Shown here: piece after piece, positions 1-42,429 of the stretch
Numbering within the stretch: position 1 is the first letter of the stretch
Layout of the letters: each line of letters begins with the position of its first letter
From: Caldithrix sp.
GTDB taxonomy: Bacteria > Calditrichota > Calditrichia > Calditrichales > Calditrichaceae
Direction of reading: 5' to 3'
Assembly (NCBI GenBank): GCA_020720405.1
Contig: DYOS01000002.1
Span: 47,483-89,911, forward strand
DNA length: 42,429 bases
Notes under the pieces: model-generated
The model's input: the letters and a program-made list of their open reading frames with translations, nothing else
Database searches by the model: none
What the model was told of the DNA's origin: nothing
Position numbers and translations under genes: made by a program

Positions 1-94
1 TGTCATGCTGAGTCCCGAGACGTCGGGAAAGCATCCCCTCGGAGAACTGGCGTTGAGGGGATCTTCAGCCTCCTTCGTCAGCTTCAGAATGACA
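1..94. repeat. Palindromic intergenic element, copy 1
   Basis: The ends are imperfect inverted repeats, TGTCAT at the left and ATGACA at 89-94. Inside lie a hairpin (TCCCGA...TCGGGA, about 12-28) and an inner inverted pair (ATCCCCTC near 32-40 and GAGGGGAT near 55-63). The same order of parts occurs in the element at 32757-32844, although primary sequence identity is low. No reading frame in it looks real. It lies just downstream of the minus-strand glycosyl hydrolase gene. It may begin to the left of the window, so its outer boundary is uncertain. Confidence 0.6.
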
Positions 95-130
95 GTTTTA
101 AGGGATTCCGCAACACCATGCATTTCCGGA

Positions 131-2497
131 TTACCGGAGAAGAATCATTTTTTTTGTAATTACCTGCCGACCGGTTTGCAACCGGTAAAAATAAACACCG
201 GAAGATAATCCACTTCCATCAAAAGTTACTTTATACTGACCGGGCTGGAACATCTGAGGTTTTACCAATGTGACAATAAGTTTTCCAGAAATATCAAAAA
301 CCTGCAAATCAGTTAGTTCCGCCTCGCTGATCGTAAATTTTATGGTTGTCACCGGATTGAAAGGATTGGGATAATTCTGAGAGAGAAGCGGTGTTCCAGG
401 CAATAGCACACCGGGTTCCAGTCCGCTGACATCCATCGTTTTAAATCCCCAGCCGGCCGACCATCCGGATTTGCCATAGCTGTTCGCGGCTTTGGTCCGC
501 CACCAGTAAATTTTATAGGATTGAAGGTCGGAAAGGGCCAGAGAAGTATCCTGCACCAGAGTATCAAGATAAATATGCTGCGGCAGAAAAGATGACTGGT
601 AGGCAACCTGTACCTGATAGGCTTCGGCACTATCAGCAGGATGCCAGTAAATACTGGTATTGATGGGAATTTCCAATGCGGCATGAGCCGGTGATGATAA
701 TTCCGGTACCCGTGGAAAAGCCGTTGTAAAACTGAAAACTGATGAATAGTCGCTGATCCCGCCGGGATTTGTTGCCCTGACTCTCCAGAAATAGCCGGTT
801 AATCCTTCAAAACCAGTAAGCATAACCAGAGTATCGCTCAATCCTGTCTCACTGTTTACCAGTTGCGTAAACTGAACGTCAGCCGCAATCTGATATTCAT
901 AAGATGAAACCATCGGCTCATAATGCCAGGCAAGAGACAAAGTATCCCGCTGGGCGGAATTATGGTCGACGGGTGTGACCAGTAGCGGCGATTGCGGGGC
1001 GGACAGGGTAACTGAAACCGGTATTTCACTTTCATTAAAATTGCGGTCGAGAGCGGAAACTGCAAAATAACCGCCATCGGTGGTTTGGGGAGCAAAATAT
1101 TTCTGGCCGGTTATATCAATCAGATATTGCGGGTTGGCAATATCTTCAGAAGTAATGTTTTCATCGGGAAAGCGGTAAACCGCATACATAAACGCGCTGT
1201 CCCCATCGGCAGCGACGGCTGGCAGATCCCATTTCAGGACAAGCGGGCCATAAAGATTAAGGGGTTCAAAACGCAGGTCGGCGACCGGGTTTGGATCAAT
1301 ACCATCTTTCCAGCTCATACCCGGTGGCAAAGCATTATATCTGTAATAATTATTACTGAGTGAATCACCAAACCCTTTTGGATTATCGACAATTCCGTAC
1401 ATGGACCGGAAAAACACACTGCCCGATACCCCATTTGTATTACGATTAATTTTTATCTGATTCGGCACCTCAGCCGCCGGCCAATTGGATGAAGTAATCC
1501 GGTATGCAGCCTGTCCGGGATAGAGATGGCGGCCGCTGGTTTTCCCGGCCCACCAGGGCAGTAATTTTGAATAATCCGTGTTGTCAGGATAGTTCTGGCT
1601 GGACTCGGAACCGATGGCCCAGTAAAGCTGCGGAGTGACATAATCTATCCAGTGATTTTGCAGCCAGAGTACCGGATCGCAATACAGGTTATCATAACAG
1701 GTAGTTGTGCCGAGGGCTGTCGGTGGCTGCCCGCTTTTGTAAATGCCAAAGGGACTGATGCCGAATTTCACATGCGGTTTTACAGCCTGAATGCTGTCGG
1801 AAATCATGTGGATCAGCGTATTGACATTATTCCGGCGCCAGTCATACCGGCTGCTGAAGCTGCCGTGCCAGGCATCCCAGGTTGCCTGATCATCGGCCAG
1901 AGTGACGCCCTCATAGGGATAAAAATAGTCGTCAAAATGCACCCCGTCGATATCGTAACGATTAACCACATCCATCACCACATCGGTTACATATTGCTGC
2001 ACGGCCGGAATTCCCGGATCGAGCATGCGCAGCGAGCCTTTAACAAAGGTCCATTCCGGGTGTTCTTTATAAATATGGGAGGCATCCAGGGTGTAGTTAT
2101 TCACCGACCGTTCGGCCCGGTACGGATTAAACCAGGCATGCAGTTCAATTCCCCGTTTATGCGCTTCACTGATGGCCAGCTCTAAAGGATCGTAATAAGG
2201 AGAGGGTGCGAGTCCCTGTTGACCAGTCAGCCAGTACGACCATGGCTCGTAGCTGGATTGGTACAAAGCATCGCATTCCGGTCGGATTTGAAAAATAACC
2301 GCATTGATGCCCCGGGCCTTAAGGTTATCCAACTGGGTCAGCAGAGCCTGGCGCTGAACGGAATTGGACCAGGTTTGCGGCCAGTCAAGGTTGGTCACAC
2401 TGGCTATCCAGGCTGCTCTGAATTCTCTTTTGGGTTGTGTCGAAGCGGAGATCAGGCCAAAAGATAAGAGGAGCAAAATAATACCAAAATATTTCAT
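131..2497 (-). CDS. Secreted GHL10-type (DUF187) glycosyl hydrolase with T9SS sorting domain
   Basis: This 788-residue protein begins with a signal peptide (residues 1 to about 19). Residues 22-340 match the GHL10/DUF187 family of TIM-barrel glycosyl hydrolase-like proteins, with the motifs EFRAAWIASV, NAVIFQIRP, ELHAWFNPYR and DGVHFDDYFYPY. Residues about 400-690 form three fibronectin-III-like modules. The last 80 residues, opening with NYPNPFNP and ending in KKMILLR, are a type A T9SS sorting domain, so the enzyme is probably exported and held at the cell surface. Family members are linked to peptidoglycan or polysaccharide cleavage; the substrate here is unknown. The ATG at 2497 has only a weak ribosome binding site. 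The gene stands alone, because a terminator at 2600-2630 separates it from the upstream operon. Confidence 0.88.
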   Translation of the reverse strand: MKYFGIILLLLSFGLISASTQPKREFRAAWIASVTNLDWPQTWSNSVQRQALLTQLDNLKARGINAVIFQIRPECDALYQSSYEPWSYWLTGQQGLAPSPYYDPLELAISEAHKRGIELHAWFNPYRAERSVNNYTLDASHIYKEHPEWTFVKGSLRMLDPGIPAVQQYVTDVVMDVVNRYDIDGVHFDDYFYPYEGVTLADDQATWDAWHGSFSSRYDWRRNNVNTLIHMISDSIQAVKPHVKFGISPFGIYKSGQPPTALGTTTCYDNLYCDPVLWLQNHWIDYVTPQLYWAIGSESSQNYPDNTDYSKLLPWWAGKTSGRHLYPGQAAYRITSSNWPAAEVPNQIKINRNTNGVSGSVFFRSMYGIVDNPKGFGDSLSNNYYRYNALPPGMSWKDGIDPNPVADLRFEPLNLYGPLVLKWDLPAVAADGDSAFMYAVYRFPDENITSEDIANPQYLIDITGQKYFAPQTTDGGYFAVSALDRNFNESEIPVSVTLSAPQSPLLVTPVDHNSAQRDTLSLAWHYEPMVSSYEYQIAADVQFTQLVNSETGLSDTLVMLTGFEGLTGYFWRVRATNPGGISDYSSVFSFTTAFPRVPELSSPAHAALEIPINTSIYWHPADSAEAYQVQVAYQSSFLPQHIYLDTLVQDTSLALSDLQSYKIYWWRTKAANSYGKSGWSAGWGFKTMDVSGLEPGVLLPGTPLLSQNYPNPFNPVTTIKFTISEAELTDLQVFDISGKLIVTLVKPQMFQPGQYKVTFDGSGLSSGVYFYRLQTGRQVITKKMILLR

Positions 2498-2599
2498 AGT
2501 TCATCCGCAGGCTGATTTAATAATTAGCTATTTCATCTCTCTTCATGCTTCTCCCTTTGCCTAAGAATCCTGAAGATGGATGAAGCTCAGACGATGGGC

Positions 2600-2630
2600 A
2601 AAAAAAGAGGCTGGACAATGCCAGCCTCTC
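2600..2630 (-). terminator. Rho-independent terminator of the envelope operon
   Basis: On the minus strand an 8-bp perfect stem (GAGGCTGG/CCAGCCTC) with a six-base loop is followed by seven T. It starts about 25 bases after the stop codon of the gene at 2656-3975 and closes the six-gene operon. The 130-2497 gene therefore needs its own promoter between 2498 and 2600. Confidence 0.9.
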
Positions 2631-2655
2631 TCCCCTACCCATTCACCAAAACAGA

Positions 2656-3975
2656 TTACTTTACGAGGCTCATTTTCTTCGAAACGGAGTAACCATTCAT
2701 CGTCAAACGATAAATATAGGTACCAGAAGCCAGTCCGGTTCCATCGAAGCCAACCGTATGCGTACCTGCAATCAACCGGTTATTCAATAAAGTAGCAACA
2801 TGTTCACCAGCCATATTGAACACATTCAGCTCGACCTGACCTGGTTTATTCAAAGTGAATTTAATTTCCGTAGTCGGGTTAAACGGGTTCGGATAATTAT
2901 TTTCGAGAGTGAATTCACCAAGCACGCCAACATGTTCCCACTGCAGCGAAGATTCATTTTTAATGAATTTTTGAACGCCGACCTTGGTATCCGTAAAACT
3001 GCCAACATAGGCAATTTTGCCATCCGGGCTGAAACCAATACCGCGCGGCCGGGTAGCGCCAGTGGTCGAATCCCATTTAACGCTATCGGTGATAACATTA
3101 TTCAGAACATCATAGCCGTACCAGGTTTCTACAGAATAGTTTGTGACCGTATTCGGGAAACGATTCGGCTTGTCATTATTAGAACCGGCACTAGCCCACA
3201 AATCGCCGGTTACCGGATGCCAGCAGAACGATTCACTGTCAAAACCTTTTAGGATAGTATCTGGTACACCAAAAGATGAGAATTCATCCGGGCGGTTATA
3301 TTTATAAATCGCATGGTTGGTATAACCAGCCCAATAGATGGTATTACCATCGGCTGATACTTCGAAACTGCGTGAAAAACCGACAGATGCGTCAACAGCG
3401 TTACCGATCAGATTGAAATCGGCAGTCCATTCCTGAATGGGATTTCCCCCAACAACAAAAGCGGTAAAAACACGCCCGTCTGTTGTCGAAGCCGGTGCCA
3501 CACCAGAACTGGCAGTGGAGGTGACCATTTTGCCGATGCCTTCACCGGTCTGATAATTAATCTTATAGACCGTACCGAAATAGGTAGCCAGGATATGGCC
3601 ATCCAATGCCATTTTCAAACCACGGCCGGTGTTGGCCGACCAGGCATTGCTAATGGTAGCACCACCCAGGGTATCGGTTGTGGCGCCGACTGTCACAAAA
3701 AACATAGGTGAAAAAGCAGCCTGTGACCCATCCGGGTTAAAAATATGCAGCGCGCGGACAGGGGTCTGAGCATTTTTCTTCGGCACGAAAATGGTGTCCC
3801 GGGCATAAGCATAATAGCTCTGAACCCAAATTTTCCCATCAGGATCAACAGCAATACCATGAATCTGGTTTTCGCTGCTGTCTGCCGGAAATGCACCCTG
3901 ACCCAGCCAGGAATCCTGGGCAAAGGCAAATGAGGCTAAAAGCACAGTTAAAAGAACGGTAAACAAAGATCTCAT
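2656..3975 (-). CDS. Secreted beta-propeller-like protein with T9SS sorting domain
   Basis: This 439-residue protein has a clear signal peptide (MRSLFTVLLTVLLASFAFAQ). The middle contains repeated segments such as IHGIAVDPDGKIWVQ, FEVSADGNTIYWAG and GIGFSPDGKIAYVG, which resemble the strands of an NHL/YVTN-type beta-propeller. Residues about 360-439, starting NYPNPFNP and ending KKMSLVK, are a type A T9SS sorting domain. ATG 3975 has a good AAGGAG site. It is the last gene of the operon, 39 bases after the IPT/TIG lipoprotein gene and before a strong terminator. The ligand or enzymatic role is unknown; it is probably a surface-displayed partner of the uptake machinery encoded upstream. Confidence 0.8.
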   Translation of the reverse strand: MRSLFTVLLTVLLASFAFAQDSWLGQGAFPADSSENQIHGIAVDPDGKIWVQSYYAYARDTIFVPKKNAQTPVRALHIFNPDGSQAAFSPMFFVTVGATTDTLGGATISNAWSANTGRGLKMALDGHILATYFGTVYKINYQTGEGIGKMVTSTASSGVAPASTTDGRVFTAFVVGGNPIQEWTADFNLIGNAVDASVGFSRSFEVSADGNTIYWAGYTNHAIYKYNRPDEFSSFGVPDTILKGFDSESFCWHPVTGDLWASAGSNNDKPNRFPNTVTNYSVETWYGYDVLNNVITDSVKWDSTTGATRPRGIGFSPDGKIAYVGSFTDTKVGVQKFIKNESSLQWEHVGVLGEFTLENNYPNPFNPTTEIKFTLNKPGQVELNVFNMAGEHVATLLNNRLIAGTHTVGFDGTGLASGTYIYRLTMNGYSVSKKMSLVK

Positions 3976-4014
3976 GACAAGACTCCTTTATTTGGTTAGT
4001 GATTGGAACAAAGT

Positions 4015-5289
4015 TTATTGATCGCCCCGGCCAAAATACGGGGCGCTAAATTTTCGGGTATTCACTTTGGTTATGGTCACCGTCTTTGCAAGATCGCCGG
4101 CAAAACCCTGATTGTAGATCAAATAATAATCGCTATCCCAGGTAAAATAACGGGCTTCTCCGGGCAGTAATCCGGGGTACAGGTCCTCGGCTGAAGCGCC
4201 ATCCGGACTGACTTCAATAATTGAATTATCTGCGCTTGTACCAATATAAAGGTACCCGTCTGCAGAAAAAGTAATGGCAAATATTCTGGGCAGCGTACTG
4301 CCCGTGTAATTCTGCAGAGAAAAATACTTCTCGAAAGCGCCCAAACTGTCGTTTGGAAAGTACTCAGCCCTCCAGACACTTTCTTCAGCATTGACCAGAC
4401 CGGCCACATAAACATGGTTTTCAAAATAACGGACTGAACGCAGATCACCGGTAAAATTGTAACGGACCGGTGTCTTGGTTCCGCTGACCCAGTTCACCTT
4501 GAGGTGAACGATGGTTGTATTATTTCCGGCCACCCACAACGATGAATCGGGAGCAAAATCAAAATCGGCATATTTTGGCGTGCCGCTGTCGTTCCACCAT
4601 ACCGCAGGGTTTACCGGATCAGCGCCGGTTTTTTCAGGCAGAACAAACAATGCTTTCAGGGAACGGCCGGCAATCAGATTATTGTTTGGGGCAACTTTCA
4701 AACCGGTATAAAATGTTTCTCCGCCTTTATTGGCATAATCTTCCAATGAACCGCCAGCCGGAATTCTTTTTATACCCTTACCTGCTGCATTATCGACCAT
4801 GGAAAGAAAGAGGTTTTCCTGCTGATCCATCGCCACCACATATGGTGTTTCGGTATCCTTGAAGTCATAGAATTCCGACGCCGGATACTCAATGTTCAGG
4901 TATATTGTGTTACTAAATTTATCCGCACCGGAAACCCAGATTTTTAAAATGACGCTATCCCCATAAACCGAGGCTGGCACCTTTGCCTGCAATTCACCCG
5001 TGCTCAGAGCAATCACCTCAGCCCGGACCTCATTAAACATTACTCCAATTTCCGCAATTTCTGGCGGGAAGTTTTGTCCCCTGATCAACAAAGCATCAAC
5101 ACCGGATAGTATGGCCACCGGGTTTGGTTGAATAACTTCACTGATTACTACAGGCTGACCGCTGACATAGCTTTTATCATAGATACTTTTGGTCGGCTCT
5201 TCGGCACAACCAGCCAGAATCAGTATTAAAGCAACCAGAATTCTTCCCGGTTTATAAATTTTAATTCTTTCAATCATAAGCTTACCCAT
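4015..5289 (-). CDS. IPT/TIG-domain lipoprotein
   Basis: This protein of up to 424 residues has a lipoprotein signal whose lipobox is LAGC, followed by EEP. Residues about 45-130 match an IPT/TIG immunoglobulin-like fold (PNPVAILSGVDALLIRGQNF, then a segment of strands ending in TIYLNIEYP). The remainder has propeller-like repeats (VVAMDQQENLFLSMV, FDFAPDSSLWVAG, ITFSADGYLYIGT). It may begin at ATG 5289 or ATG 5277; the AAGGA site fits the second slightly better. It follows the PorV/PorQ gene by 8 bases. IPT/TIG lipoproteins in Sus-like loci often bind glycans at the cell surface, but the ligand here cannot be read from sequence. Confidence 0.75.
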   Translation of the reverse strand: MGKLMIERIKIYKPGRILVALILILAGCAEEPTKSIYDKSYVSGQPVVISEVIQPNPVAILSGVDALLIRGQNFPPEIAEIGVMFNEVRAEVIALSTGELQAKVPASVYGDSVILKIWVSGADKFSNTIYLNIEYPASEFYDFKDTETPYVVAMDQQENLFLSMVDNAAGKGIKRIPAGGSLEDYANKGGETFYTGLKVAPNNNLIAGRSLKALFVLPEKTGADPVNPAVWWNDSGTPKYADFDFAPDSSLWVAGNNTTIVHLKVNWVSGTKTPVRYNFTGDLRSVRYFENHVYVAGLVNAEESVWRAEYFPNDSLGAFEKYFSLQNYTGSTLPRIFAITFSADGYLYIGTSADNSIIEVSPDGASAEDLYPGLLPGEARYFTWDSDYYLIYNQGFAGDLAKTVTITKVNTRKFSAPYFGRGDQ

Positions 5290-5297
5290 TTCCTTCT

Positions 5298-6311
5298 TTA
5301 CATACCAAATTGAAATGTAAACCGGTGTATGTCATCGAAGATGCCGAAAGTTGTATAACTATAGTTTATCCCGACATTGTATCCGGCTGTTTCGGTGTTC
5401 AGACCAAGTCCGAGACTTAAGCCCTGCTCGTCGGTCGGGGTTGTATAGCCAGCACGAAGCATAAACATTTTGTAAAAACCATACTCAAGACCAAAATCAA
5501 TCTGCTCCGGATAATCACGGGGATGCGTGGCATCGACGGAAAGCAGAAGTGAATGGACTGCCGGATCAAAACTGGTCAGATCGACCAGATCCATGCTCAG
5601 GCCGGTTTCGAACTGCAATGGTAGAGGAAAGTTTTCCTCGATGAAATGAATTTCCTCCGAAAAATTGCGCACATTCATACCAAAACTCAGGCTCTTGAAC
5701 CCGGTTCGGTAAAGAATACCGAAATCGTAGGCTAAAACACTTTGCTTATAGGATTTAACTTTTCCCTGCTGATCGTTCTCAAAATTATTCAATCCGCCGG
5801 TTAAATCGAGATGGGCAATTTTAATTTGTCCGCCAACGGAAAATTTATTGGTCAGGTATTTGGCGTAGCCCAAACCAAAAGAGGAAGCAGCCGGAGTAAA
5901 CGTGCCGATATCCAAAAACCCCTGCTCATTTTCAGCGCGGATTGTGCCATAAAAATCACCGTAATCCACAGAAAGCATGGTTATTCCAAAAACACCCCAG
6001 GCACCGCCCTGCGGACTAAAGGCCAGGGCAGCCGATATATAATTAAAATCGGCGATAAAGGTCATTTTTGAAAATGACACATCCAGAAATCCATCCATCC
6101 GGGCCATACCAGCCGGATTATAAAAAAGTGAGGCCGCGCCAAAATCACGGGCGACGAGGGCATTGCTCAGGCCAGCCGCATGGGCATCCGTTCCTGCACT
6201 TAAAAATTTCATTCCGGTTTGAGCCAGTTTCCTGTTTTCTCCGGCCCAACTTTGGATTGCTATCAGATTTATCAGAGCAAAAATCAGGATATACATCTTT
6301 ATTAACTTCAT
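5298..6311 (-). CDS. PorV/PorQ-family outer membrane beta-barrel protein
   Basis: This 337-residue protein has a signal peptide and the family N-terminus: AQTGMKFLSAGTDAHAAGLS, then AASLFYNPAGMA. Alternating amphipathic strands run to the end, finishing with the aromatic terminus RFTFQFGM that is typical of an outer membrane barrel. PorV is the T9SS shuttle protein that carries cargo to the attachment complex; relatives of this type are numerous in T9SS bacteria and may serve particular cargos. I chose ATG 6311, which has an AGGTG site, over the in-frame GTG at 6320. It sits between two secreted protein genes of the same operon, with gaps of 8 and 20 bases, which suggests a role in sorting the products of its neighbours. 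Confidence 0.82.
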   Translation of the reverse strand: MKLIKMYILIFALINLIAIQSWAGENRKLAQTGMKFLSAGTDAHAAGLSNALVARDFGAASLFYNPAGMARMDGFLDVSFSKMTFIADFNYISAALAFSPQGGAWGVFGITMLSVDYGDFYGTIRAENEQGFLDIGTFTPAASSFGLGYAKYLTNKFSVGGQIKIAHLDLTGGLNNFENDQQGKVKSYKQSVLAYDFGILYRTGFKSLSFGMNVRNFSEEIHFIEENFPLPLQFETGLSMDLVDLTSFDPAVHSLLLSVDATHPRDYPEQIDFGLEYGFYKMFMLRAGYTTPTDEQGLSLGLGLNTETAGYNVGINYSYTTFGIFDDIHRFTFQFGM

Positions 6312-6331
6312 AATCTTCACCTGATCCTTTA

Positions 6332-8413
6332 TTATCGGATTACTACAAATTTGAGAATCTTTTTATCACCGGTAACTTCATCTTCAACCACGGCAATATA
6401 GATTCCGCTGACCACGATCTGATTGAACATCGTAACACCATTCCAGTAAGCATCACCGCTGCCATCCGTGTGGTGCATCGAATAAATTTTCTCGCCAATC
6501 TCGGTGTAAATCGAAATAGTACATTGGCCGGGTATATTAAAAAAAGCCAGCTTGTCCGGTTCGTTCCGGCCAAATCGTAACCGGGTTTCATCCGACGACA
6601 GAATAAAAGGATTGGGAACAACACGCATAACGTTCAGATTGCCGGCCGGCCTTTTCAGAAAAGCAGGATCGTAGCTTTGGGTATAATACCGACTGCTTCT
6701 TAACCGTGTCGCCGGGATATTGAGAGAAGCATTGGCCGCAATATTCTGGCCCAGTGTTTCAATATAATAATAGTATCCGACACCCCGCACCGGTGAAGTA
6801 TCATCATAACTTCGTTCTCCGCTTCCGGCCTCATAAATCAATTCGGCCGGATTATCCAGCCGGTCAGCGACGCGGTAAATCCTGAAACCCGTCACGTTCG
6901 GATCATTCTCATCAAACAACTCCCAACGCAATTGGATGCGGTCGCCGCCGCCATCTACCTGGAAGGTTTTCGGTGGTTTCGGGTAATCCGGCAGAACATA
7001 ACCGTTTTCATAAACATTCTGAATCCGTCTGAACGTTTGGAAAAGCGAATCACGGCCGGTCATCACCCAGGTATTTTTTGCTTTTGCATCGATCTGACCG
7101 TTTTTATATTGTTTCCCAATTTCATTGCACATGTCCCGTCCCAAACCGGCAACCGCCTCAGCCATGATTATGGTTACACTTTCTCCCGGTTCAAGAGTGT
7201 ATGGACCGTAACCATTGGCGAAGGAATAGCCGCCAGCTGTGCCAAGCGCAGGTTCGGTTTTCTGTGTGGTAAAATCACCGGATGGCTGAACTTTCCAGGC
7301 ATGACGCGGGGTCATATTGCCTTTGGTCATCAGTGCATATTCTTTGGTCATCTTGGAAATATCATACTGATTGTTTTGAAAATTCAGATCCATATCTGAT
7401 TCGATAAAACTGGTTGTCTGTGGTTGGGCCGGGTTATCGCTGGAATTTCCAGCCTCTGTATCGGCATGCAGGGTTAATATTCCGCAGAATTGCGGCGCGC
7501 CGATCCGGCCTAAGGTGTCAAAGGCGGCGATGTAATGATTTGTGACATTATCCTGATACCAGATTGGTGCGCCCATATTATCATAGGGTACATCTTTGTC
7601 CGGCCAATAGCCATGCCATGAAAACTGAGCCCGGAACCGTTCATCAGCGGGATCGCCATAAAGACCGATATTGGCTGCGCCATCGCCCCGGGCATCATTC
7701 ATGGTCATAATACCCCATCCCGTTTTATTGCCAATCAGGTACCTGGTCTGCCGGACGGAAGAATAGCGGTATTGATAGTAGAAATATAAATCGGTCAACG
7801 TTTTGCCGGAATACTCGATTTCACTGTCATCATCTGCATTGCCGGTGTTGGTGAACGTGTATTCGTAAATCATATAATTATCATTAAACTGCTGGCTAAA
7901 CTGCATAATTTTCCTGGTCATGGTCAGCCCGATGCTCGAATTTACAACGTTTACAAACATCCGGTCTGCGGACAACTGTGGATCAACCGCATCAATTTCA
8001 ACTTGTTTTTCAAATGATAAAACACCTTCCACAAACACATTTGGCGCATCAAATTTGCTGATCAGGTCAAATTGAACAGGATAAAATTCGCCTTCTCCGG
8101 TCACACGCGGACCAATATGAACTACTTTATTAGGATAAAAATCGCCTTTAGAATCAGTAAAATCCGTCGTGCCGATCCAGAAACCTTTGGCTGCCTGGTT
8201 ATCCTGATAATCGTAAATGGCCGGCCATTGCAGTCCGTATTGTTGTGAAATAACATAACCTTGTTCTTTTTCGTTGCCAATCTCGGAGAACCAGTTATGC
8301 AGAGAACCGACATTCATCCAGCGATTGGCATATTGGGCAACTCCGGATTCCGTGCTTATCAGCAGTAACAAGAGTCCGGATAAAAAGAATACTATTTTTC
8401 GATTCTGTTTCAT
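6332..8413 (-). CDS. Large secreted protein with fibronectin-III-like module and T9SS-like tail
   Basis: This 693-residue protein has a signal peptide (KIVFFLSGLLLLLISTESGVAQ). The N-terminal 450 residues belong to no family I can name; they are rich in aromatic and Asp/Asn residues. Residues about 480-565 form a fibronectin-III-like module (RIQLRWELFDENDPNVTGFR, later YYYYIETLG). The last 90 residues (NVMRVVPNPFI, then VSGIYIAVVEDE and KFVVIR) look like a divergent type A sorting domain in which the usual NYPNPFNP is reduced to VPNPFI. ATG 8413 has a GAGGTG site and is preferred over GTG 8419. It lies 16 bases after the lipoprotein gene. Its size and place beside the receptor suggest a surface binding or scaffold protein; function is unknown. 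Confidence 0.72.
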   Translation of the reverse strand: MKQNRKIVFFLSGLLLLLISTESGVAQYANRWMNVGSLHNWFSEIGNEKEQGYVISQQYGLQWPAIYDYQDNQAAKGFWIGTTDFTDSKGDFYPNKVVHIGPRVTGEGEFYPVQFDLISKFDAPNVFVEGVLSFEKQVEIDAVDPQLSADRMFVNVVNSSIGLTMTRKIMQFSQQFNDNYMIYEYTFTNTGNADDDSEIEYSGKTLTDLYFYYQYRYSSVRQTRYLIGNKTGWGIMTMNDARGDGAANIGLYGDPADERFRAQFSWHGYWPDKDVPYDNMGAPIWYQDNVTNHYIAAFDTLGRIGAPQFCGILTLHADTEAGNSSDNPAQPQTTSFIESDMDLNFQNNQYDISKMTKEYALMTKGNMTPRHAWKVQPSGDFTTQKTEPALGTAGGYSFANGYGPYTLEPGESVTIIMAEAVAGLGRDMCNEIGKQYKNGQIDAKAKNTWVMTGRDSLFQTFRRIQNVYENGYVLPDYPKPPKTFQVDGGGDRIQLRWELFDENDPNVTGFRIYRVADRLDNPAELIYEAGSGERSYDDTSPVRGVGYYYYIETLGQNIAANASLNIPATRLRSSRYYTQSYDPAFLKRPAGNLNVMRVVPNPFILSSDETRLRFGRNEPDKLAFFNIPGQCTISIYTEIGEKIYSMHHTDGSGDAYWNGVTMFNQIVVSGIYIAVVEDEVTGDKKILKFVVIR

Positions 8414-8429
8414 TCTCACCTCGGTAAAT

Positions 8430-9368
8430 CTATTTGTAGATCTCTATTTCCAGTTCGAGTATACCGGAGACCTGATCTTCCGGCGGTAAACTCATCTCAT
8501 AAACCTGCCCGGTATCTGCCGCCGCCGGAATGACGGCTTCCATTAATTTATACAGGTAGGGATTTCTACTGGCCAGCGGATGCGGCGGAGTAAGGGTGAT
8601 AAAAACCTCGGCGCCCTGAAGATTGAGCGGAAAGGTCCAACCGACAGGTGCAGCATTTAAGAAATCTTCACCGGGAAATTTGTAACCCGGTTCGCTTCCT
8701 CCATATAAATTGGACAGGTCAGCCAGTGCCGGATCATTAAATTTACCAAGAGACAAGGTATCACCGTTCTGAACAATATAGGCTTCATATTTCCAATTGG
8801 CAGGGATCACCGGCAGGGTAAGACCAGCAATTAATTCATTAGCCTCATCCTTTTGTACAAACCACAAGCCGCTGAGCGGGTTTAGGGCAGCGGCATCAGT
8901 TGGTGTAGCCAGCATATATTTACCCTGAACCTGGCTTTGCTCGATCCAGAAATTATTCCGTAATCCTGGTATCAGATCATACAAATTCCCGCTGTAGCTG
9001 CGGTTCTTCCCGGAAAGTATAACAGAACTGCCTGGTTTCGGGCTTTTTGCTGTATCCGGTTCAACGGTAATTACAAAAACCTGCATACCCTGTAAATAAC
9101 CTGGCTCGACTTCAATACTTGTATCAATCACACCCAGAGCATCCGGAGTCAGGATTCCAATACTTTTGTATCGGGTGGTTGTGTCGACCGACGAGTTTTT
9201 CCAGATCAGCCAGCCCTCATAGAAACCCGTTCCGGCAAGATCGGCCAATCCGGCAAGCTCAATATGAACACCGGATTCATGATCCTTCGTATTGAGCATC
9301 TTATCTTCACAGGCGTTGACCAGAATCAGAGTACCGGCTAGTAACAGAAGTTGAATTAATTTATTCAT
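8430..9368 (-). CDS. Lipoprotein, possibly with an RskA/anti-sigma-K-like extracytoplasmic fold
   Basis: This 312-residue protein has a lipoprotein signal ending LVNAC, so Cys20 would be lipidated. Segments such as FYEGWLIWKNSSVDTTT and FVITVEPDTAKSPKPGSSVI recall the extracytoplasmic part of RskA-type anti-sigma factors, but no cytoplasmic sigma-binding domain is present; I treat this as a fold resemblance only. I chose ATG 9368, which has a CAGGA site. An upstream in-frame TTG at 9392 would overlap the receptor gene. The gene follows the TonB receptor by 13 bases, the usual place for a SusD-like partner, though the sequence does not look like SusD. It may cap or assist the receptor. Confidence 0.65.
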   Translation of the reverse strand: MNKLIQLLLLAGTLILVNACEDKMLNTKDHESGVHIELAGLADLAGTGFYEGWLIWKNSSVDTTTRYKSIGILTPDALGVIDTSIEVEPGYLQGMQVFVITVEPDTAKSPKPGSSVILSGKNRSYSGNLYDLIPGLRNNFWIEQSQVQGKYMLATPTDAAALNPLSGLWFVQKDEANELIAGLTLPVIPANWKYEAYIVQNGDTLSLGKFNDPALADLSNLYGGSEPGYKFPGEDFLNAAPVGWTFPLNLQGAEVFITLTPPHPLASRNPYLYKLMEAVIPAAADTGQVYEMSLPPEDQVSGILELEIEIYK

Positions 9369-9381
9369 GAATACCATCCTG

Positions 9382-12300
9382 TTATAACTCAAGTGTTAAT
9401 TTAATACCCCAGAAAATATTTCTCGGGCTGAGGAAGGAAAAATAGGTCAGATTCGGCATATCGATGTAAGCCTTGTCTGCCAGTATCCGATCGATCCGGC
9501 TCTGATCTTCTCTGATCCACGAACCGCCGGCGCCATTATCAACCCACCGGTAATAGCCTTTACCGTGGACGCCTTCAACCGGATCAGCAAAATAGTACAA
9601 ATCATTGGCATTGGGATCAGAAATTGAAAGATAGGTTTTCTTCGCCGTAATCGGGATAAATTTGGCGCCCGTTTTGCGGTAATCTCCAGGCCGGTCAGTA
9701 CCGGGAATATTTGAATAATCAAAATATTCATAGCCATCAGTCTTTGATGAATAATGCAGTGATTCATAATACGCTGTGCGATCTTTTGGATCGACAAAAC
9801 CATAAGAGCTCAGGCGTTTAATATTAAGAACATTGGATACATCAACAAAGAATTGCATCCGGGACCGGCCGTATTTGAAATCCTTACTTAACCGCAGATC
9901 GAGATTCCAATTATCCCGCCATTGCAGGTTACTATATACACCCGGTGCTGTAATAGATCCTGTCCAGGTGGTGAAAGAACCGGCTTTCCAGCTGCCCAGA
10001 AAATTGACCCGCCAGTCTTCAAGCGGATACAAGCCAGCCAGATCTGGGCCAAATTGAACTGGTGTGAAAAAATCAAGGCTTGCCCGACCGTATGGTCGTG
10101 GTAAAGGTTTGGACTGTTCATGTTCCCGTGTGGTGCGTTCATAATCTCTTTGGGTGGCTGGATTTTGATAAGACAAGGCATAATTAAAATAACCTGAGCT
10201 CGAAACCATATAGGTATAATTGACAAAACCGCGTACCCAATCGCCACGGTCCTTTTTCAGTGTAAACTCAAAACCGCGGATATCACGGTATAAATCCGGT
10301 GTGGAACGGGCATAATTCACCGAAGCGTCATAACTCTGGTAGGTTACACTTCTGGTCTCAAAGGAAATGTCCTTATAATAAGCACTGGTCCGGATCAGAT
10401 ACTGGTCAAATAAATTGTGCTCATAACCTAATTCATAAGCAACAGTCCGTGGCAGGTCATTGCCCGGATCAGAAAGATACTGCACCTGGCCGTTTGGCCG
10501 GCTGCGGATCAGGTACAGATTCTCCGGTTGCGGCAATTGTCTGAAATGACCATAGTTGAAATACATTTTGCTATTGACACTGATGGGAAAAGCAATGGCC
10601 AGTCTCGGACTGAATGTAATCACATGCGGAGTACTCTCTTTTTTCAACAAAGTATCCATACCAGCCGAAGCTTTGGCTGAAAAAGCTTCAGCGTAAGGAT
10701 CAAAATTCGTGTACCATTCACCGCCGGCATGCGAGTAGTCCATCCGCAAACCGAGTTGGGCAATCATGCCTTCAAATTCCAATTTATCCTGCACATAAAC
10801 TGCGCCCCGGACTGGATATTTCTGCCAGGTAGTGACCAGATCATTCTCAACAAAAATTGAACGGCGGGCATAGTTTACATCACTATTGGTGTAAATGAAT
10901 TCAGCGCCTGACTTAATATTGTTAAAACGGTTGATCTGCGAAGTAATATCAAATTTGAATGTGTAACTGCTAACTTTGCTTGAATCCTGGGAACTCGACG
11001 AGGGCGCGCCCATACGCATTCCGGTCAAAGACTGAATATTATTGTATTCCCAGTTGTAAGGTGACTCATCGACATAATAATTATTGCCAAACAGATAAAC
11101 CCGCGACGTATCCCTCTGGTCACCCGGATGTGTATCGTAGCGCGAAGCGAAACGGTGAATACTTGCCTCATAGAAAGTATACGGGCTGATTGAATTCGTA
11201 AACTTCAGGCCGAGACTATTATAATCAATGGTTGAGGGTGACCAGTAATCAGTCATAAATGTAGCGCCCTGACCGTATGAAAAATTGTAAAACTGATCGG
11301 CAATTTCTGATGAGGAGGAGAATAAACCAGAATTACCGCTGCCGCTGGAGTTCGTGCCGGTCTGCCGGGCTAACATTCCTTCAACCATCAGTTTTTTCCC
11401 GGGGGCAACGTCACTGGTCAGTTTCATCTGCCAGGTATAGTCGTTTACCCCTGATGTAGAAAGCGGGATCAGATACTCAGTCTGAGTCTGCTTGTAGGAG
11501 GTGAAAAAGCGCAGGTTACCTAACTTTTGGCTAAGTAAAGGAACGGGTCCGCCAAAACTCATATCCAGATCATAATCCGGATTTGAGATATCCAATTGCC
11601 GGCGGTGTTCCCAAAGGAATAATTGCTGAGCCGCTTCAGGAGTAAGATCATTATCGGGGTTATCATCAAGCAGTGTTGTTCTTGAAATTTCATTAAAGCC
11701 TTCAAACTCCGGGTACTGTTTTTGTGTTGCTTCATCCCAGGTTCCATTTTCAGTGCCAACCCAGCACACGTCGTCATCAATATAGGGTCTGATCCAGTAG
11801 GCATCGGGTGAATTGGGAGAAATACCAAAATGCTTAGGTGCCGCAGCCCGGTATTTTGTGATCAGGGCGAAATTATAATGACTTCTATCCCCTTCTTTTG
11901 TAACTACATTTACAATTCCCGATCGGATATTGCCAAATTCCGCGTTAAAACCGCCGGCTTGAACCTGAATTTCCTCAACTGCAGTATAACTGATTCCGGT
12001 GAACGGCCTGTTGTTCCGTTCATCACGCAGGGAAAGACCGTTTACCATATAGGTTACTTCATCACTTTGCCCGCCACGAATCGAACTTCCTTCAATCCCG
12101 GCCTGCAAACCAACAACCGCAGCCACATTGGAAACCGGCAGACTTTTAATCTCTTCAAAATTGAGATTGGCCCGGCTGGCTGCAACATCCCTCTCCACTA
12201 CCGGCCGGTCAGCAACAACCAGAATGGCTTCATCAATTTCAAGAGCCTCGCTGGCCAGAGAAACATCAATGGTTGTGGTCTGATCAATCCGGACGATAAC

Positions 12301-12561
12301 ATCCTGAAAAATTTTTGTCCTGTAACCAATCATGGAAACTTCGAGTCGATACGAACCGGGCTGCACATTCAGTATCACGTAATAACCATCAAGATCGGTT
12401 GATGCACCAAGATATGTATTTTGCAGAAGTACATTTGCTCCCGGCAATACTTCCCCGGTCGCAGCATCTTTTACTAAACCAGCAATTTTACCGCTTGTGC
12501 CAGCAAAAAGTGAAGAGGAGAAAACACTGATCAGCAGAGCGGTTATTAGAATATGTCTCAT
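9382..12561 (-). CDS. TonB-dependent receptor with carboxypeptidase-regulatory-like N-domain
   Basis: This 1059-residue outer membrane receptor has a signal peptide. It then carries a carboxypeptidase-regulatory-like (CarboxypepD_reg) domain at about residues 20-100 (GKIAGLVKDAATGEVLPGAN, LDGYYVILNVQPGSY), as in SusC-like proteins. The plug follows at about 110-225 (VVGLQAGIEGSSIRGGQSDE). The rest is a long beta-barrel ending FWGIKLTLEL. ATG 12561 has an AGGGAG site; the ATG seven codons upstream has none. It heads the six-gene operon. A short inverted repeat (GTTTAG/CTAAAC, 12607-12630) lies in its leader and could be an operator, but support is weak. The transported substrate is unknown; peptide, glycan or metal chelate are all possible. 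Confidence 0.88.
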   Translation of the reverse strand: MRHILITALLISVFSSSLFAGTSGKIAGLVKDAATGEVLPGANVLLQNTYLGASTDLDGYYVILNVQPGSYRLEVSMIGYRTKIFQDVIVRIDQTTTIDVSLASEALEIDEAILVVADRPVVERDVAASRANLNFEEIKSLPVSNVAAVVGLQAGIEGSSIRGGQSDEVTYMVNGLSLRDERNNRPFTGISYTAVEEIQVQAGGFNAEFGNIRSGIVNVVTKEGDRSHYNFALITKYRAAAPKHFGISPNSPDAYWIRPYIDDDVCWVGTENGTWDEATQKQYPEFEGFNEISRTTLLDDNPDNDLTPEAAQQLFLWEHRRQLDISNPDYDLDMSFGGPVPLLSQKLGNLRFFTSYKQTQTEYLIPLSTSGVNDYTWQMKLTSDVAPGKKLMVEGMLARQTGTNSSGSGNSGLFSSSSEIADQFYNFSYGQGATFMTDYWSPSTIDYNSLGLKFTNSISPYTFYEASIHRFASRYDTHPGDQRDTSRVYLFGNNYYVDESPYNWEYNNIQSLTGMRMGAPSSSSQDSSKVSSYTFKFDITSQINRFNNIKSGAEFIYTNSDVNYARRSIFVENDLVTTWQKYPVRGAVYVQDKLEFEGMIAQLGLRMDYSHAGGEWYTNFDPYAEAFSAKASAGMDTLLKKESTPHVITFSPRLAIAFPISVNSKMYFNYGHFRQLPQPENLYLIRSRPNGQVQYLSDPGNDLPRTVAYELGYEHNLFDQYLIRTSAYYKDISFETRSVTYQSYDASVNYARSTPDLYRDIRGFEFTLKKDRGDWVRGFVNYTYMVSSSGYFNYALSYQNPATQRDYERTTREHEQSKPLPRPYGRASLDFFTPVQFGPDLAGLYPLEDWRVNFLGSWKAGSFTTWTGSITAPGVYSNLQWRDNWNLDLRLSKDFKYGRSRMQFFVDVSNVLNIKRLSSYGFVDPKDRTAYYESLHYSSKTDGYEYFDYSNIPGTDRPGDYRKTGAKFIPITAKKTYLSISDPNANDLYYFADPVEGVHGKGYYRWVDNGAGGSWIREDQSRIDRILADKAYIDMPNLTYFSFLSPRNIFWGIKLTLEL

Positions 12562-12743
12562 ACGGTCTGCACTCCCTAACATACTGTGAGCTGTTATTTG
12601 ACTTCAGTTTAGTTGGTTTGTTGTCTAAACGAACCTTCTAAATTAAAACAAAAATAAAGAATCTTCGAACAGGAATCTAATACCCGAAAAACAATGTTGC
12701 CACAAAAAAAATAAAATCTTTAGGCGATATTCAAGTTGAAATT

Positions 12744-14606
12744 TCAGGTTCGATTAATGATCATATTCTCAGGAGCAAGGATTTTATCAAGATTTTCTAC
12801 CTTCATCAGCTTTTTCTCAAGAACCAGTTCATACACACCAACATTGCGCTGCAAGGCCTCCCTGGCCAGGTCTGTACAAATTTCATAGCCAAGATGTGGC
12901 ACAAGCGCGGTAACCAGACCGATGCTCCATTCAACCATACCTCTCATACGCTCTTCATTGGCCGTAATCCCGACAATACAGCGGTGCATAAACGTGCTCA
13001 TGCCATTGCTGAGCATATCAATGGATTCGAATAAGCAATGGGCAATAACCGGTTCCATTACATTCAATTCTAATTGCCCAGCTTCAGCAGCCAGGGTCAC
13101 CGTCAGATCATTTCCAATAACCCGGAAGGCAATCTGGTTGACTACTTCGGGTATTACCGGATTAACTTTCCCCGGCATAATCGATGATCCCGGCTGCATG
13201 GGCGGCAGATTGATCTCATTAAAACCTGTCCGCGGCCCAGAAGAAAGCAGGCGCAAATCATTGGCTATCTTCGATAATTTAACGGCCAGACGTTTCAGGG
13301 CCGAGGAATACATGACAAACGAACCCGTATCCTGTGTCGCTTCAACCAGGTTTGTGGCTAATTTCAGATCCAGCCCGGAAATATCGCGCAGATGACGGAT
13401 CACTATTTCCGGGTAATCCGGATGGGCATTTATCCCGGTACCGATTGCCGTTCCGCCCATATTCACTTCCAGGAATAATTTTACATTCTCTTCCAACCGC
13501 TCAATTTCTTCGGCAAGCGTTGTGGCATAAGCACCGAATTCCTGACCGAGAGTCATGGGTACAGCATCCTGTAACTGGGTGCGACCCATTTTAAGCATTG
13601 ACGAAAAACTACTTTCCTTCAACCGGAAAGCAGAGATTAACTCACGCAGTACGGAAACCAGACGGGCGTTACTATTGATCAGGGCTATCTTCAGCGCTGT
13701 AGGATAAGCATCGTTGGTTGATTGAGACAGGTTTACATGGTTATTCGGATGGCAATATTTATACTCACCACGTTCGTAGCCCAGAATTTCCAGAGCCCGG
13801 TTAGCGATAACCTCATTAGCGTTCATATTGGTTGAAGTCCCTGCTCCACCCTGTATCATATCGACCACAAACTGGGTATGCAGTTTCCCATTCAGGATTT
13901 CAGAGCAGGCCTTACTAATCGCTTCGAGAATCGGCTGGCCTAACAAGCCAAGTTCAGCATTGGCCTGGGCGGCAGCCATTTTAACAATAGCCAGGGCCTC
14001 CACCAGTCGTGGATATAAAGATAGCGGAATGCCGGTGATGTTAAAATTTTCCAGGGCACGCAGGGTTTGAATACCGTAATAGTATTCATGAGGCACTTCC
14101 CGATCACCCAGCAAATCATGCTCAGACCGGGTGCGACCGGAAATATACTGTGCACCAGCATTGACCACCCGGGTGCTGGTCTGACGCATGCGCCGGGAAA
14201 TAACCCGGGCCGCCCGGCTCAGTACCTTTCCGACCAGCGCCGGTTGATTGCTGGCCAGATTTTGAAATTCATGATTATCTATGGCCAGAATTCTGACCGG
14301 AAGCATGGCTCTGGCGGATGTGGAATGCGGGTAGTCCTCCATTAATCCGCCTTCACCCAGAAAATCATACCTGCCGAAGAAGGCCAGTCGTTTTTCATCG
14401 CCGGTCGGTGTGGTTTTTAAAAGCTCAATTTCTCCATCGTAGATAAGGTATAAATATTTTCTGGCCGTGTTCTCCCGAAACAGAAACTCATTCGGTTCAA
14501 GTGACAGTTCAACCGCATTTCCGGAAATAGAAATATACTCTGCCTCAGTCAGATCCTTAAATAATTCAATATGCTTTAAAAATGACTGTACCTGTTGGAT
14601 ATCCAT
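12744..14606 (-). CDS. aspA: Aspartate ammonia-lyase with N-terminal cyclic-nucleotide-binding-like domain
   Basis: This 620-residue protein joins two units. Residues about 8-135 form a cNMP-binding-like domain (FLFRENTARKYLYLIYDGEI, FLGEGGLMEDYPHS). Residues about 157-615 are a full-length aspartase: DLLGDREVPHEYYYGIQTLR, GAGTSTNMNANEVIANRALE, LSQSTNDAYPT and the fumarase/aspartase signature GSSIMPGKVN at 473-482, whose serines form the catalytic loop. Aspartase interconverts L-aspartate with fumarate and ammonia. In the phosphate-binding cassette the Arg that contacts the nucleotide phosphate in CRP-like domains appears as His94, so nucleotide binding may be altered or lost. ATG 14606 has a GGAG site. 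It is transcribed alone, divergent from the HAD gene. Fumarase is unlikely, because the N-terminal lyase motif is aspartase-type. Confidence 0.9.
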   Translation of the reverse strand: MDIQQVQSFLKHIELFKDLTEAEYISISGNAVELSLEPNEFLFRENTARKYLYLIYDGEIELLKTTPTGDEKRLAFFGRYDFLGEGGLMEDYPHSTSARAMLPVRILAIDNHEFQNLASNQPALVGKVLSRAARVISRRMRQTSTRVVNAGAQYISGRTRSEHDLLGDREVPHEYYYGIQTLRALENFNITGIPLSLYPRLVEALAIVKMAAAQANAELGLLGQPILEAISKACSEILNGKLHTQFVVDMIQGGAGTSTNMNANEVIANRALEILGYERGEYKYCHPNNHVNLSQSTNDAYPTALKIALINSNARLVSVLRELISAFRLKESSFSSMLKMGRTQLQDAVPMTLGQEFGAYATTLAEEIERLEENVKLFLEVNMGGTAIGTGINAHPDYPEIVIRHLRDISGLDLKLATNLVEATQDTGSFVMYSSALKRLAVKLSKIANDLRLLSSGPRTGFNEINLPPMQPGSSIMPGKVNPVIPEVVNQIAFRVIGNDLTVTLAAEAGQLELNVMEPVIAHCLFESIDMLSNGMSTFMHRCIVGITANEERMRGMVEWSIGLVTALVPHLGYEICTDLAREALQRNVGVYELVLEKKLMKVENLDKILAPENMIINRT

Positions 14607-14840
14607 ATTATCTCCGTTTTAATTTCAAAAATTTACATGTCCTTCTTCAGACATCAAAATTTGTCACTTCGATTTTTCTTTAATTTTTTGTTACTTTTAG
14701 AATTATGAATATTCATCGAGCGGGTAAACATTTTTCATAACCGGATTTAATGGATATATGAGGATGGTTTCAGAAAATTAGAATAAGTACGGCAAATGGA
14801 ATGAGCGGATTGAAACCGCAGATATAAGACAGGAGACCAG

Positions 14841-15557
14841 ATGCTTTTTCAGAAAGACGGAATCAGACATATTATTTTCGATGCCGATGACACACTATGG
14901 GAAAATAATATTTTCTACTTGAAAACCACCCGGGATTTTATCGGTCTGGCCGAGGAGGCCGGCTACGATCCTGCAGAAATTGAAAAACTTTTTGATGAGC
15001 TTGAATTGAGAGTGGTTCGGGAGCACGGCTATGGTTCGTATAATTATGTCTATATTCTTGACCAGATTTATGCTACACATCAGAGAATAGCCAAAGATAA
15101 ATTCACAGAACTGATTAAACGATTTAAAGGCTTTATGACCCGGAAACCGGATTTTTTCCCGCTGGTACCGGAAACCATCCACCAGCTTTCCAAAAAATTT
15201 GATTGTTTTATTCTGACCAAAGGTGACCAGGCCGAACAGGAGGGAAAAATTCTCCGGGCAGGGGCTGAAAAATTGGTCAGAAAATATTTTGTGGTGCCCG
15301 AAAAGGATGACCACACATACCGTCAACTTCTTAGTTCACATCAATGGATTCCAGAAGAATGCTGCATGGTCGGAAACAGCCCGAAATCGGACATCAATCC
15401 ATCCCTGCGCATTGGTATGAAGGCCATCTTAATACCCTATGAGAATAATTGGAAACTGGATCATGATCCCCTGCCCGTCCAGGATAAAAACTTTCTGATT
15501 CTTGATGAATTTGAAGACCTGATCCCTGTTTTTTGTGAAGACGATTCCCAGAGCTAA
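14841..15557 (+). CDS. HAD-superfamily hydrolase
   Basis: This 238-residue soluble protein shows the HAD motifs in order. Motif I is DADDTLW (Asp14 nucleophile, Asp16 general acid), motif II is LTKGD, a Lys-rich segment follows, and motif IV is GNSPKSD with acidic metal ligands. An alpha-helical cap lies between motifs I and II, as in phosphoglycolate phosphatase/YjjG-like subfamilies. It probably dephosphorylates a small phosphometabolite in the cytoplasm; the substrate is unknown. ATG 14841 is preceded by AGGAG. It is divergent from the aspartase gene across a 234-base AT-rich region, and 209 bases separate it from the Rrf2 gene, so it may be a single-gene unit. Confidence 0.82.
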   Translation: MLFQKDGIRHIIFDADDTLWENNIFYLKTTRDFIGLAEEAGYDPAEIEKLFDELELRVVREHGYGSYNYVYILDQIYATHQRIAKDKFTELIKRFKGFMTRKPDFFPLVPETIHQLSKKFDCFILTKGDQAEQEGKILRAGAEKLVRKYFVVPEKDDHTYRQLLSSHQWIPEECCMVGNSPKSDINPSLRIGMKAILIPYENNWKLDHDPLPVQDKNFLILDEFEDLIPVFCEDDSQS

Positions 15558-15710
15558 ACCAGAATTTTCATAATTTCCATGGTTTTGGCTGAAATCGTTT
15601 TCCTATCTGGATCACCGAAAACAAAGAAAGATCCCCATCTTCCCGAAACAAGCAGGTTGAAATTCGGTAATTCTGCCAAAGGAAATATTTTTTTTATGGA
15701 CATATAGATT

Positions 15711-15766
15711 TTGACTTTCTATATTACACTGTTTTGGTAATATAATACCTTTTTGGTATACATTAA
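15711..15766 (+). promoter_or_regulatory. Candidate promoter/operator region of the Rrf2-cydAB unit
   Basis: Upstream of the Rrf2 start there are alternating half-sites: GGTA at 15736, TACC at 15746 and GGTA at 15755, roughly one helical turn apart. They sit within a direct repeat of TTTTGGTA (15732 and 15751) and include the dyad ATACC-TTTTT-GGTAT (15745-15759). A TATAAT occurs at 15741 and a TTGACT at 15711, but their spacing is longer than a standard promoter. The arrangement suits autoregulation by the adjacent Rrf2 protein. This is a pattern reading, not a demonstrated site. Confidence 0.4.
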
Positions 15767-16231
15767 ATGACCAGCTTTATTAAACGCGAATACGACTATG
15801 CCATCCGCATTATGGCTTATCTGGCTGGTAAAACCGGGCAAGGACCAATTCCGGTTTCCAGACTTTCCAGGACCTTATTCCTCTCAAAAAATTTTATCAA
15901 TAAAATTATATTTCAACTCCGCCAGGCCGGCCTGATTGAGTCAGTGCAGGGTAAATATGGCGGTCTCTCCCTCCATGGGAAACCAGAAGATATTTCTATT
16001 TTCGATATTTTATCCGCTATGGGTTTCCAGGAATCTCTAAACGAGTGTACAAAAAATCATGATATTTGCCCGCTTAGCGGCTTCTGCCTGATTCATACCT
16101 TTTTTAAGGAGCAGGAAGATATTCTATTTGGACAATTTAGAAACAAAAAACTAAGCGAACTGATTATCCGCGATCAGGATTTGAAAACAATAAACAAAGA
16201 ATTACCCGGAGGAAGTCTATGGATGCCTTAA
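15767..16231 (+). CDS. Rrf2-family transcriptional regulator, probable Fe-S sensor
   Basis: This 154-residue protein has an Rrf2 winged-helix DNA-binding domain (REYDYAIRIMAYLAG, then LSKNFINKIIFQLRQAGLIE and QGKYGGLSL). The C-terminal part carries three cysteines, Cys94, Cys101 and Cys107 (spacing C-x6-C-x5-C), close to the cluster-binding arrangement of IscR and NsrR. The family senses iron-sulfur status, nitric oxide or redox state. Its stop codon overlaps the cydA start by 13 bases, and the cydA ribosome binding site lies within its last codons, so it is cotranscribed and translationally coupled with cydA. It most likely controls cytochrome bd expression in response to NO or oxygen. The signal sensed cannot be decided from sequence. 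Confidence 0.87.
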   Translation: MTSFIKREYDYAIRIMAYLAGKTGQGPIPVSRLSRTLFLSKNFINKIIFQLRQAGLIESVQGKYGGLSLHGKPEDISIFDILSAMGFQESLNECTKNHDICPLSGFCLIHTFFKEQEDILFGQFRNKKLSELIIRDQDLKTINKELPGGSLWMP

Positions 16232-17559
16232 TTCTTGCCCGGTGGCAGTTTGCCATCACAACGGTTTATCATTTTTTCTTTGTTCCGCTCACCCTCGGCT
16301 TATCTATCTTTCTGGCCATTACCGAGACAATTTATGTCCGCACCGGAAATGAGATGTACAAGCGGATGACCAAATTCTGGGGTCATCTTTTTGTTATTAA
16401 TTTTGCCATCGGGGTTGCCACCGGAATAGTCCAGGAGTTCCAGTTTGGCATGAACTGGTCAGAATATTCCCGGTTTGTCGGGGATATTTTTGGCGCCCCG
16501 CTGGCTATCGAAGCACTGCTGGCATTCTTTCTTGAATCCACCTTTCTTGGAATCTGGATATTCGGTTGGGATAAAATATCCAAAAAACTGCACGCGGCAA
16601 CCATTTGGGCGGTCGCCATCGGTTCGAATATTTCCGCCTTTTGGATTCTTGTAGCCAATTCCTGGATGCAGGAACCGGTTGGCTTTGCCATTGAAAATGG
16701 ACGGGCCGTGATGACTGATTTTTTTGCTTTGCTGACAAATGCTCATCTCTGGGTGCAGTTTCCCCATGTTATCACCGGCGGGATGGCAACAGCGGCATTT
16801 TTTGTTCTCGGAATCAGTGCTTTTCATATTTTCCGTAAATCAGAAGATCAGGAAGTTTATATAAACTCTTTCAAAATTGCTTCTGTTTATGGTTTTATCG
16901 CTACGGTTCTGGTTACCCTGATCGGTCATAATCAGATGGTTCACATGATTCAAACCCAACCCATGAAAGTGGCCGCAGCCGAGGCTCTGTGGGATACGGA
17001 AAATCCGGCCAGTTTATCCATTTTCACCATTGGTGATGAACAAAACAGGAAAGATATCTTCGCTATCCGCATACCGCGGTTACTCTCTATCCTTGCTTAT
17101 AACTCACTGGATGGTGAAATAAAAGGTATAAATCAATTACAGGATGAATATGAGGTCAAATATGGGCCGGGCGACTACGTTCCTTCGGTAATAATGTCTT
17201 ACTGGATGTTCCGGATGATGGTTGGGGCCGGCACGATAATGCTGCTGGTGGCTATTTATGCATTGTTTCTGACCATTAAATCCAAATTCGAATTAAAGCC
17301 CTGGGCCCGACTGCTTATTTTTTATTCCATCGCCCTGCCGTTTATCGCCAATTCCACGGGCTGGATTTTAGCGGAGCTTGGCCGCCAGCCCTGGATTGTT
17401 CAGGGTGTATTAAAAACGGAACAGGCCGTTTCTAAATCAGCAGGCTGGGGTGAAGTTCTGAGTTCGCTTATCCTTTTCACCTTGCTTTATGCCGTATTAA
17501 TGGTTGCTGATGTCTTTTTGCTCAAGAAATATGCTGTCGCCGGAACGAGTAAACATTAA
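16219..17559 (+). CDS. cydA: Cytochrome bd quinol oxidase subunit I, short Q-loop type
   Basis: This 446-residue membrane protein is the catalytic subunit of cytochrome bd, which oxidises quinol and reduces O2 to water. Seen directly: His18 in VYHFFFVPLTLG (high-spin heme axial ligand), Glu98 and Glu106 in IEALLAFFLEST (proton path), His183 in QFPHVITGG (b558 ligand region) and the ELGRQPW motif with Glu386. The distance from the N-terminus to GRQPW is about 60 residues shorter than in E. coli CydA, which places it with the S-type (short Q-loop) enzymes. ATG 16219 has a GGAGGA site inside the upstream Rrf2 gene. cydB follows after 16 bases. Confidence 0.96.
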   Translation: MDALILARWQFAITTVYHFFFVPLTLGLSIFLAITETIYVRTGNEMYKRMTKFWGHLFVINFAIGVATGIVQEFQFGMNWSEYSRFVGDIFGAPLAIEALLAFFLESTFLGIWIFGWDKISKKLHAATIWAVAIGSNISAFWILVANSWMQEPVGFAIENGRAVMTDFFALLTNAHLWVQFPHVITGGMATAAFFVLGISAFHIFRKSEDQEVYINSFKIASVYGFIATVLVTLIGHNQMVHMIQTQPMKVAAAEALWDTENPASLSIFTIGDEQNRKDIFAIRIPRLLSILAYNSLDGEIKGINQLQDEYEVKYGPGDYVPSVIMSYWMFRMMVGAGTIMLLVAIYALFLTIKSKFELKPWARLLIFYSIALPFIANSTGWILAELGRQPWIVQGVLKTEQAVSKSAGWGEVLSSLILFTLLYAVLMVADVFLLKKYAVAGTSKH

Positions 17560-17575
17560 CAATTAGGAGGCCAAA

Positions 17576-18589
17576 ATGGATTTGAATATTTTATGGTTTA
17601 TTCTGATAGCTGTACTTTTTACCGGCTATTTTTTCCTGGAAGGATTCGATTTTGGGGTTGGTATACTCATGCCATTTCTGGGCAGAGACGATCACAACCG
17701 GAGATTGATAATCAATACCATTGGTCCATTCTGGGATGCCAATGAGGTATGGCTGCTGACTGCCGGCGGTGCAATTTTCGCCGCATTCCCCAATTGGTAT
17801 GCCACTTTGTTCAGTGGATTTTACCTGGCCTTGCTACTTATGCTCGTTGCCTTAATCCTCAGGGCAGTAGCTTTTGAATTCCGAAGTAAACACGACGATC
17901 CGAAATGGCGCTCCATCTGGGACTGGATGATTTTTTTCGGTTCATTTATACCGGCCCTGCTCTGGGGTGTAGCTCTGGCCAACCTTTTGCGCGGTGTACC
18001 TATCGATGAAACGATGACTTACCAGGGCGGATTCTTTAACCTGCTCAACCCCTATGCCCTTGTTGGCGGACTTGCTTCGGTAAGTCTTTTTACCCTTCAT
18101 GGCGCAATATTTCTTAATCTGAAAACATCAGATGCACTTCGTGAATCTGCTTTAGCAGCTGCCAAAAAAATCTGGCTGCCGGCCACCATTCTGCTTTTTG
18201 TTTTTGTCATCTACACCTATCTCGAAACCGATATTTACAGCAGATTGGGTGTAAACCCCGGTGTGGTGCCAATCTTTGCAGGATTGTCGCTTTTTTTTAG
18301 CATCTTTCTGCTTAGAAATAACAAGAGCGGCTGGGCGTTTATTTTGACCAGCATTTCCATTGTCTTTTCTACTATCACTATTTTTATGGCGCTGTTTCCG
18401 CGGGTTATGGTCAGCAGCCTGAACCCGGACTGGAGTCTGACGATTTACAACGCTTCTTCCACTGCTTATACACTCAAAACCATGAGCATCGTCGCGTTGA
18501 TTTTTGTGCCAATAGTTTTAATTTACCAGGCATGGACTTACTGGATTTTTCGTAAAAGAATTTCCAGCCAGTCAGAATTAACCTATTAA
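17576..18589 (+). CDS. cydB: Cytochrome bd quinol oxidase subunit II
   Basis: This 337-residue polytopic protein has the CydB N-terminus (YFFLEGFDFGVGILMPFLGR) and the motif GPFWDANEVWLLTAGGAIFA. It packs against CydA to form the oxidase core in the cytoplasmic membrane. Length is normal for the short-form enzymes. A strong AGGAGG site precedes ATG 17576. A terminator hairpin directly after the stop (18613-18648) ends the Rrf2-cydA-cydB transcript. Confidence 0.96.
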   Translation: MDLNILWFILIAVLFTGYFFLEGFDFGVGILMPFLGRDDHNRRLIINTIGPFWDANEVWLLTAGGAIFAAFPNWYATLFSGFYLALLLMLVALILRAVAFEFRSKHDDPKWRSIWDWMIFFGSFIPALLWGVALANLLRGVPIDETMTYQGGFFNLLNPYALVGGLASVSLFTLHGAIFLNLKTSDALRESALAAAKKIWLPATILLFVFVIYTYLETDIYSRLGVNPGVVPIFAGLSLFFSIFLLRNNKSGWAFILTSISIVFSTITIFMALFPRVMVSSLNPDWSLTIYNASSTAYTLKTMSIVALIFVPIVLIYQAWTYWIFRKRISSQSELTY

Positions 18590-18612
18590 ATTTTTTGTTT
18601 CACCAATTTTGA

Positions 18613-18648
18613 ACACCCTGGACCGGAGCATCGGTTCAGGGTGTTTTT
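18613..18648 (+). terminator. Rho-independent terminator after cydB
   Basis: A 12-bp stem (ACACCCTGGACC paired with GGTTCAGGGTGT, including one G-T pair) with an eight-base loop is followed by TTTTT. It separates cydAB from cydDC, so the transporter genes depend on readthrough or a promoter in the short interval before 18673. Confidence 0.85.
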
Positions 18649-18672
18649 CAACTAAAACAACCTGCTTTTTGT

Positions 18673-20409
18673 ATGAAGATTGATCTCCGGCTTTTTCAAT
18701 TTGCCAGAAAACAGGGCAATCTCCTCGTATACTCTGTTATTTCAGAAATTCTTAAAACCGCTCTGACCTTATGGTTTGCCTGGCAACTTAGTGTTGTGCT
18801 TGATAAAGTTTTTCTACGGGAAGCAGGACTGGCTGAAATCAGCGGAAATCTCCGGCTGCTACTGCTCATTTCTTTGGGCCGCCTCCTGCTTGGAATTTTG
18901 TCTTCGTTCAGTGCAATTTCTCTGGCCGGCAAGATAAAAAATAAGCTGCGCAGCTTGATCATTGAGAAAGTCATGGCCAGCGGGATGATCGGCCTGGCAC
19001 AGGAAGAAAGCGCAGAAATCAGTGTTACTTTAAACACGGGCGTTGAAAAACTTGATGCCTGGTTTTCACAATTCCTGCCGCAGATATTCTTCTCAGCCCT
19101 GATCCCTTTATTTATCTTGTTTCTCGTCTTTCCCATTGATCTGCTTTCCGGGGCAGTCTTTTTATTTACTGCTCCGATTATTCCCATTTTTATGGCCTTG
19201 ATTGGTAGCCTCACCGAAAGCAAAACCCGCCGGCAATGGCAGGTATTAAGCCGGATGAGCAGCCATTTTCTGGATATCCTGCAAGGTTTGACAACTTTGA
19301 AAATTCTAGGCAGGAGTAAAGATAAAATAAATGAGATTTTTCAGATAACTGATTTGTTCCGGCAGTCTACGATGGATGTACTTAAAATCGCCTTTTTATC
19401 GGCGCTGGTACTCGAGATTGCTGCCACGGTCAGTACGGCAGTTATTGCTGTAGAAATTGGACTGAGATTACTGTACGATAAAATTACTTTTCAGCCGGCC
19501 TTATTTATACTGATTCTCGCACCGGAATTTTATCAGCCGTTCCGGCAACTGGGGGCCAGGTTTCATGCCTCGGTTGAAGGCGTATCCGTAATGAACAGAA
19601 TTCAGGAAATTCTTGATAAACCGGGTTTGAACCATTCACTACCATCACTAAAGCAAATCGACCTTAAACAACCTCCTGAAATCAGAATCGAAAATCTTGG
19701 TTTTACTTATCCGGATCGGGAAAAACCGGCGATCTGCAAATTGAATCTGCATCTTCCAGCGGGTAAAATAACCGCATTAACCGGCCCGAGTGGTGCCGGG
19801 AAAACCACGCTAATGAACCTGATTTGCCGGCTGCTGAATCCGCAAACCGGAAAAATAAGAGTAGATGGTACAGACCTGCTGGCGATGGATGAAAAGGACT
19901 ATCTGAGATTGCTGAGTTGGCTGCCTCAAAAACCTTATATTTTAAATGCCTCGATTGAAGAAAATATGCGTCTGGCAAAACCAAAGGCAACTCAGCCGGA
20001 ACTGAACAAAGCAGCTAATTCTGCACGTTTGCTTTCTTTTATCGAATCTCTGCCGGAGCAATGGCAGACCCGGGTTGGAGAACAAGGGACCCGCCTCAGT
20101 GGTGGTGAGATCCAGCGTTTGGCTCTGGCCCGGGCTTTTTTAAAAAATGCACCCATTCTGATTCTTGATGAACCGACTGCAGCTCTTGATCCCGAACTTG
20201 AATCCGAAATCTCTGCAACAATCCGGAATCTAAGCCGGGAAAAGACAACCCTGATTATCGCCCATCGCCTGAATACCATAAAATCAGCCGATCAGGTAGT
20301 GGTGATGGAACAAGGCCGGATTATTCAAACCGGTCCGCCGGCGGAACTTTTCCGGCAGGCGGGTGCCCTGGCCCTGATGCTGACCAGGCTGAAAGATACA
20401 ACTTTATGA
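18673..20409 (+). CDS. cydD: ABC transporter subunit CydD (thiol/heme export for cytochrome bd assembly)
   Basis: This 578-residue protein has an N-terminal ABC transmembrane domain of six helices (residues about 15-310) and a C-terminal ATPase. The ATPase shows Walker A GPSGAGKTT, the signature LSGGEIQRLALARAF and Walker B ILILDEPTAA. With the next gene it forms the heterodimeric CydDC exporter, reported to move cysteine/glutathione or act on heme and needed for mature cytochrome bd. Assignment rests on its place behind cydAB and the paired, equal-length half transporters. ATG 18673 lacks a clear ribosome binding site. Its 3' end overlaps cydC by four bases (ATGA). Confidence 0.88.
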   Translation: MKIDLRLFQFARKQGNLLVYSVISEILKTALTLWFAWQLSVVLDKVFLREAGLAEISGNLRLLLLISLGRLLLGILSSFSAISLAGKIKNKLRSLIIEKVMASGMIGLAQEESAEISVTLNTGVEKLDAWFSQFLPQIFFSALIPLFILFLVFPIDLLSGAVFLFTAPIIPIFMALIGSLTESKTRRQWQVLSRMSSHFLDILQGLTTLKILGRSKDKINEIFQITDLFRQSTMDVLKIAFLSALVLEIAATVSTAVIAVEIGLRLLYDKITFQPALFILILAPEFYQPFRQLGARFHASVEGVSVMNRIQEILDKPGLNHSLPSLKQIDLKQPPEIRIENLGFTYPDREKPAICKLNLHLPAGKITALTGPSGAGKTTLMNLICRLLNPQTGKIRVDGTDLLAMDEKDYLRLLSWLPQKPYILNASIEENMRLAKPKATQPELNKAANSARLLSFIESLPEQWQTRVGEQGTRLSGGEIQRLALARAFLKNAPILILDEPTAALDPELESEISATIRNLSREKTTLIIAHRLNTIKSADQVVVMEQGRIIQTGPPAELFRQAGALALMLTRLKDTTL

Positions 20410-22145
20410 GAAATATCATCCGCTTACTAAAAATGGCTTCCCCCTTCCGCAGAGGGATGCTTTTAGCAGGTCTTTTAGCATTGTTAACCATCACTGGTGC
20501 AGCCGGGCTGATGATGACTTCCGCCTTTCTTATCGCCATGGCTGCCTTGCATCCCTCCATCGCCGAACTGCAGATCGGCATTGTCGGAGTCCGGTTTTTT
20601 GGTATCAGCCGGGGAATTTTCCGCTACCTGGAGAGACTGGTTTCTCATGAAGCAACCTTCCGCTTACTGGCCGGATTACGGGTTTGGTTTTATGAGAGAT
20701 TGGAACCGCTGGCTCCGGCCCGTCTGCTCTATTACCGCTCCGCTGATTTACTGACCCGGATCATAGGCGATATTGAAGTACTCGAGCATCTCTACATCCG
20801 GGTTGCCGGGCCGATCGCCATTGCAATACTGACTCCATTTTTTTATAGCTGGATTTTATGGTTCATTCACCCTGGATTAATAATCCCGTTCCTCCTGCCA
20901 TACCTGCTTTCCGGTTTTATTCTCCCCTGGTTATTTTATTATTTGAGTAAAATTCTGAATCAAAAAGAGACCGCTTTGCAGACACAGGTTCAAATCCGCA
21001 GCATTGATTTATTACAAGGCTTCGCCGAACTCAAAATCCACGGTTGTCTGGATGAGTACCAAAGAGAGTTGCTGGATGCCCAAACCCGGCTAACAAGTAT
21101 TAAATCATGGTTAGCCCGGTTGGCCTCATTTCAGGAAAATATGATTGGTTTTGGGTTGAATGCGGCCGTACTTGGTCAGATTCTTATAGCTGTTCCGCTG
21201 CTGCGGAATGGTGAATTGAGCGGTGTGCAGTTAACAGTGGTTGTGCTCGGAACGATGGCCGTATTTGAAGCAGTTTTGTCTATGCCGGGCGCCTTCACCC
21301 ATTTTCGGGCCAATATCTTATCTGCCGGTCGCCTTTTTGAAATCATCGATACACCAACGCCTCCGGCCACTAAGGCTGAGGTTTTTATCGAACCGGTACA
21401 ACAACTTTGTTTTGAACAGGTAACGTTCCGCTACGCCGATAATCAAAACCCGGCTCTGGATAATTTTTCTTTCACCCTGCAGAAGGGACAGGATTTGTAC
21501 ATTCTCGGTCACAGTGGTGCCGGTAAATCAACGATCATCAATCTGCTGATGCGGTTCTGGGTTCCAGAGACCGGGCATATTTCCCTTAACAGCCGCGATA
21601 TCTCCGGTATCTCAGCCCAGAATCTGACCAGCCGGATTGGTATCATGTCCCAGCGGCCGTACTTGTTCAGCGCCACAATACGCCAGAATCTTGAACTTGC
21701 TTCATTGGATGGTACAGCGATGGAAAACCTGATCCAGGCCTGCCATATGGCTGGCATCGGGCAGAAGATCGAAAGTCTGCCCAAGAAATACGAGACGTGG
21801 ACCGGTGAGCAGGGTCAGCATTTCAGCGCCGGAGAACAGCAACGCCTGGCCCTGGCTATGATTCTGCTGCGCAAACCAGAAATATTGATTTTAGACGAGG
21901 CAACTTCCGCACTGGATGCAGAAACCGAACATTTTGTACTGAAAAGACTGCGGGCAGACAATCCGCACAGAATTATCATTTTTATTACGCATAAAATAAA
22001 TCTGATACCTGCGGACGGAAAAGTGCTGATTCTGCATCACGGGCAAACCATCGAACAAGGTGTATTTGCTGAACTCAGGCAAAATCCCGATTCGGTTCTG
22101 AACCGCATGTATACAAACCAACAACAGGACGAGATAATAAATTAA
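20406..22145 (+). CDS. cydC: ABC transporter subunit CydC
   Basis: This 579-residue half transporter has an N-terminal membrane domain with the CydC-like segment RFFGISRGIFRYLERLVSHE and a C-terminal ATPase (Walker A GHSGAGKST, Walker B ILILDEATSALD). Its ABC signature reads FSAGEQQRLA in place of LSGGQ, while the partner CydD keeps LSGGE. The heterodimer may therefore have one degenerate ATP site, as in many asymmetric exporters. Translation is coupled to cydD through the ATGA overlap. It is the last gene of the block; the next gene is convergent. Confidence 0.9.
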   Translation: MRNIIRLLKMASPFRRGMLLAGLLALLTITGAAGLMMTSAFLIAMAALHPSIAELQIGIVGVRFFGISRGIFRYLERLVSHEATFRLLAGLRVWFYERLEPLAPARLLYYRSADLLTRIIGDIEVLEHLYIRVAGPIAIAILTPFFYSWILWFIHPGLIIPFLLPYLLSGFILPWLFYYLSKILNQKETALQTQVQIRSIDLLQGFAELKIHGCLDEYQRELLDAQTRLTSIKSWLARLASFQENMIGFGLNAAVLGQILIAVPLLRNGELSGVQLTVVVLGTMAVFEAVLSMPGAFTHFRANILSAGRLFEIIDTPTPPATKAEVFIEPVQQLCFEQVTFRYADNQNPALDNFSFTLQKGQDLYILGHSGAGKSTIINLLMRFWVPETGHISLNSRDISGISAQNLTSRIGIMSQRPYLFSATIRQNLELASLDGTAMENLIQACHMAGIGQKIESLPKKYETWTGEQGQHFSAGEQQRLALAMILLRKPEILILDEATSALDAETEHFVLKRLRADNPHRIIIFITHKINLIPADGKVLILHHGQTIEQGVFAELRQNPDSVLNRMYTNQQQDEIIN

Positions 22146-22149
22146 AGCC

Positions 22150-22171
22150 CTGATTCATTTATTGGAATCAG
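22150..22171. terminator. Hairpin between convergent cydC and dacB-like genes
   Basis: A 7-bp perfect stem (CTGATTC/GAATCAG) with an eight-base loop lies just after the cydC stop. There is no T-run on the plus strand, so termination is uncertain. The interval 22146-22230 holds nothing else that I recognise. Confidence 0.35.
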
Positions 22172-22230
22172 TTGCAGAGAAAGTATCGAGAAGGATTAAA
22201 TTGGTAATGCAGAGGTAGACCGGATGATCA

Positions 22231-23691
22231 TTATTTGGCCGAATAATCGGCCAGGAGCAGGCAGACCCGGTCCTGCATATTATTGATATAAGGCGTGGGA
22301 ACGGTGTAATTATTGGCCATCATAGTAAAAAGGTACATGGTCCCATCGCGGTCAGAAACATATCCGGCCAGGCTGCGCATGTGGCGGACACTTCCGGTTT
22401 TGGCGCGGACATTTCCGGCCGCCGGACTGTTTTTCATCCGGTTACTCAAGGTACCATCAACCCCGGCAACCGGCAGAGAGGCCAGATAAACCTGGCTGTG
22501 GCGGTGAAAATACATGTAGCGCAACAAGGTGGCCGTGGCCTGCGGTGAAATAAAATTCATCCGCGACAGACCCGATCCGTCCACATTGACAAATTCCTGC
22601 GGGGAGATGCCGATGCGGTTCATAAACTCCTGCACGAACGCTGCACTTTTTTTATAACTGCCTTCCTGCTTCTCCATAGCGCCAAGGGTTTTTAATACCT
22701 GCTCGGCATACAGGTTGTGACTGTCTTTATTAATCACGCGAATGACTTCTGCGAGCGGCACAGAACGGTGCACGAAGAGCGGCTGCTGGTCGTGTTTAAC
22801 CGCTTCAGATAAAACAATCACCGGCAGATTTTCTGCCGCCAGACCCGCTGCCATAAAAACCTGTTTTAAGGTCTCAGCAAAAAATTGGGCCGGATTTTCC
22901 ACGGTTATTGATTCGGAACCACTCTCACCCAAGGGTAACTGTCCGCTAAAAACCACGGTGTTCCGGCCGCGCAGTCGTTCGATCGTTAAGGTATTTTCAC
23001 TGCCCGGTGCAGAGGTTATTGCCCGGTTTATCACTTCCATAAAATTTCCAGCGGGTTCAGTATGGATATGGATCGGCGCACCGGAAGAATCTGCTGCAGA
23101 ATATTTAAAGTCAATGCAATTGTCGTTAAAGGTGGCCGCCGAGGTGCCCGCCGCATACCACCAGGTTTCATCATCCCAGTTCCAGCCTTCGCCAAGCGAC
23201 TGATCCGGAAAATAGCTGTTGTCAATAATGAGTTTTCCAGAAATCCGGGAAAGTCCGTGCGCTTTCAGCGAATCTGCCCAGACTCTGAAGATGGCCAGCC
23301 GGTCCCCGTTATTAAAACGGCCGGAAATGGTCGGATCACCCTGGCAGACCAGCAAAAGATCATCATTATTTTGCAAATAGAATTGCGTGCTATAGCGAAA
23401 ATCCGGACCAAGAACAGCGATTGCTGCTGCAGTTGTGTATAGTTTCATATTGGATGCAGGTACAAAAATCTTGTGCCGGTTTTGCTCATAAATAACCTGC
23501 CCGGTTTGTAGATTTTCAATAACGACACCCCAGTTGGCATTGGCTGTATTCGGGTCGTCAAAAATCCGGCCAATCTCCGTTTGAAGCATTTCGCTGGTTG
23601 ATGTAACCGACGACGTTTCTTGTTTTGGATGACAGGAAATACTGAGCAGAAGAATAATAAATATGGTAAGCAAACGAATATGCAGGGACAT
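22231..23691 (-). CDS. dacB: D-alanyl-D-alanine carboxypeptidase/endopeptidase, PBP4 (peptidase S13) type, lipoprotein
   Basis: This 486-residue penicillin-binding protein has the three S13 active-site motifs: SNMK (Ser80, Lys83), SHN in KDSHNLYAEQ, and KTG in RAKTGSVRHMRSLAGYV. It cuts D-Ala-D-Ala or cross-links in peptidoglycan in the periplasm. The N-terminus (ten hydrophobic residues, then SISC) looks like a lipoprotein signal with lipidated Cys20, less usual for this family, whose members are mostly soluble. I start it at ATG 23691: the in-frame TTG at 23742 would read through the HU terminator and overlap hupA/B. The chosen start abuts that terminator and lacks a good ribosome binding site. 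Confidence 0.9.
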   Translation of the reverse strand: MSLHIRLLTIFIILLLSISCHPKQETSSVTSTSEMLQTEIGRIFDDPNTANANWGVVIENLQTGQVIYEQNRHKIFVPASNMKLYTTAAAIAVLGPDFRYSTQFYLQNNDDLLLVCQGDPTISGRFNNGDRLAIFRVWADSLKAHGLSRISGKLIIDNSYFPDQSLGEGWNWDDETWWYAAGTSAATFNDNCIDFKYSAADSSGAPIHIHTEPAGNFMEVINRAITSAPGSENTLTIERLRGRNTVVFSGQLPLGESGSESITVENPAQFFAETLKQVFMAAGLAAENLPVIVLSEAVKHDQQPLFVHRSVPLAEVIRVINKDSHNLYAEQVLKTLGAMEKQEGSYKKSAAFVQEFMNRIGISPQEFVNVDGSGLSRMNFISPQATATLLRYMYFHRHSQVYLASLPVAGVDGTLSNRMKNSPAAGNVRAKTGSVRHMRSLAGYVSDRDGTMYLFTMMANNYTVPTPYINNMQDRVCLLLADYSAK

Positions 23692-23694
23692 AAT

Positions 23695-23720
23695 AAAAAA
23701 GGCGGATCGTAAAATCCGCC
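23695..23720 (-). terminator. Rho-independent terminator of the HU gene
   Basis: On the minus strand GGCGGAT and ATCCGCC pair around a six-base loop and run into six T. It follows the HU stop codon by 14 bases and ends only four bases before the next start codon (23691), so any dacB transcript from upstream would have to pass through it. Confidence 0.9.
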
Positions 23721-23734
23721 CGATTAAATAAGAA

Positions 23735-24007
23735 TTAAGCAACAGCTTCTTTCAAACCTTTACCGGCTTTGAAAGTAGGTACTTTGCGGGCAGGAATTTT
23801 GATTTCTTTACCGGTCTGCGGGTTGCGTCCTTTGCGGGCACTGCGTTCAGAAACGGCAAAAGTTCCAAAACCGATCAGGCTGACACTCTCACCTTTGGCC
23901 AGGCTGCCTTTTACCGCATCAAGAAAGGCGTTGTAAGCATCTTCCGCTGCCTTTTTGGTGATGTTGGCATCATCAGCCATCTTTGCTACGATCTCTTGTT
24001 TCGACAT
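23735..24007 (-). CDS. hup: HU-family DNA-binding protein
   Basis: This 90-residue protein is a textbook HU: MSKQEIVAKMADDANITKKA at the dimerisation helices, then SLIGFGTFAVSERSARKGRN with the HU signature and the DNA-contact arm GRNPQTGKEIKIPARKVPTF. It bends and compacts chromosomal DNA as a dimer. ATG 24007 has a strong GGAGGA site, and homology begins exactly there, so the longer in-frame extension to 24049 is not used. It is a single-gene unit ended by the terminator at 23695-23720, and it is divergent from the NagB-like gene across about 256 bases. Confidence 0.96.
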   Translation of the reverse strand: MSKQEIVAKMADDANITKKAAEDAYNAFLDAVKGSLAKGESVSLIGFGTFAVSERSARKGRNPQTGKEIKIPARKVPTFKAGKGLKEAVA

Positions 24008-24263
24008 GTAGAATCCTCCATTTGTGGTTAGCTTAAAATTAGGTCGCATCCAATTTGAACGTGCTAATATCCTGCGAACAATTTATAAAATCAAGTATCA
24101 ATTTAATCTTTTAGGGCTGTGAAAGCCGTCGTTACGGGCATTCCGGCAACTTTCCATCGATCCGCAACCGAATGGAAGCAGAATTTTTTATTTTTTTTGT
24201 TGTGTCAGCAAAAAATAATTAGTTAACTTCCCGAACTAACCAAACAAAAACGGTGGATATTTT

Positions 24264-26624
24264 ATGAAAAAATATATTTCACGGGTTGAAGAAATTGCCA
24301 CCCGGAAAAGCGGCCAGAAACTCATCTATCCGCCTACGGAAAAGATAAATACAATCATTGTCGACAGTTTCCCTGTTCTTGGAAAACTGACTGCCCTGCG
24401 TTTTCTGGAATGGGCTCAGAATAATGCAGGCTGGAGCGTTTCCCTGCCGACGGGGAAAACTCCGGAGCATTTTATAAAATGGGTTGATTTTCTGCTGCAG
24501 AACTGGAAAACGAAAAAGGTGCAGAAAATACTTGATGAAAACGGGGTTGATCCGGCTAAAAAACCCGATTTAAAAAGTCTTAGTTTTATTCAGATTGACG
24601 AATTTTACCCTATCGCTTCTTCCCAGCATAACAGTTTCTATTATTACGTCAACCGTTTTTATATCCGCGGTTTCGGTTTCGATCTCAAAAAAGCCCTGCT
24701 GATTAATGCCAGCCAGATCGGGCTGCAGGAAGGAACTGACCTCGAAGAAATCTGGCCGGATCATATTGTTGATCTTAATCTGCGTTTCCGTCATCCGCGT
24801 ACGCGGCAGGAAGAACGGCAAAAAGCAGTACTTGACGCTGTTGATCAGTTCTGCACGGATTATGAAAACCAGATCCGCAAATTAGGCGGCATCGGTTTTT
24901 TCCTGGGTGGAATTGGCCCGGATGGTCATATCGGTTTTAATGTCAAAGGTTCTGATCATTATTCGACAACCCGTCTGACCCCGACCAATTATGAAACGCA
25001 GGCTGCAGCCGCCTCCGATCTCGGAGGAATCGAGGTTTCCCGCAACCGGCTGGTCATAACCATCGGTTTGCAGACCATTGCTTATAATCCGAATACAACC
25101 GCTCTTATTATCGCTGCCGGCGAAGCCAAAGCCGTGGTTATCCGCGATGCCATACAGTCTGAACTAAGCAATCAGGTGCCAGCTTCAGTCCTGCAACATC
25201 TGCCTAATTCATGTTTTTATATCACCAAAGGTGCTGCCAAACTGTTAAATGAGAGGCGTTACGAATCGCTTAAAGCACTTGGGACACTTGATGACCGTGA
25301 GCAATTCCGGATTTTAACCGATCTGGCTCTCGAAAAAAATAAAAGGCTGCTCGACCTGACCCGCGATGATATGCGCTCGGTTCGTTCCAGCAACCTGGTT
25401 CTTAAACAACAGGGCAAAGATATTGAAAATTATTTACAGCAGGTTCATAATACCTATGCCGGGCGGATTGATAAGGCTCTGGATGTACCGAAAAATCAGG
25501 TTTTTCTGCACACGGCACCGCACCATGATGATATTATGCTCGGCTACCTGCCTTTTCTTGTCCGTCTGATGCGCGAAGGTTCAAACCGTCATTCTTTCAA
25601 TTACCTGACCAGCGGATTCAATGCGGTCACCAATAATTATATGTTAAAACAGGTTGAGAATGCCCGTTACTTTTTAGCTAAACCATCCTTCCAGGAGTTG
25701 ATCACCGAAAATTATTTTGATCATCTGAATATCCGCTTCCGGAACCGGGATATTTTACAATATCTTGATGGCGTAGCGGCCAACAATACTTATGACATGA
25801 ATGAAGGAGCAGCACGTCGTTTACTGCGTAACCTGGTCGAAATTTTTGAAGAAGATTCTTTCGACAACCTGCTGAACAGGATCAACGAGCTTGACAATTA
25901 TTTCAAAACCCAATATCCGGGTAAAAAGGATCTGGCTTATATTCAACAGTTAAAAGGCATGACCCGGGAATGGGAAGCGGATATTTTGTGGGGTTATTTC
26001 GGTTTTAGCTGTGAATCGGTTTTCCATTCCCGGCTCGGATTTTACAAGGGTGATATTTTCACTGAAGAACCAACGATCGACCGCGATGTAATGCCGATTC
26101 TGAAAACCATCCGGCAGGTCAATCCGACGGTAATTTCCGTGGCCTTCGATCCGGAAGGCAGCGGGCCGGACACGCATTATAAAGTGCTGCAGGCTGTCGC
26201 TTCAGCTTTAAAACTTTACCAGGAGGAAACCGGGCGCAAAGATATCCAGGTTTGGGGTTACCGCAATGTCTGGTACCGCTTTCATCCATCGGAAGCCAAT
26301 ATTTTTGTACCGGTCACCCATAATACCCGGGCCATCCTCAACGATGCTTTCCTGAATGCCTTCGGATCGCAGAAAGCAGCTTCTTTCCCAAGTTATGAAT
26401 ACGATGGACCATTCTCCGGTCTGGCCCAGAAAATTCAGGTTGAGCAATATCAGAACCTTAAAACGTTACTGGGACGTGATTATTTTTATCAGAACCCGGA
26501 TTCACGGATTCGTTCGACACGCGGACTGGTCTTTCTTTCGATTATGGAGCCGGATGAATTTTATGAACGGGCAACCGAGCTGCGTAAATTTACCGAGAGT
26601 ATGGAAAACGGAGATCTCAAATGA
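24264..26624 (+). CDS. Glucosamine-6-phosphate deaminase-like / PIG-L deacetylase-like fusion protein
   Basis: This 786-residue protein has a NagB-like domain at about residues 25-345 ([36 protein letters not shown]) and a PIG-L/LmbE-like domain from about 410 ([17 protein letters not shown] with His420, His421, Asp422, Asp423). Similar fusions in Bacteroidetes are annotated as glucosamine-6-phosphate deaminase. The expected reactions are deamination of glucosamine-6-P and removal of an N-acetyl group from an amino sugar. One point does not fit: the catalytic Glu148 of E. coli NagB, after GPDGHIAFN, aligns with Val227 here, whereas Asp220 and His222 are kept. The deaminase activity may therefore be changed. 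It overlaps the following YjbQ gene by four bases. Confidence 0.82.
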
Positions 26625-27040
26625 AGTCCTTTCGCCGGGAACTCTGGTTTGATACAAAAAGCCGCCGCGAGTATATCAATATCACCAGCCAGGTTAATCA
26701 ATGCCTGATAGATTCGGGAATCCGGGACGGGCTGTGCCTGGTCAATGCCATGCATATAACGGCTTCTGTTTATATCAACGATGCCGAAAGCGGGCTGATT
26801 CAGGATTATGATGACTGGCTGGAGAAGCTGGCCCCGCACGAGCCAGTCTCTTTTTACCGGCATAACCGGACCGGCGAAGACAATGGCGATGCCCATCTCA
26901 AGCGGCAGGTCATGGGCCGGGAAGTTGTGGTGGCAATTAGCAATGGAAAACTGGATTTCGGTCCGTGGGAACAGATTTATTATGCGGAATTTGACGGCCG
27001 GCGTAGGAAGCGGGTGTTGGTTAAAATTATCGGTGAGTAG
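26621..27040 (+). CDS. YjbQ/UPF0047 family protein
   Basis: This 139-residue protein spans the whole YjbQ/UPF0047 fold: [15 protein letters not shown] at the start, [14 protein letters not shown], the family motif region [17 protein letters not shown] with conserved His, and [14 protein letters not shown] near the end. Members are small trimeric enzymes; some have been reported to have thiamine-phosphate synthase activity in vitro, but the physiological role is unsettled. The ATGA overlap with the NagB/PIG-L gene shows translational coupling, so a link to amino-sugar metabolism is possible, though not demonstrated. GGAG precedes ATG 26621. Confidence 0.88.
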
Positions 27041-27156
27041 GCTTTTTTAATCCCGTTTCAGATGGTTTTTAGAAACACGGTTCATTCCTTTTCCATTTCA
27101 GGATATCATTGCCTGGTGCAGGAATATTTTTGTCCGGGATGATATTTTTATCTTCC

Positions 27157-27173
27157 GCCCCGCCGGGGCTTTA
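27157..27173 (+). terminator. Weak terminator-like hairpin after yjbQ-like gene
   Basis: GCCCC and GGGGC pair around a three-base loop and are followed by TTTATTATTT. It lies 117 bases after the YjbQ stop. The stem is only five pairs and the tail is interrupted, so it is a possible rather than a firm terminator. Confidence 0.4.
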
Positions 27174-27200
27174 TTATTTACAATTTTTTTATTCTACAAA

Positions 27201-27460
27201 GGCTTTGCTCCTCCGGAGCTGTAAATCCGGCACCTTTGAATTAATTTCCCTGGTAATTTGATGGCTTTTAGTGAGTCTTGTTCTCAAAGCAGGTTCGAAA
27301 TGGGTTTAGAAATTTTAACTTCTCACAATTTGGTTTTGCTATTGCGGAGCGGTAAACCCGGCATGTTCGGATTAATTTTTCTAATGTCTTTGTGACCTTC
27401 TGCGAAACTGGTTCTCAAAGCAGATTCAGAATTTCATTTAGAAAGATGGGCTTTTCTCAA
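27201..27460. repeat. Degenerate tandem duplication of about 131 bp in a 481-bp gene-free stretch
   Basis: The gene-free stretch 27041-27521 contains two imperfect copies of a unit: copy A 27201-27331 and copy B 27332-27460. Shared landmarks in the same order are GGCTTTGCT/GGTTTTGCT, GGAGCTGTAAATCCGGC/GGAGCGGTAAACCCGGC, ATTAATTT, GTTCTCAAAGCAG and TTTAGAAA; by eye they are roughly 70 percent alike. There is no open frame with coding character. Shorter resemblances on either side (27060-27090 and 27460-27500) may be remnants of further copies. The duplicated region lies directly upstream of the candidate nuclease gene. Confidence 0.65.
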
Positions 27461-27521
27461 CTGGTTTTTCTGGAATAGTTCTTCAATTTGATTCGATAAC
27501 CACCATTCCTGAAATTGACTT

Positions 27522-28394
27522 ATGCTTGAATCTGAAGTGATTGTCGTTGAAAACATCGATACAAATAACTATCTGCAAATGGCCGATGCGTCTGTCCGTT
27601 ATGCCCTTCTTTCAATTCCGTTTACGGTAAACCGCATGAACCTTTCGTCCGTCACAGACCGGATTCTCAACATCGCCAAGGGCAAACTGGCCGAAGCCTT
27701 GTTTTTTTATTACTGCCGGGGAAAACAAATTCCCATCGATACCAGAGCCTGCACTACCCCTTTCTGGCAAACCGATCAGCGTGATTTTCTGTTCGATGGT
27801 TATGAATGGGATATCAAAAATAATTTTATCTTTCACGATACTCCGCTGTTCACCGCGGGCAACTACACCAATCTGCCGGCGCTGATACCAAACCGTTTCG
27901 ACGGTGATCAATGGTCAAAAAGAGACAAAACGTATTTTAAAGGAAGCAAGGGAGGGCGAATACTGTTTACCTTTATGCGCGGCGGTTCCAAAGGTTTACC
28001 AGCTGAAAAATTTCTTGAAATCCGATTAAGCAGCGAACAGCTCAAAATGGTCAGCGATACCTGGCAGTATTTCAAAGGCAAAACAACAAATGAACAACCA
28101 TTTTCCGAAGAGCGCTATTTTACCGGACTATTAGATCGTGGCCCGAAGATTTTTTTCCAACTGAATTCGCAGCCGGCGCTGGTCATTACCGGCTGGGCCG
28201 GAGCGGAACACTGGCCTTTATTTCACGATACCGATGCCGACCATGGAAAGGATTTATTCAAACCCGGCTGGTTTGAGGTAAAACCGAATGGCAAACTTTC
28301 TTTTTTAAATGGCACCTTGTTCACGAAAATTAAAAACCGCACCGCTTCAATTGATGAGTTACCCTCATTTTTATCTTTGTGGCCACAAGCATAA
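27522..28394 (+). CDS. Uncharacterised protein, candidate PD-(D/E)XK nuclease next to a DNA methyltransferase
   Basis: I do not recognise this 290-residue protein by family. Residues 50-100 have the look of a PD-(D/E)XK core: Glu58 in a helix (IAKGKLAEALFFYY), Asp88 or Asp92 on a strand (DFLFDGYEW) and Asp97-Ile-Lys99 (WDIKN). The segment NLPALIPNRFDGDQWSKR and the C-terminal Trp/Phe-rich part match nothing I can name. No signal peptide or membrane segment is present. It converges on a DNA methyltransferase gene only 66 bases away, so a restriction endonuclease is the most economical reading. That rests on motif and context, not on homology. ATG 27522 has no clear ribosome binding site. Base composition is similar to the neighbours. 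Confidence 0.55.
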   Translation: MLESEVIVVENIDTNNYLQMADASVRYALLSIPFTVNRMNLSSVTDRILNIAKGKLAEALFFYYCRGKQIPIDTRACTTPFWQTDQRDFLFDGYEWDIKNNFIFHDTPLFTAGNYTNLPALIPNRFDGDQWSKRDKTYFKGSKGGRILFTFMRGGSKGLPAEKFLEIRLSSEQLKMVSDTWQYFKGKTTNEQPFSEERYFTGLLDRGPKIFFQLNSQPALVITGWAGAEHWPLFHDTDADHGKDLFKPGWFEVKPNGKLSFLNGTLFTKIKNRTASIDELPSFLSLWPQA

Positions 28395-28429
28395 CGGATT
28401 ATACCGTGAGAATAAAACAATAATAAAAA

Positions 28430-28461
28430 CAGAAACTGTGGTTACAAATCTTCCCACAGTT
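28430..28461 (-). terminator. Terminator of the methyltransferase operon
   Basis: On the minus strand AACTGTGG and CCACAGTT form an 8-bp stem (28434-28441 with 28454-28461) overlapping the methyltransferase stop codon, followed by the T-rich run TTTCTGTTTTTATT. It separates the convergent methyltransferase and candidate nuclease genes. Confidence 0.65.
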
Positions 28462-29885
28462 CAATACGGTTTCTGAAAGGTCAGGCAGTACTGGTGAAAG
28501 GTATTGCTGACCCAGGTATTGCCGTAACCGTATGGCGCAATGCTGATATCATCCTGACACCAGAAGGCTTCAGGCAGTAAAATCAGTTTTTCCTGTAACA
28601 GTCGTCCCAGATCCCAGGCAAAGGGATAGTTTCTGCCTTTCTTTTTGATATTCTTAACCACAATAGTCATGTACCGACCGGGCTGGAGCAAATCAGCCAG
28701 GTGGAAATAAACAGATTTCAGCTGGTCGATAAAAGCCTGATATTCGGTAATATTGCCCAGGTCCCGGTCATCTTCCGAGTAATTGAGCTGCAAACCTTTT
28801 GACTTGCGTGTGGCCTGATATTCGGCGCCTTTCATGTTGAGCATATCCCAGTAAGGCGGCGAGGTAATGATATAATGAAGCGGCGGGAAATCGCCGGCTA
28901 AAATCTGCCGGGCATCTTTTTGTAGAATTCTGTAATCGCCGGCCGGTGCTTTTTCAGGAAAATTCTCCGGCTGAACAACATCCCGGCAGCGCTGGCCGGC
29001 AATTTCGGCGAAAAAAGAACTCAACTCGGTACCATATCCATTCCGTCCCGCTTTCAGGGCGGCAACCTGTGTGCTGCCGGTTCCGGACATGGGATCGAAC
29101 ACATTTTCACCAGGCCGGGTGAACTGTTCAATATACATCGTGGTCAGGTCTTCGGGATATTTAGCCGGATGAAGAATCTCATTCTTGCGCCGTGGCGGCG
29201 GCTTTAATATAAACCAGGACGGAATAGGTTTCCCAAACCCGGTTTTATCTTGTTGCTGCTGGTTTTGTTTAAAAAAGTCATTACCCGTCGGAATTGGCCT
29301 GGCTCCACTGTTCTCATCCTTACGAAAATACAGTACATAAAAAATTTGTTGATCTGTGGTGAAATGGAATGATTTTCCGTCTGGATGTTTCCCGGGCCCA
29401 GGCAGCCCGGCAATTTTTTCATCCTTCAGAGAAAATATACCGGAGACAGTCTCAGCCAAATCCCAGGCGACCGGCAAAAAGGTCCCGGCAAGATATAACT
29501 GAGGGAGCAGGATGCACAGAAACCGGCGCTGTTCTATTTTTGGCTTCAGGTCTGCGATCAGCGATAAAATATTTTGCTTGTAGCTATTCCACTGACCGGC
29601 AGCGGTCAGAGCAGCGACCTCATCACGCAGATCGAGCAGAGCAAACTGAATTTCCGTGGCAGCGGTCCGGGTTGAAGTGATGATCTCAAGTTGTTCTTCA
29701 GCAGCAATCCGGCGCAGGTTTTCTTCCTGCCGGCCGTAAAAAAAAACCGGTTGCCCGGTCGCTTCGGCATGGGTAAAAAAGCGCAGGTTTTGACGGAACA
29801 GGTTCTCATCGCCGGTATAGCGGAACCAGGATTTCTGAAAAGGCAGCCACTCTTTGGAAGTCAGACGGTTAAAGCGGTTTTTCAT
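28461..29885 (-). CDS. Site-specific DNA methyltransferase, probably N4-cytosine type
   Basis: This 474-residue protein contains an AdoMet-binding motif I (FDPMSGTG, residues 263-270) preceded by a motif X-like segment (HPAKYPEDLTTMYIEQFT), and the catalytic motif IV TSPPYW (341-346). SPPYW is the form usual for N4-cytosine methyltransferases, although N6-adenine cannot be excluded. The first 230 residues are outside the methylase core and resemble nothing I know; they may hold the target recognition domain. It is the third gene of an operon after DUF2231 and DUF89 genes, six bases behind the latter, and converges on the candidate nuclease. ATG 29885 has no strong ribosome binding site, so it probably depends on coupling. 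Confidence 0.85.
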   Translation of the reverse strand: MKNRFNRLTSKEWLPFQKSWFRYTGDENLFRQNLRFFTHAEATGQPVFFYGRQEENLRRIAAEEQLEIITSTRTAATEIQFALLDLRDEVAALTAAGQWNSYKQNILSLIADLKPKIEQRRFLCILLPQLYLAGTFLPVAWDLAETVSGIFSLKDEKIAGLPGPGKHPDGKSFHFTTDQQIFYVLYFRKDENSGARPIPTGNDFFKQNQQQQDKTGFGKPIPSWFILKPPPRRKNEILHPAKYPEDLTTMYIEQFTRPGENVFDPMSGTGSTQVAALKAGRNGYGTELSSFFAEIAGQRCRDVVQPENFPEKAPAGDYRILQKDARQILAGDFPPLHYIITSPPYWDMLNMKGAEYQATRKSKGLQLNYSEDDRDLGNITEYQAFIDQLKSVYFHLADLLQPGRYMTIVVKNIKKKGRNYPFAWDLGRLLQEKLILLPEAFWCQDDISIAPYGYGNTWVSNTFHQYCLTFQKPY

Positions 29886-29891
29886 CGGCAG

Positions 29892-30773
29892 TTAAACCAC
29901 GTTGTAGTTTGGATTACGTTGAAAAATCAAACTGCCTTCAGGTGCGGAAAGCTGGCCGGCAATAGCGGGACATTTAACCCGGAGAAGAAAATAGATCAGC
30001 CGGTTCTCCCTATCCAGGGTTTCGTAATTACCCTGCCCTTTTGAAATAATCATATCGGCCCCGGTAAAGGCCTGGCGGGTTTCAGCATTGATTCTATTCA
30101 GATCGGTGGCCGGTGCGCTATCACCATTGGACATTACCGGCACCATCTTTGTCAGGCCGACCATCTCGGCATCTTCCATGGTCACATCATTGATGATTGG
30201 CCCGCCGCGGACAACCACACTGATCTTCAGATTCTTTTCCGGGTAGAAACGCAGCAGCATTTCGATAAACAGCCGGTCGAAAACTATTTCACCGGCATTA
30301 TCAGCCAGGTACAGGATGTTCTGCCGGGTCAGCAGATCATTGATAAACTGATTAAAATGATTGATTGTGAAATCAAGCTGAGAAATACTATCCACTAATG
30401 AACTGACCTGAACCGGCCGGGCCGAAGTTCCAAAATCAATAATATTCCCGGCAACGGATAATTTCGCAGCCATTAAAACCGGATCAGCACTGTGAAAAAC
30501 CATCCGCCGCAGATCATCATAAAGGGCAAGAGCAGCCTGGTTGTACTTTCTTTTAATGTCATGGTAAGGATCGGGATTTCCGGATATTTCACTGATCAGT
30601 TTATATAACTCCCGACCAATGATTGGTGGCGGTGTGCTGTAATCGATGGTTTGCAGAAAAGTCAGTACCCGGTCTATGGCAATTTTCTGCGTTTGTTCAT
30701 CGGTTATAGACAGCGTAACTGTATCAATCGTTTGCCGGAGCAGGCAGGGAATACAGTGATGTTGTGTTTTCAA
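29892..30773 (-). CDS. DUF89/ARMT1-like protein, subfamily with N-terminal CxxC
   Basis: This 293-residue protein matches the DUF89 damage-control phosphatase family: an N-terminal Cys7-x-x-Cys10 (HHCIPCLLRQ), the metal-site segment LADNAGEIVFDRLFIE, and the ISKGQGNYETL loop near the C-terminus. Characterised DUF89 proteins are metal-dependent phosphatases that remove harmful phosphometabolites; the CxxC subfamily is microbial and its substrate is not settled. The start is TTG 30773: an in-frame stop of the upstream gene lies directly before it, and family homology begins at residue 1. It is coupled to the DUF2231 gene (3-base gap) and followed after 6 bases by the DNA methyltransferase. Confidence 0.85.
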   Translation of the reverse strand: MKTQHHCIPCLLRQTIDTVTLSITDEQTQKIAIDRVLTFLQTIDYSTPPPIIGRELYKLISEISGNPDPYHDIKRKYNQAALALYDDLRRMVFHSADPVLMAAKLSVAGNIIDFGTSARPVQVSSLVDSISQLDFTINHFNQFINDLLTRQNILYLADNAGEIVFDRLFIEMLLRFYPEKNLKISVVVRGGPIINDVTMEDAEMVGLTKMVPVMSNGDSAPATDLNRINAETRQAFTGADMIISKGQGNYETLDRENRLIYFLLRVKCPAIAGQLSAPEGSLIFQRNPNYNVV

Positions 30774-30776
30774 AGT

Positions 30777-31235
30777 TCACTCATTTATTTTTTGAAAGGA
30801 CTCAATAACCGGTTTCACCCCGGCGCCGCGTTGATAAACCAGCTTTCCGCCAAAATCACCGGCCTGATAAACCAGGAGGATTCCGGCAATGGCCAGCAAG
30901 CCCAACAGCCAGCGTACAGCAGACAGCTCCATTTTTTTCAGGTACAACAAAACCAAAACGACCACACTCAGAATCCCAAAATAGAGGCGAACCCGCTCTC
31001 CTGCTTCTTCATGCTGCTCAATTGCCGCATGAATTTCCGGGATATTTTTACTAAGCGCTTCATCCTGTTGTCCGGAACGGACAGCGCCAAAGGAAGCAAT
31101 AGTGCCGGGAATAAGGAATAATAACAAAGCCCTTCGCAGCCATTCCGGGTGAAAAAAAACATGCCCCAACAGGAGTAAACAACTGCCAATCAGCAAGGCT
31201 ATGGTAAAATGTACAAAAATAGGATGGACAGGCAT
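30777..31235 (-). CDS. DUF2231 family membrane protein
   Basis: This 152-residue protein begins with the DUF2231 signature MPVHPIFVHFTIALLIGS and has four predicted membrane helices (about residues 8-28, 36-53, 84-98 and 106-124). A charged stretch between helices two and three (EIHAAIEQHEEAGERV) carries the conserved His residues. The biochemical role of the family is unknown; a redox or heme-related role is sometimes proposed because of the histidines. AAGGA precedes ATG 31235. It is the first gene of the operon with DUF89 and the DNA methyltransferase. Confidence 0.82.
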   Translation of the reverse strand: MPVHPIFVHFTIALLIGSCLLLLGHVFFHPEWLRRALLLFLIPGTIASFGAVRSGQQDEALSKNIPEIHAAIEQHEEAGERVRLYFGILSVVVLVLLYLKKMELSAVRWLLGLLAIAGILLVYQAGDFGGKLVYQRGAGVKPVIESFQKINE

Positions 31236-31667
31236 ATAAATCCTTTCATCAGTTTTTTAACAGGCCTGGATCAAGTGCGGACAGTCTGTTTGTGAATATT
31301 CAGATGCGGCGAATATAAAAAAGATCAGTTTATAATGCCCTCTTTTTCAATCTGGAGTCCTTGTACCTTTAGCTGCTCACCGGCATTGGCGTACGAAATC
31401 GTACAAAACGCATCAATATCTGTACTTGTATGTTCCCCGGATGATTATCCGTTTTAATCTCAAAGATTTTTTAAGCCTTGTTTTTCAACACTTTAAGCGC
31501 ACAACCATCACCTGGCACACACTTTGGTAACTGTGTCGCCTGTTCCAGACTGAATATCAATCAGAGCAGGTAGAAAGATCGGGATGAAATACATAGCAGA
31601 CAGATTACTGAATCATATCTTTTCCAACACTGAAAACAAAATCAATCAAACCAAAGAGGAGATTAGC
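31236..31667. promoter_or_regulatory. Divergent intergenic region with a perfect GTACGA/TCGTAC dyad
   Basis: These 432 bases separate the minus-strand DUF2231 operon from the plus-strand lipoprotein gene and must hold both promoters. The one clear structure is the perfect inverted repeat GTACGA-AA-TCGTAC at 31391-31404, which could be an operator. An open frame from 31584 continuing into the lipoprotein is less likely to be used, since the lipoprotein signal and a GAGGAG site mark ATG 31668. I see nothing else. Confidence 0.4.
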
Positions 31668-32594
31668 ATGTACCACAACCAAAAACACTTACCAGGATTC
31701 CTGATCAAAGGCATCCTGATTCTCAGTGCCTTATTTTTACTTTCCAATTGCCAGAAAGATGACAGCGTTTCGGCGGATTCATCTTTGTACTCCAGCGAGG
31801 ATGCGGCGGAAGCGATTGCCTCCGGTATTTCCACTGAATCCAGTGGTGTTACCGATCAGATGAGTGACCTTTCCGACTTAGCCAGTCAGAATGGTATTCA
31901 GAATCTGGGTGGAGGATATGCCGGTTATAGTTTTGCAAAAGGCTCCGGTGAAGGGTCGGCTTATGAAACAGAAAAAATCAATTCTGTCGATTCCAGTTAT
32001 AATGAAAGTACCGGAACCTGGACCATAACTATTTCCTTCGAACGAATCAATCCGGCCCGGAGTTTTACGGGTAGTTTTTACCGGGTTTATACGGTTCAGT
32101 ATTCAAAGAATGGTGTTTTCCAGAAATATTACAAGACCGCTGAGATAAGCGCTGATAAAATTGAATTTGATATTATTGAAGGAAGCGGGACGATTCAAAG
32201 TCTGCGCCTTGACCACAGTCTGAAAAGTCTGGCTGGCAGCTGGGAAGCAAATATCGGTGAAAACAGTATGACTGTGGCCGGTTACTATAACCGGGCAGCA
32301 GCGGATACATTTAAAACCAGGAATGCAGTAAGAACTCTTGATTACACTCTATCTCTTGAATTTGCCGGTATGGTTATTCCAACTGGTCAGGGTGATGATC
32401 TGCCCGATTATCTGGCCGGTGCAGCCATGTCCGGTAATATTTCTGCTGACCTCACCATTACCAAAGGTGAGCAGACTGAAGAAAAATCAATTGACAAAAA
32501 TTTTACCGTCGCCTTCCTGGCCAAAATTTTCAAAGTTACTGTGGATGGTGACCAGTATTCAGCTGACACCGAAAGTGGTGAACTCAGCGAATAA
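31668..32594 (+). CDS. Uncharacterised lipoprotein
   Basis: This 308-residue protein has a lipoprotein signal (FLIKGILILSALFLLSNC, Cys28 lipidated, followed by QKDDS). The mature part is Ser/Gly-rich near the start, then alternates short polar and hydrophobic strands (TGTWTITISFERIN, YRVYTVQYSKNGVFQKYY), suggesting an all-beta fold of the kind common in periplasmic or surface proteins. I cannot name the family. ATG 31668 is preceded by GAGGAG at good spacing and places the signal peptide at the N-terminus, so I prefer it to the upstream in-frame start at 31584. A strong terminator follows. It appears to be a single-gene unit. Confidence 0.75.
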   Translation: MYHNQKHLPGFLIKGILILSALFLLSNCQKDDSVSADSSLYSSEDAAEAIASGISTESSGVTDQMSDLSDLASQNGIQNLGGGYAGYSFAKGSGEGSAYETEKINSVDSSYNESTGTWTITISFERINPARSFTGSFYRVYTVQYSKNGVFQKYYKTAEISADKIEFDIIEGSGTIQSLRLDHSLKSLAGSWEANIGENSMTVAGYYNRAAADTFKTRNAVRTLDYTLSLEFAGMVIPTGQGDDLPDYLAGAAMSGNISADLTITKGEQTEEKSIDKNFTVAFLAKIFKVTVDGDQYSADTESGELSE

Positions 32595-32605
32595 AGGCGG
32601 TCCCA

Positions 32606-32640
32606 AAAGAAGGATGATCACCCCCTCATCCTTCTTTTTC
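32606..32640 (+). terminator. Rho-independent terminator after the lipoprotein gene
   Basis: A 12-bp stem (AAAGAAGGATGA with TCATCCTTCTTT) around an eight-base loop is followed by TTC and T-rich sequence. It lies 12 bases after the stop codon. The stem has flanking A and T runs on both strands, so it could act in both directions. Confidence 0.85.
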
Positions 32641-32756
32641 TCTTTATGATCAACTCCCGCTTTAATCGTCCCGAGAATTCTCTCTTTTTATCTTTTATGG
32701 CCTCGTAAAAGGCAAAACAGATCTATAATTAATCGATATATTGGATACACTAAAAC

Positions 32757-32844
32757 CGTCATTTCGAATCCCGATTTATCGGGTGAGAAATCCGTTGTTT
32801 ACAAAGGATAAAGATTTCTCCTCTCTTCGTTCGTCGAAATGACG
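32757..32844. repeat. Palindromic intergenic element, copy 2
   Basis: This 88-bp element has perfect 11-bp terminal inverted repeats (CGTCATTTCGA/TCGAAATGACG), an internal hairpin (CCCGATTTATCGGG) and an inner inverted pair (GAGAAATC/GATTTCTC). The order of parts is the same as in the element at 1-94. It sits in the 418-base gap between the lipoprotein terminator and the idi gene. The rest of this gap, 32641-32756 and 32845-33012, is AT-rich and shows no gene; no clear terminator for the mevalonate operon is visible there. Short elements of this form are probably non-autonomous and spread by an unidentified agent. Confidence 0.75.
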
Positions 32845-33012
32845 CATAAGTATGTATTTTTATTAGTGCAAAAATACTTCTTACGGGATCGTCATCTTTC
32901 AGTCTGGATCAAAATCATTTGTATTAGAATCGCAGAAGCACTAAAGTTCTTTGCTTTTATCTACAGAAATACAGCGATCTGAAGCGGTTGAAAGGTGCAG
33001 AAATATTTTTGA

Positions 33013-33576
33013 TTATTTCATATAGAGAATAGCATCCTTATACTCGGACATCAGGCGGCGCCATTCCATTTTAAACCAGGGTGTATAAAAATCCGGATTC
33101 AGATCCAATTGTTTGGTCAGTTCGTCAATGGCAATATATTTCCAGGCTTTTATCTCGGTGGAATTTACGACCGGTTCATCGTTGCTGCGGCCGATGTAAA
33201 CGGAACAAAGCTCGTTTTCGGAACCGGCCTCACCATACCTGGCCTTATATTGGAAACGGTAAGTGTAAACTAATCGTGTTCTCAATCCCAGTTCTTCAAA
33301 GAGTCTTCTCTCCGTAGCCTGTTCATAACTTTCTCCTTTTCGCGGGTGACTGCAGCAACTGTTCGACCAGAAGCCGGGCCAAAGCATTTTCCCGAATGCC
33401 CGTTGCTGCACAAGGAGCTCATTCTTTGAATTAAAAATAAAAATGGAGAAAGCGCGGTGCAGAATGCCATCATGAATATGACATTCCAGTTTATCCTCAT
33501 AACCCACAATTTCATCAATCGGGTTAACCAAAATCAGTTTCTCATTATCAAAGGATACAATCTGATTGGAATTCAT
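33013..33576 (-). CDS. idi: Isopentenyl-diphosphate delta-isomerase, type I (Nudix)
   Basis: This 187-residue enzyme interconverts IPP and DMAPP. Visible active-site features of the type I family are His33 and His40 (ECHIHDGILHRAFS), the catalytic Cys75 in WSNSCCSHP with His77, the Nudix-like box around EQATERRLFEELG, and Glu120/Glu122 in GSENELC. Length is normal for bacterial type I enzymes. ATG 33576 has an AGGGA site and lies 13 bases after the HMGR-MVK stop, so it is the last gene of the mevalonate operon. Many mevalonate-pathway bacteria use the flavin-dependent type II enzyme instead; this operon pairs the pathway with the Nudix form. Confidence 0.94.
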   Translation of the reverse strand: MNSNQIVSFDNEKLILVNPIDEIVGYEDKLECHIHDGILHRAFSIFIFNSKNELLVQQRAFGKMLWPGFWSNSCCSHPRKGESYEQATERRLFEELGLRTRLVYTYRFQYKARYGEAGSENELCSVYIGRSNDEPVVNSTEIKAWKYIAIDELTKQLDLNPDFYTPWFKMEWRRLMSEYKDAILYMK

Positions 33577-33589
33577 TTCTTTTCCCTAA

Positions 33590-35842
33590 CTATTTTAGAT
33601 CTGTAATTAGTGCCTGGTAGCCGGCATTTTTTATAGCCCTGGCAACTTCTTCGGCATTGTCCGGGCAAAGAGCGATAATTGCACCGCCGCCGCCGCCGCC
33701 GGTTAATTTGGCGCCGAGGGCCCCGTTCTCCCGGGCAATGGCAATCAGTTCTTCAATCTCCCGGCCAGAAACCTGCAGGGCATTCAGATAACCCTGATTA
33801 ATATTCATCAGCTCACCCAACTGCGGCAGATTATTTTCATTAATGGCCTTTATAGCCTGAATCGTCAAGCGGTCAATTTCCTTGAAAATGCGGTTATAGA
33901 GGTCTTTATTCCTCTCCCAGGCCTGGCGCACCCGGGCTACCATTCCTGCGGTAAGACTTTCGATCCAGGTTAAACCGATAACGATGCGGATTGGTTTGGG
34001 TGGTGTGATTGGCTCAATTTCGGGTGGATTACCTTTTTTGAAACGCAGGAATTGACCGTAGGTGGCCAGTGTGTTATCGATACCCGAAGCAGTGCCATGA
34101 ACTATTTTTTCCGACTCAAAGGCCAGGGCCGAGATGGCAGCATTATCCAATTGCAGCGAAAAATATTCCGACAAGGCGCGGATGATAGCCACCGCCAGCG
34201 AAGCGGATCCGCCCAGCCCCATGGCCCGCGGTACATTCGGGAAAACCTCGATCTCAATATTTTGATTATCAACCCCAAGTGATTTTAAGATCAGGTTTAG
34301 TGATTGAAAAATTGAATACTTGTATTCGCGGTCCGGGTGCACCTGCTCTTCCACGCCCCAGCGCGGAATAATCAAATGCACACCCTCTTTTGAAGCGGAG
34401 GCAATTTTGGCTTCCATGGCCAAAGGTATTGGCGCGGCCAGGGCATTGGCACCATAAACCACAGCATGTTCGCCGAATAATATAACCTTGCCATAACCGC
34501 TGGGCATCCCGGATATTTTTGGTTCGAGATATATCTCTGCCCTTTTCTTGTCCTCACCGGTTTCGATGTTTTTGATAATTTCCTGGGCTTTCCAGATTTT
34601 TATTTCACCGGAGGCAATCACTTTTTCAACGACCGTTTCAAATATTTCCGGACCGGCGCCGGCAGCCATAACCACGCTCCGGGCATGAAGACTCATGTGG
34701 CCACGTTGGATACCTTCGGTAGCCAGCGCTTTCAGTGCCGACATATTCTGGGCCAGACCAACCGCGCCGAGCAGTTCAGCCAGCTCCCTCGCCGATTGGA
34801 TATTGAGAATATGATGGACAATGGGCACGGTTGGGTTACTTTCCAACGGTCCGCCCACCGTTCCCACCCGAACCGGCAGTTCGATTTGTCCAATCAAATC
34901 ACCGTTCTCCGCTTTTTCCCATAGGGTCAGTGCCGTGTATTTTCCGCCGCGGGCGGCATAGGCATGGGCTGCTGCTTCCTGAGCGCGCCAGTCATTTCCG
35001 GTGGCAATAACAACCGGATCTATGCCATTCATTATGCCTTTATTATGGGTTGCGGCGCGGTATGGATCGGCTTTGGCAAATTCGTTGGCCAGGATAATAC
35101 CATCACGCACCTCATCGCCGGAGTAATCGCCGCTGTTCAGAAGATGAACCGGAATCCGGCAGGTGGCGCGGACCAGGGAGCGGTCGGCCAGATTAGACAG
35201 GATGCGCAGAAAAACCCGCCCCCCGGTTAGTTTTTCGACCAGGGGAGCAACGCCTTCGCACATGGAATTGACCAGATTGGCGCCCATGGCATTTTGCGTA
35301 TCAACCAATAGATGGATAATAACCATATCATTGTAGGCCGCCGTTGCCGGAAGAAGATGTACTTCCAGATCTCGCGCTCCCCCGCCCCGGGCAATCATAT
35401 TGGGATGAAGACTGTTGGCTAAATTAATAATCTGATCTTTGCTCTGAACAAGAATCTGCAGGGCATGGGCCGGGCTTTTCACATCCATCAACTGTATCTG
35501 GCCAATCAGAATAGATTCACTGCTCCCGGCTGTAAATCCACCGGCTTCGCGAACTATTTTTGCGGCTGAACTCACCGCAGCGATAATAGAAGGTTCTTCA
35601 ACTACCATTGGCACGATATAATCCTTGCCATTAACCTGAAAATTAAGACCTAATCCCAGTGGTAAACCAAATACGCCGATAACATTTTCGACCATTTTAT
35701 CCGAGTCTTCGGCCCGGAGCAGATTCCGGCCGTTTTTCAGCAGCAGAAAGTCTTCATCCGAAAGATGCTCGGCGGTACGCAGCAGATTTAAGCGCTCGGC
35801 GACGCTGTATTTGTAAAAACCCGGAATTCTTGAACTGATCAT
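33590..35842 (-). CDS. Class II HMG-CoA reductase fused to mevalonate kinase
   Basis: This 750-residue protein is a single open frame with two enzymes. Residues 1 to about 425 are a class II HMG-CoA reductase. Catalytic Glu83 (VVEEPS), Lys268 (HNKGIMNGID), Asp284 (TGNDWRA) and His382 (QRGHMSLH) fall within one residue of their Pseudomonas mevalonii numbers. The Asp in GGGARDLEVH, linked in that enzyme to NADH use, is kept. Residues about 445-750 are a mevalonate kinase: GHMP motifs SGYGKVILFGEHAVVYG, PRAMGLGGSASLAVA and KLTGGGGGGA, with catalytic Asp589 in HGTASGIDN. The linker is about 20 residues. ATG 35842 has AGGA sites and matches the family start, better than TTG 35869. The product would turn HMG-CoA into mevalonate-5-phosphate without releasing mevalonate from the chain. 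Confidence 0.94.
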   Translation of the reverse strand: MISSRIPGFYKYSVAERLNLLRTAEHLSDEDFLLLKNGRNLLRAEDSDKMVENVIGVFGLPLGLGLNFQVNGKDYIVPMVVEEPSIIAAVSSAAKIVREAGGFTAGSSESILIGQIQLMDVKSPAHALQILVQSKDQIINLANSLHPNMIARGGGARDLEVHLLPATAAYNDMVIIHLLVDTQNAMGANLVNSMCEGVAPLVEKLTGGRVFLRILSNLADRSLVRATCRIPVHLLNSGDYSGDEVRDGIILANEFAKADPYRAATHNKGIMNGIDPVVIATGNDWRAQEAAAHAYAARGGKYTALTLWEKAENGDLIGQIELPVRVGTVGGPLESNPTVPIVHHILNIQSARELAELLGAVGLAQNMSALKALATEGIQRGHMSLHARSVVMAAGAGPEIFETVVEKVIASGEIKIWKAQEIIKNIETGEDKKRAEIYLEPKISGMPSGYGKVILFGEHAVVYGANALAAPIPLAMEAKIASASKEGVHLIIPRWGVEEQVHPDREYKYSIFQSLNLILKSLGVDNQNIEIEVFPNVPRAMGLGGSASLAVAIIRALSEYFSLQLDNAAISALAFESEKIVHGTASGIDNTLATYGQFLRFKKGNPPEIEPITPPKPIRIVIGLTWIESLTAGMVARVRQAWERNKDLYNRIFKEIDRLTIQAIKAINENNLPQLGELMNINQGYLNALQVSGREIEELIAIARENGALGAKLTGGGGGGAIIALCPDNAEEVARAIKNAGYQALITDLK

Positions 35843-35856
35843 ATTCCTGTCCTGTT

Positions 35857-36927
35857 TTAGAAATGACAAATCACACCACTTTCAGCAATGGCAGCCGGAA
35901 GCGGTGGAAAATTAAGGGAGGTCAGTTCCTTAAACAATGGACGGACTTCCTGCCCTTTTCTATAGAATATCGTTCCAATATCTCCGCCGCCGGCTCCGGA
36001 AGGTTTGTAAAAACAACTGTGTTTCCTGGCTATAGCATAAATTGCCTGGTGGGCTGGAGAAATAACCGGCAGAGCACTGTTCCGTGATAATTGCTCCGCT
36101 AATTGGTAAAAAGAATCCACCTCATTCATAAATTGATCTGTTTGATTGGCACCGAAAAACCCGACGGCCCGGCCTGAACAGTTAATCATCGCTGAAAGCG
36201 TGCTGTTAAATAAATCCGGCTGCAGTTCTTTCAGCTCATAGAAACCGGAAACCATATCCCGGGTTGAGGCGCTGTGACCGGTATAGACCACGGCAATTTC
36301 CAGATCATCGGGCATTTTGATAGACTTAATCCGCCCGGTTATTTCCTTTTCTGATCTGGCAAAATTGTATTGAAGAACCCCGCCGTGACTGCATGCGGCA
36401 ACATCAATTCCACTGCCGCTCCGGCCCTGGGCAGCATGATGCACGCGGAGCGAAATATTAAATAAATCGTTCGCCGGCAGATCTTTTTTGAACAATTTTC
36501 CAAGTCCGGCAATCAGCGCTACGGTCAATGAGGCGCTTGAGCCAAAGCCGAGTTTAACCGGCTGACCCGGAACATAAAAGGCATCCGTATTAAAACTTGC
36601 CATCCAGCCGCCGCACGGTTTTTCAAGCGGCACCTGCAGCTCGTCCAGGGCTGCTTTGAGTAATAAGGCAATGAAATTCATTTTATGCCGGGTCTGTGCC
36701 TCAAGCGCAGGATCAAACCGGATATGGCCCTGCCGGGTTCGGATACAGGGCAAATCAATAATATGCATTTGCGGGCTGCTGAGCAGAATTGTATTTGCAT
36801 CCGGCTGGGTACCGAAAGTAACAACAGAGCGCCGGTCAACCGCAGCGACGAGGGCGTCTGCACCTTCAAGCACGGCATATTCACCAATCAGGATCATTTT
36901 TCCGGGAGCAGAGACACTAAAATTCAA
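35857..36927 (-). CDS. mvaK2: Phosphomevalonate kinase (GHMP family)
   Basis: This 356-residue enzyme phosphorylates mevalonate-5-phosphate to the diphosphate. GHMP motifs are present in order: SAPGKMILIGEYAVLEGADA at the N-terminus, the phosphate loop KLGFGSSASLTVAL, GRSGSGIDVAACSHGGVLQY and the C-terminal PSGAGGGDIG. The segment GIDVAACSHGG is the form found in ERG8/MvaK2 enzymes rather than in mevalonate kinase. The start is TTG 36927, one base after the mvaD stop; GGAG inside the end of mvaD is at the right distance, and no ATG exists before the first motif. The HMGR-MVK start lies 14 bases after the stop. Confidence 0.92.
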   Translation of the reverse strand: MNFSVSAPGKMILIGEYAVLEGADALVAAVDRRSVVTFGTQPDANTILLSSPQMHIIDLPCIRTRQGHIRFDPALEAQTRHKMNFIALLLKAALDELQVPLEKPCGGWMASFNTDAFYVPGQPVKLGFGSSASLTVALIAGLGKLFKKDLPANDLFNISLRVHHAAQGRSGSGIDVAACSHGGVLQYNFARSEKEITGRIKSIKMPDDLEIAVVYTGHSASTRDMVSGFYELKELQPDLFNSTLSAMINCSGRAVGFFGANQTDQFMNEVDSFYQLAEQLSRNSALPVISPAHQAIYAIARKHSCFYKPSGAGGGDIGTIFYRKGQEVRPLFKELTSLNFPPLPAAIAESGVICHF

Positions 36928-36928
36928 C

Positions 36929-37930
36929 TCAGGGCTCCACTATCCGCACGCCGGGTCCAGGTCTGGTTATAATTATTTCTTCCACAGCACTATCATTTTG
37001 GAATATTTGAAGCAGTGCCGGTGCATCCTTTTCCCGGCACAAAATTTTTACCTGCGGTCCGGCATCAATAGTAAAATAGGCTTCAATACCGCTGGCCCTG
37101 ATTTCACGGACCTGCTGTAATAAATGCAGCGTGGCCGGACTCCAGTAGATAATACCAGGATTGGCCGACATGGCCAGGGCATGCATTTTGAGACAACTGA
37201 ATTCTGCAAGATGGCCGATTCTTGTAAAATCCGCATCCTGCAAAGCCTGCCGCATCGCCGCTAAATCCGCTTCAGCGGAATCAGACCAGGCCTGGTAATA
37301 GGGCGAGGTATCACGGGTCAGATTCATCCCCTCGGTTGAACCGGTTTTCTTTTTTTGCCGCGATGTTACCAGAATCAGGACATTTATATTTAGAGCTGTC
37401 TCCGTTAAAATTTGTTCGGCGAAGGCATCACTTCCGTCCGGCAACTGGCCGCGATGCATTTCAACAAACCCGCCAAACAAAGAGCGCGCCGCCGAACCGC
37501 TGCCCTGGCGGGCCAGAATACTGACTTCACGCAGCGCAAGATCAAGTCCGGCGGCTTTGAGACCAGCATAAGCCAGGGCGGCAAAGGCGGAGGCTGAAGA
37601 AGCCAGTCCGGCCGCGGTTGGGAAATTATTAGCAGTTATTACTTCGGCTCCGGGCAGAATTTGACCGGTAATTTCTTTATAAATAAGGCGGATGCGGTCA
37701 AGAAAACGACTGACTCTAAGCCGCTCCGGTTCATCAGCCTGAAGATTGTTCAACTGCACCGAGTCAGCCGGGCGACCCGGTTCGAAACGGACGGAAGTGT
37801 CCGTAAAAAGGGTGTCCAGCGTGACGGATATTGAACCTACGGCCGGCAGATTAAGAAGGCTATCCCGTTTCCCCCAGTATTTGATCAGAGCGATATTTGA
37901 ATGAGCGATAACCCGGCAGTGGTTGTCCAT
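36929..37930 (-). CDS. mvaD: Diphosphomevalonate decarboxylase
   Basis: This 333-residue enzyme makes IPP from mevalonate-5-diphosphate with ATP. The N-terminus AHSNIALIKYWGKRD, the phosphate loop PTAAGLASSASAFAALA (104-120), Arg149 in SGSAARSLFGG and the catalytic Asp289 in TIDAGPQVK are all present, which separates a true decarboxylase from mevalonate-3-kinase relatives that have lost the Asp. It is the first gene of the operon mvaD - mvaK2 - HMGR/MVK - idi. ATG 37930 has an AGGGAA site. The order, with the decarboxylase first and the reductase fused to the kinase, gives all steps from HMG-CoA to DMAPP in four genes. Confidence 0.95.
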   Translation of the reverse strand: MDNHCRVIAHSNIALIKYWGKRDSLLNLPAVGSISVTLDTLFTDTSVRFEPGRPADSVQLNNLQADEPERLRVSRFLDRIRLIYKEITGQILPGAEVITANNFPTAAGLASSASAFAALAYAGLKAAGLDLALREVSILARQGSGSAARSLFGGFVEMHRGQLPDGSDAFAEQILTETALNINVLILVTSRQKKKTGSTEGMNLTRDTSPYYQAWSDSAEADLAAMRQALQDADFTRIGHLAEFSCLKMHALAMSANPGIIYWSPATLHLLQQVREIRASGIEAYFTIDAGPQVKILCREKDAPALLQIFQNDSAVEEIIITRPGPGVRIVEP

Positions 37931-38056
37931 AACGAAGAGTTCCCTTCTACAGATTTTGAATTTATAAGCGCAGTTGTTTTTTTTCTAATTTTTTTTCTGC
38001 ATTAAACCGAATATAATCAATAACTCAATAGACACCTATCAACACATCGGATCTGC
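37931..38056. promoter_or_regulatory. Divergent promoter region of the mevalonate operon and the sensor kinase
   Basis: The 126 bases are AT-rich with two T-runs. A plus-strand TATAAT at 38012-38017 lies 40 bases before the kinase start and is a candidate -10 box; no convincing -35 pairs with it. A minus-strand promoter for mvaD must also lie here, but I cannot place it. No operator-like dyad is obvious. Confidence 0.35.
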
Positions 38057-40402
38057 ATGGACCAGGACACACATCGCTTCCGCAACTTACTGTATATACA
38101 TCTCATGGCCCTTTCGGCAATATTTCTTTTTTCTGGATTGCTGAATATATACATGAATCATTCCTTTTATGAGAAATACCTGATCGGGCAGAAAACAGAG
38201 TCAAAAGTATTTGAAAGGAACAAGGAGCAGATTCCTCAATTAACCGGGCTGCTCTATAAATATAAAACTCTGTTCCAGGCTTTGTATTTAACAAAAATTG
38301 AAACGGAACAGACCTATATTTCTGCTCAGCTTGAGGAGACCAGCCGGAATATTCTGCTCACTTATGATTCACTGGCTTCAAATTTCAAGAAATTTCAGAA
38401 ACAGAATTTCCGCTATGCCGGGCCGGATGAAGAGATCATCAGCTTAAGGCGTGATGCTTTCCAGCTTGAGGAAATTATTGCCGAATCCATAAAAGAAGCC
38501 CGGGCGGCCGCTCAAATTAGCGTTGAAATTCTAACCTTCCTGCAAAATACCGGTAGTCCTGATTTTTCTGAGGACATAAACCGGCAGGCTGACCTGCAGA
38601 AAAAAATATCAGCCCGCCTACCTGACTTTCATGCTCACCTGGCAAGACAACACACGCTCCTGAGTATCAATTCCGACTTGCTTCAGCGTATTTATGAAAA
38701 GTACAGAAAAAATTACCAGGTACACCGGATAAAGAATATTAACCGGCGGCTTCTGGCCAATGTATTCGTACTTTTTATCTTCAGCGGCCTGGCTATTAAC
38801 TCGATCCGGATTATCAGAAAATCAAAAATTCACGAGAAAAACCAGGCCCTGGCCTGGGAAACCCAAAACAGGGTTATCGGGAAAATGCCGATCAGCCTTG
38901 TCCTGACCGATACTGATGGTATTATTCAATATGCTAATGATATGGCCCAGGAACTGAATGGTTATTCACTTGATGAGATGCTGGGCAAAAAGACCAATAT
39001 TTTCCGGTCGGGCTACCACCCGGATAGCTTTTATAAGGATATGTGGAAAAAAATCGGTAAAGGCAGAGAGTGGAAGAGTCAGATTCTGAATAAAAAGAAA
39101 AACGGTGATTTGTATTGGGCTCAGGTCAGTATAAACAGTCTGCACAACGACTCCGACCATATTACCAATTATCTGGCCATCAGCCAGGATATTACCGATC
39201 AGAAAAAAATCAATCAGGACCGCGGCCGCCTGCAGGAACAACTGAAACAGGCTCAGAAAATGGAAGCAGTCGGAACCCTGGCCGGCGGTGTGGCTCACGA
39301 TTTTAACAATATGCTGATGATCATTCAGGGTTACACCGACATGGTTATGATGAAGATTCCCCGGGACGAAGGGAATTTTAAATCTCTCGAGAAAATTCAG
39401 GAAACCATTGAGCGGGCCGGTGACCTGACCCGGCAGTTACTGATGTTCAGCCGGAAGAATGCACCGGATATGCGCAGCCACAACCTGAATGAAATTATCC
39501 AGAAATTTATAAAAATGCTGCACCGGCTGATCGGGGAGAATATTGAAATCATTACCAACCTGGAAAGTGAGCTCTGGCCGGTCCGCGGCGACCGCGGCAC
39601 ACTGGAACAGGTGATTATGAACCTGGCCGTAAACGCCCGGGATGCCATGAAAACAGGCGGCAAAATAGTTATTCATTCCAGTAACACCATTCTCGACAAA
39701 TACACGGCACGTAAAATCAACCACGCCCGGGCCGGAAAATTTGTCTGCATTACCCTGCACGATACCGGACCGGGCATCGACCAGCGTATTATTAACCGGA
39801 TTTTCGAGCCCTTTTTTACAACCAAGGAGCGGGCTGAAGGCACCGGGCTGGGACTGGCTGTTGTTTATGGAATCGTTAAACAGCATCATGGCTGGATCAA
39901 TGTTGAAAACCATCCGGAAGGCGGTGCCCTGTTCAGTATTTTTCTCCCGGCTGACGAACATCCCGATGGACAAACTCAGCACCAGGTAACAGAAAACGAC
40001 AATTTGACCGGTCGGCTGGAAAAAATCCTGGTTATTGAAGATGAACAGGCCATTCTGGAATTACTGGTCGAAAATCTGCGCCTGCATAACTATGAGCCTT
40101 ATGCCGCGTCAAATGGGCGGGAAGCCCGGGAGCTTTTCAGAGATTACCGGGATGATTTTGATCTGGTTATCAGTGACATCATGCTGCCCGATGATAACGG
40201 TATTCACCTCACAGCTGACTTTATAAAAAACCGGGCCGATCTCAAGGTTATCCTGAGCAGCGGTTACTCGGAAGCGCAGCTTGAATTGAGTGAAGCCCGG
40301 GAGCGCGGTTTGATCCTTCTCTCTAAACCGTACAACCTTAATCTTCTGCTGGAAACCGTGCGCTCGGTACTTGACCGGGACACCACCATCCGCAAAAGCT
40401 GA
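38057..40402 (+). CDS. Hybrid sensor histidine kinase with PAS and C-terminal receiver domain
   Basis: This 781-residue inner membrane protein has a helix at about 11-33, an extracytoplasmic helical region of about 200 residues, and a second helix at about 232-252. A PAS/PAC domain follows (about 270-375; NGDLYWAQVSINS), then HisKA with phospho-accepting His414 in GGVAHDFNNML. The HATPase domain has an N box NLAVNARDAM, then HDTGPGID and EGTGLGLAVVYG. A receiver domain at about 655-775 has Asp707 (ISDIMLPDDNG) and Lys in LLSKPY. It should sense a signal at the membrane and relay phosphate to an unidentified partner; no DNA-binding output is encoded here. It is divergent from the mevalonate operon; a regulatory link is only a possibility. 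Confidence 0.92.
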   Translation: MDQDTHRFRNLLYIHLMALSAIFLFSGLLNIYMNHSFYEKYLIGQKTESKVFERNKEQIPQLTGLLYKYKTLFQALYLTKIETEQTYISAQLEETSRNILLTYDSLASNFKKFQKQNFRYAGPDEEIISLRRDAFQLEEIIAESIKEARAAAQISVEILTFLQNTGSPDFSEDINRQADLQKKISARLPDFHAHLARQHTLLSINSDLLQRIYEKYRKNYQVHRIKNINRRLLANVFVLFIFSGLAINSIRIIRKSKIHEKNQALAWETQNRVIGKMPISLVLTDTDGIIQYANDMAQELNGYSLDEMLGKKTNIFRSGYHPDSFYKDMWKKIGKGREWKSQILNKKKNGDLYWAQVSINSLHNDSDHITNYLAISQDITDQKKINQDRGRLQEQLKQAQKMEAVGTLAGGVAHDFNNMLMIIQGYTDMVMMKIPRDEGNFKSLEKIQETIERAGDLTRQLLMFSRKNAPDMRSHNLNEIIQKFIKMLHRLIGENIEIITNLESELWPVRGDRGTLEQVIMNLAVNARDAMKTGGKIVIHSSNTILDKYTARKINHARAGKFVCITLHDTGPGIDQRIINRIFEPFFTTKERAEGTGLGLAVVYGIVKQHHGWINVENHPEGGALFSIFLPADEHPDGQTQHQVTENDNLTGRLEKILVIEDEQAILELLVENLRLHNYEPYAASNGREARELFRDYRDDFDLVISDIMLPDDNGIHLTADFIKNRADLKVILSSGYSEAQLELSEARERGLILLSKPYNLNLLLETVRSVLDRDTTIRKS

Positions 40403-40507
40403 GCGCCTCATTACACCATTTAATCATTTTCCCCCGTTTAATTCTGTTGTTGTCTGATTTCATTCAGCTTAAATTTCTCTACTTAGAACAAATACAGGAG
40501 TTTTCTC

Positions 40508-42429
40508 ATGGCTCAGAACCTGATTGAAAAAATTGCCCAGAAACACGCTATCGGCTGGCCGCCAAAACGCGAAGTGAAAAGCGGAGATTTTATCACCATC
40601 CGGCCGGCACATATCATGACTCACGACAACACCGGTGCGGTCATTCCAAAATTTAAAAGCATCGGTGCGACGAAAATGGCCCGTCCCCGGCAGGTTGTTT
40701 TTACACTCGATCATAATATTCAGGACAGATCAGAGAAGAATCTGAAAAAATATGCGGCCATCGAAGACTTCGCCCGGCAGATGAGTGTCGATTTCTATCC
40801 GGCCGGGCGCGGCATTGGTCACCAGATTATGTGTGAGGAGGGATATGCCTGGCCTGGTACCATGGTCGTTGCTTCAGATAGTCATTCCAATATGTATGGC
40901 GGTCTGGGTTGTCTCGGCACTCCGGTTGTGCGGACCGATGCCGCGGCTATCTGGGCTACCGGGAGAACCTGGTGGCAGATTCCGCCGGTGACCCAAATTA
41001 TATTGACCGGCCGCTTGCTGCCGGGTGTGACCGGGAAAGACCTGATTATCACCCTGGCCGGTCATTTCAATAAAGATCAGATTTTGAACCACGCTCTGGA
41101 ATTCTGCGGTGATGGTGTGGCCGGATTATCCATCGACCAGCGTCTGGCAGTGGCTAATATGACCACCGAATGGGGCGCGCTGGCCGGAGTTTTCCCGGTT
41201 GACGAAGTTACCATTAACTGGTACAAAAACCGGTTGGCCAGCCTTGAAAAAAGAAGCGGCACGGCTGCCTCCTCCAGCTACGAAACCCATCCCCGCATCA
41301 ACCAGCGGCGGATCGAGGAACTTGAACAGCAGACTCCGGCAGCCGATAAGGATGCGGATTATGTTCAGCAGATCAGCATCGATTTGTCCACTGTCCGGCC
41401 TTATATATCTGGACCGAACTCGGTAAAGGTGATGACTTCGGCCAACGAACTAAGCACCAGGGAGATTACCATCCACAAGGCTTACCTGGTTTCCTGCGTC
41501 AATAGCCGGCTGGAAGATATCCGTGAAGCGGCACAGATCATCGGGCAAAACAAAGTGGCTGATGGAGTCGATTTTTATATCTCGGCTGCTTCCAGCGAAG
41601 TTCAGTCGGATAGTGAAACTGCCGGTTACTGGCAAACCCTGCTCGCCGCCGGAGCAAAACCCCTGCCGCCAGGATGTGGTCCCTGCATCGGTTTGGGCAC
41701 CGGATTACTCGAGGATGGTGAAGTCGGGATCAGTGCCACCAACCGTAATTTTAAAGGCCGGATGGGTTCAGCCAATGCCCTGGCCTACCTGGCCTCCCCG
41801 GCAGTCGTGGCAGCTTCGGCTGTGGCCGGCAAAATCGCCACACCCTTCAACCTGGCCGATTGCGAATTGATTTCTTCTATAAAATCCCTTGGTCAGGCCC
41901 AGAGAACAGCGGAAAGCAACGAGATCATGCCGGGCTTCCCGGAGTCCTTTGAGGGTGAAATCGTCTTCTGCCACCAGAATAATCTGAACACCGATGGCAT
42001 TTATCCGGGAAAATACACCTACCAGGATGAACTGACCGCAGAACAACAGGCCGCCGTGGTTATGGAAAATTATGATCCGGAATTTCGCAGTCTGGTTAAG
42101 GTCGGTGATATTTTGGTCGGCGGTTTTAATTTCGGAACGGGCAGCTCTCGCGAACAGGCGGCCACTGCACTGAAATACAAAGGTATACGCATGGTTATTG
42201 CCGGTTCGCTGAATGAAACCTACAAGCGGAATGCTATCAATAATGGTTTTCTGGTTGTAGAATTACCGGATATTGTCCGGGATTTATTGACTCAATTCGG
42301 CACGGAAAAACTGACTGTAAAAACAGGGTTGCGGGTACAGGTTAATTTTTCCCGCTCGGAAATAAAGCTTGGCGGGAAAATCTATAGCTTACCGACACCG
42401 GGTCTGGCTGCCCAGGAAATTCTGGTTGA
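40508..42429 (+). CDS. Single-chain homoaconitase-like aconitase, Lys4 type, running off the window edge
   Basis: The frame from ATG 40508 (AGGAG site) stays open for 640 codons to the window end; the final TGA is not in frame, so the stop lies beyond the edge. Aconitase features are the 4Fe-4S cysteines Cys330 (VSCVNSR), Cys390 and Cys393 (GCGPCIG), and a C-terminal swivel domain on the same chain ([20 protein letters not shown]). The segments [23 protein letters not shown] and [16 protein letters not shown] are very close to those of fungal mitochondrial Lys4 homoaconitase, which converts homocitrate to homoisocitrate in alpha-aminoadipate lysine synthesis. Thermus and archaea use two-subunit versions. 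Substrate assignment follows this resemblance; citrate or isopropylmalate-type activity cannot be excluded. Confidence 0.8.

Follow-up and report, generated by a model that had tools for sequence, protein, structure and literature searches.

Type II restriction-modification systems are the closest described counterparts of the locus reported here, which shares with them separate nuclease (R) and methyltransferase (M) genes, a PD-(D/E)XK-type motif (with EcoRV and SfiI as the fold yardsticks), an amino-methyltransferase and an R that depends on M. Separated Type II systems, with R and M apart in the genome and orthologous linked systems elsewhere, were predicted in the survey of Ershova et al. 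2012, in which the proven cases were confined to Type I and the function of unlinked Type II genes was left open (PMC3488263). Among the amino-methyltransferases, CcrM is a dimer with unequal subunit roles (PMC6787082). The present pair also has genes that lie apart in some genomes and orthologous linked pairs in others; however, it differs from the surveyed systems in that a single family comprises eight separated and 17 neighbouring pairs with near-perfect co-occurrence, and from Type II systems in general in that no relative of R could be detected by sequence in PDB, Pfam, PADLOC, NCBIfam or PHROGs, and in combining a strict convergent arrangement with recurrent gene separation.

The window, a stretch of 42,429 nucleotides from Caldithrix sp. 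(contig DYOS01000002.1), carries the two genes as the initial annotation had placed them, convergent and 66 nt apart. Their features, in window positions, are as follows.

27522..28394, + strand: R gene, putative restriction endonuclease of PD-(D/E)XK type, 290 aa (ORF; family alignments; AlphaFold model)
27693..27695, + strand: codon of E58, motif GKLAE, helix 44-67 (32/34 relatives; AlphaFold helix)
27783..27818, + strand: codons of D88 to D97-x-K99, predicted active-site core on a beta hairpin (conservation; strands 89-91 and 94-104)
28395..28460, no strand: 66-nt spacer between the convergent stop codons of R and M (sequence)
28433-28462: 9-bp hairpin in the spacer and last bases of the M gene, followed by a T-rich run on the - strand
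28461..29885, - strand: M gene, DNA methyltransferase, 474 aa, predicted N4-cytosine type (PF01555, E 9.4e-20; PADLOC MTase_II; PDB relatives 2zie and 8s9m by sequence)
28848..28865, - strand: catalytic motif IV of M, TSPPYW (sequence; invariant)
29073..29099, - strand: SAM-binding motif I of M, FDPMSGTGS (sequence; core conserved)
29223..29822, - strand: degenerate methyltransferase-like domain of M, approximately residues 22-221 (profile match, model, absence in short forms)
29892-30773, - strand: ARMT1-like gene upstream of M, its stop 6 nt from the M start

Taken together, the evidence presented below makes it highly probable that R and M form a Type II restriction-modification system, with a nuclease family that is uncatalogued, a methyltransferase that carries a pseudo-domain, and genes that have repeatedly become separated. 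In such a system, M would methylate a short site in host DNA, probably at N4 of cytosine, and R would cut the same site when unmethylated. The two genes are separate and adjacent in the window; no control gene was found beside them, which counts against this reading, and no translocase or specificity subunit gene, neither of which a Type II system needs (a point that excludes Types I and III), was found among the window neighbours examined. With its start 6 nt from the ARMT1-like gene, which itself follows a 152-aa ORF, the M gene appears to close an unrelated operon. Cotranscription of M with unrelated genes, as claimed earlier, fits the 6-nt gap, although such a gap is no demonstration of it. 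The spacer hairpin, with a fold z-score of only -1.14 and absent from the terminator-scan output, is only suggestive of a terminator for the M gene.

No family was assigned to R or its relatives in Pfam, PADLOC, NCBIfam or PHROGs, and no sequence match was found in PDB; the known-family search with all 34 nucleases and the PDB profile search returned isolated weak hits only. It is in this sense, absence from these five resources by sequence, that we call the nuclease uncatalogued, and the earlier remark that it has no recognisable family holds across all of them. Eighteen relatives from the long-form group (defined below) were aligned at full length and 34 over the core, where E58 (32/34), D88 (33/34), D97 (33/34) and K99 (32/34) are conserved, along with D85 (32-33/34). 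The resulting pattern, GKLAE ... TPF..D..DF.F.G.EWDIK, is the usual one of PD-(D/E)XK enzymes. The core proposed by the initial annotation (E58, D88, D97-x-K99) is thus present and conserved in 32-33 of the 34 relatives; D92, also put forward there, falls outside the conserved set, whereas D88, possibly with D85, belongs to the conserved site. In the AlphaFold model (18 sequences; mean pLDDT 88.7, pTM 0.90), helix 44-67, which holds E58, is followed by strands 89-91, 94-104, 119-123 and 145-155, with D88 directly before strand 89-91 and with D97 and K99 on strand 94-104. A Foldseek search of this model against PDB gave no match at E <= 0.001 (best E 0.4); EcoRV and SfiI, both PD-(D/E)XK restriction enzymes, made up nine of the top 11 entries, with weak scores (E 0.6-1.9, probability 0.03-0.12). 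The only viral Foldseek match below 0.001 was to an uncharacterised phage protein and was uninformative. From its motif, R likely belongs to the PD-(D/E)XK superfamily.

Relatives of R were reached through the methyltransferase scan, as a single-sequence nuclease scan of genome contigs yielded none. Direct searches of viral contigs, phages and plasmids returned no nuclease relative either, and a phage-borne system was set aside as far as these searches could see. A Bacteroidales GH48 genome (G060) has, in a housekeeping setting, a second nuclease paralogue that is divergent and degenerate (L128:5250-6053, + strand; hhalign E 2e-23); it lacks E58, D97 and K99 and is presumably an inactive homologue.

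M carries both motifs noted before, FDPMSGTG (residues 263-270) and TSPPYW (341-346), and they occur in the order HPAKYPE (X-like), FDPMSGTGS (I), TSPPYW (IV). Across 27 full-length relatives, TSPPYW and the motif I core (DPM-GT) are invariant. Because of the TSPPYW motif, M is predicted to be an N4-cytosine (m4C) methyltransferase. Its SAM-binding part aligns with those of TTHA0409 (2zie) and the CcrM-type beta-class amino-methyltransferases over residues 236-305. However, the beta-class order, with motif IV before X and I, is not that of M, whose catalytic domain runs through motifs X, I, II and III and then IV to VIII; all that precedes motif I in the chain is a degenerate domain of its own, fused to the catalytic one.

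This domain accounts for the approximately 230 N-terminal residues that could not be assigned initially. The N-terminal part matches the C-terminal part of M by profile (probability 98.2, E 3.2e-14, score 97), whereas 30 column shuffles, run as a control, scored at most 20. The AlphaFold model of M (pLDDT 85.9) shows parallel secondary structure in the two halves: E79-85, H96-116, E117-127, E130-132, E135-137, H139-147, E152-160 and E181-188 in the first copy, and E336-341, H382-399, E400-410, E413-415, E418-420, H422-432, E440-443 and E464-471 in the second. Since the first copy has neither motif I nor the SPPYW motif, it is read as a dead methyltransferase domain. It is inserted after the N-terminal motif N-x-L-x-x-L...FQKSWF: in short-form relatives (from Chloroflexota, archaea and other groups) the sequence is N-x-L-N-D-L...KFQKSWF-IHNPPPR...HPAKFPE with no inserted domain, whereas long-form M proteins carry the extra domain between QKSWF and (P)SWF-ILKPPPR. 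The simplest reading of this comparison is a duplication inserted at SWF. M would then combine a catalytic Rossmann domain with a second, degenerate one fused to it, which may be a built-in dimer partner, given the unequal roles of the two subunits in CcrM-like dimers. The degenerate copy would probably stand in for the other subunit with which such methyltransferases usually dimerise, in DNA binding or target recognition.

Loci were gathered by methyltransferase similarity alone, in a scan of genome contigs, so that their neighbours provide an unbiased test of the pairing. A nuclease lies downstream of M in 40 of 80 loci, which bears out the pair as conserved neighbours, a check that had been proposed for it. 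Among the long-form loci the nuclease is downstream in 17 of 34 (one of the 17 being a decayed fragment) and convergent in all 17, and 15 of these pairs lie within 100 nt, with stop-to-stop distances from -26 to +90 nt. The short-form loci have a divergent nuclease homologue downstream in 23 of 46, co-directional in 23/23, and most of these gene pairs overlap or abut. In both groups, several loci are cut off by the end of a contig.

The association is also evident at the level of whole genomes. Four clades comprising 782 genomes, mostly metagenome assemblies, were surveyed. In the window's phylum (40 genomes), the nuclease was found in three genomes and the full-length methyltransferase in the same three, with a partial methyltransferase hit (33%) in one further genome, G030. 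In the Saprospiraceae-type family of G053 (199 genomes), five had the nuclease, six the methyltransferase and five both; the corresponding counts were 8, 9 and 7 in the phylum of G063 (Marinimicrobia, 245 genomes) and 14, 11 and 11 in the class of G506 (Anaerolineales, 298 genomes). Chance neighbourhood of R and M was ruled out by the hypergeometric p-values in three clades: 1e-4 (40 genomes), 2.4e-9 (199) and 3e-11 (245). Pairwise protein distances of R and M are correlated (r = 0.73 over 25 pairs; permutation count 0 of 2000), as are those of the eight unlinked pairs considered separately (r = 0.92; 1 of 2000), a correlation that could partly reflect shared vertical descent.

A nuclease hit was present somewhere in 25 of 33 long-form genomes, eight of which (G041, G047, G050, G053, G054, G056, G057 and G070, identical with G015) hold R and M unlinked, an arrangement that is unusual for Type II restriction-modification and speaks against such a reading. 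There, M and the nuclease are on different contigs, and the chromosomal surroundings of the nuclease are ordinary and include no methyltransferase. Both genes are well inside long contigs in G047, G056 and G015; in a further genome, G071, a linked pair was probably broken by contig ends. Some of the unlinked cases could be binning errors, but their recurrence across clades argues against all of them being so. For both of its proteins, the unlinked L030 pair is most closely related to the linked pair of G004, which indicates that the separation happened within the family. Nuclease homologues regularly lacking a methyltransferase neighbour had been named as grounds for rejecting the pair; taken literally, these eight genomes supply them, but a methyltransferase is encoded elsewhere in all eight. 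At L032:2228-2893, M and R flank an IS200-like (Y1_Tnp) transposase, a possible route to gene separation.

The dependence of the two genes on each other is asymmetric. Methyltransferase-only relatives are common: in G388, M adjoins a sigma-70 gene at a locus where G391 retains the nuclease, an apparent clean deletion, and L043 has an intact M beside a 100-aa remnant of a decayed nuclease. Conversely, the methyltransferase was detected in 26 of the 30 nuclease-bearing genomes of the four clades. The four exceptions, which count against the reading, are contig-edge fragments in G391 and G590 and full nucleases in G640 and G708; in the three whose sequence covers the active site (G590, G640 and G708), near-invariant residues are altered (G54 to N/S, T79 to A, D85 to E). 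An M that is tolerated alone and an intact R that rarely occurs without M form the pattern predicted for a toxic sequence-specific cutter from which M would protect the cell; the asymmetric dependence of R on M is therefore a restriction-modification signature. Together with the conserved neighbourhood, the co-occurrence and the correlated divergence, it supports the pairing of nuclease and methyltransferase first proposed for this locus, with enzymatic activities that are predicted.

The full-length pseudo-domain methyltransferase also occurs as an orphan. Two Kozakia baliensis plasmids (L016 and L017, CDS 5923-7362) encode a DNA methyltransferase that matches M over 97% of the query at 33% identity and includes the pseudo-domain; unlike the window pair, it has no nuclease homologue that we could find on the plasmids and lies in a secretion-system region, with genes of that system on one side and a class A beta-lactamase on the other.

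Linkage, co-occurrence with a methyltransferase and tolerance of separated genes would be equally expected if the nuclease were a repair or methylation-dependent enzyme, Vsr-like or Type IV-like, acting on the product of M or on deamination errors. We consider this unlikely. A cutter that depends on methylation would destroy its own cell's DNA if an active cognate methyltransferase stood beside it, and the common methyltransferase-only relatives fit the loss of a costly R. Vsr repairs 5-methylcytosine deamination, whereas N4-methylcytosine, the predicted product of M, does not give thymine. Moreover, no Vsr-family match was found among the nuclease family members searched, one weak NucS hit was obtained in 1 of 34, and the family searches matched no known Type IV restriction domain; a Type IV enzyme would have such a domain or no cognate methyltransferase, whereas here a partner methyltransferase is present.

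The neighbours of the pair bear on whether R and M are instead the core or remnant of a larger, helicase-containing multi-gene defence system. Such a system may exist in archaea: the Haloferax lucentense plasmid pSVX82-3 (L018:5863-10875) carries a short methyltransferase related to M and, after it, genes for a UvrD helicase that bears a PDDEXK_1 domain and for a remote relative of R, possibly a three-gene variant. However, the neighbours checked in Bacteroidota and Marinimicrobia are housekeeping genes that vary by genome (sigma-70, gyrase A, RNase G, AMP ligase), and no recurring third gene was found in the loci checked in these two groups and in Anaerolineae. In some Anaerolineae other genes lie between M and R; these were considered as components and rejected, those checked being unrelated: a glycosyl hydrolase, a gene that matches glycosyltransferases weakly and another that matches no family. 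We therefore regard this possibility as very unlikely for the window pair. At L042:11347-16113, multihaem cytochrome and cytochrome b genes lie between an M and an R that are still convergent.

Least probable of all is that M is an epigenetic regulator near a decaying or inactive relic of a nuclease, as methyltransferase-only genomes and the decayed nucleases of L043, L069 and L071 might suggest, because the window nuclease is intact with every conserved residue kept, linked nucleases are under strong constraint (dN/dS approximately 0.1, with dS near-saturated) and intact nucleases persist unlinked alongside a methyltransferase.

Palindrome avoidance was compared between a host sample of approximately 380 kb (the window plus L131-L170) and a relative lacking the pair. 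CTAG (16 observed versus 172 expected in the host sample) and GGNCC are low in both. The observed/expected ratios of CAGCTG (0.46 in the host versus 0.66 in the relative) and AGCT (0.68 versus 0.86) differ too weakly for either to be named as the target site.

Returning to the Type II interpretation, the nuclease would extend the known restriction enzymes by a family that none of the curated libraries searched contains and that defence-system annotators such as PADLOC therefore cannot see. A broader proposal, to which we give slightly less than an even chance, is that this is a Type II lineage, spread over several bacterial phyla, that is functional with its genes far apart and whose M has internalised a dead dimer partner, the short-form sister branch keeping a plain methyltransferase and operon order. 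As part of this proposal, M would be a single-chain pair of active and inactive domains, comparable in logic to METTL3-METTL14. M also lends itself, as a natural experiment, to asking how the second subunit of an amino-methyltransferase dimer functions after fusion and loss of catalysis. The linked, separated, R-deleted and R-decayed cases provide a comparative set for the question of whether unlinked Type II genes work.

Two other loci differ in the gene next to the methyltransferase. In a genome of the same class (L007:1480-3674), the gene of a short methyltransferase relative overlaps that of a 470-aa protein whose start may be PLD-like (HPFLRGHYHPKFYLF...GSSNFT) and which may be a different R partner; at L060:9410-12865, the gene after a short-form methyltransferase encodes Type III restriction/modification methylation-subunit domains.

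Follow-up and report, generated by a model that had tools for sequence, protein, structure and literature searches.

A one-frame fusion of class II HMG-CoA reductase and mevalonate kinase, a probable biosynthetic enzyme of Calditrichota and some Gammaproteobacteria

Introduction

Does a Caldithrix bacterium really carry HMG-CoA reductase (HMGR) and mevalonate kinase (MVK), the enzymes of two consecutive steps of the mevalonate pathway, which supplies isoprenoid lipid precursors, in a single polypeptide, and if so, in which direction would this polypeptide work and what would the join be good for? The question is raised by a gene in the 42,429-nucleotide stretch of DNA analysed here (the window; Caldithrix sp., assembly GCA_020720405.1, contig DYOS01000002.1, positions 47,483 to 89,911 of the forward strand). 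An initial annotation had read the gene as a singular fusion of enzymes that are otherwise separate, and its operon as biosynthetic.

HMGR is the rate-limiting step and the next step is feedback-regulated, both according to the accessible text of a 2026 article on bacterial isoprenoid pathways (PMC13001223), so that the fusion joins these two steps in one chain. We found no published description of an HMGR and mevalonate kinase fusion among the papers listed in our literature searches, which covered few subscription journals, and an earlier note is therefore possible; in the accessible main text of the same article (PMC13001223), the sole match to 'fus' is IspDF.

Results

The fusion gene and its domains

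The gene and its parts are as follows (residue numbers of the 750-aa form):

33590..35842, minus strand: HMGR-MVK fusion gene, 750 aa plus stop, from ATG
34571..35836, minus strand: class II HMG-CoA reductase domain, residues about 3-424 (PF00368, TIGR00532, alignment to 6dio/1qax)
34571..34729, minus strand: reductase C-terminal flap, residues about 372-424, holding the catalytic H382 (position by alignment)
34502..34570, minus strand: linker, residues about 425-447, charged and variable
33593..34501, minus strand: mevalonate kinase domain, residues about 448-750, with GHMP motifs 1-3 and D589 (TIGR00549, PF00288, PF08544)

The ATG start is the one used in the initial annotation, which gives no strand; it is preceded by AGGACAGGA. 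An alternative TTG start, 27 bases upstream, gives an open reading frame of 759 aa (33590-35869), which is the form searched as P0001. In the 759-aa form, the Pfam domain HMG-CoA_red covers residues 23-396 (358 bits), and the GHMP kinase N and C domains follow C-terminal to it; the Pfam and NCBIfam profiles find no thiolase domain in P0001. Both family cut-offs are passed in the single minus-strand frame, by TIGR00532 (class II HMG-CoA reductase) with 419 bits against 260 and by TIGR00549 (mevalonate kinase) with 252.5 bits against 163, which bears out the claim that two consecutive steps lie in one polypeptide. The reductase part aligns with 6dio and 1qax through residue 433 of the 759-aa form. 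Among the 38 PDB sequences matching P0001, the reductases fall inside residues 11-436 and the kinases inside 449-756, and none of the 38 spans both halves. A stop or frameshift between residues 425 and 447 was looked for in the sequence and none is present. The fusion in one frame is real, not an assembly fault.

A structure model of the fusion (mean pLDDT 82.5, pTM 0.54) confirms, at the level of prediction, both the class II HMGR and the MVK folds: its best fold matches are 6dio, 9dcp, 9dpg and 1qax for the reductase and 2hfu, 2hfs and 6mde for the kinase. Three flap helices are modelled at 379-393, 401-411 and 416-427. With a pTM of 0.54, the model does not fix the relative placing of the domains.

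Distribution and origin

When one genome per species was scanned, 33 loci in named genomes came up; at 31 the match extends over both domains, and one of the 31 (L022) has a frame break. Identity to the fusion was 68-72% in Calditrichota/KSB1 and 56-60% in Gammaproteobacteria (Dyella, Rhodanobacter, Nevskia, Wenzhouxiangella and others); copies at 59-60% also occur in two bins, possibly misassigned, that bear the names Verrucomicrobia and Eremiobacteraeota.

Within Calditrichota, 39 of 40 genomes gave a match, and 32 carry a one-frame fusion over nearly the whole query. In three of the 32 (G012, G019 and G031) the match contains one stop, yet open frames of 749-751 aa hold both domains. The frame is also continuous in the single-contig genomes G001 and G039. 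Fragments were found in six genomes: in G009, G020 and G027 a fragment spans the junction, in G036 the two halves lie on two contigs, and G011 and G032 show the kinase only and the reductase only, respectively. In G011, G020, G032 and G036 a fragment starts no more than 5 bases from a contig end. A reductase match was absent in two of the 40: G023 gave only matches of the kinase-like sort, and G035 no match at all.

The class of Dyella nitratireducens, which we take to be Gammaproteobacteria in GTDB, was sampled with 369 genomes, at most two candidates per genome being scored. Thirty genomes matched: nine with the full fusion (the Dyella centre included), one with a junction-crossing fragment, 19 with the reductase only and one with a kinase-like match only. 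None of the 46 matching genomes out of 201 Chloroflexota (at most five candidates per genome scored) had a match across both halves. The fusion is thus not singular, as had been supposed, but a conserved trait of Calditrichota (32/40) and some Gammaproteobacteria (9/369); it is old and conserved, a natural design of most Calditrichota and some Gammaproteobacteria examined.

Further candidates were set aside. Plasmids yielded 37 matching records, none with 80% of the query; among the matches listed (20 of the 37), the plasmid records hold the reductase only. The long open frames of L088 and L146 turned out to be separate genes. At L088:1471-3591, in a genome of the Dyella class, HMGR has a gene of its own, and 18 bases behind it stands a further ORF that by eye resembles a GHMP kinase, so that the two are unfused neighbours.

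For the phylogeny the sets were thinned to 49 fusions in the single-half trees and 38 in the joint tree; the tree program flags long branches, which among the fusions include L081. The reductase tree groups all fusions in a single clade (SH-aLRT 97; 49 fusions and 49 unfused), as does the kinase tree (100; 49 fusions and 21 unfused), the latter being a weak test because all 21 unfused kinases are from Chloroflexota. The joint tree, rooted on ten Chloroflexota pairs, again gives a fusion clade (100/100). Calditrichota are one clade (100/99) nested among the gammaproteobacterial fusions, with weak inner forks (88-89), and a single clade of the gammaproteobacterial fusions is not rejected by an AU test (p 0.31; 19 rows versus 29). 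Given this p value and the weak inner forks, we claim no direction of transfer. These trees would be most simply read as a single fusion event, with the operon transferred between phyla at least once.

Operon and pathway context

The fusion is the third gene of a tight minus-strand operon in the order mvaD-pmk-fusion-idi, whose other members are:

36929..37930, minus strand: mvaD, diphosphomevalonate decarboxylase, first operon gene (TIGR01240, 288 bits, over cut-off)
35857..36927, minus strand: GHMP kinase, probable phosphomevalonate kinase by its operon place (TIGR01220, 101 bits, and TIGR00549, 103 bits, both under cut-off)
33013..33576, minus strand: idi, isopentenyl-diphosphate isomerase type I (TIGR02150 and NF002995, over cut-off)

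The operon had been given as mvaD, mvaK2 and idi. The names mvaD and idi hold, while the gene called mvaK2 stays under the TIGR01220 and TIGR00549 cut-offs, phosphomevalonate kinase (PMK) being its best reading. The arrangement recurs: upstream of the fusion, mvaD is found on the same strand at 28 of 33 Calditrichota loci and 30 of 37 gammaproteobacterial loci, and idi follows downstream at 31 and 35, respectively, counts in which three locus pairs look like one genome reached twice. Some loci lacking mvaD or idi are cut by contig or locus ends. Neither mvaD nor PMK lies within 1,500 bases upstream in L048, L060 and L062, and no idi was found downstream in L004 (6,000 bases) or L050 (1,500 bases); these exceptions may be real. 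In Dyella nitratireducens (L010:410-11228), the fusion operon sits between hopanoid genes, one flank holding HpnJ and HpnI and the other HpnH and a gene that resembles HpnB but stays just under cut-off; such flanks fit isoprenoid synthesis.

Elsewhere in the window, positions 15767-22145 hold genes for cytochrome bd oxidase subunits I and II and for the CydD and CydC exporter, behind an Rrf2-family regulator, and positions 12744-14606 encode a fumarase/lyase-family enzyme with an N-terminal cyclic-nucleotide-binding domain, a combination not known to be common.

In the window genome (97% complete, 266 contigs), no IspH match was found, and no mevalonate kinase other than the fusion passes the cut-off; eight genomes were checked for such kinases, and in all six that carry the fusion it is the only one. 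A second contig of the window genome (L068:4227-6874) holds in a row an archaeal-type HMG-CoA synthase (HMGS; TIGR00748, 495 bits against 353), a thiolase (subfamily model, 430 bits against 420) and a third ORF, which we take to be DUF35-like; the latter matches the BbsA model, a thiolase-partner subunit, with 59.5 bits, under the cut-off of 250. Candidates were thus found for AACT, HMGS, HMGR, MVK, PMK, MVD and Idi, the PMK below the TIGR01220 cut-off and the thiolase assigned by operon and subfamily model only. The biosynthetic role that had been claimed is therefore probable, in view of the mva operon, the lack of an IspH match, the sole MVK over cut-off and the HMGS elsewhere in the genome.

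In the wider sample, single absences of IspH or HMGS are weak because the genomes are partly incomplete. Archaeal-type HMGS is over cut-off in 29 of 40 Calditrichota, and 36 of the 40 have no IspH match, while four have IspH. Among 30 fusion genomes reached through loci, 27 gave no IspH match. An HMGS-like match at E 1e-10 or better was obtained in 23 of 30 gammaproteobacterial fusion genomes, and in no case did it exceed the TIGR01835 cut-off; among the seven others, G051 and G060 have IspH, and G041, G055 and G057 have neither. The presence of the operon in several Gammaproteobacteria where IspH, the usual MEP marker, was not found suggests that the core pathway has been replaced there. G051 (L018) is a Dyella and G060 (L029) a Rhodanobacter, both with IspH and the fusion operon and with no HMGS match at E 1e-10. 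A Dyella genome (L180:1432-2964) encodes a 510-aa HMG-CoA synthase homologue that stays far below the NCBIfam synthase cut-offs (160 bits against a cut-off of 360 for the best model), possibly a divergent synthase.

Catalytic residues and cofactor helix

The catalytic residues named at the outset, E83, K268, D284, H382 and D589, are exactly numbered on the 750-aa form. In a 31-row alignment the four reductase residues are invariant and D589 nearly so, two rows being reductases without kinase. Among 68 aligned fusions, E83 is kept in 66/66 and K268 and D284 in 67/67 with data, and H382 and D589 in 68/68. Identical domains had been collapsed to one row each and copies of the window gene taken out before this alignment was made; it still holds nine pairs at 98% identity or more.

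The cofactor of the reductase can be approached through one helix:

35387..35407, minus strand: cofactor helix H146-R152 (HPNMIAR), by alignment to 1qax, near the NADPH motif (H/Y)xSxxxR

The accessible text of a preprint (PMC13370337) assigns Dx(V/L)xxxL to NADH and (H/Y)xSxxxR to NADPH. In the NADH-using enzyme of P. mevalonii (1qax), this helix reads D146xL148xxxL152 (our numbering, from the 1qax alignment). The fusions have HxXxxxR in 67/67 with data, where X is N, K, Q, R, H or A and never the S of the NADPH motif. H and R occur together in none of 49 unfused relatives (R alone in 15, H in two). NADPH is the likely cofactor of the fusion reductase, since HxXxxxR is near (H/Y)xSxxxR, though the middle position differs.

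Linker and fusion-specific tryptophans

The linker is present in 68/68 aligned fusions, with 17-33 residues over the counted interval, and the mean share of the commonest residue is 0.32 there, against 0.78 in the reductase body, 0.83 in the flap and 0.72 in the kinase. Two residues that mark the fusions lie on either side of it:

34592..34594, minus strand: W417, last flap helix; 68/68 fusions, 0/49 unfused reductases (10 gapped there)
34358..34360, minus strand: W495 of the kinase (IPRWGVE); 68/68 fusions, 0/21 unfused kinases, all Chloroflexota (one gapped there)

Both are fixed while 600 of 759 positions vary, and conservation of the last flap helix is higher among fusions, at 0.82 against 0.63 in the 36 nearer unfused reductases. 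However, the same rule yields 15 fusion-specific positions in the reductase and 23 in the kinase, so that W417 and W495 are a selection among them, and shared ancestry alone could produce such marks because the fusions are one clade. That the two tryptophans are part of docking surfaces is a possible reading of the alignment.

Discussion

We propose, with a probability of about 0.9, that the product of the gene is bifunctional and acts biosynthetically in the mevalonate pathway. At the N-terminus, the class II reductase would convert HMG-CoA into mevalonate, with NADPH as the probable cofactor; at the C-terminus of the same chain, the GHMP kinase would phosphorylate this mevalonate to mevalonate 5-phosphate, which the neighbouring kinase, decarboxylase and isomerase would take on to IPP and DMAPP. 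The HMG-CoA would be supplied by the archaeal-type thiolase/HMG-CoA synthase module elsewhere in the genome.

Class II reductases had been presented as best known from mevalonate breakdown. They are not chiefly catabolic, however: the enzymes of Staphylococcus, Enterococcus and Listeria serve biosynthesis. Their cofactor use is treated in the accessible text of PMC13370337. We consider it very improbable that the reductase half of the fusion runs in reverse, in mevalonate breakdown, with the fusion as a branch-point enzyme that divides mevalonate between a degradative and a synthetic route. The best reductase model, TIGR00532, does bear the NCBIfam name 'degradative', the closest solved relatives by sequence are the Delftia and P. 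mevalonii enzymes, which prefer or need NADH according to the same preprint (PMC13370337), and in two fusion genomes that have IspH, an HMG-CoA synthase match is missing. However, the operon is biosynthetic, most carriers lack an IspH match, Calditrichota have HMGS, and the cofactor helix reads HxXxxxR and not DxLxxxL. This is a warning for annotation, as the curated reductase model that the protein meets best is named 'degradative' and the genome context contradicts this name.

A different objection concerns the chain itself, which could be cut in the linker after translation so that the two enzymes act apart and the fusion only equalises expression. The linker is the least conserved part (0.32 against 0.72-0.83 elsewhere), as would be expected in this case, but it is retained in all 68 fusions, no cleavage motif is evident by eye, and fusion-specific invariant residues stand on both sides of it; we hold cleavage to be improbable. 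As for two genes merged through an assembly error, no point was found in support, and 31 of 33 loci in named genomes carry the fusion (L022 with its frame break), as do 32 of 40 Calditrichota, isolate and single-contig genomes among them. This recurrence across assemblies refutes an artefact, whose probability we regard as practically negligible.

What could a bifunctional biosynthetic enzyme gain from the join? According to the accessible text of PMC10070635, the C-terminal flap of class II reductases closes for catalysis and opens to release products and cofactor. As the kinase is tied directly behind the flap, it stays within linker reach of its substrate's exit; sitting on this mobile element, it would be held near the place where mevalonate leaves, a geometric argument that is no proof of channelling. 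Channelling of mevalonate and a fixed enzyme ratio, both predicted for the fusion, are plausible. The benefit may be proximity, or merely equal dosage and co-assembly, which would be enough to account for the selection of the fusion.

We can also imagine, as a rather unlikely elaboration, that the kinase docks on the flap through fusion-specific conserved surfaces, with R494/W495 on its own side and W417/K418 on the last helix of the flap; opening of the flap would then hand over mevalonate, and the state of the kinase would feed back on the flap. If this were true, then together with an archaeal-type thiolase/HMGS/DUF35-like complex, the first four steps in Calditrichota, from acetyl-CoA to mevalonate 5-phosphate, would be carried out by only two coupled assemblies. 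The join has been kept by evolution across one phylum and part of another, and it offers a natural case for tests of mevalonate channelling and a ready part for isoprenoid engineering.

The two halves resemble known enzymes. Like the class II HMGRs of P. mevalonii (1qax), Delftia (6dio) and S. pneumoniae (5wpj), with which it shares 44-52% identity in structure alignments, the reductase has the catalytic Glu/Lys/Asp/His and the C-terminal flap fold; it differs from them by the kinase behind it and by W417 and K418 at the flap end, and its cofactor helix is unlike that of 1qax. The kinase has the GHMP fold and motifs of the mevalonate kinases of L. major (2hfs) and M. mazei (4hac/6mde), at 31-33% identity, but, unlike separate mevalonate kinases, it is tethered to a reductase and carries R494 and W495, which are missing in the 21 Chloroflexota kinases compared.

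The archaeal thiolase/HMG-CoA synthase/DUF35 complex is reportedly credited with channelling. A gene set of this kind is present in the window genome; the archaeal assembly, whose make-up is described in PMC6996347, is a multi-subunit complex for the two preceding steps, and the fusion is another protein. Fusion inside the mevalonate pathway is already known from MvaE of Enterococcus, an acetoacetyl-CoA thiolase/HMGR fusion that contains a class II HMGR, according to the accessible text of PMC10070635. In MvaE, however, the HMGR is the C-terminal half and its partner acts two steps before, whereas in the fusion of the window the partner is the next enzyme, placed behind the flap.
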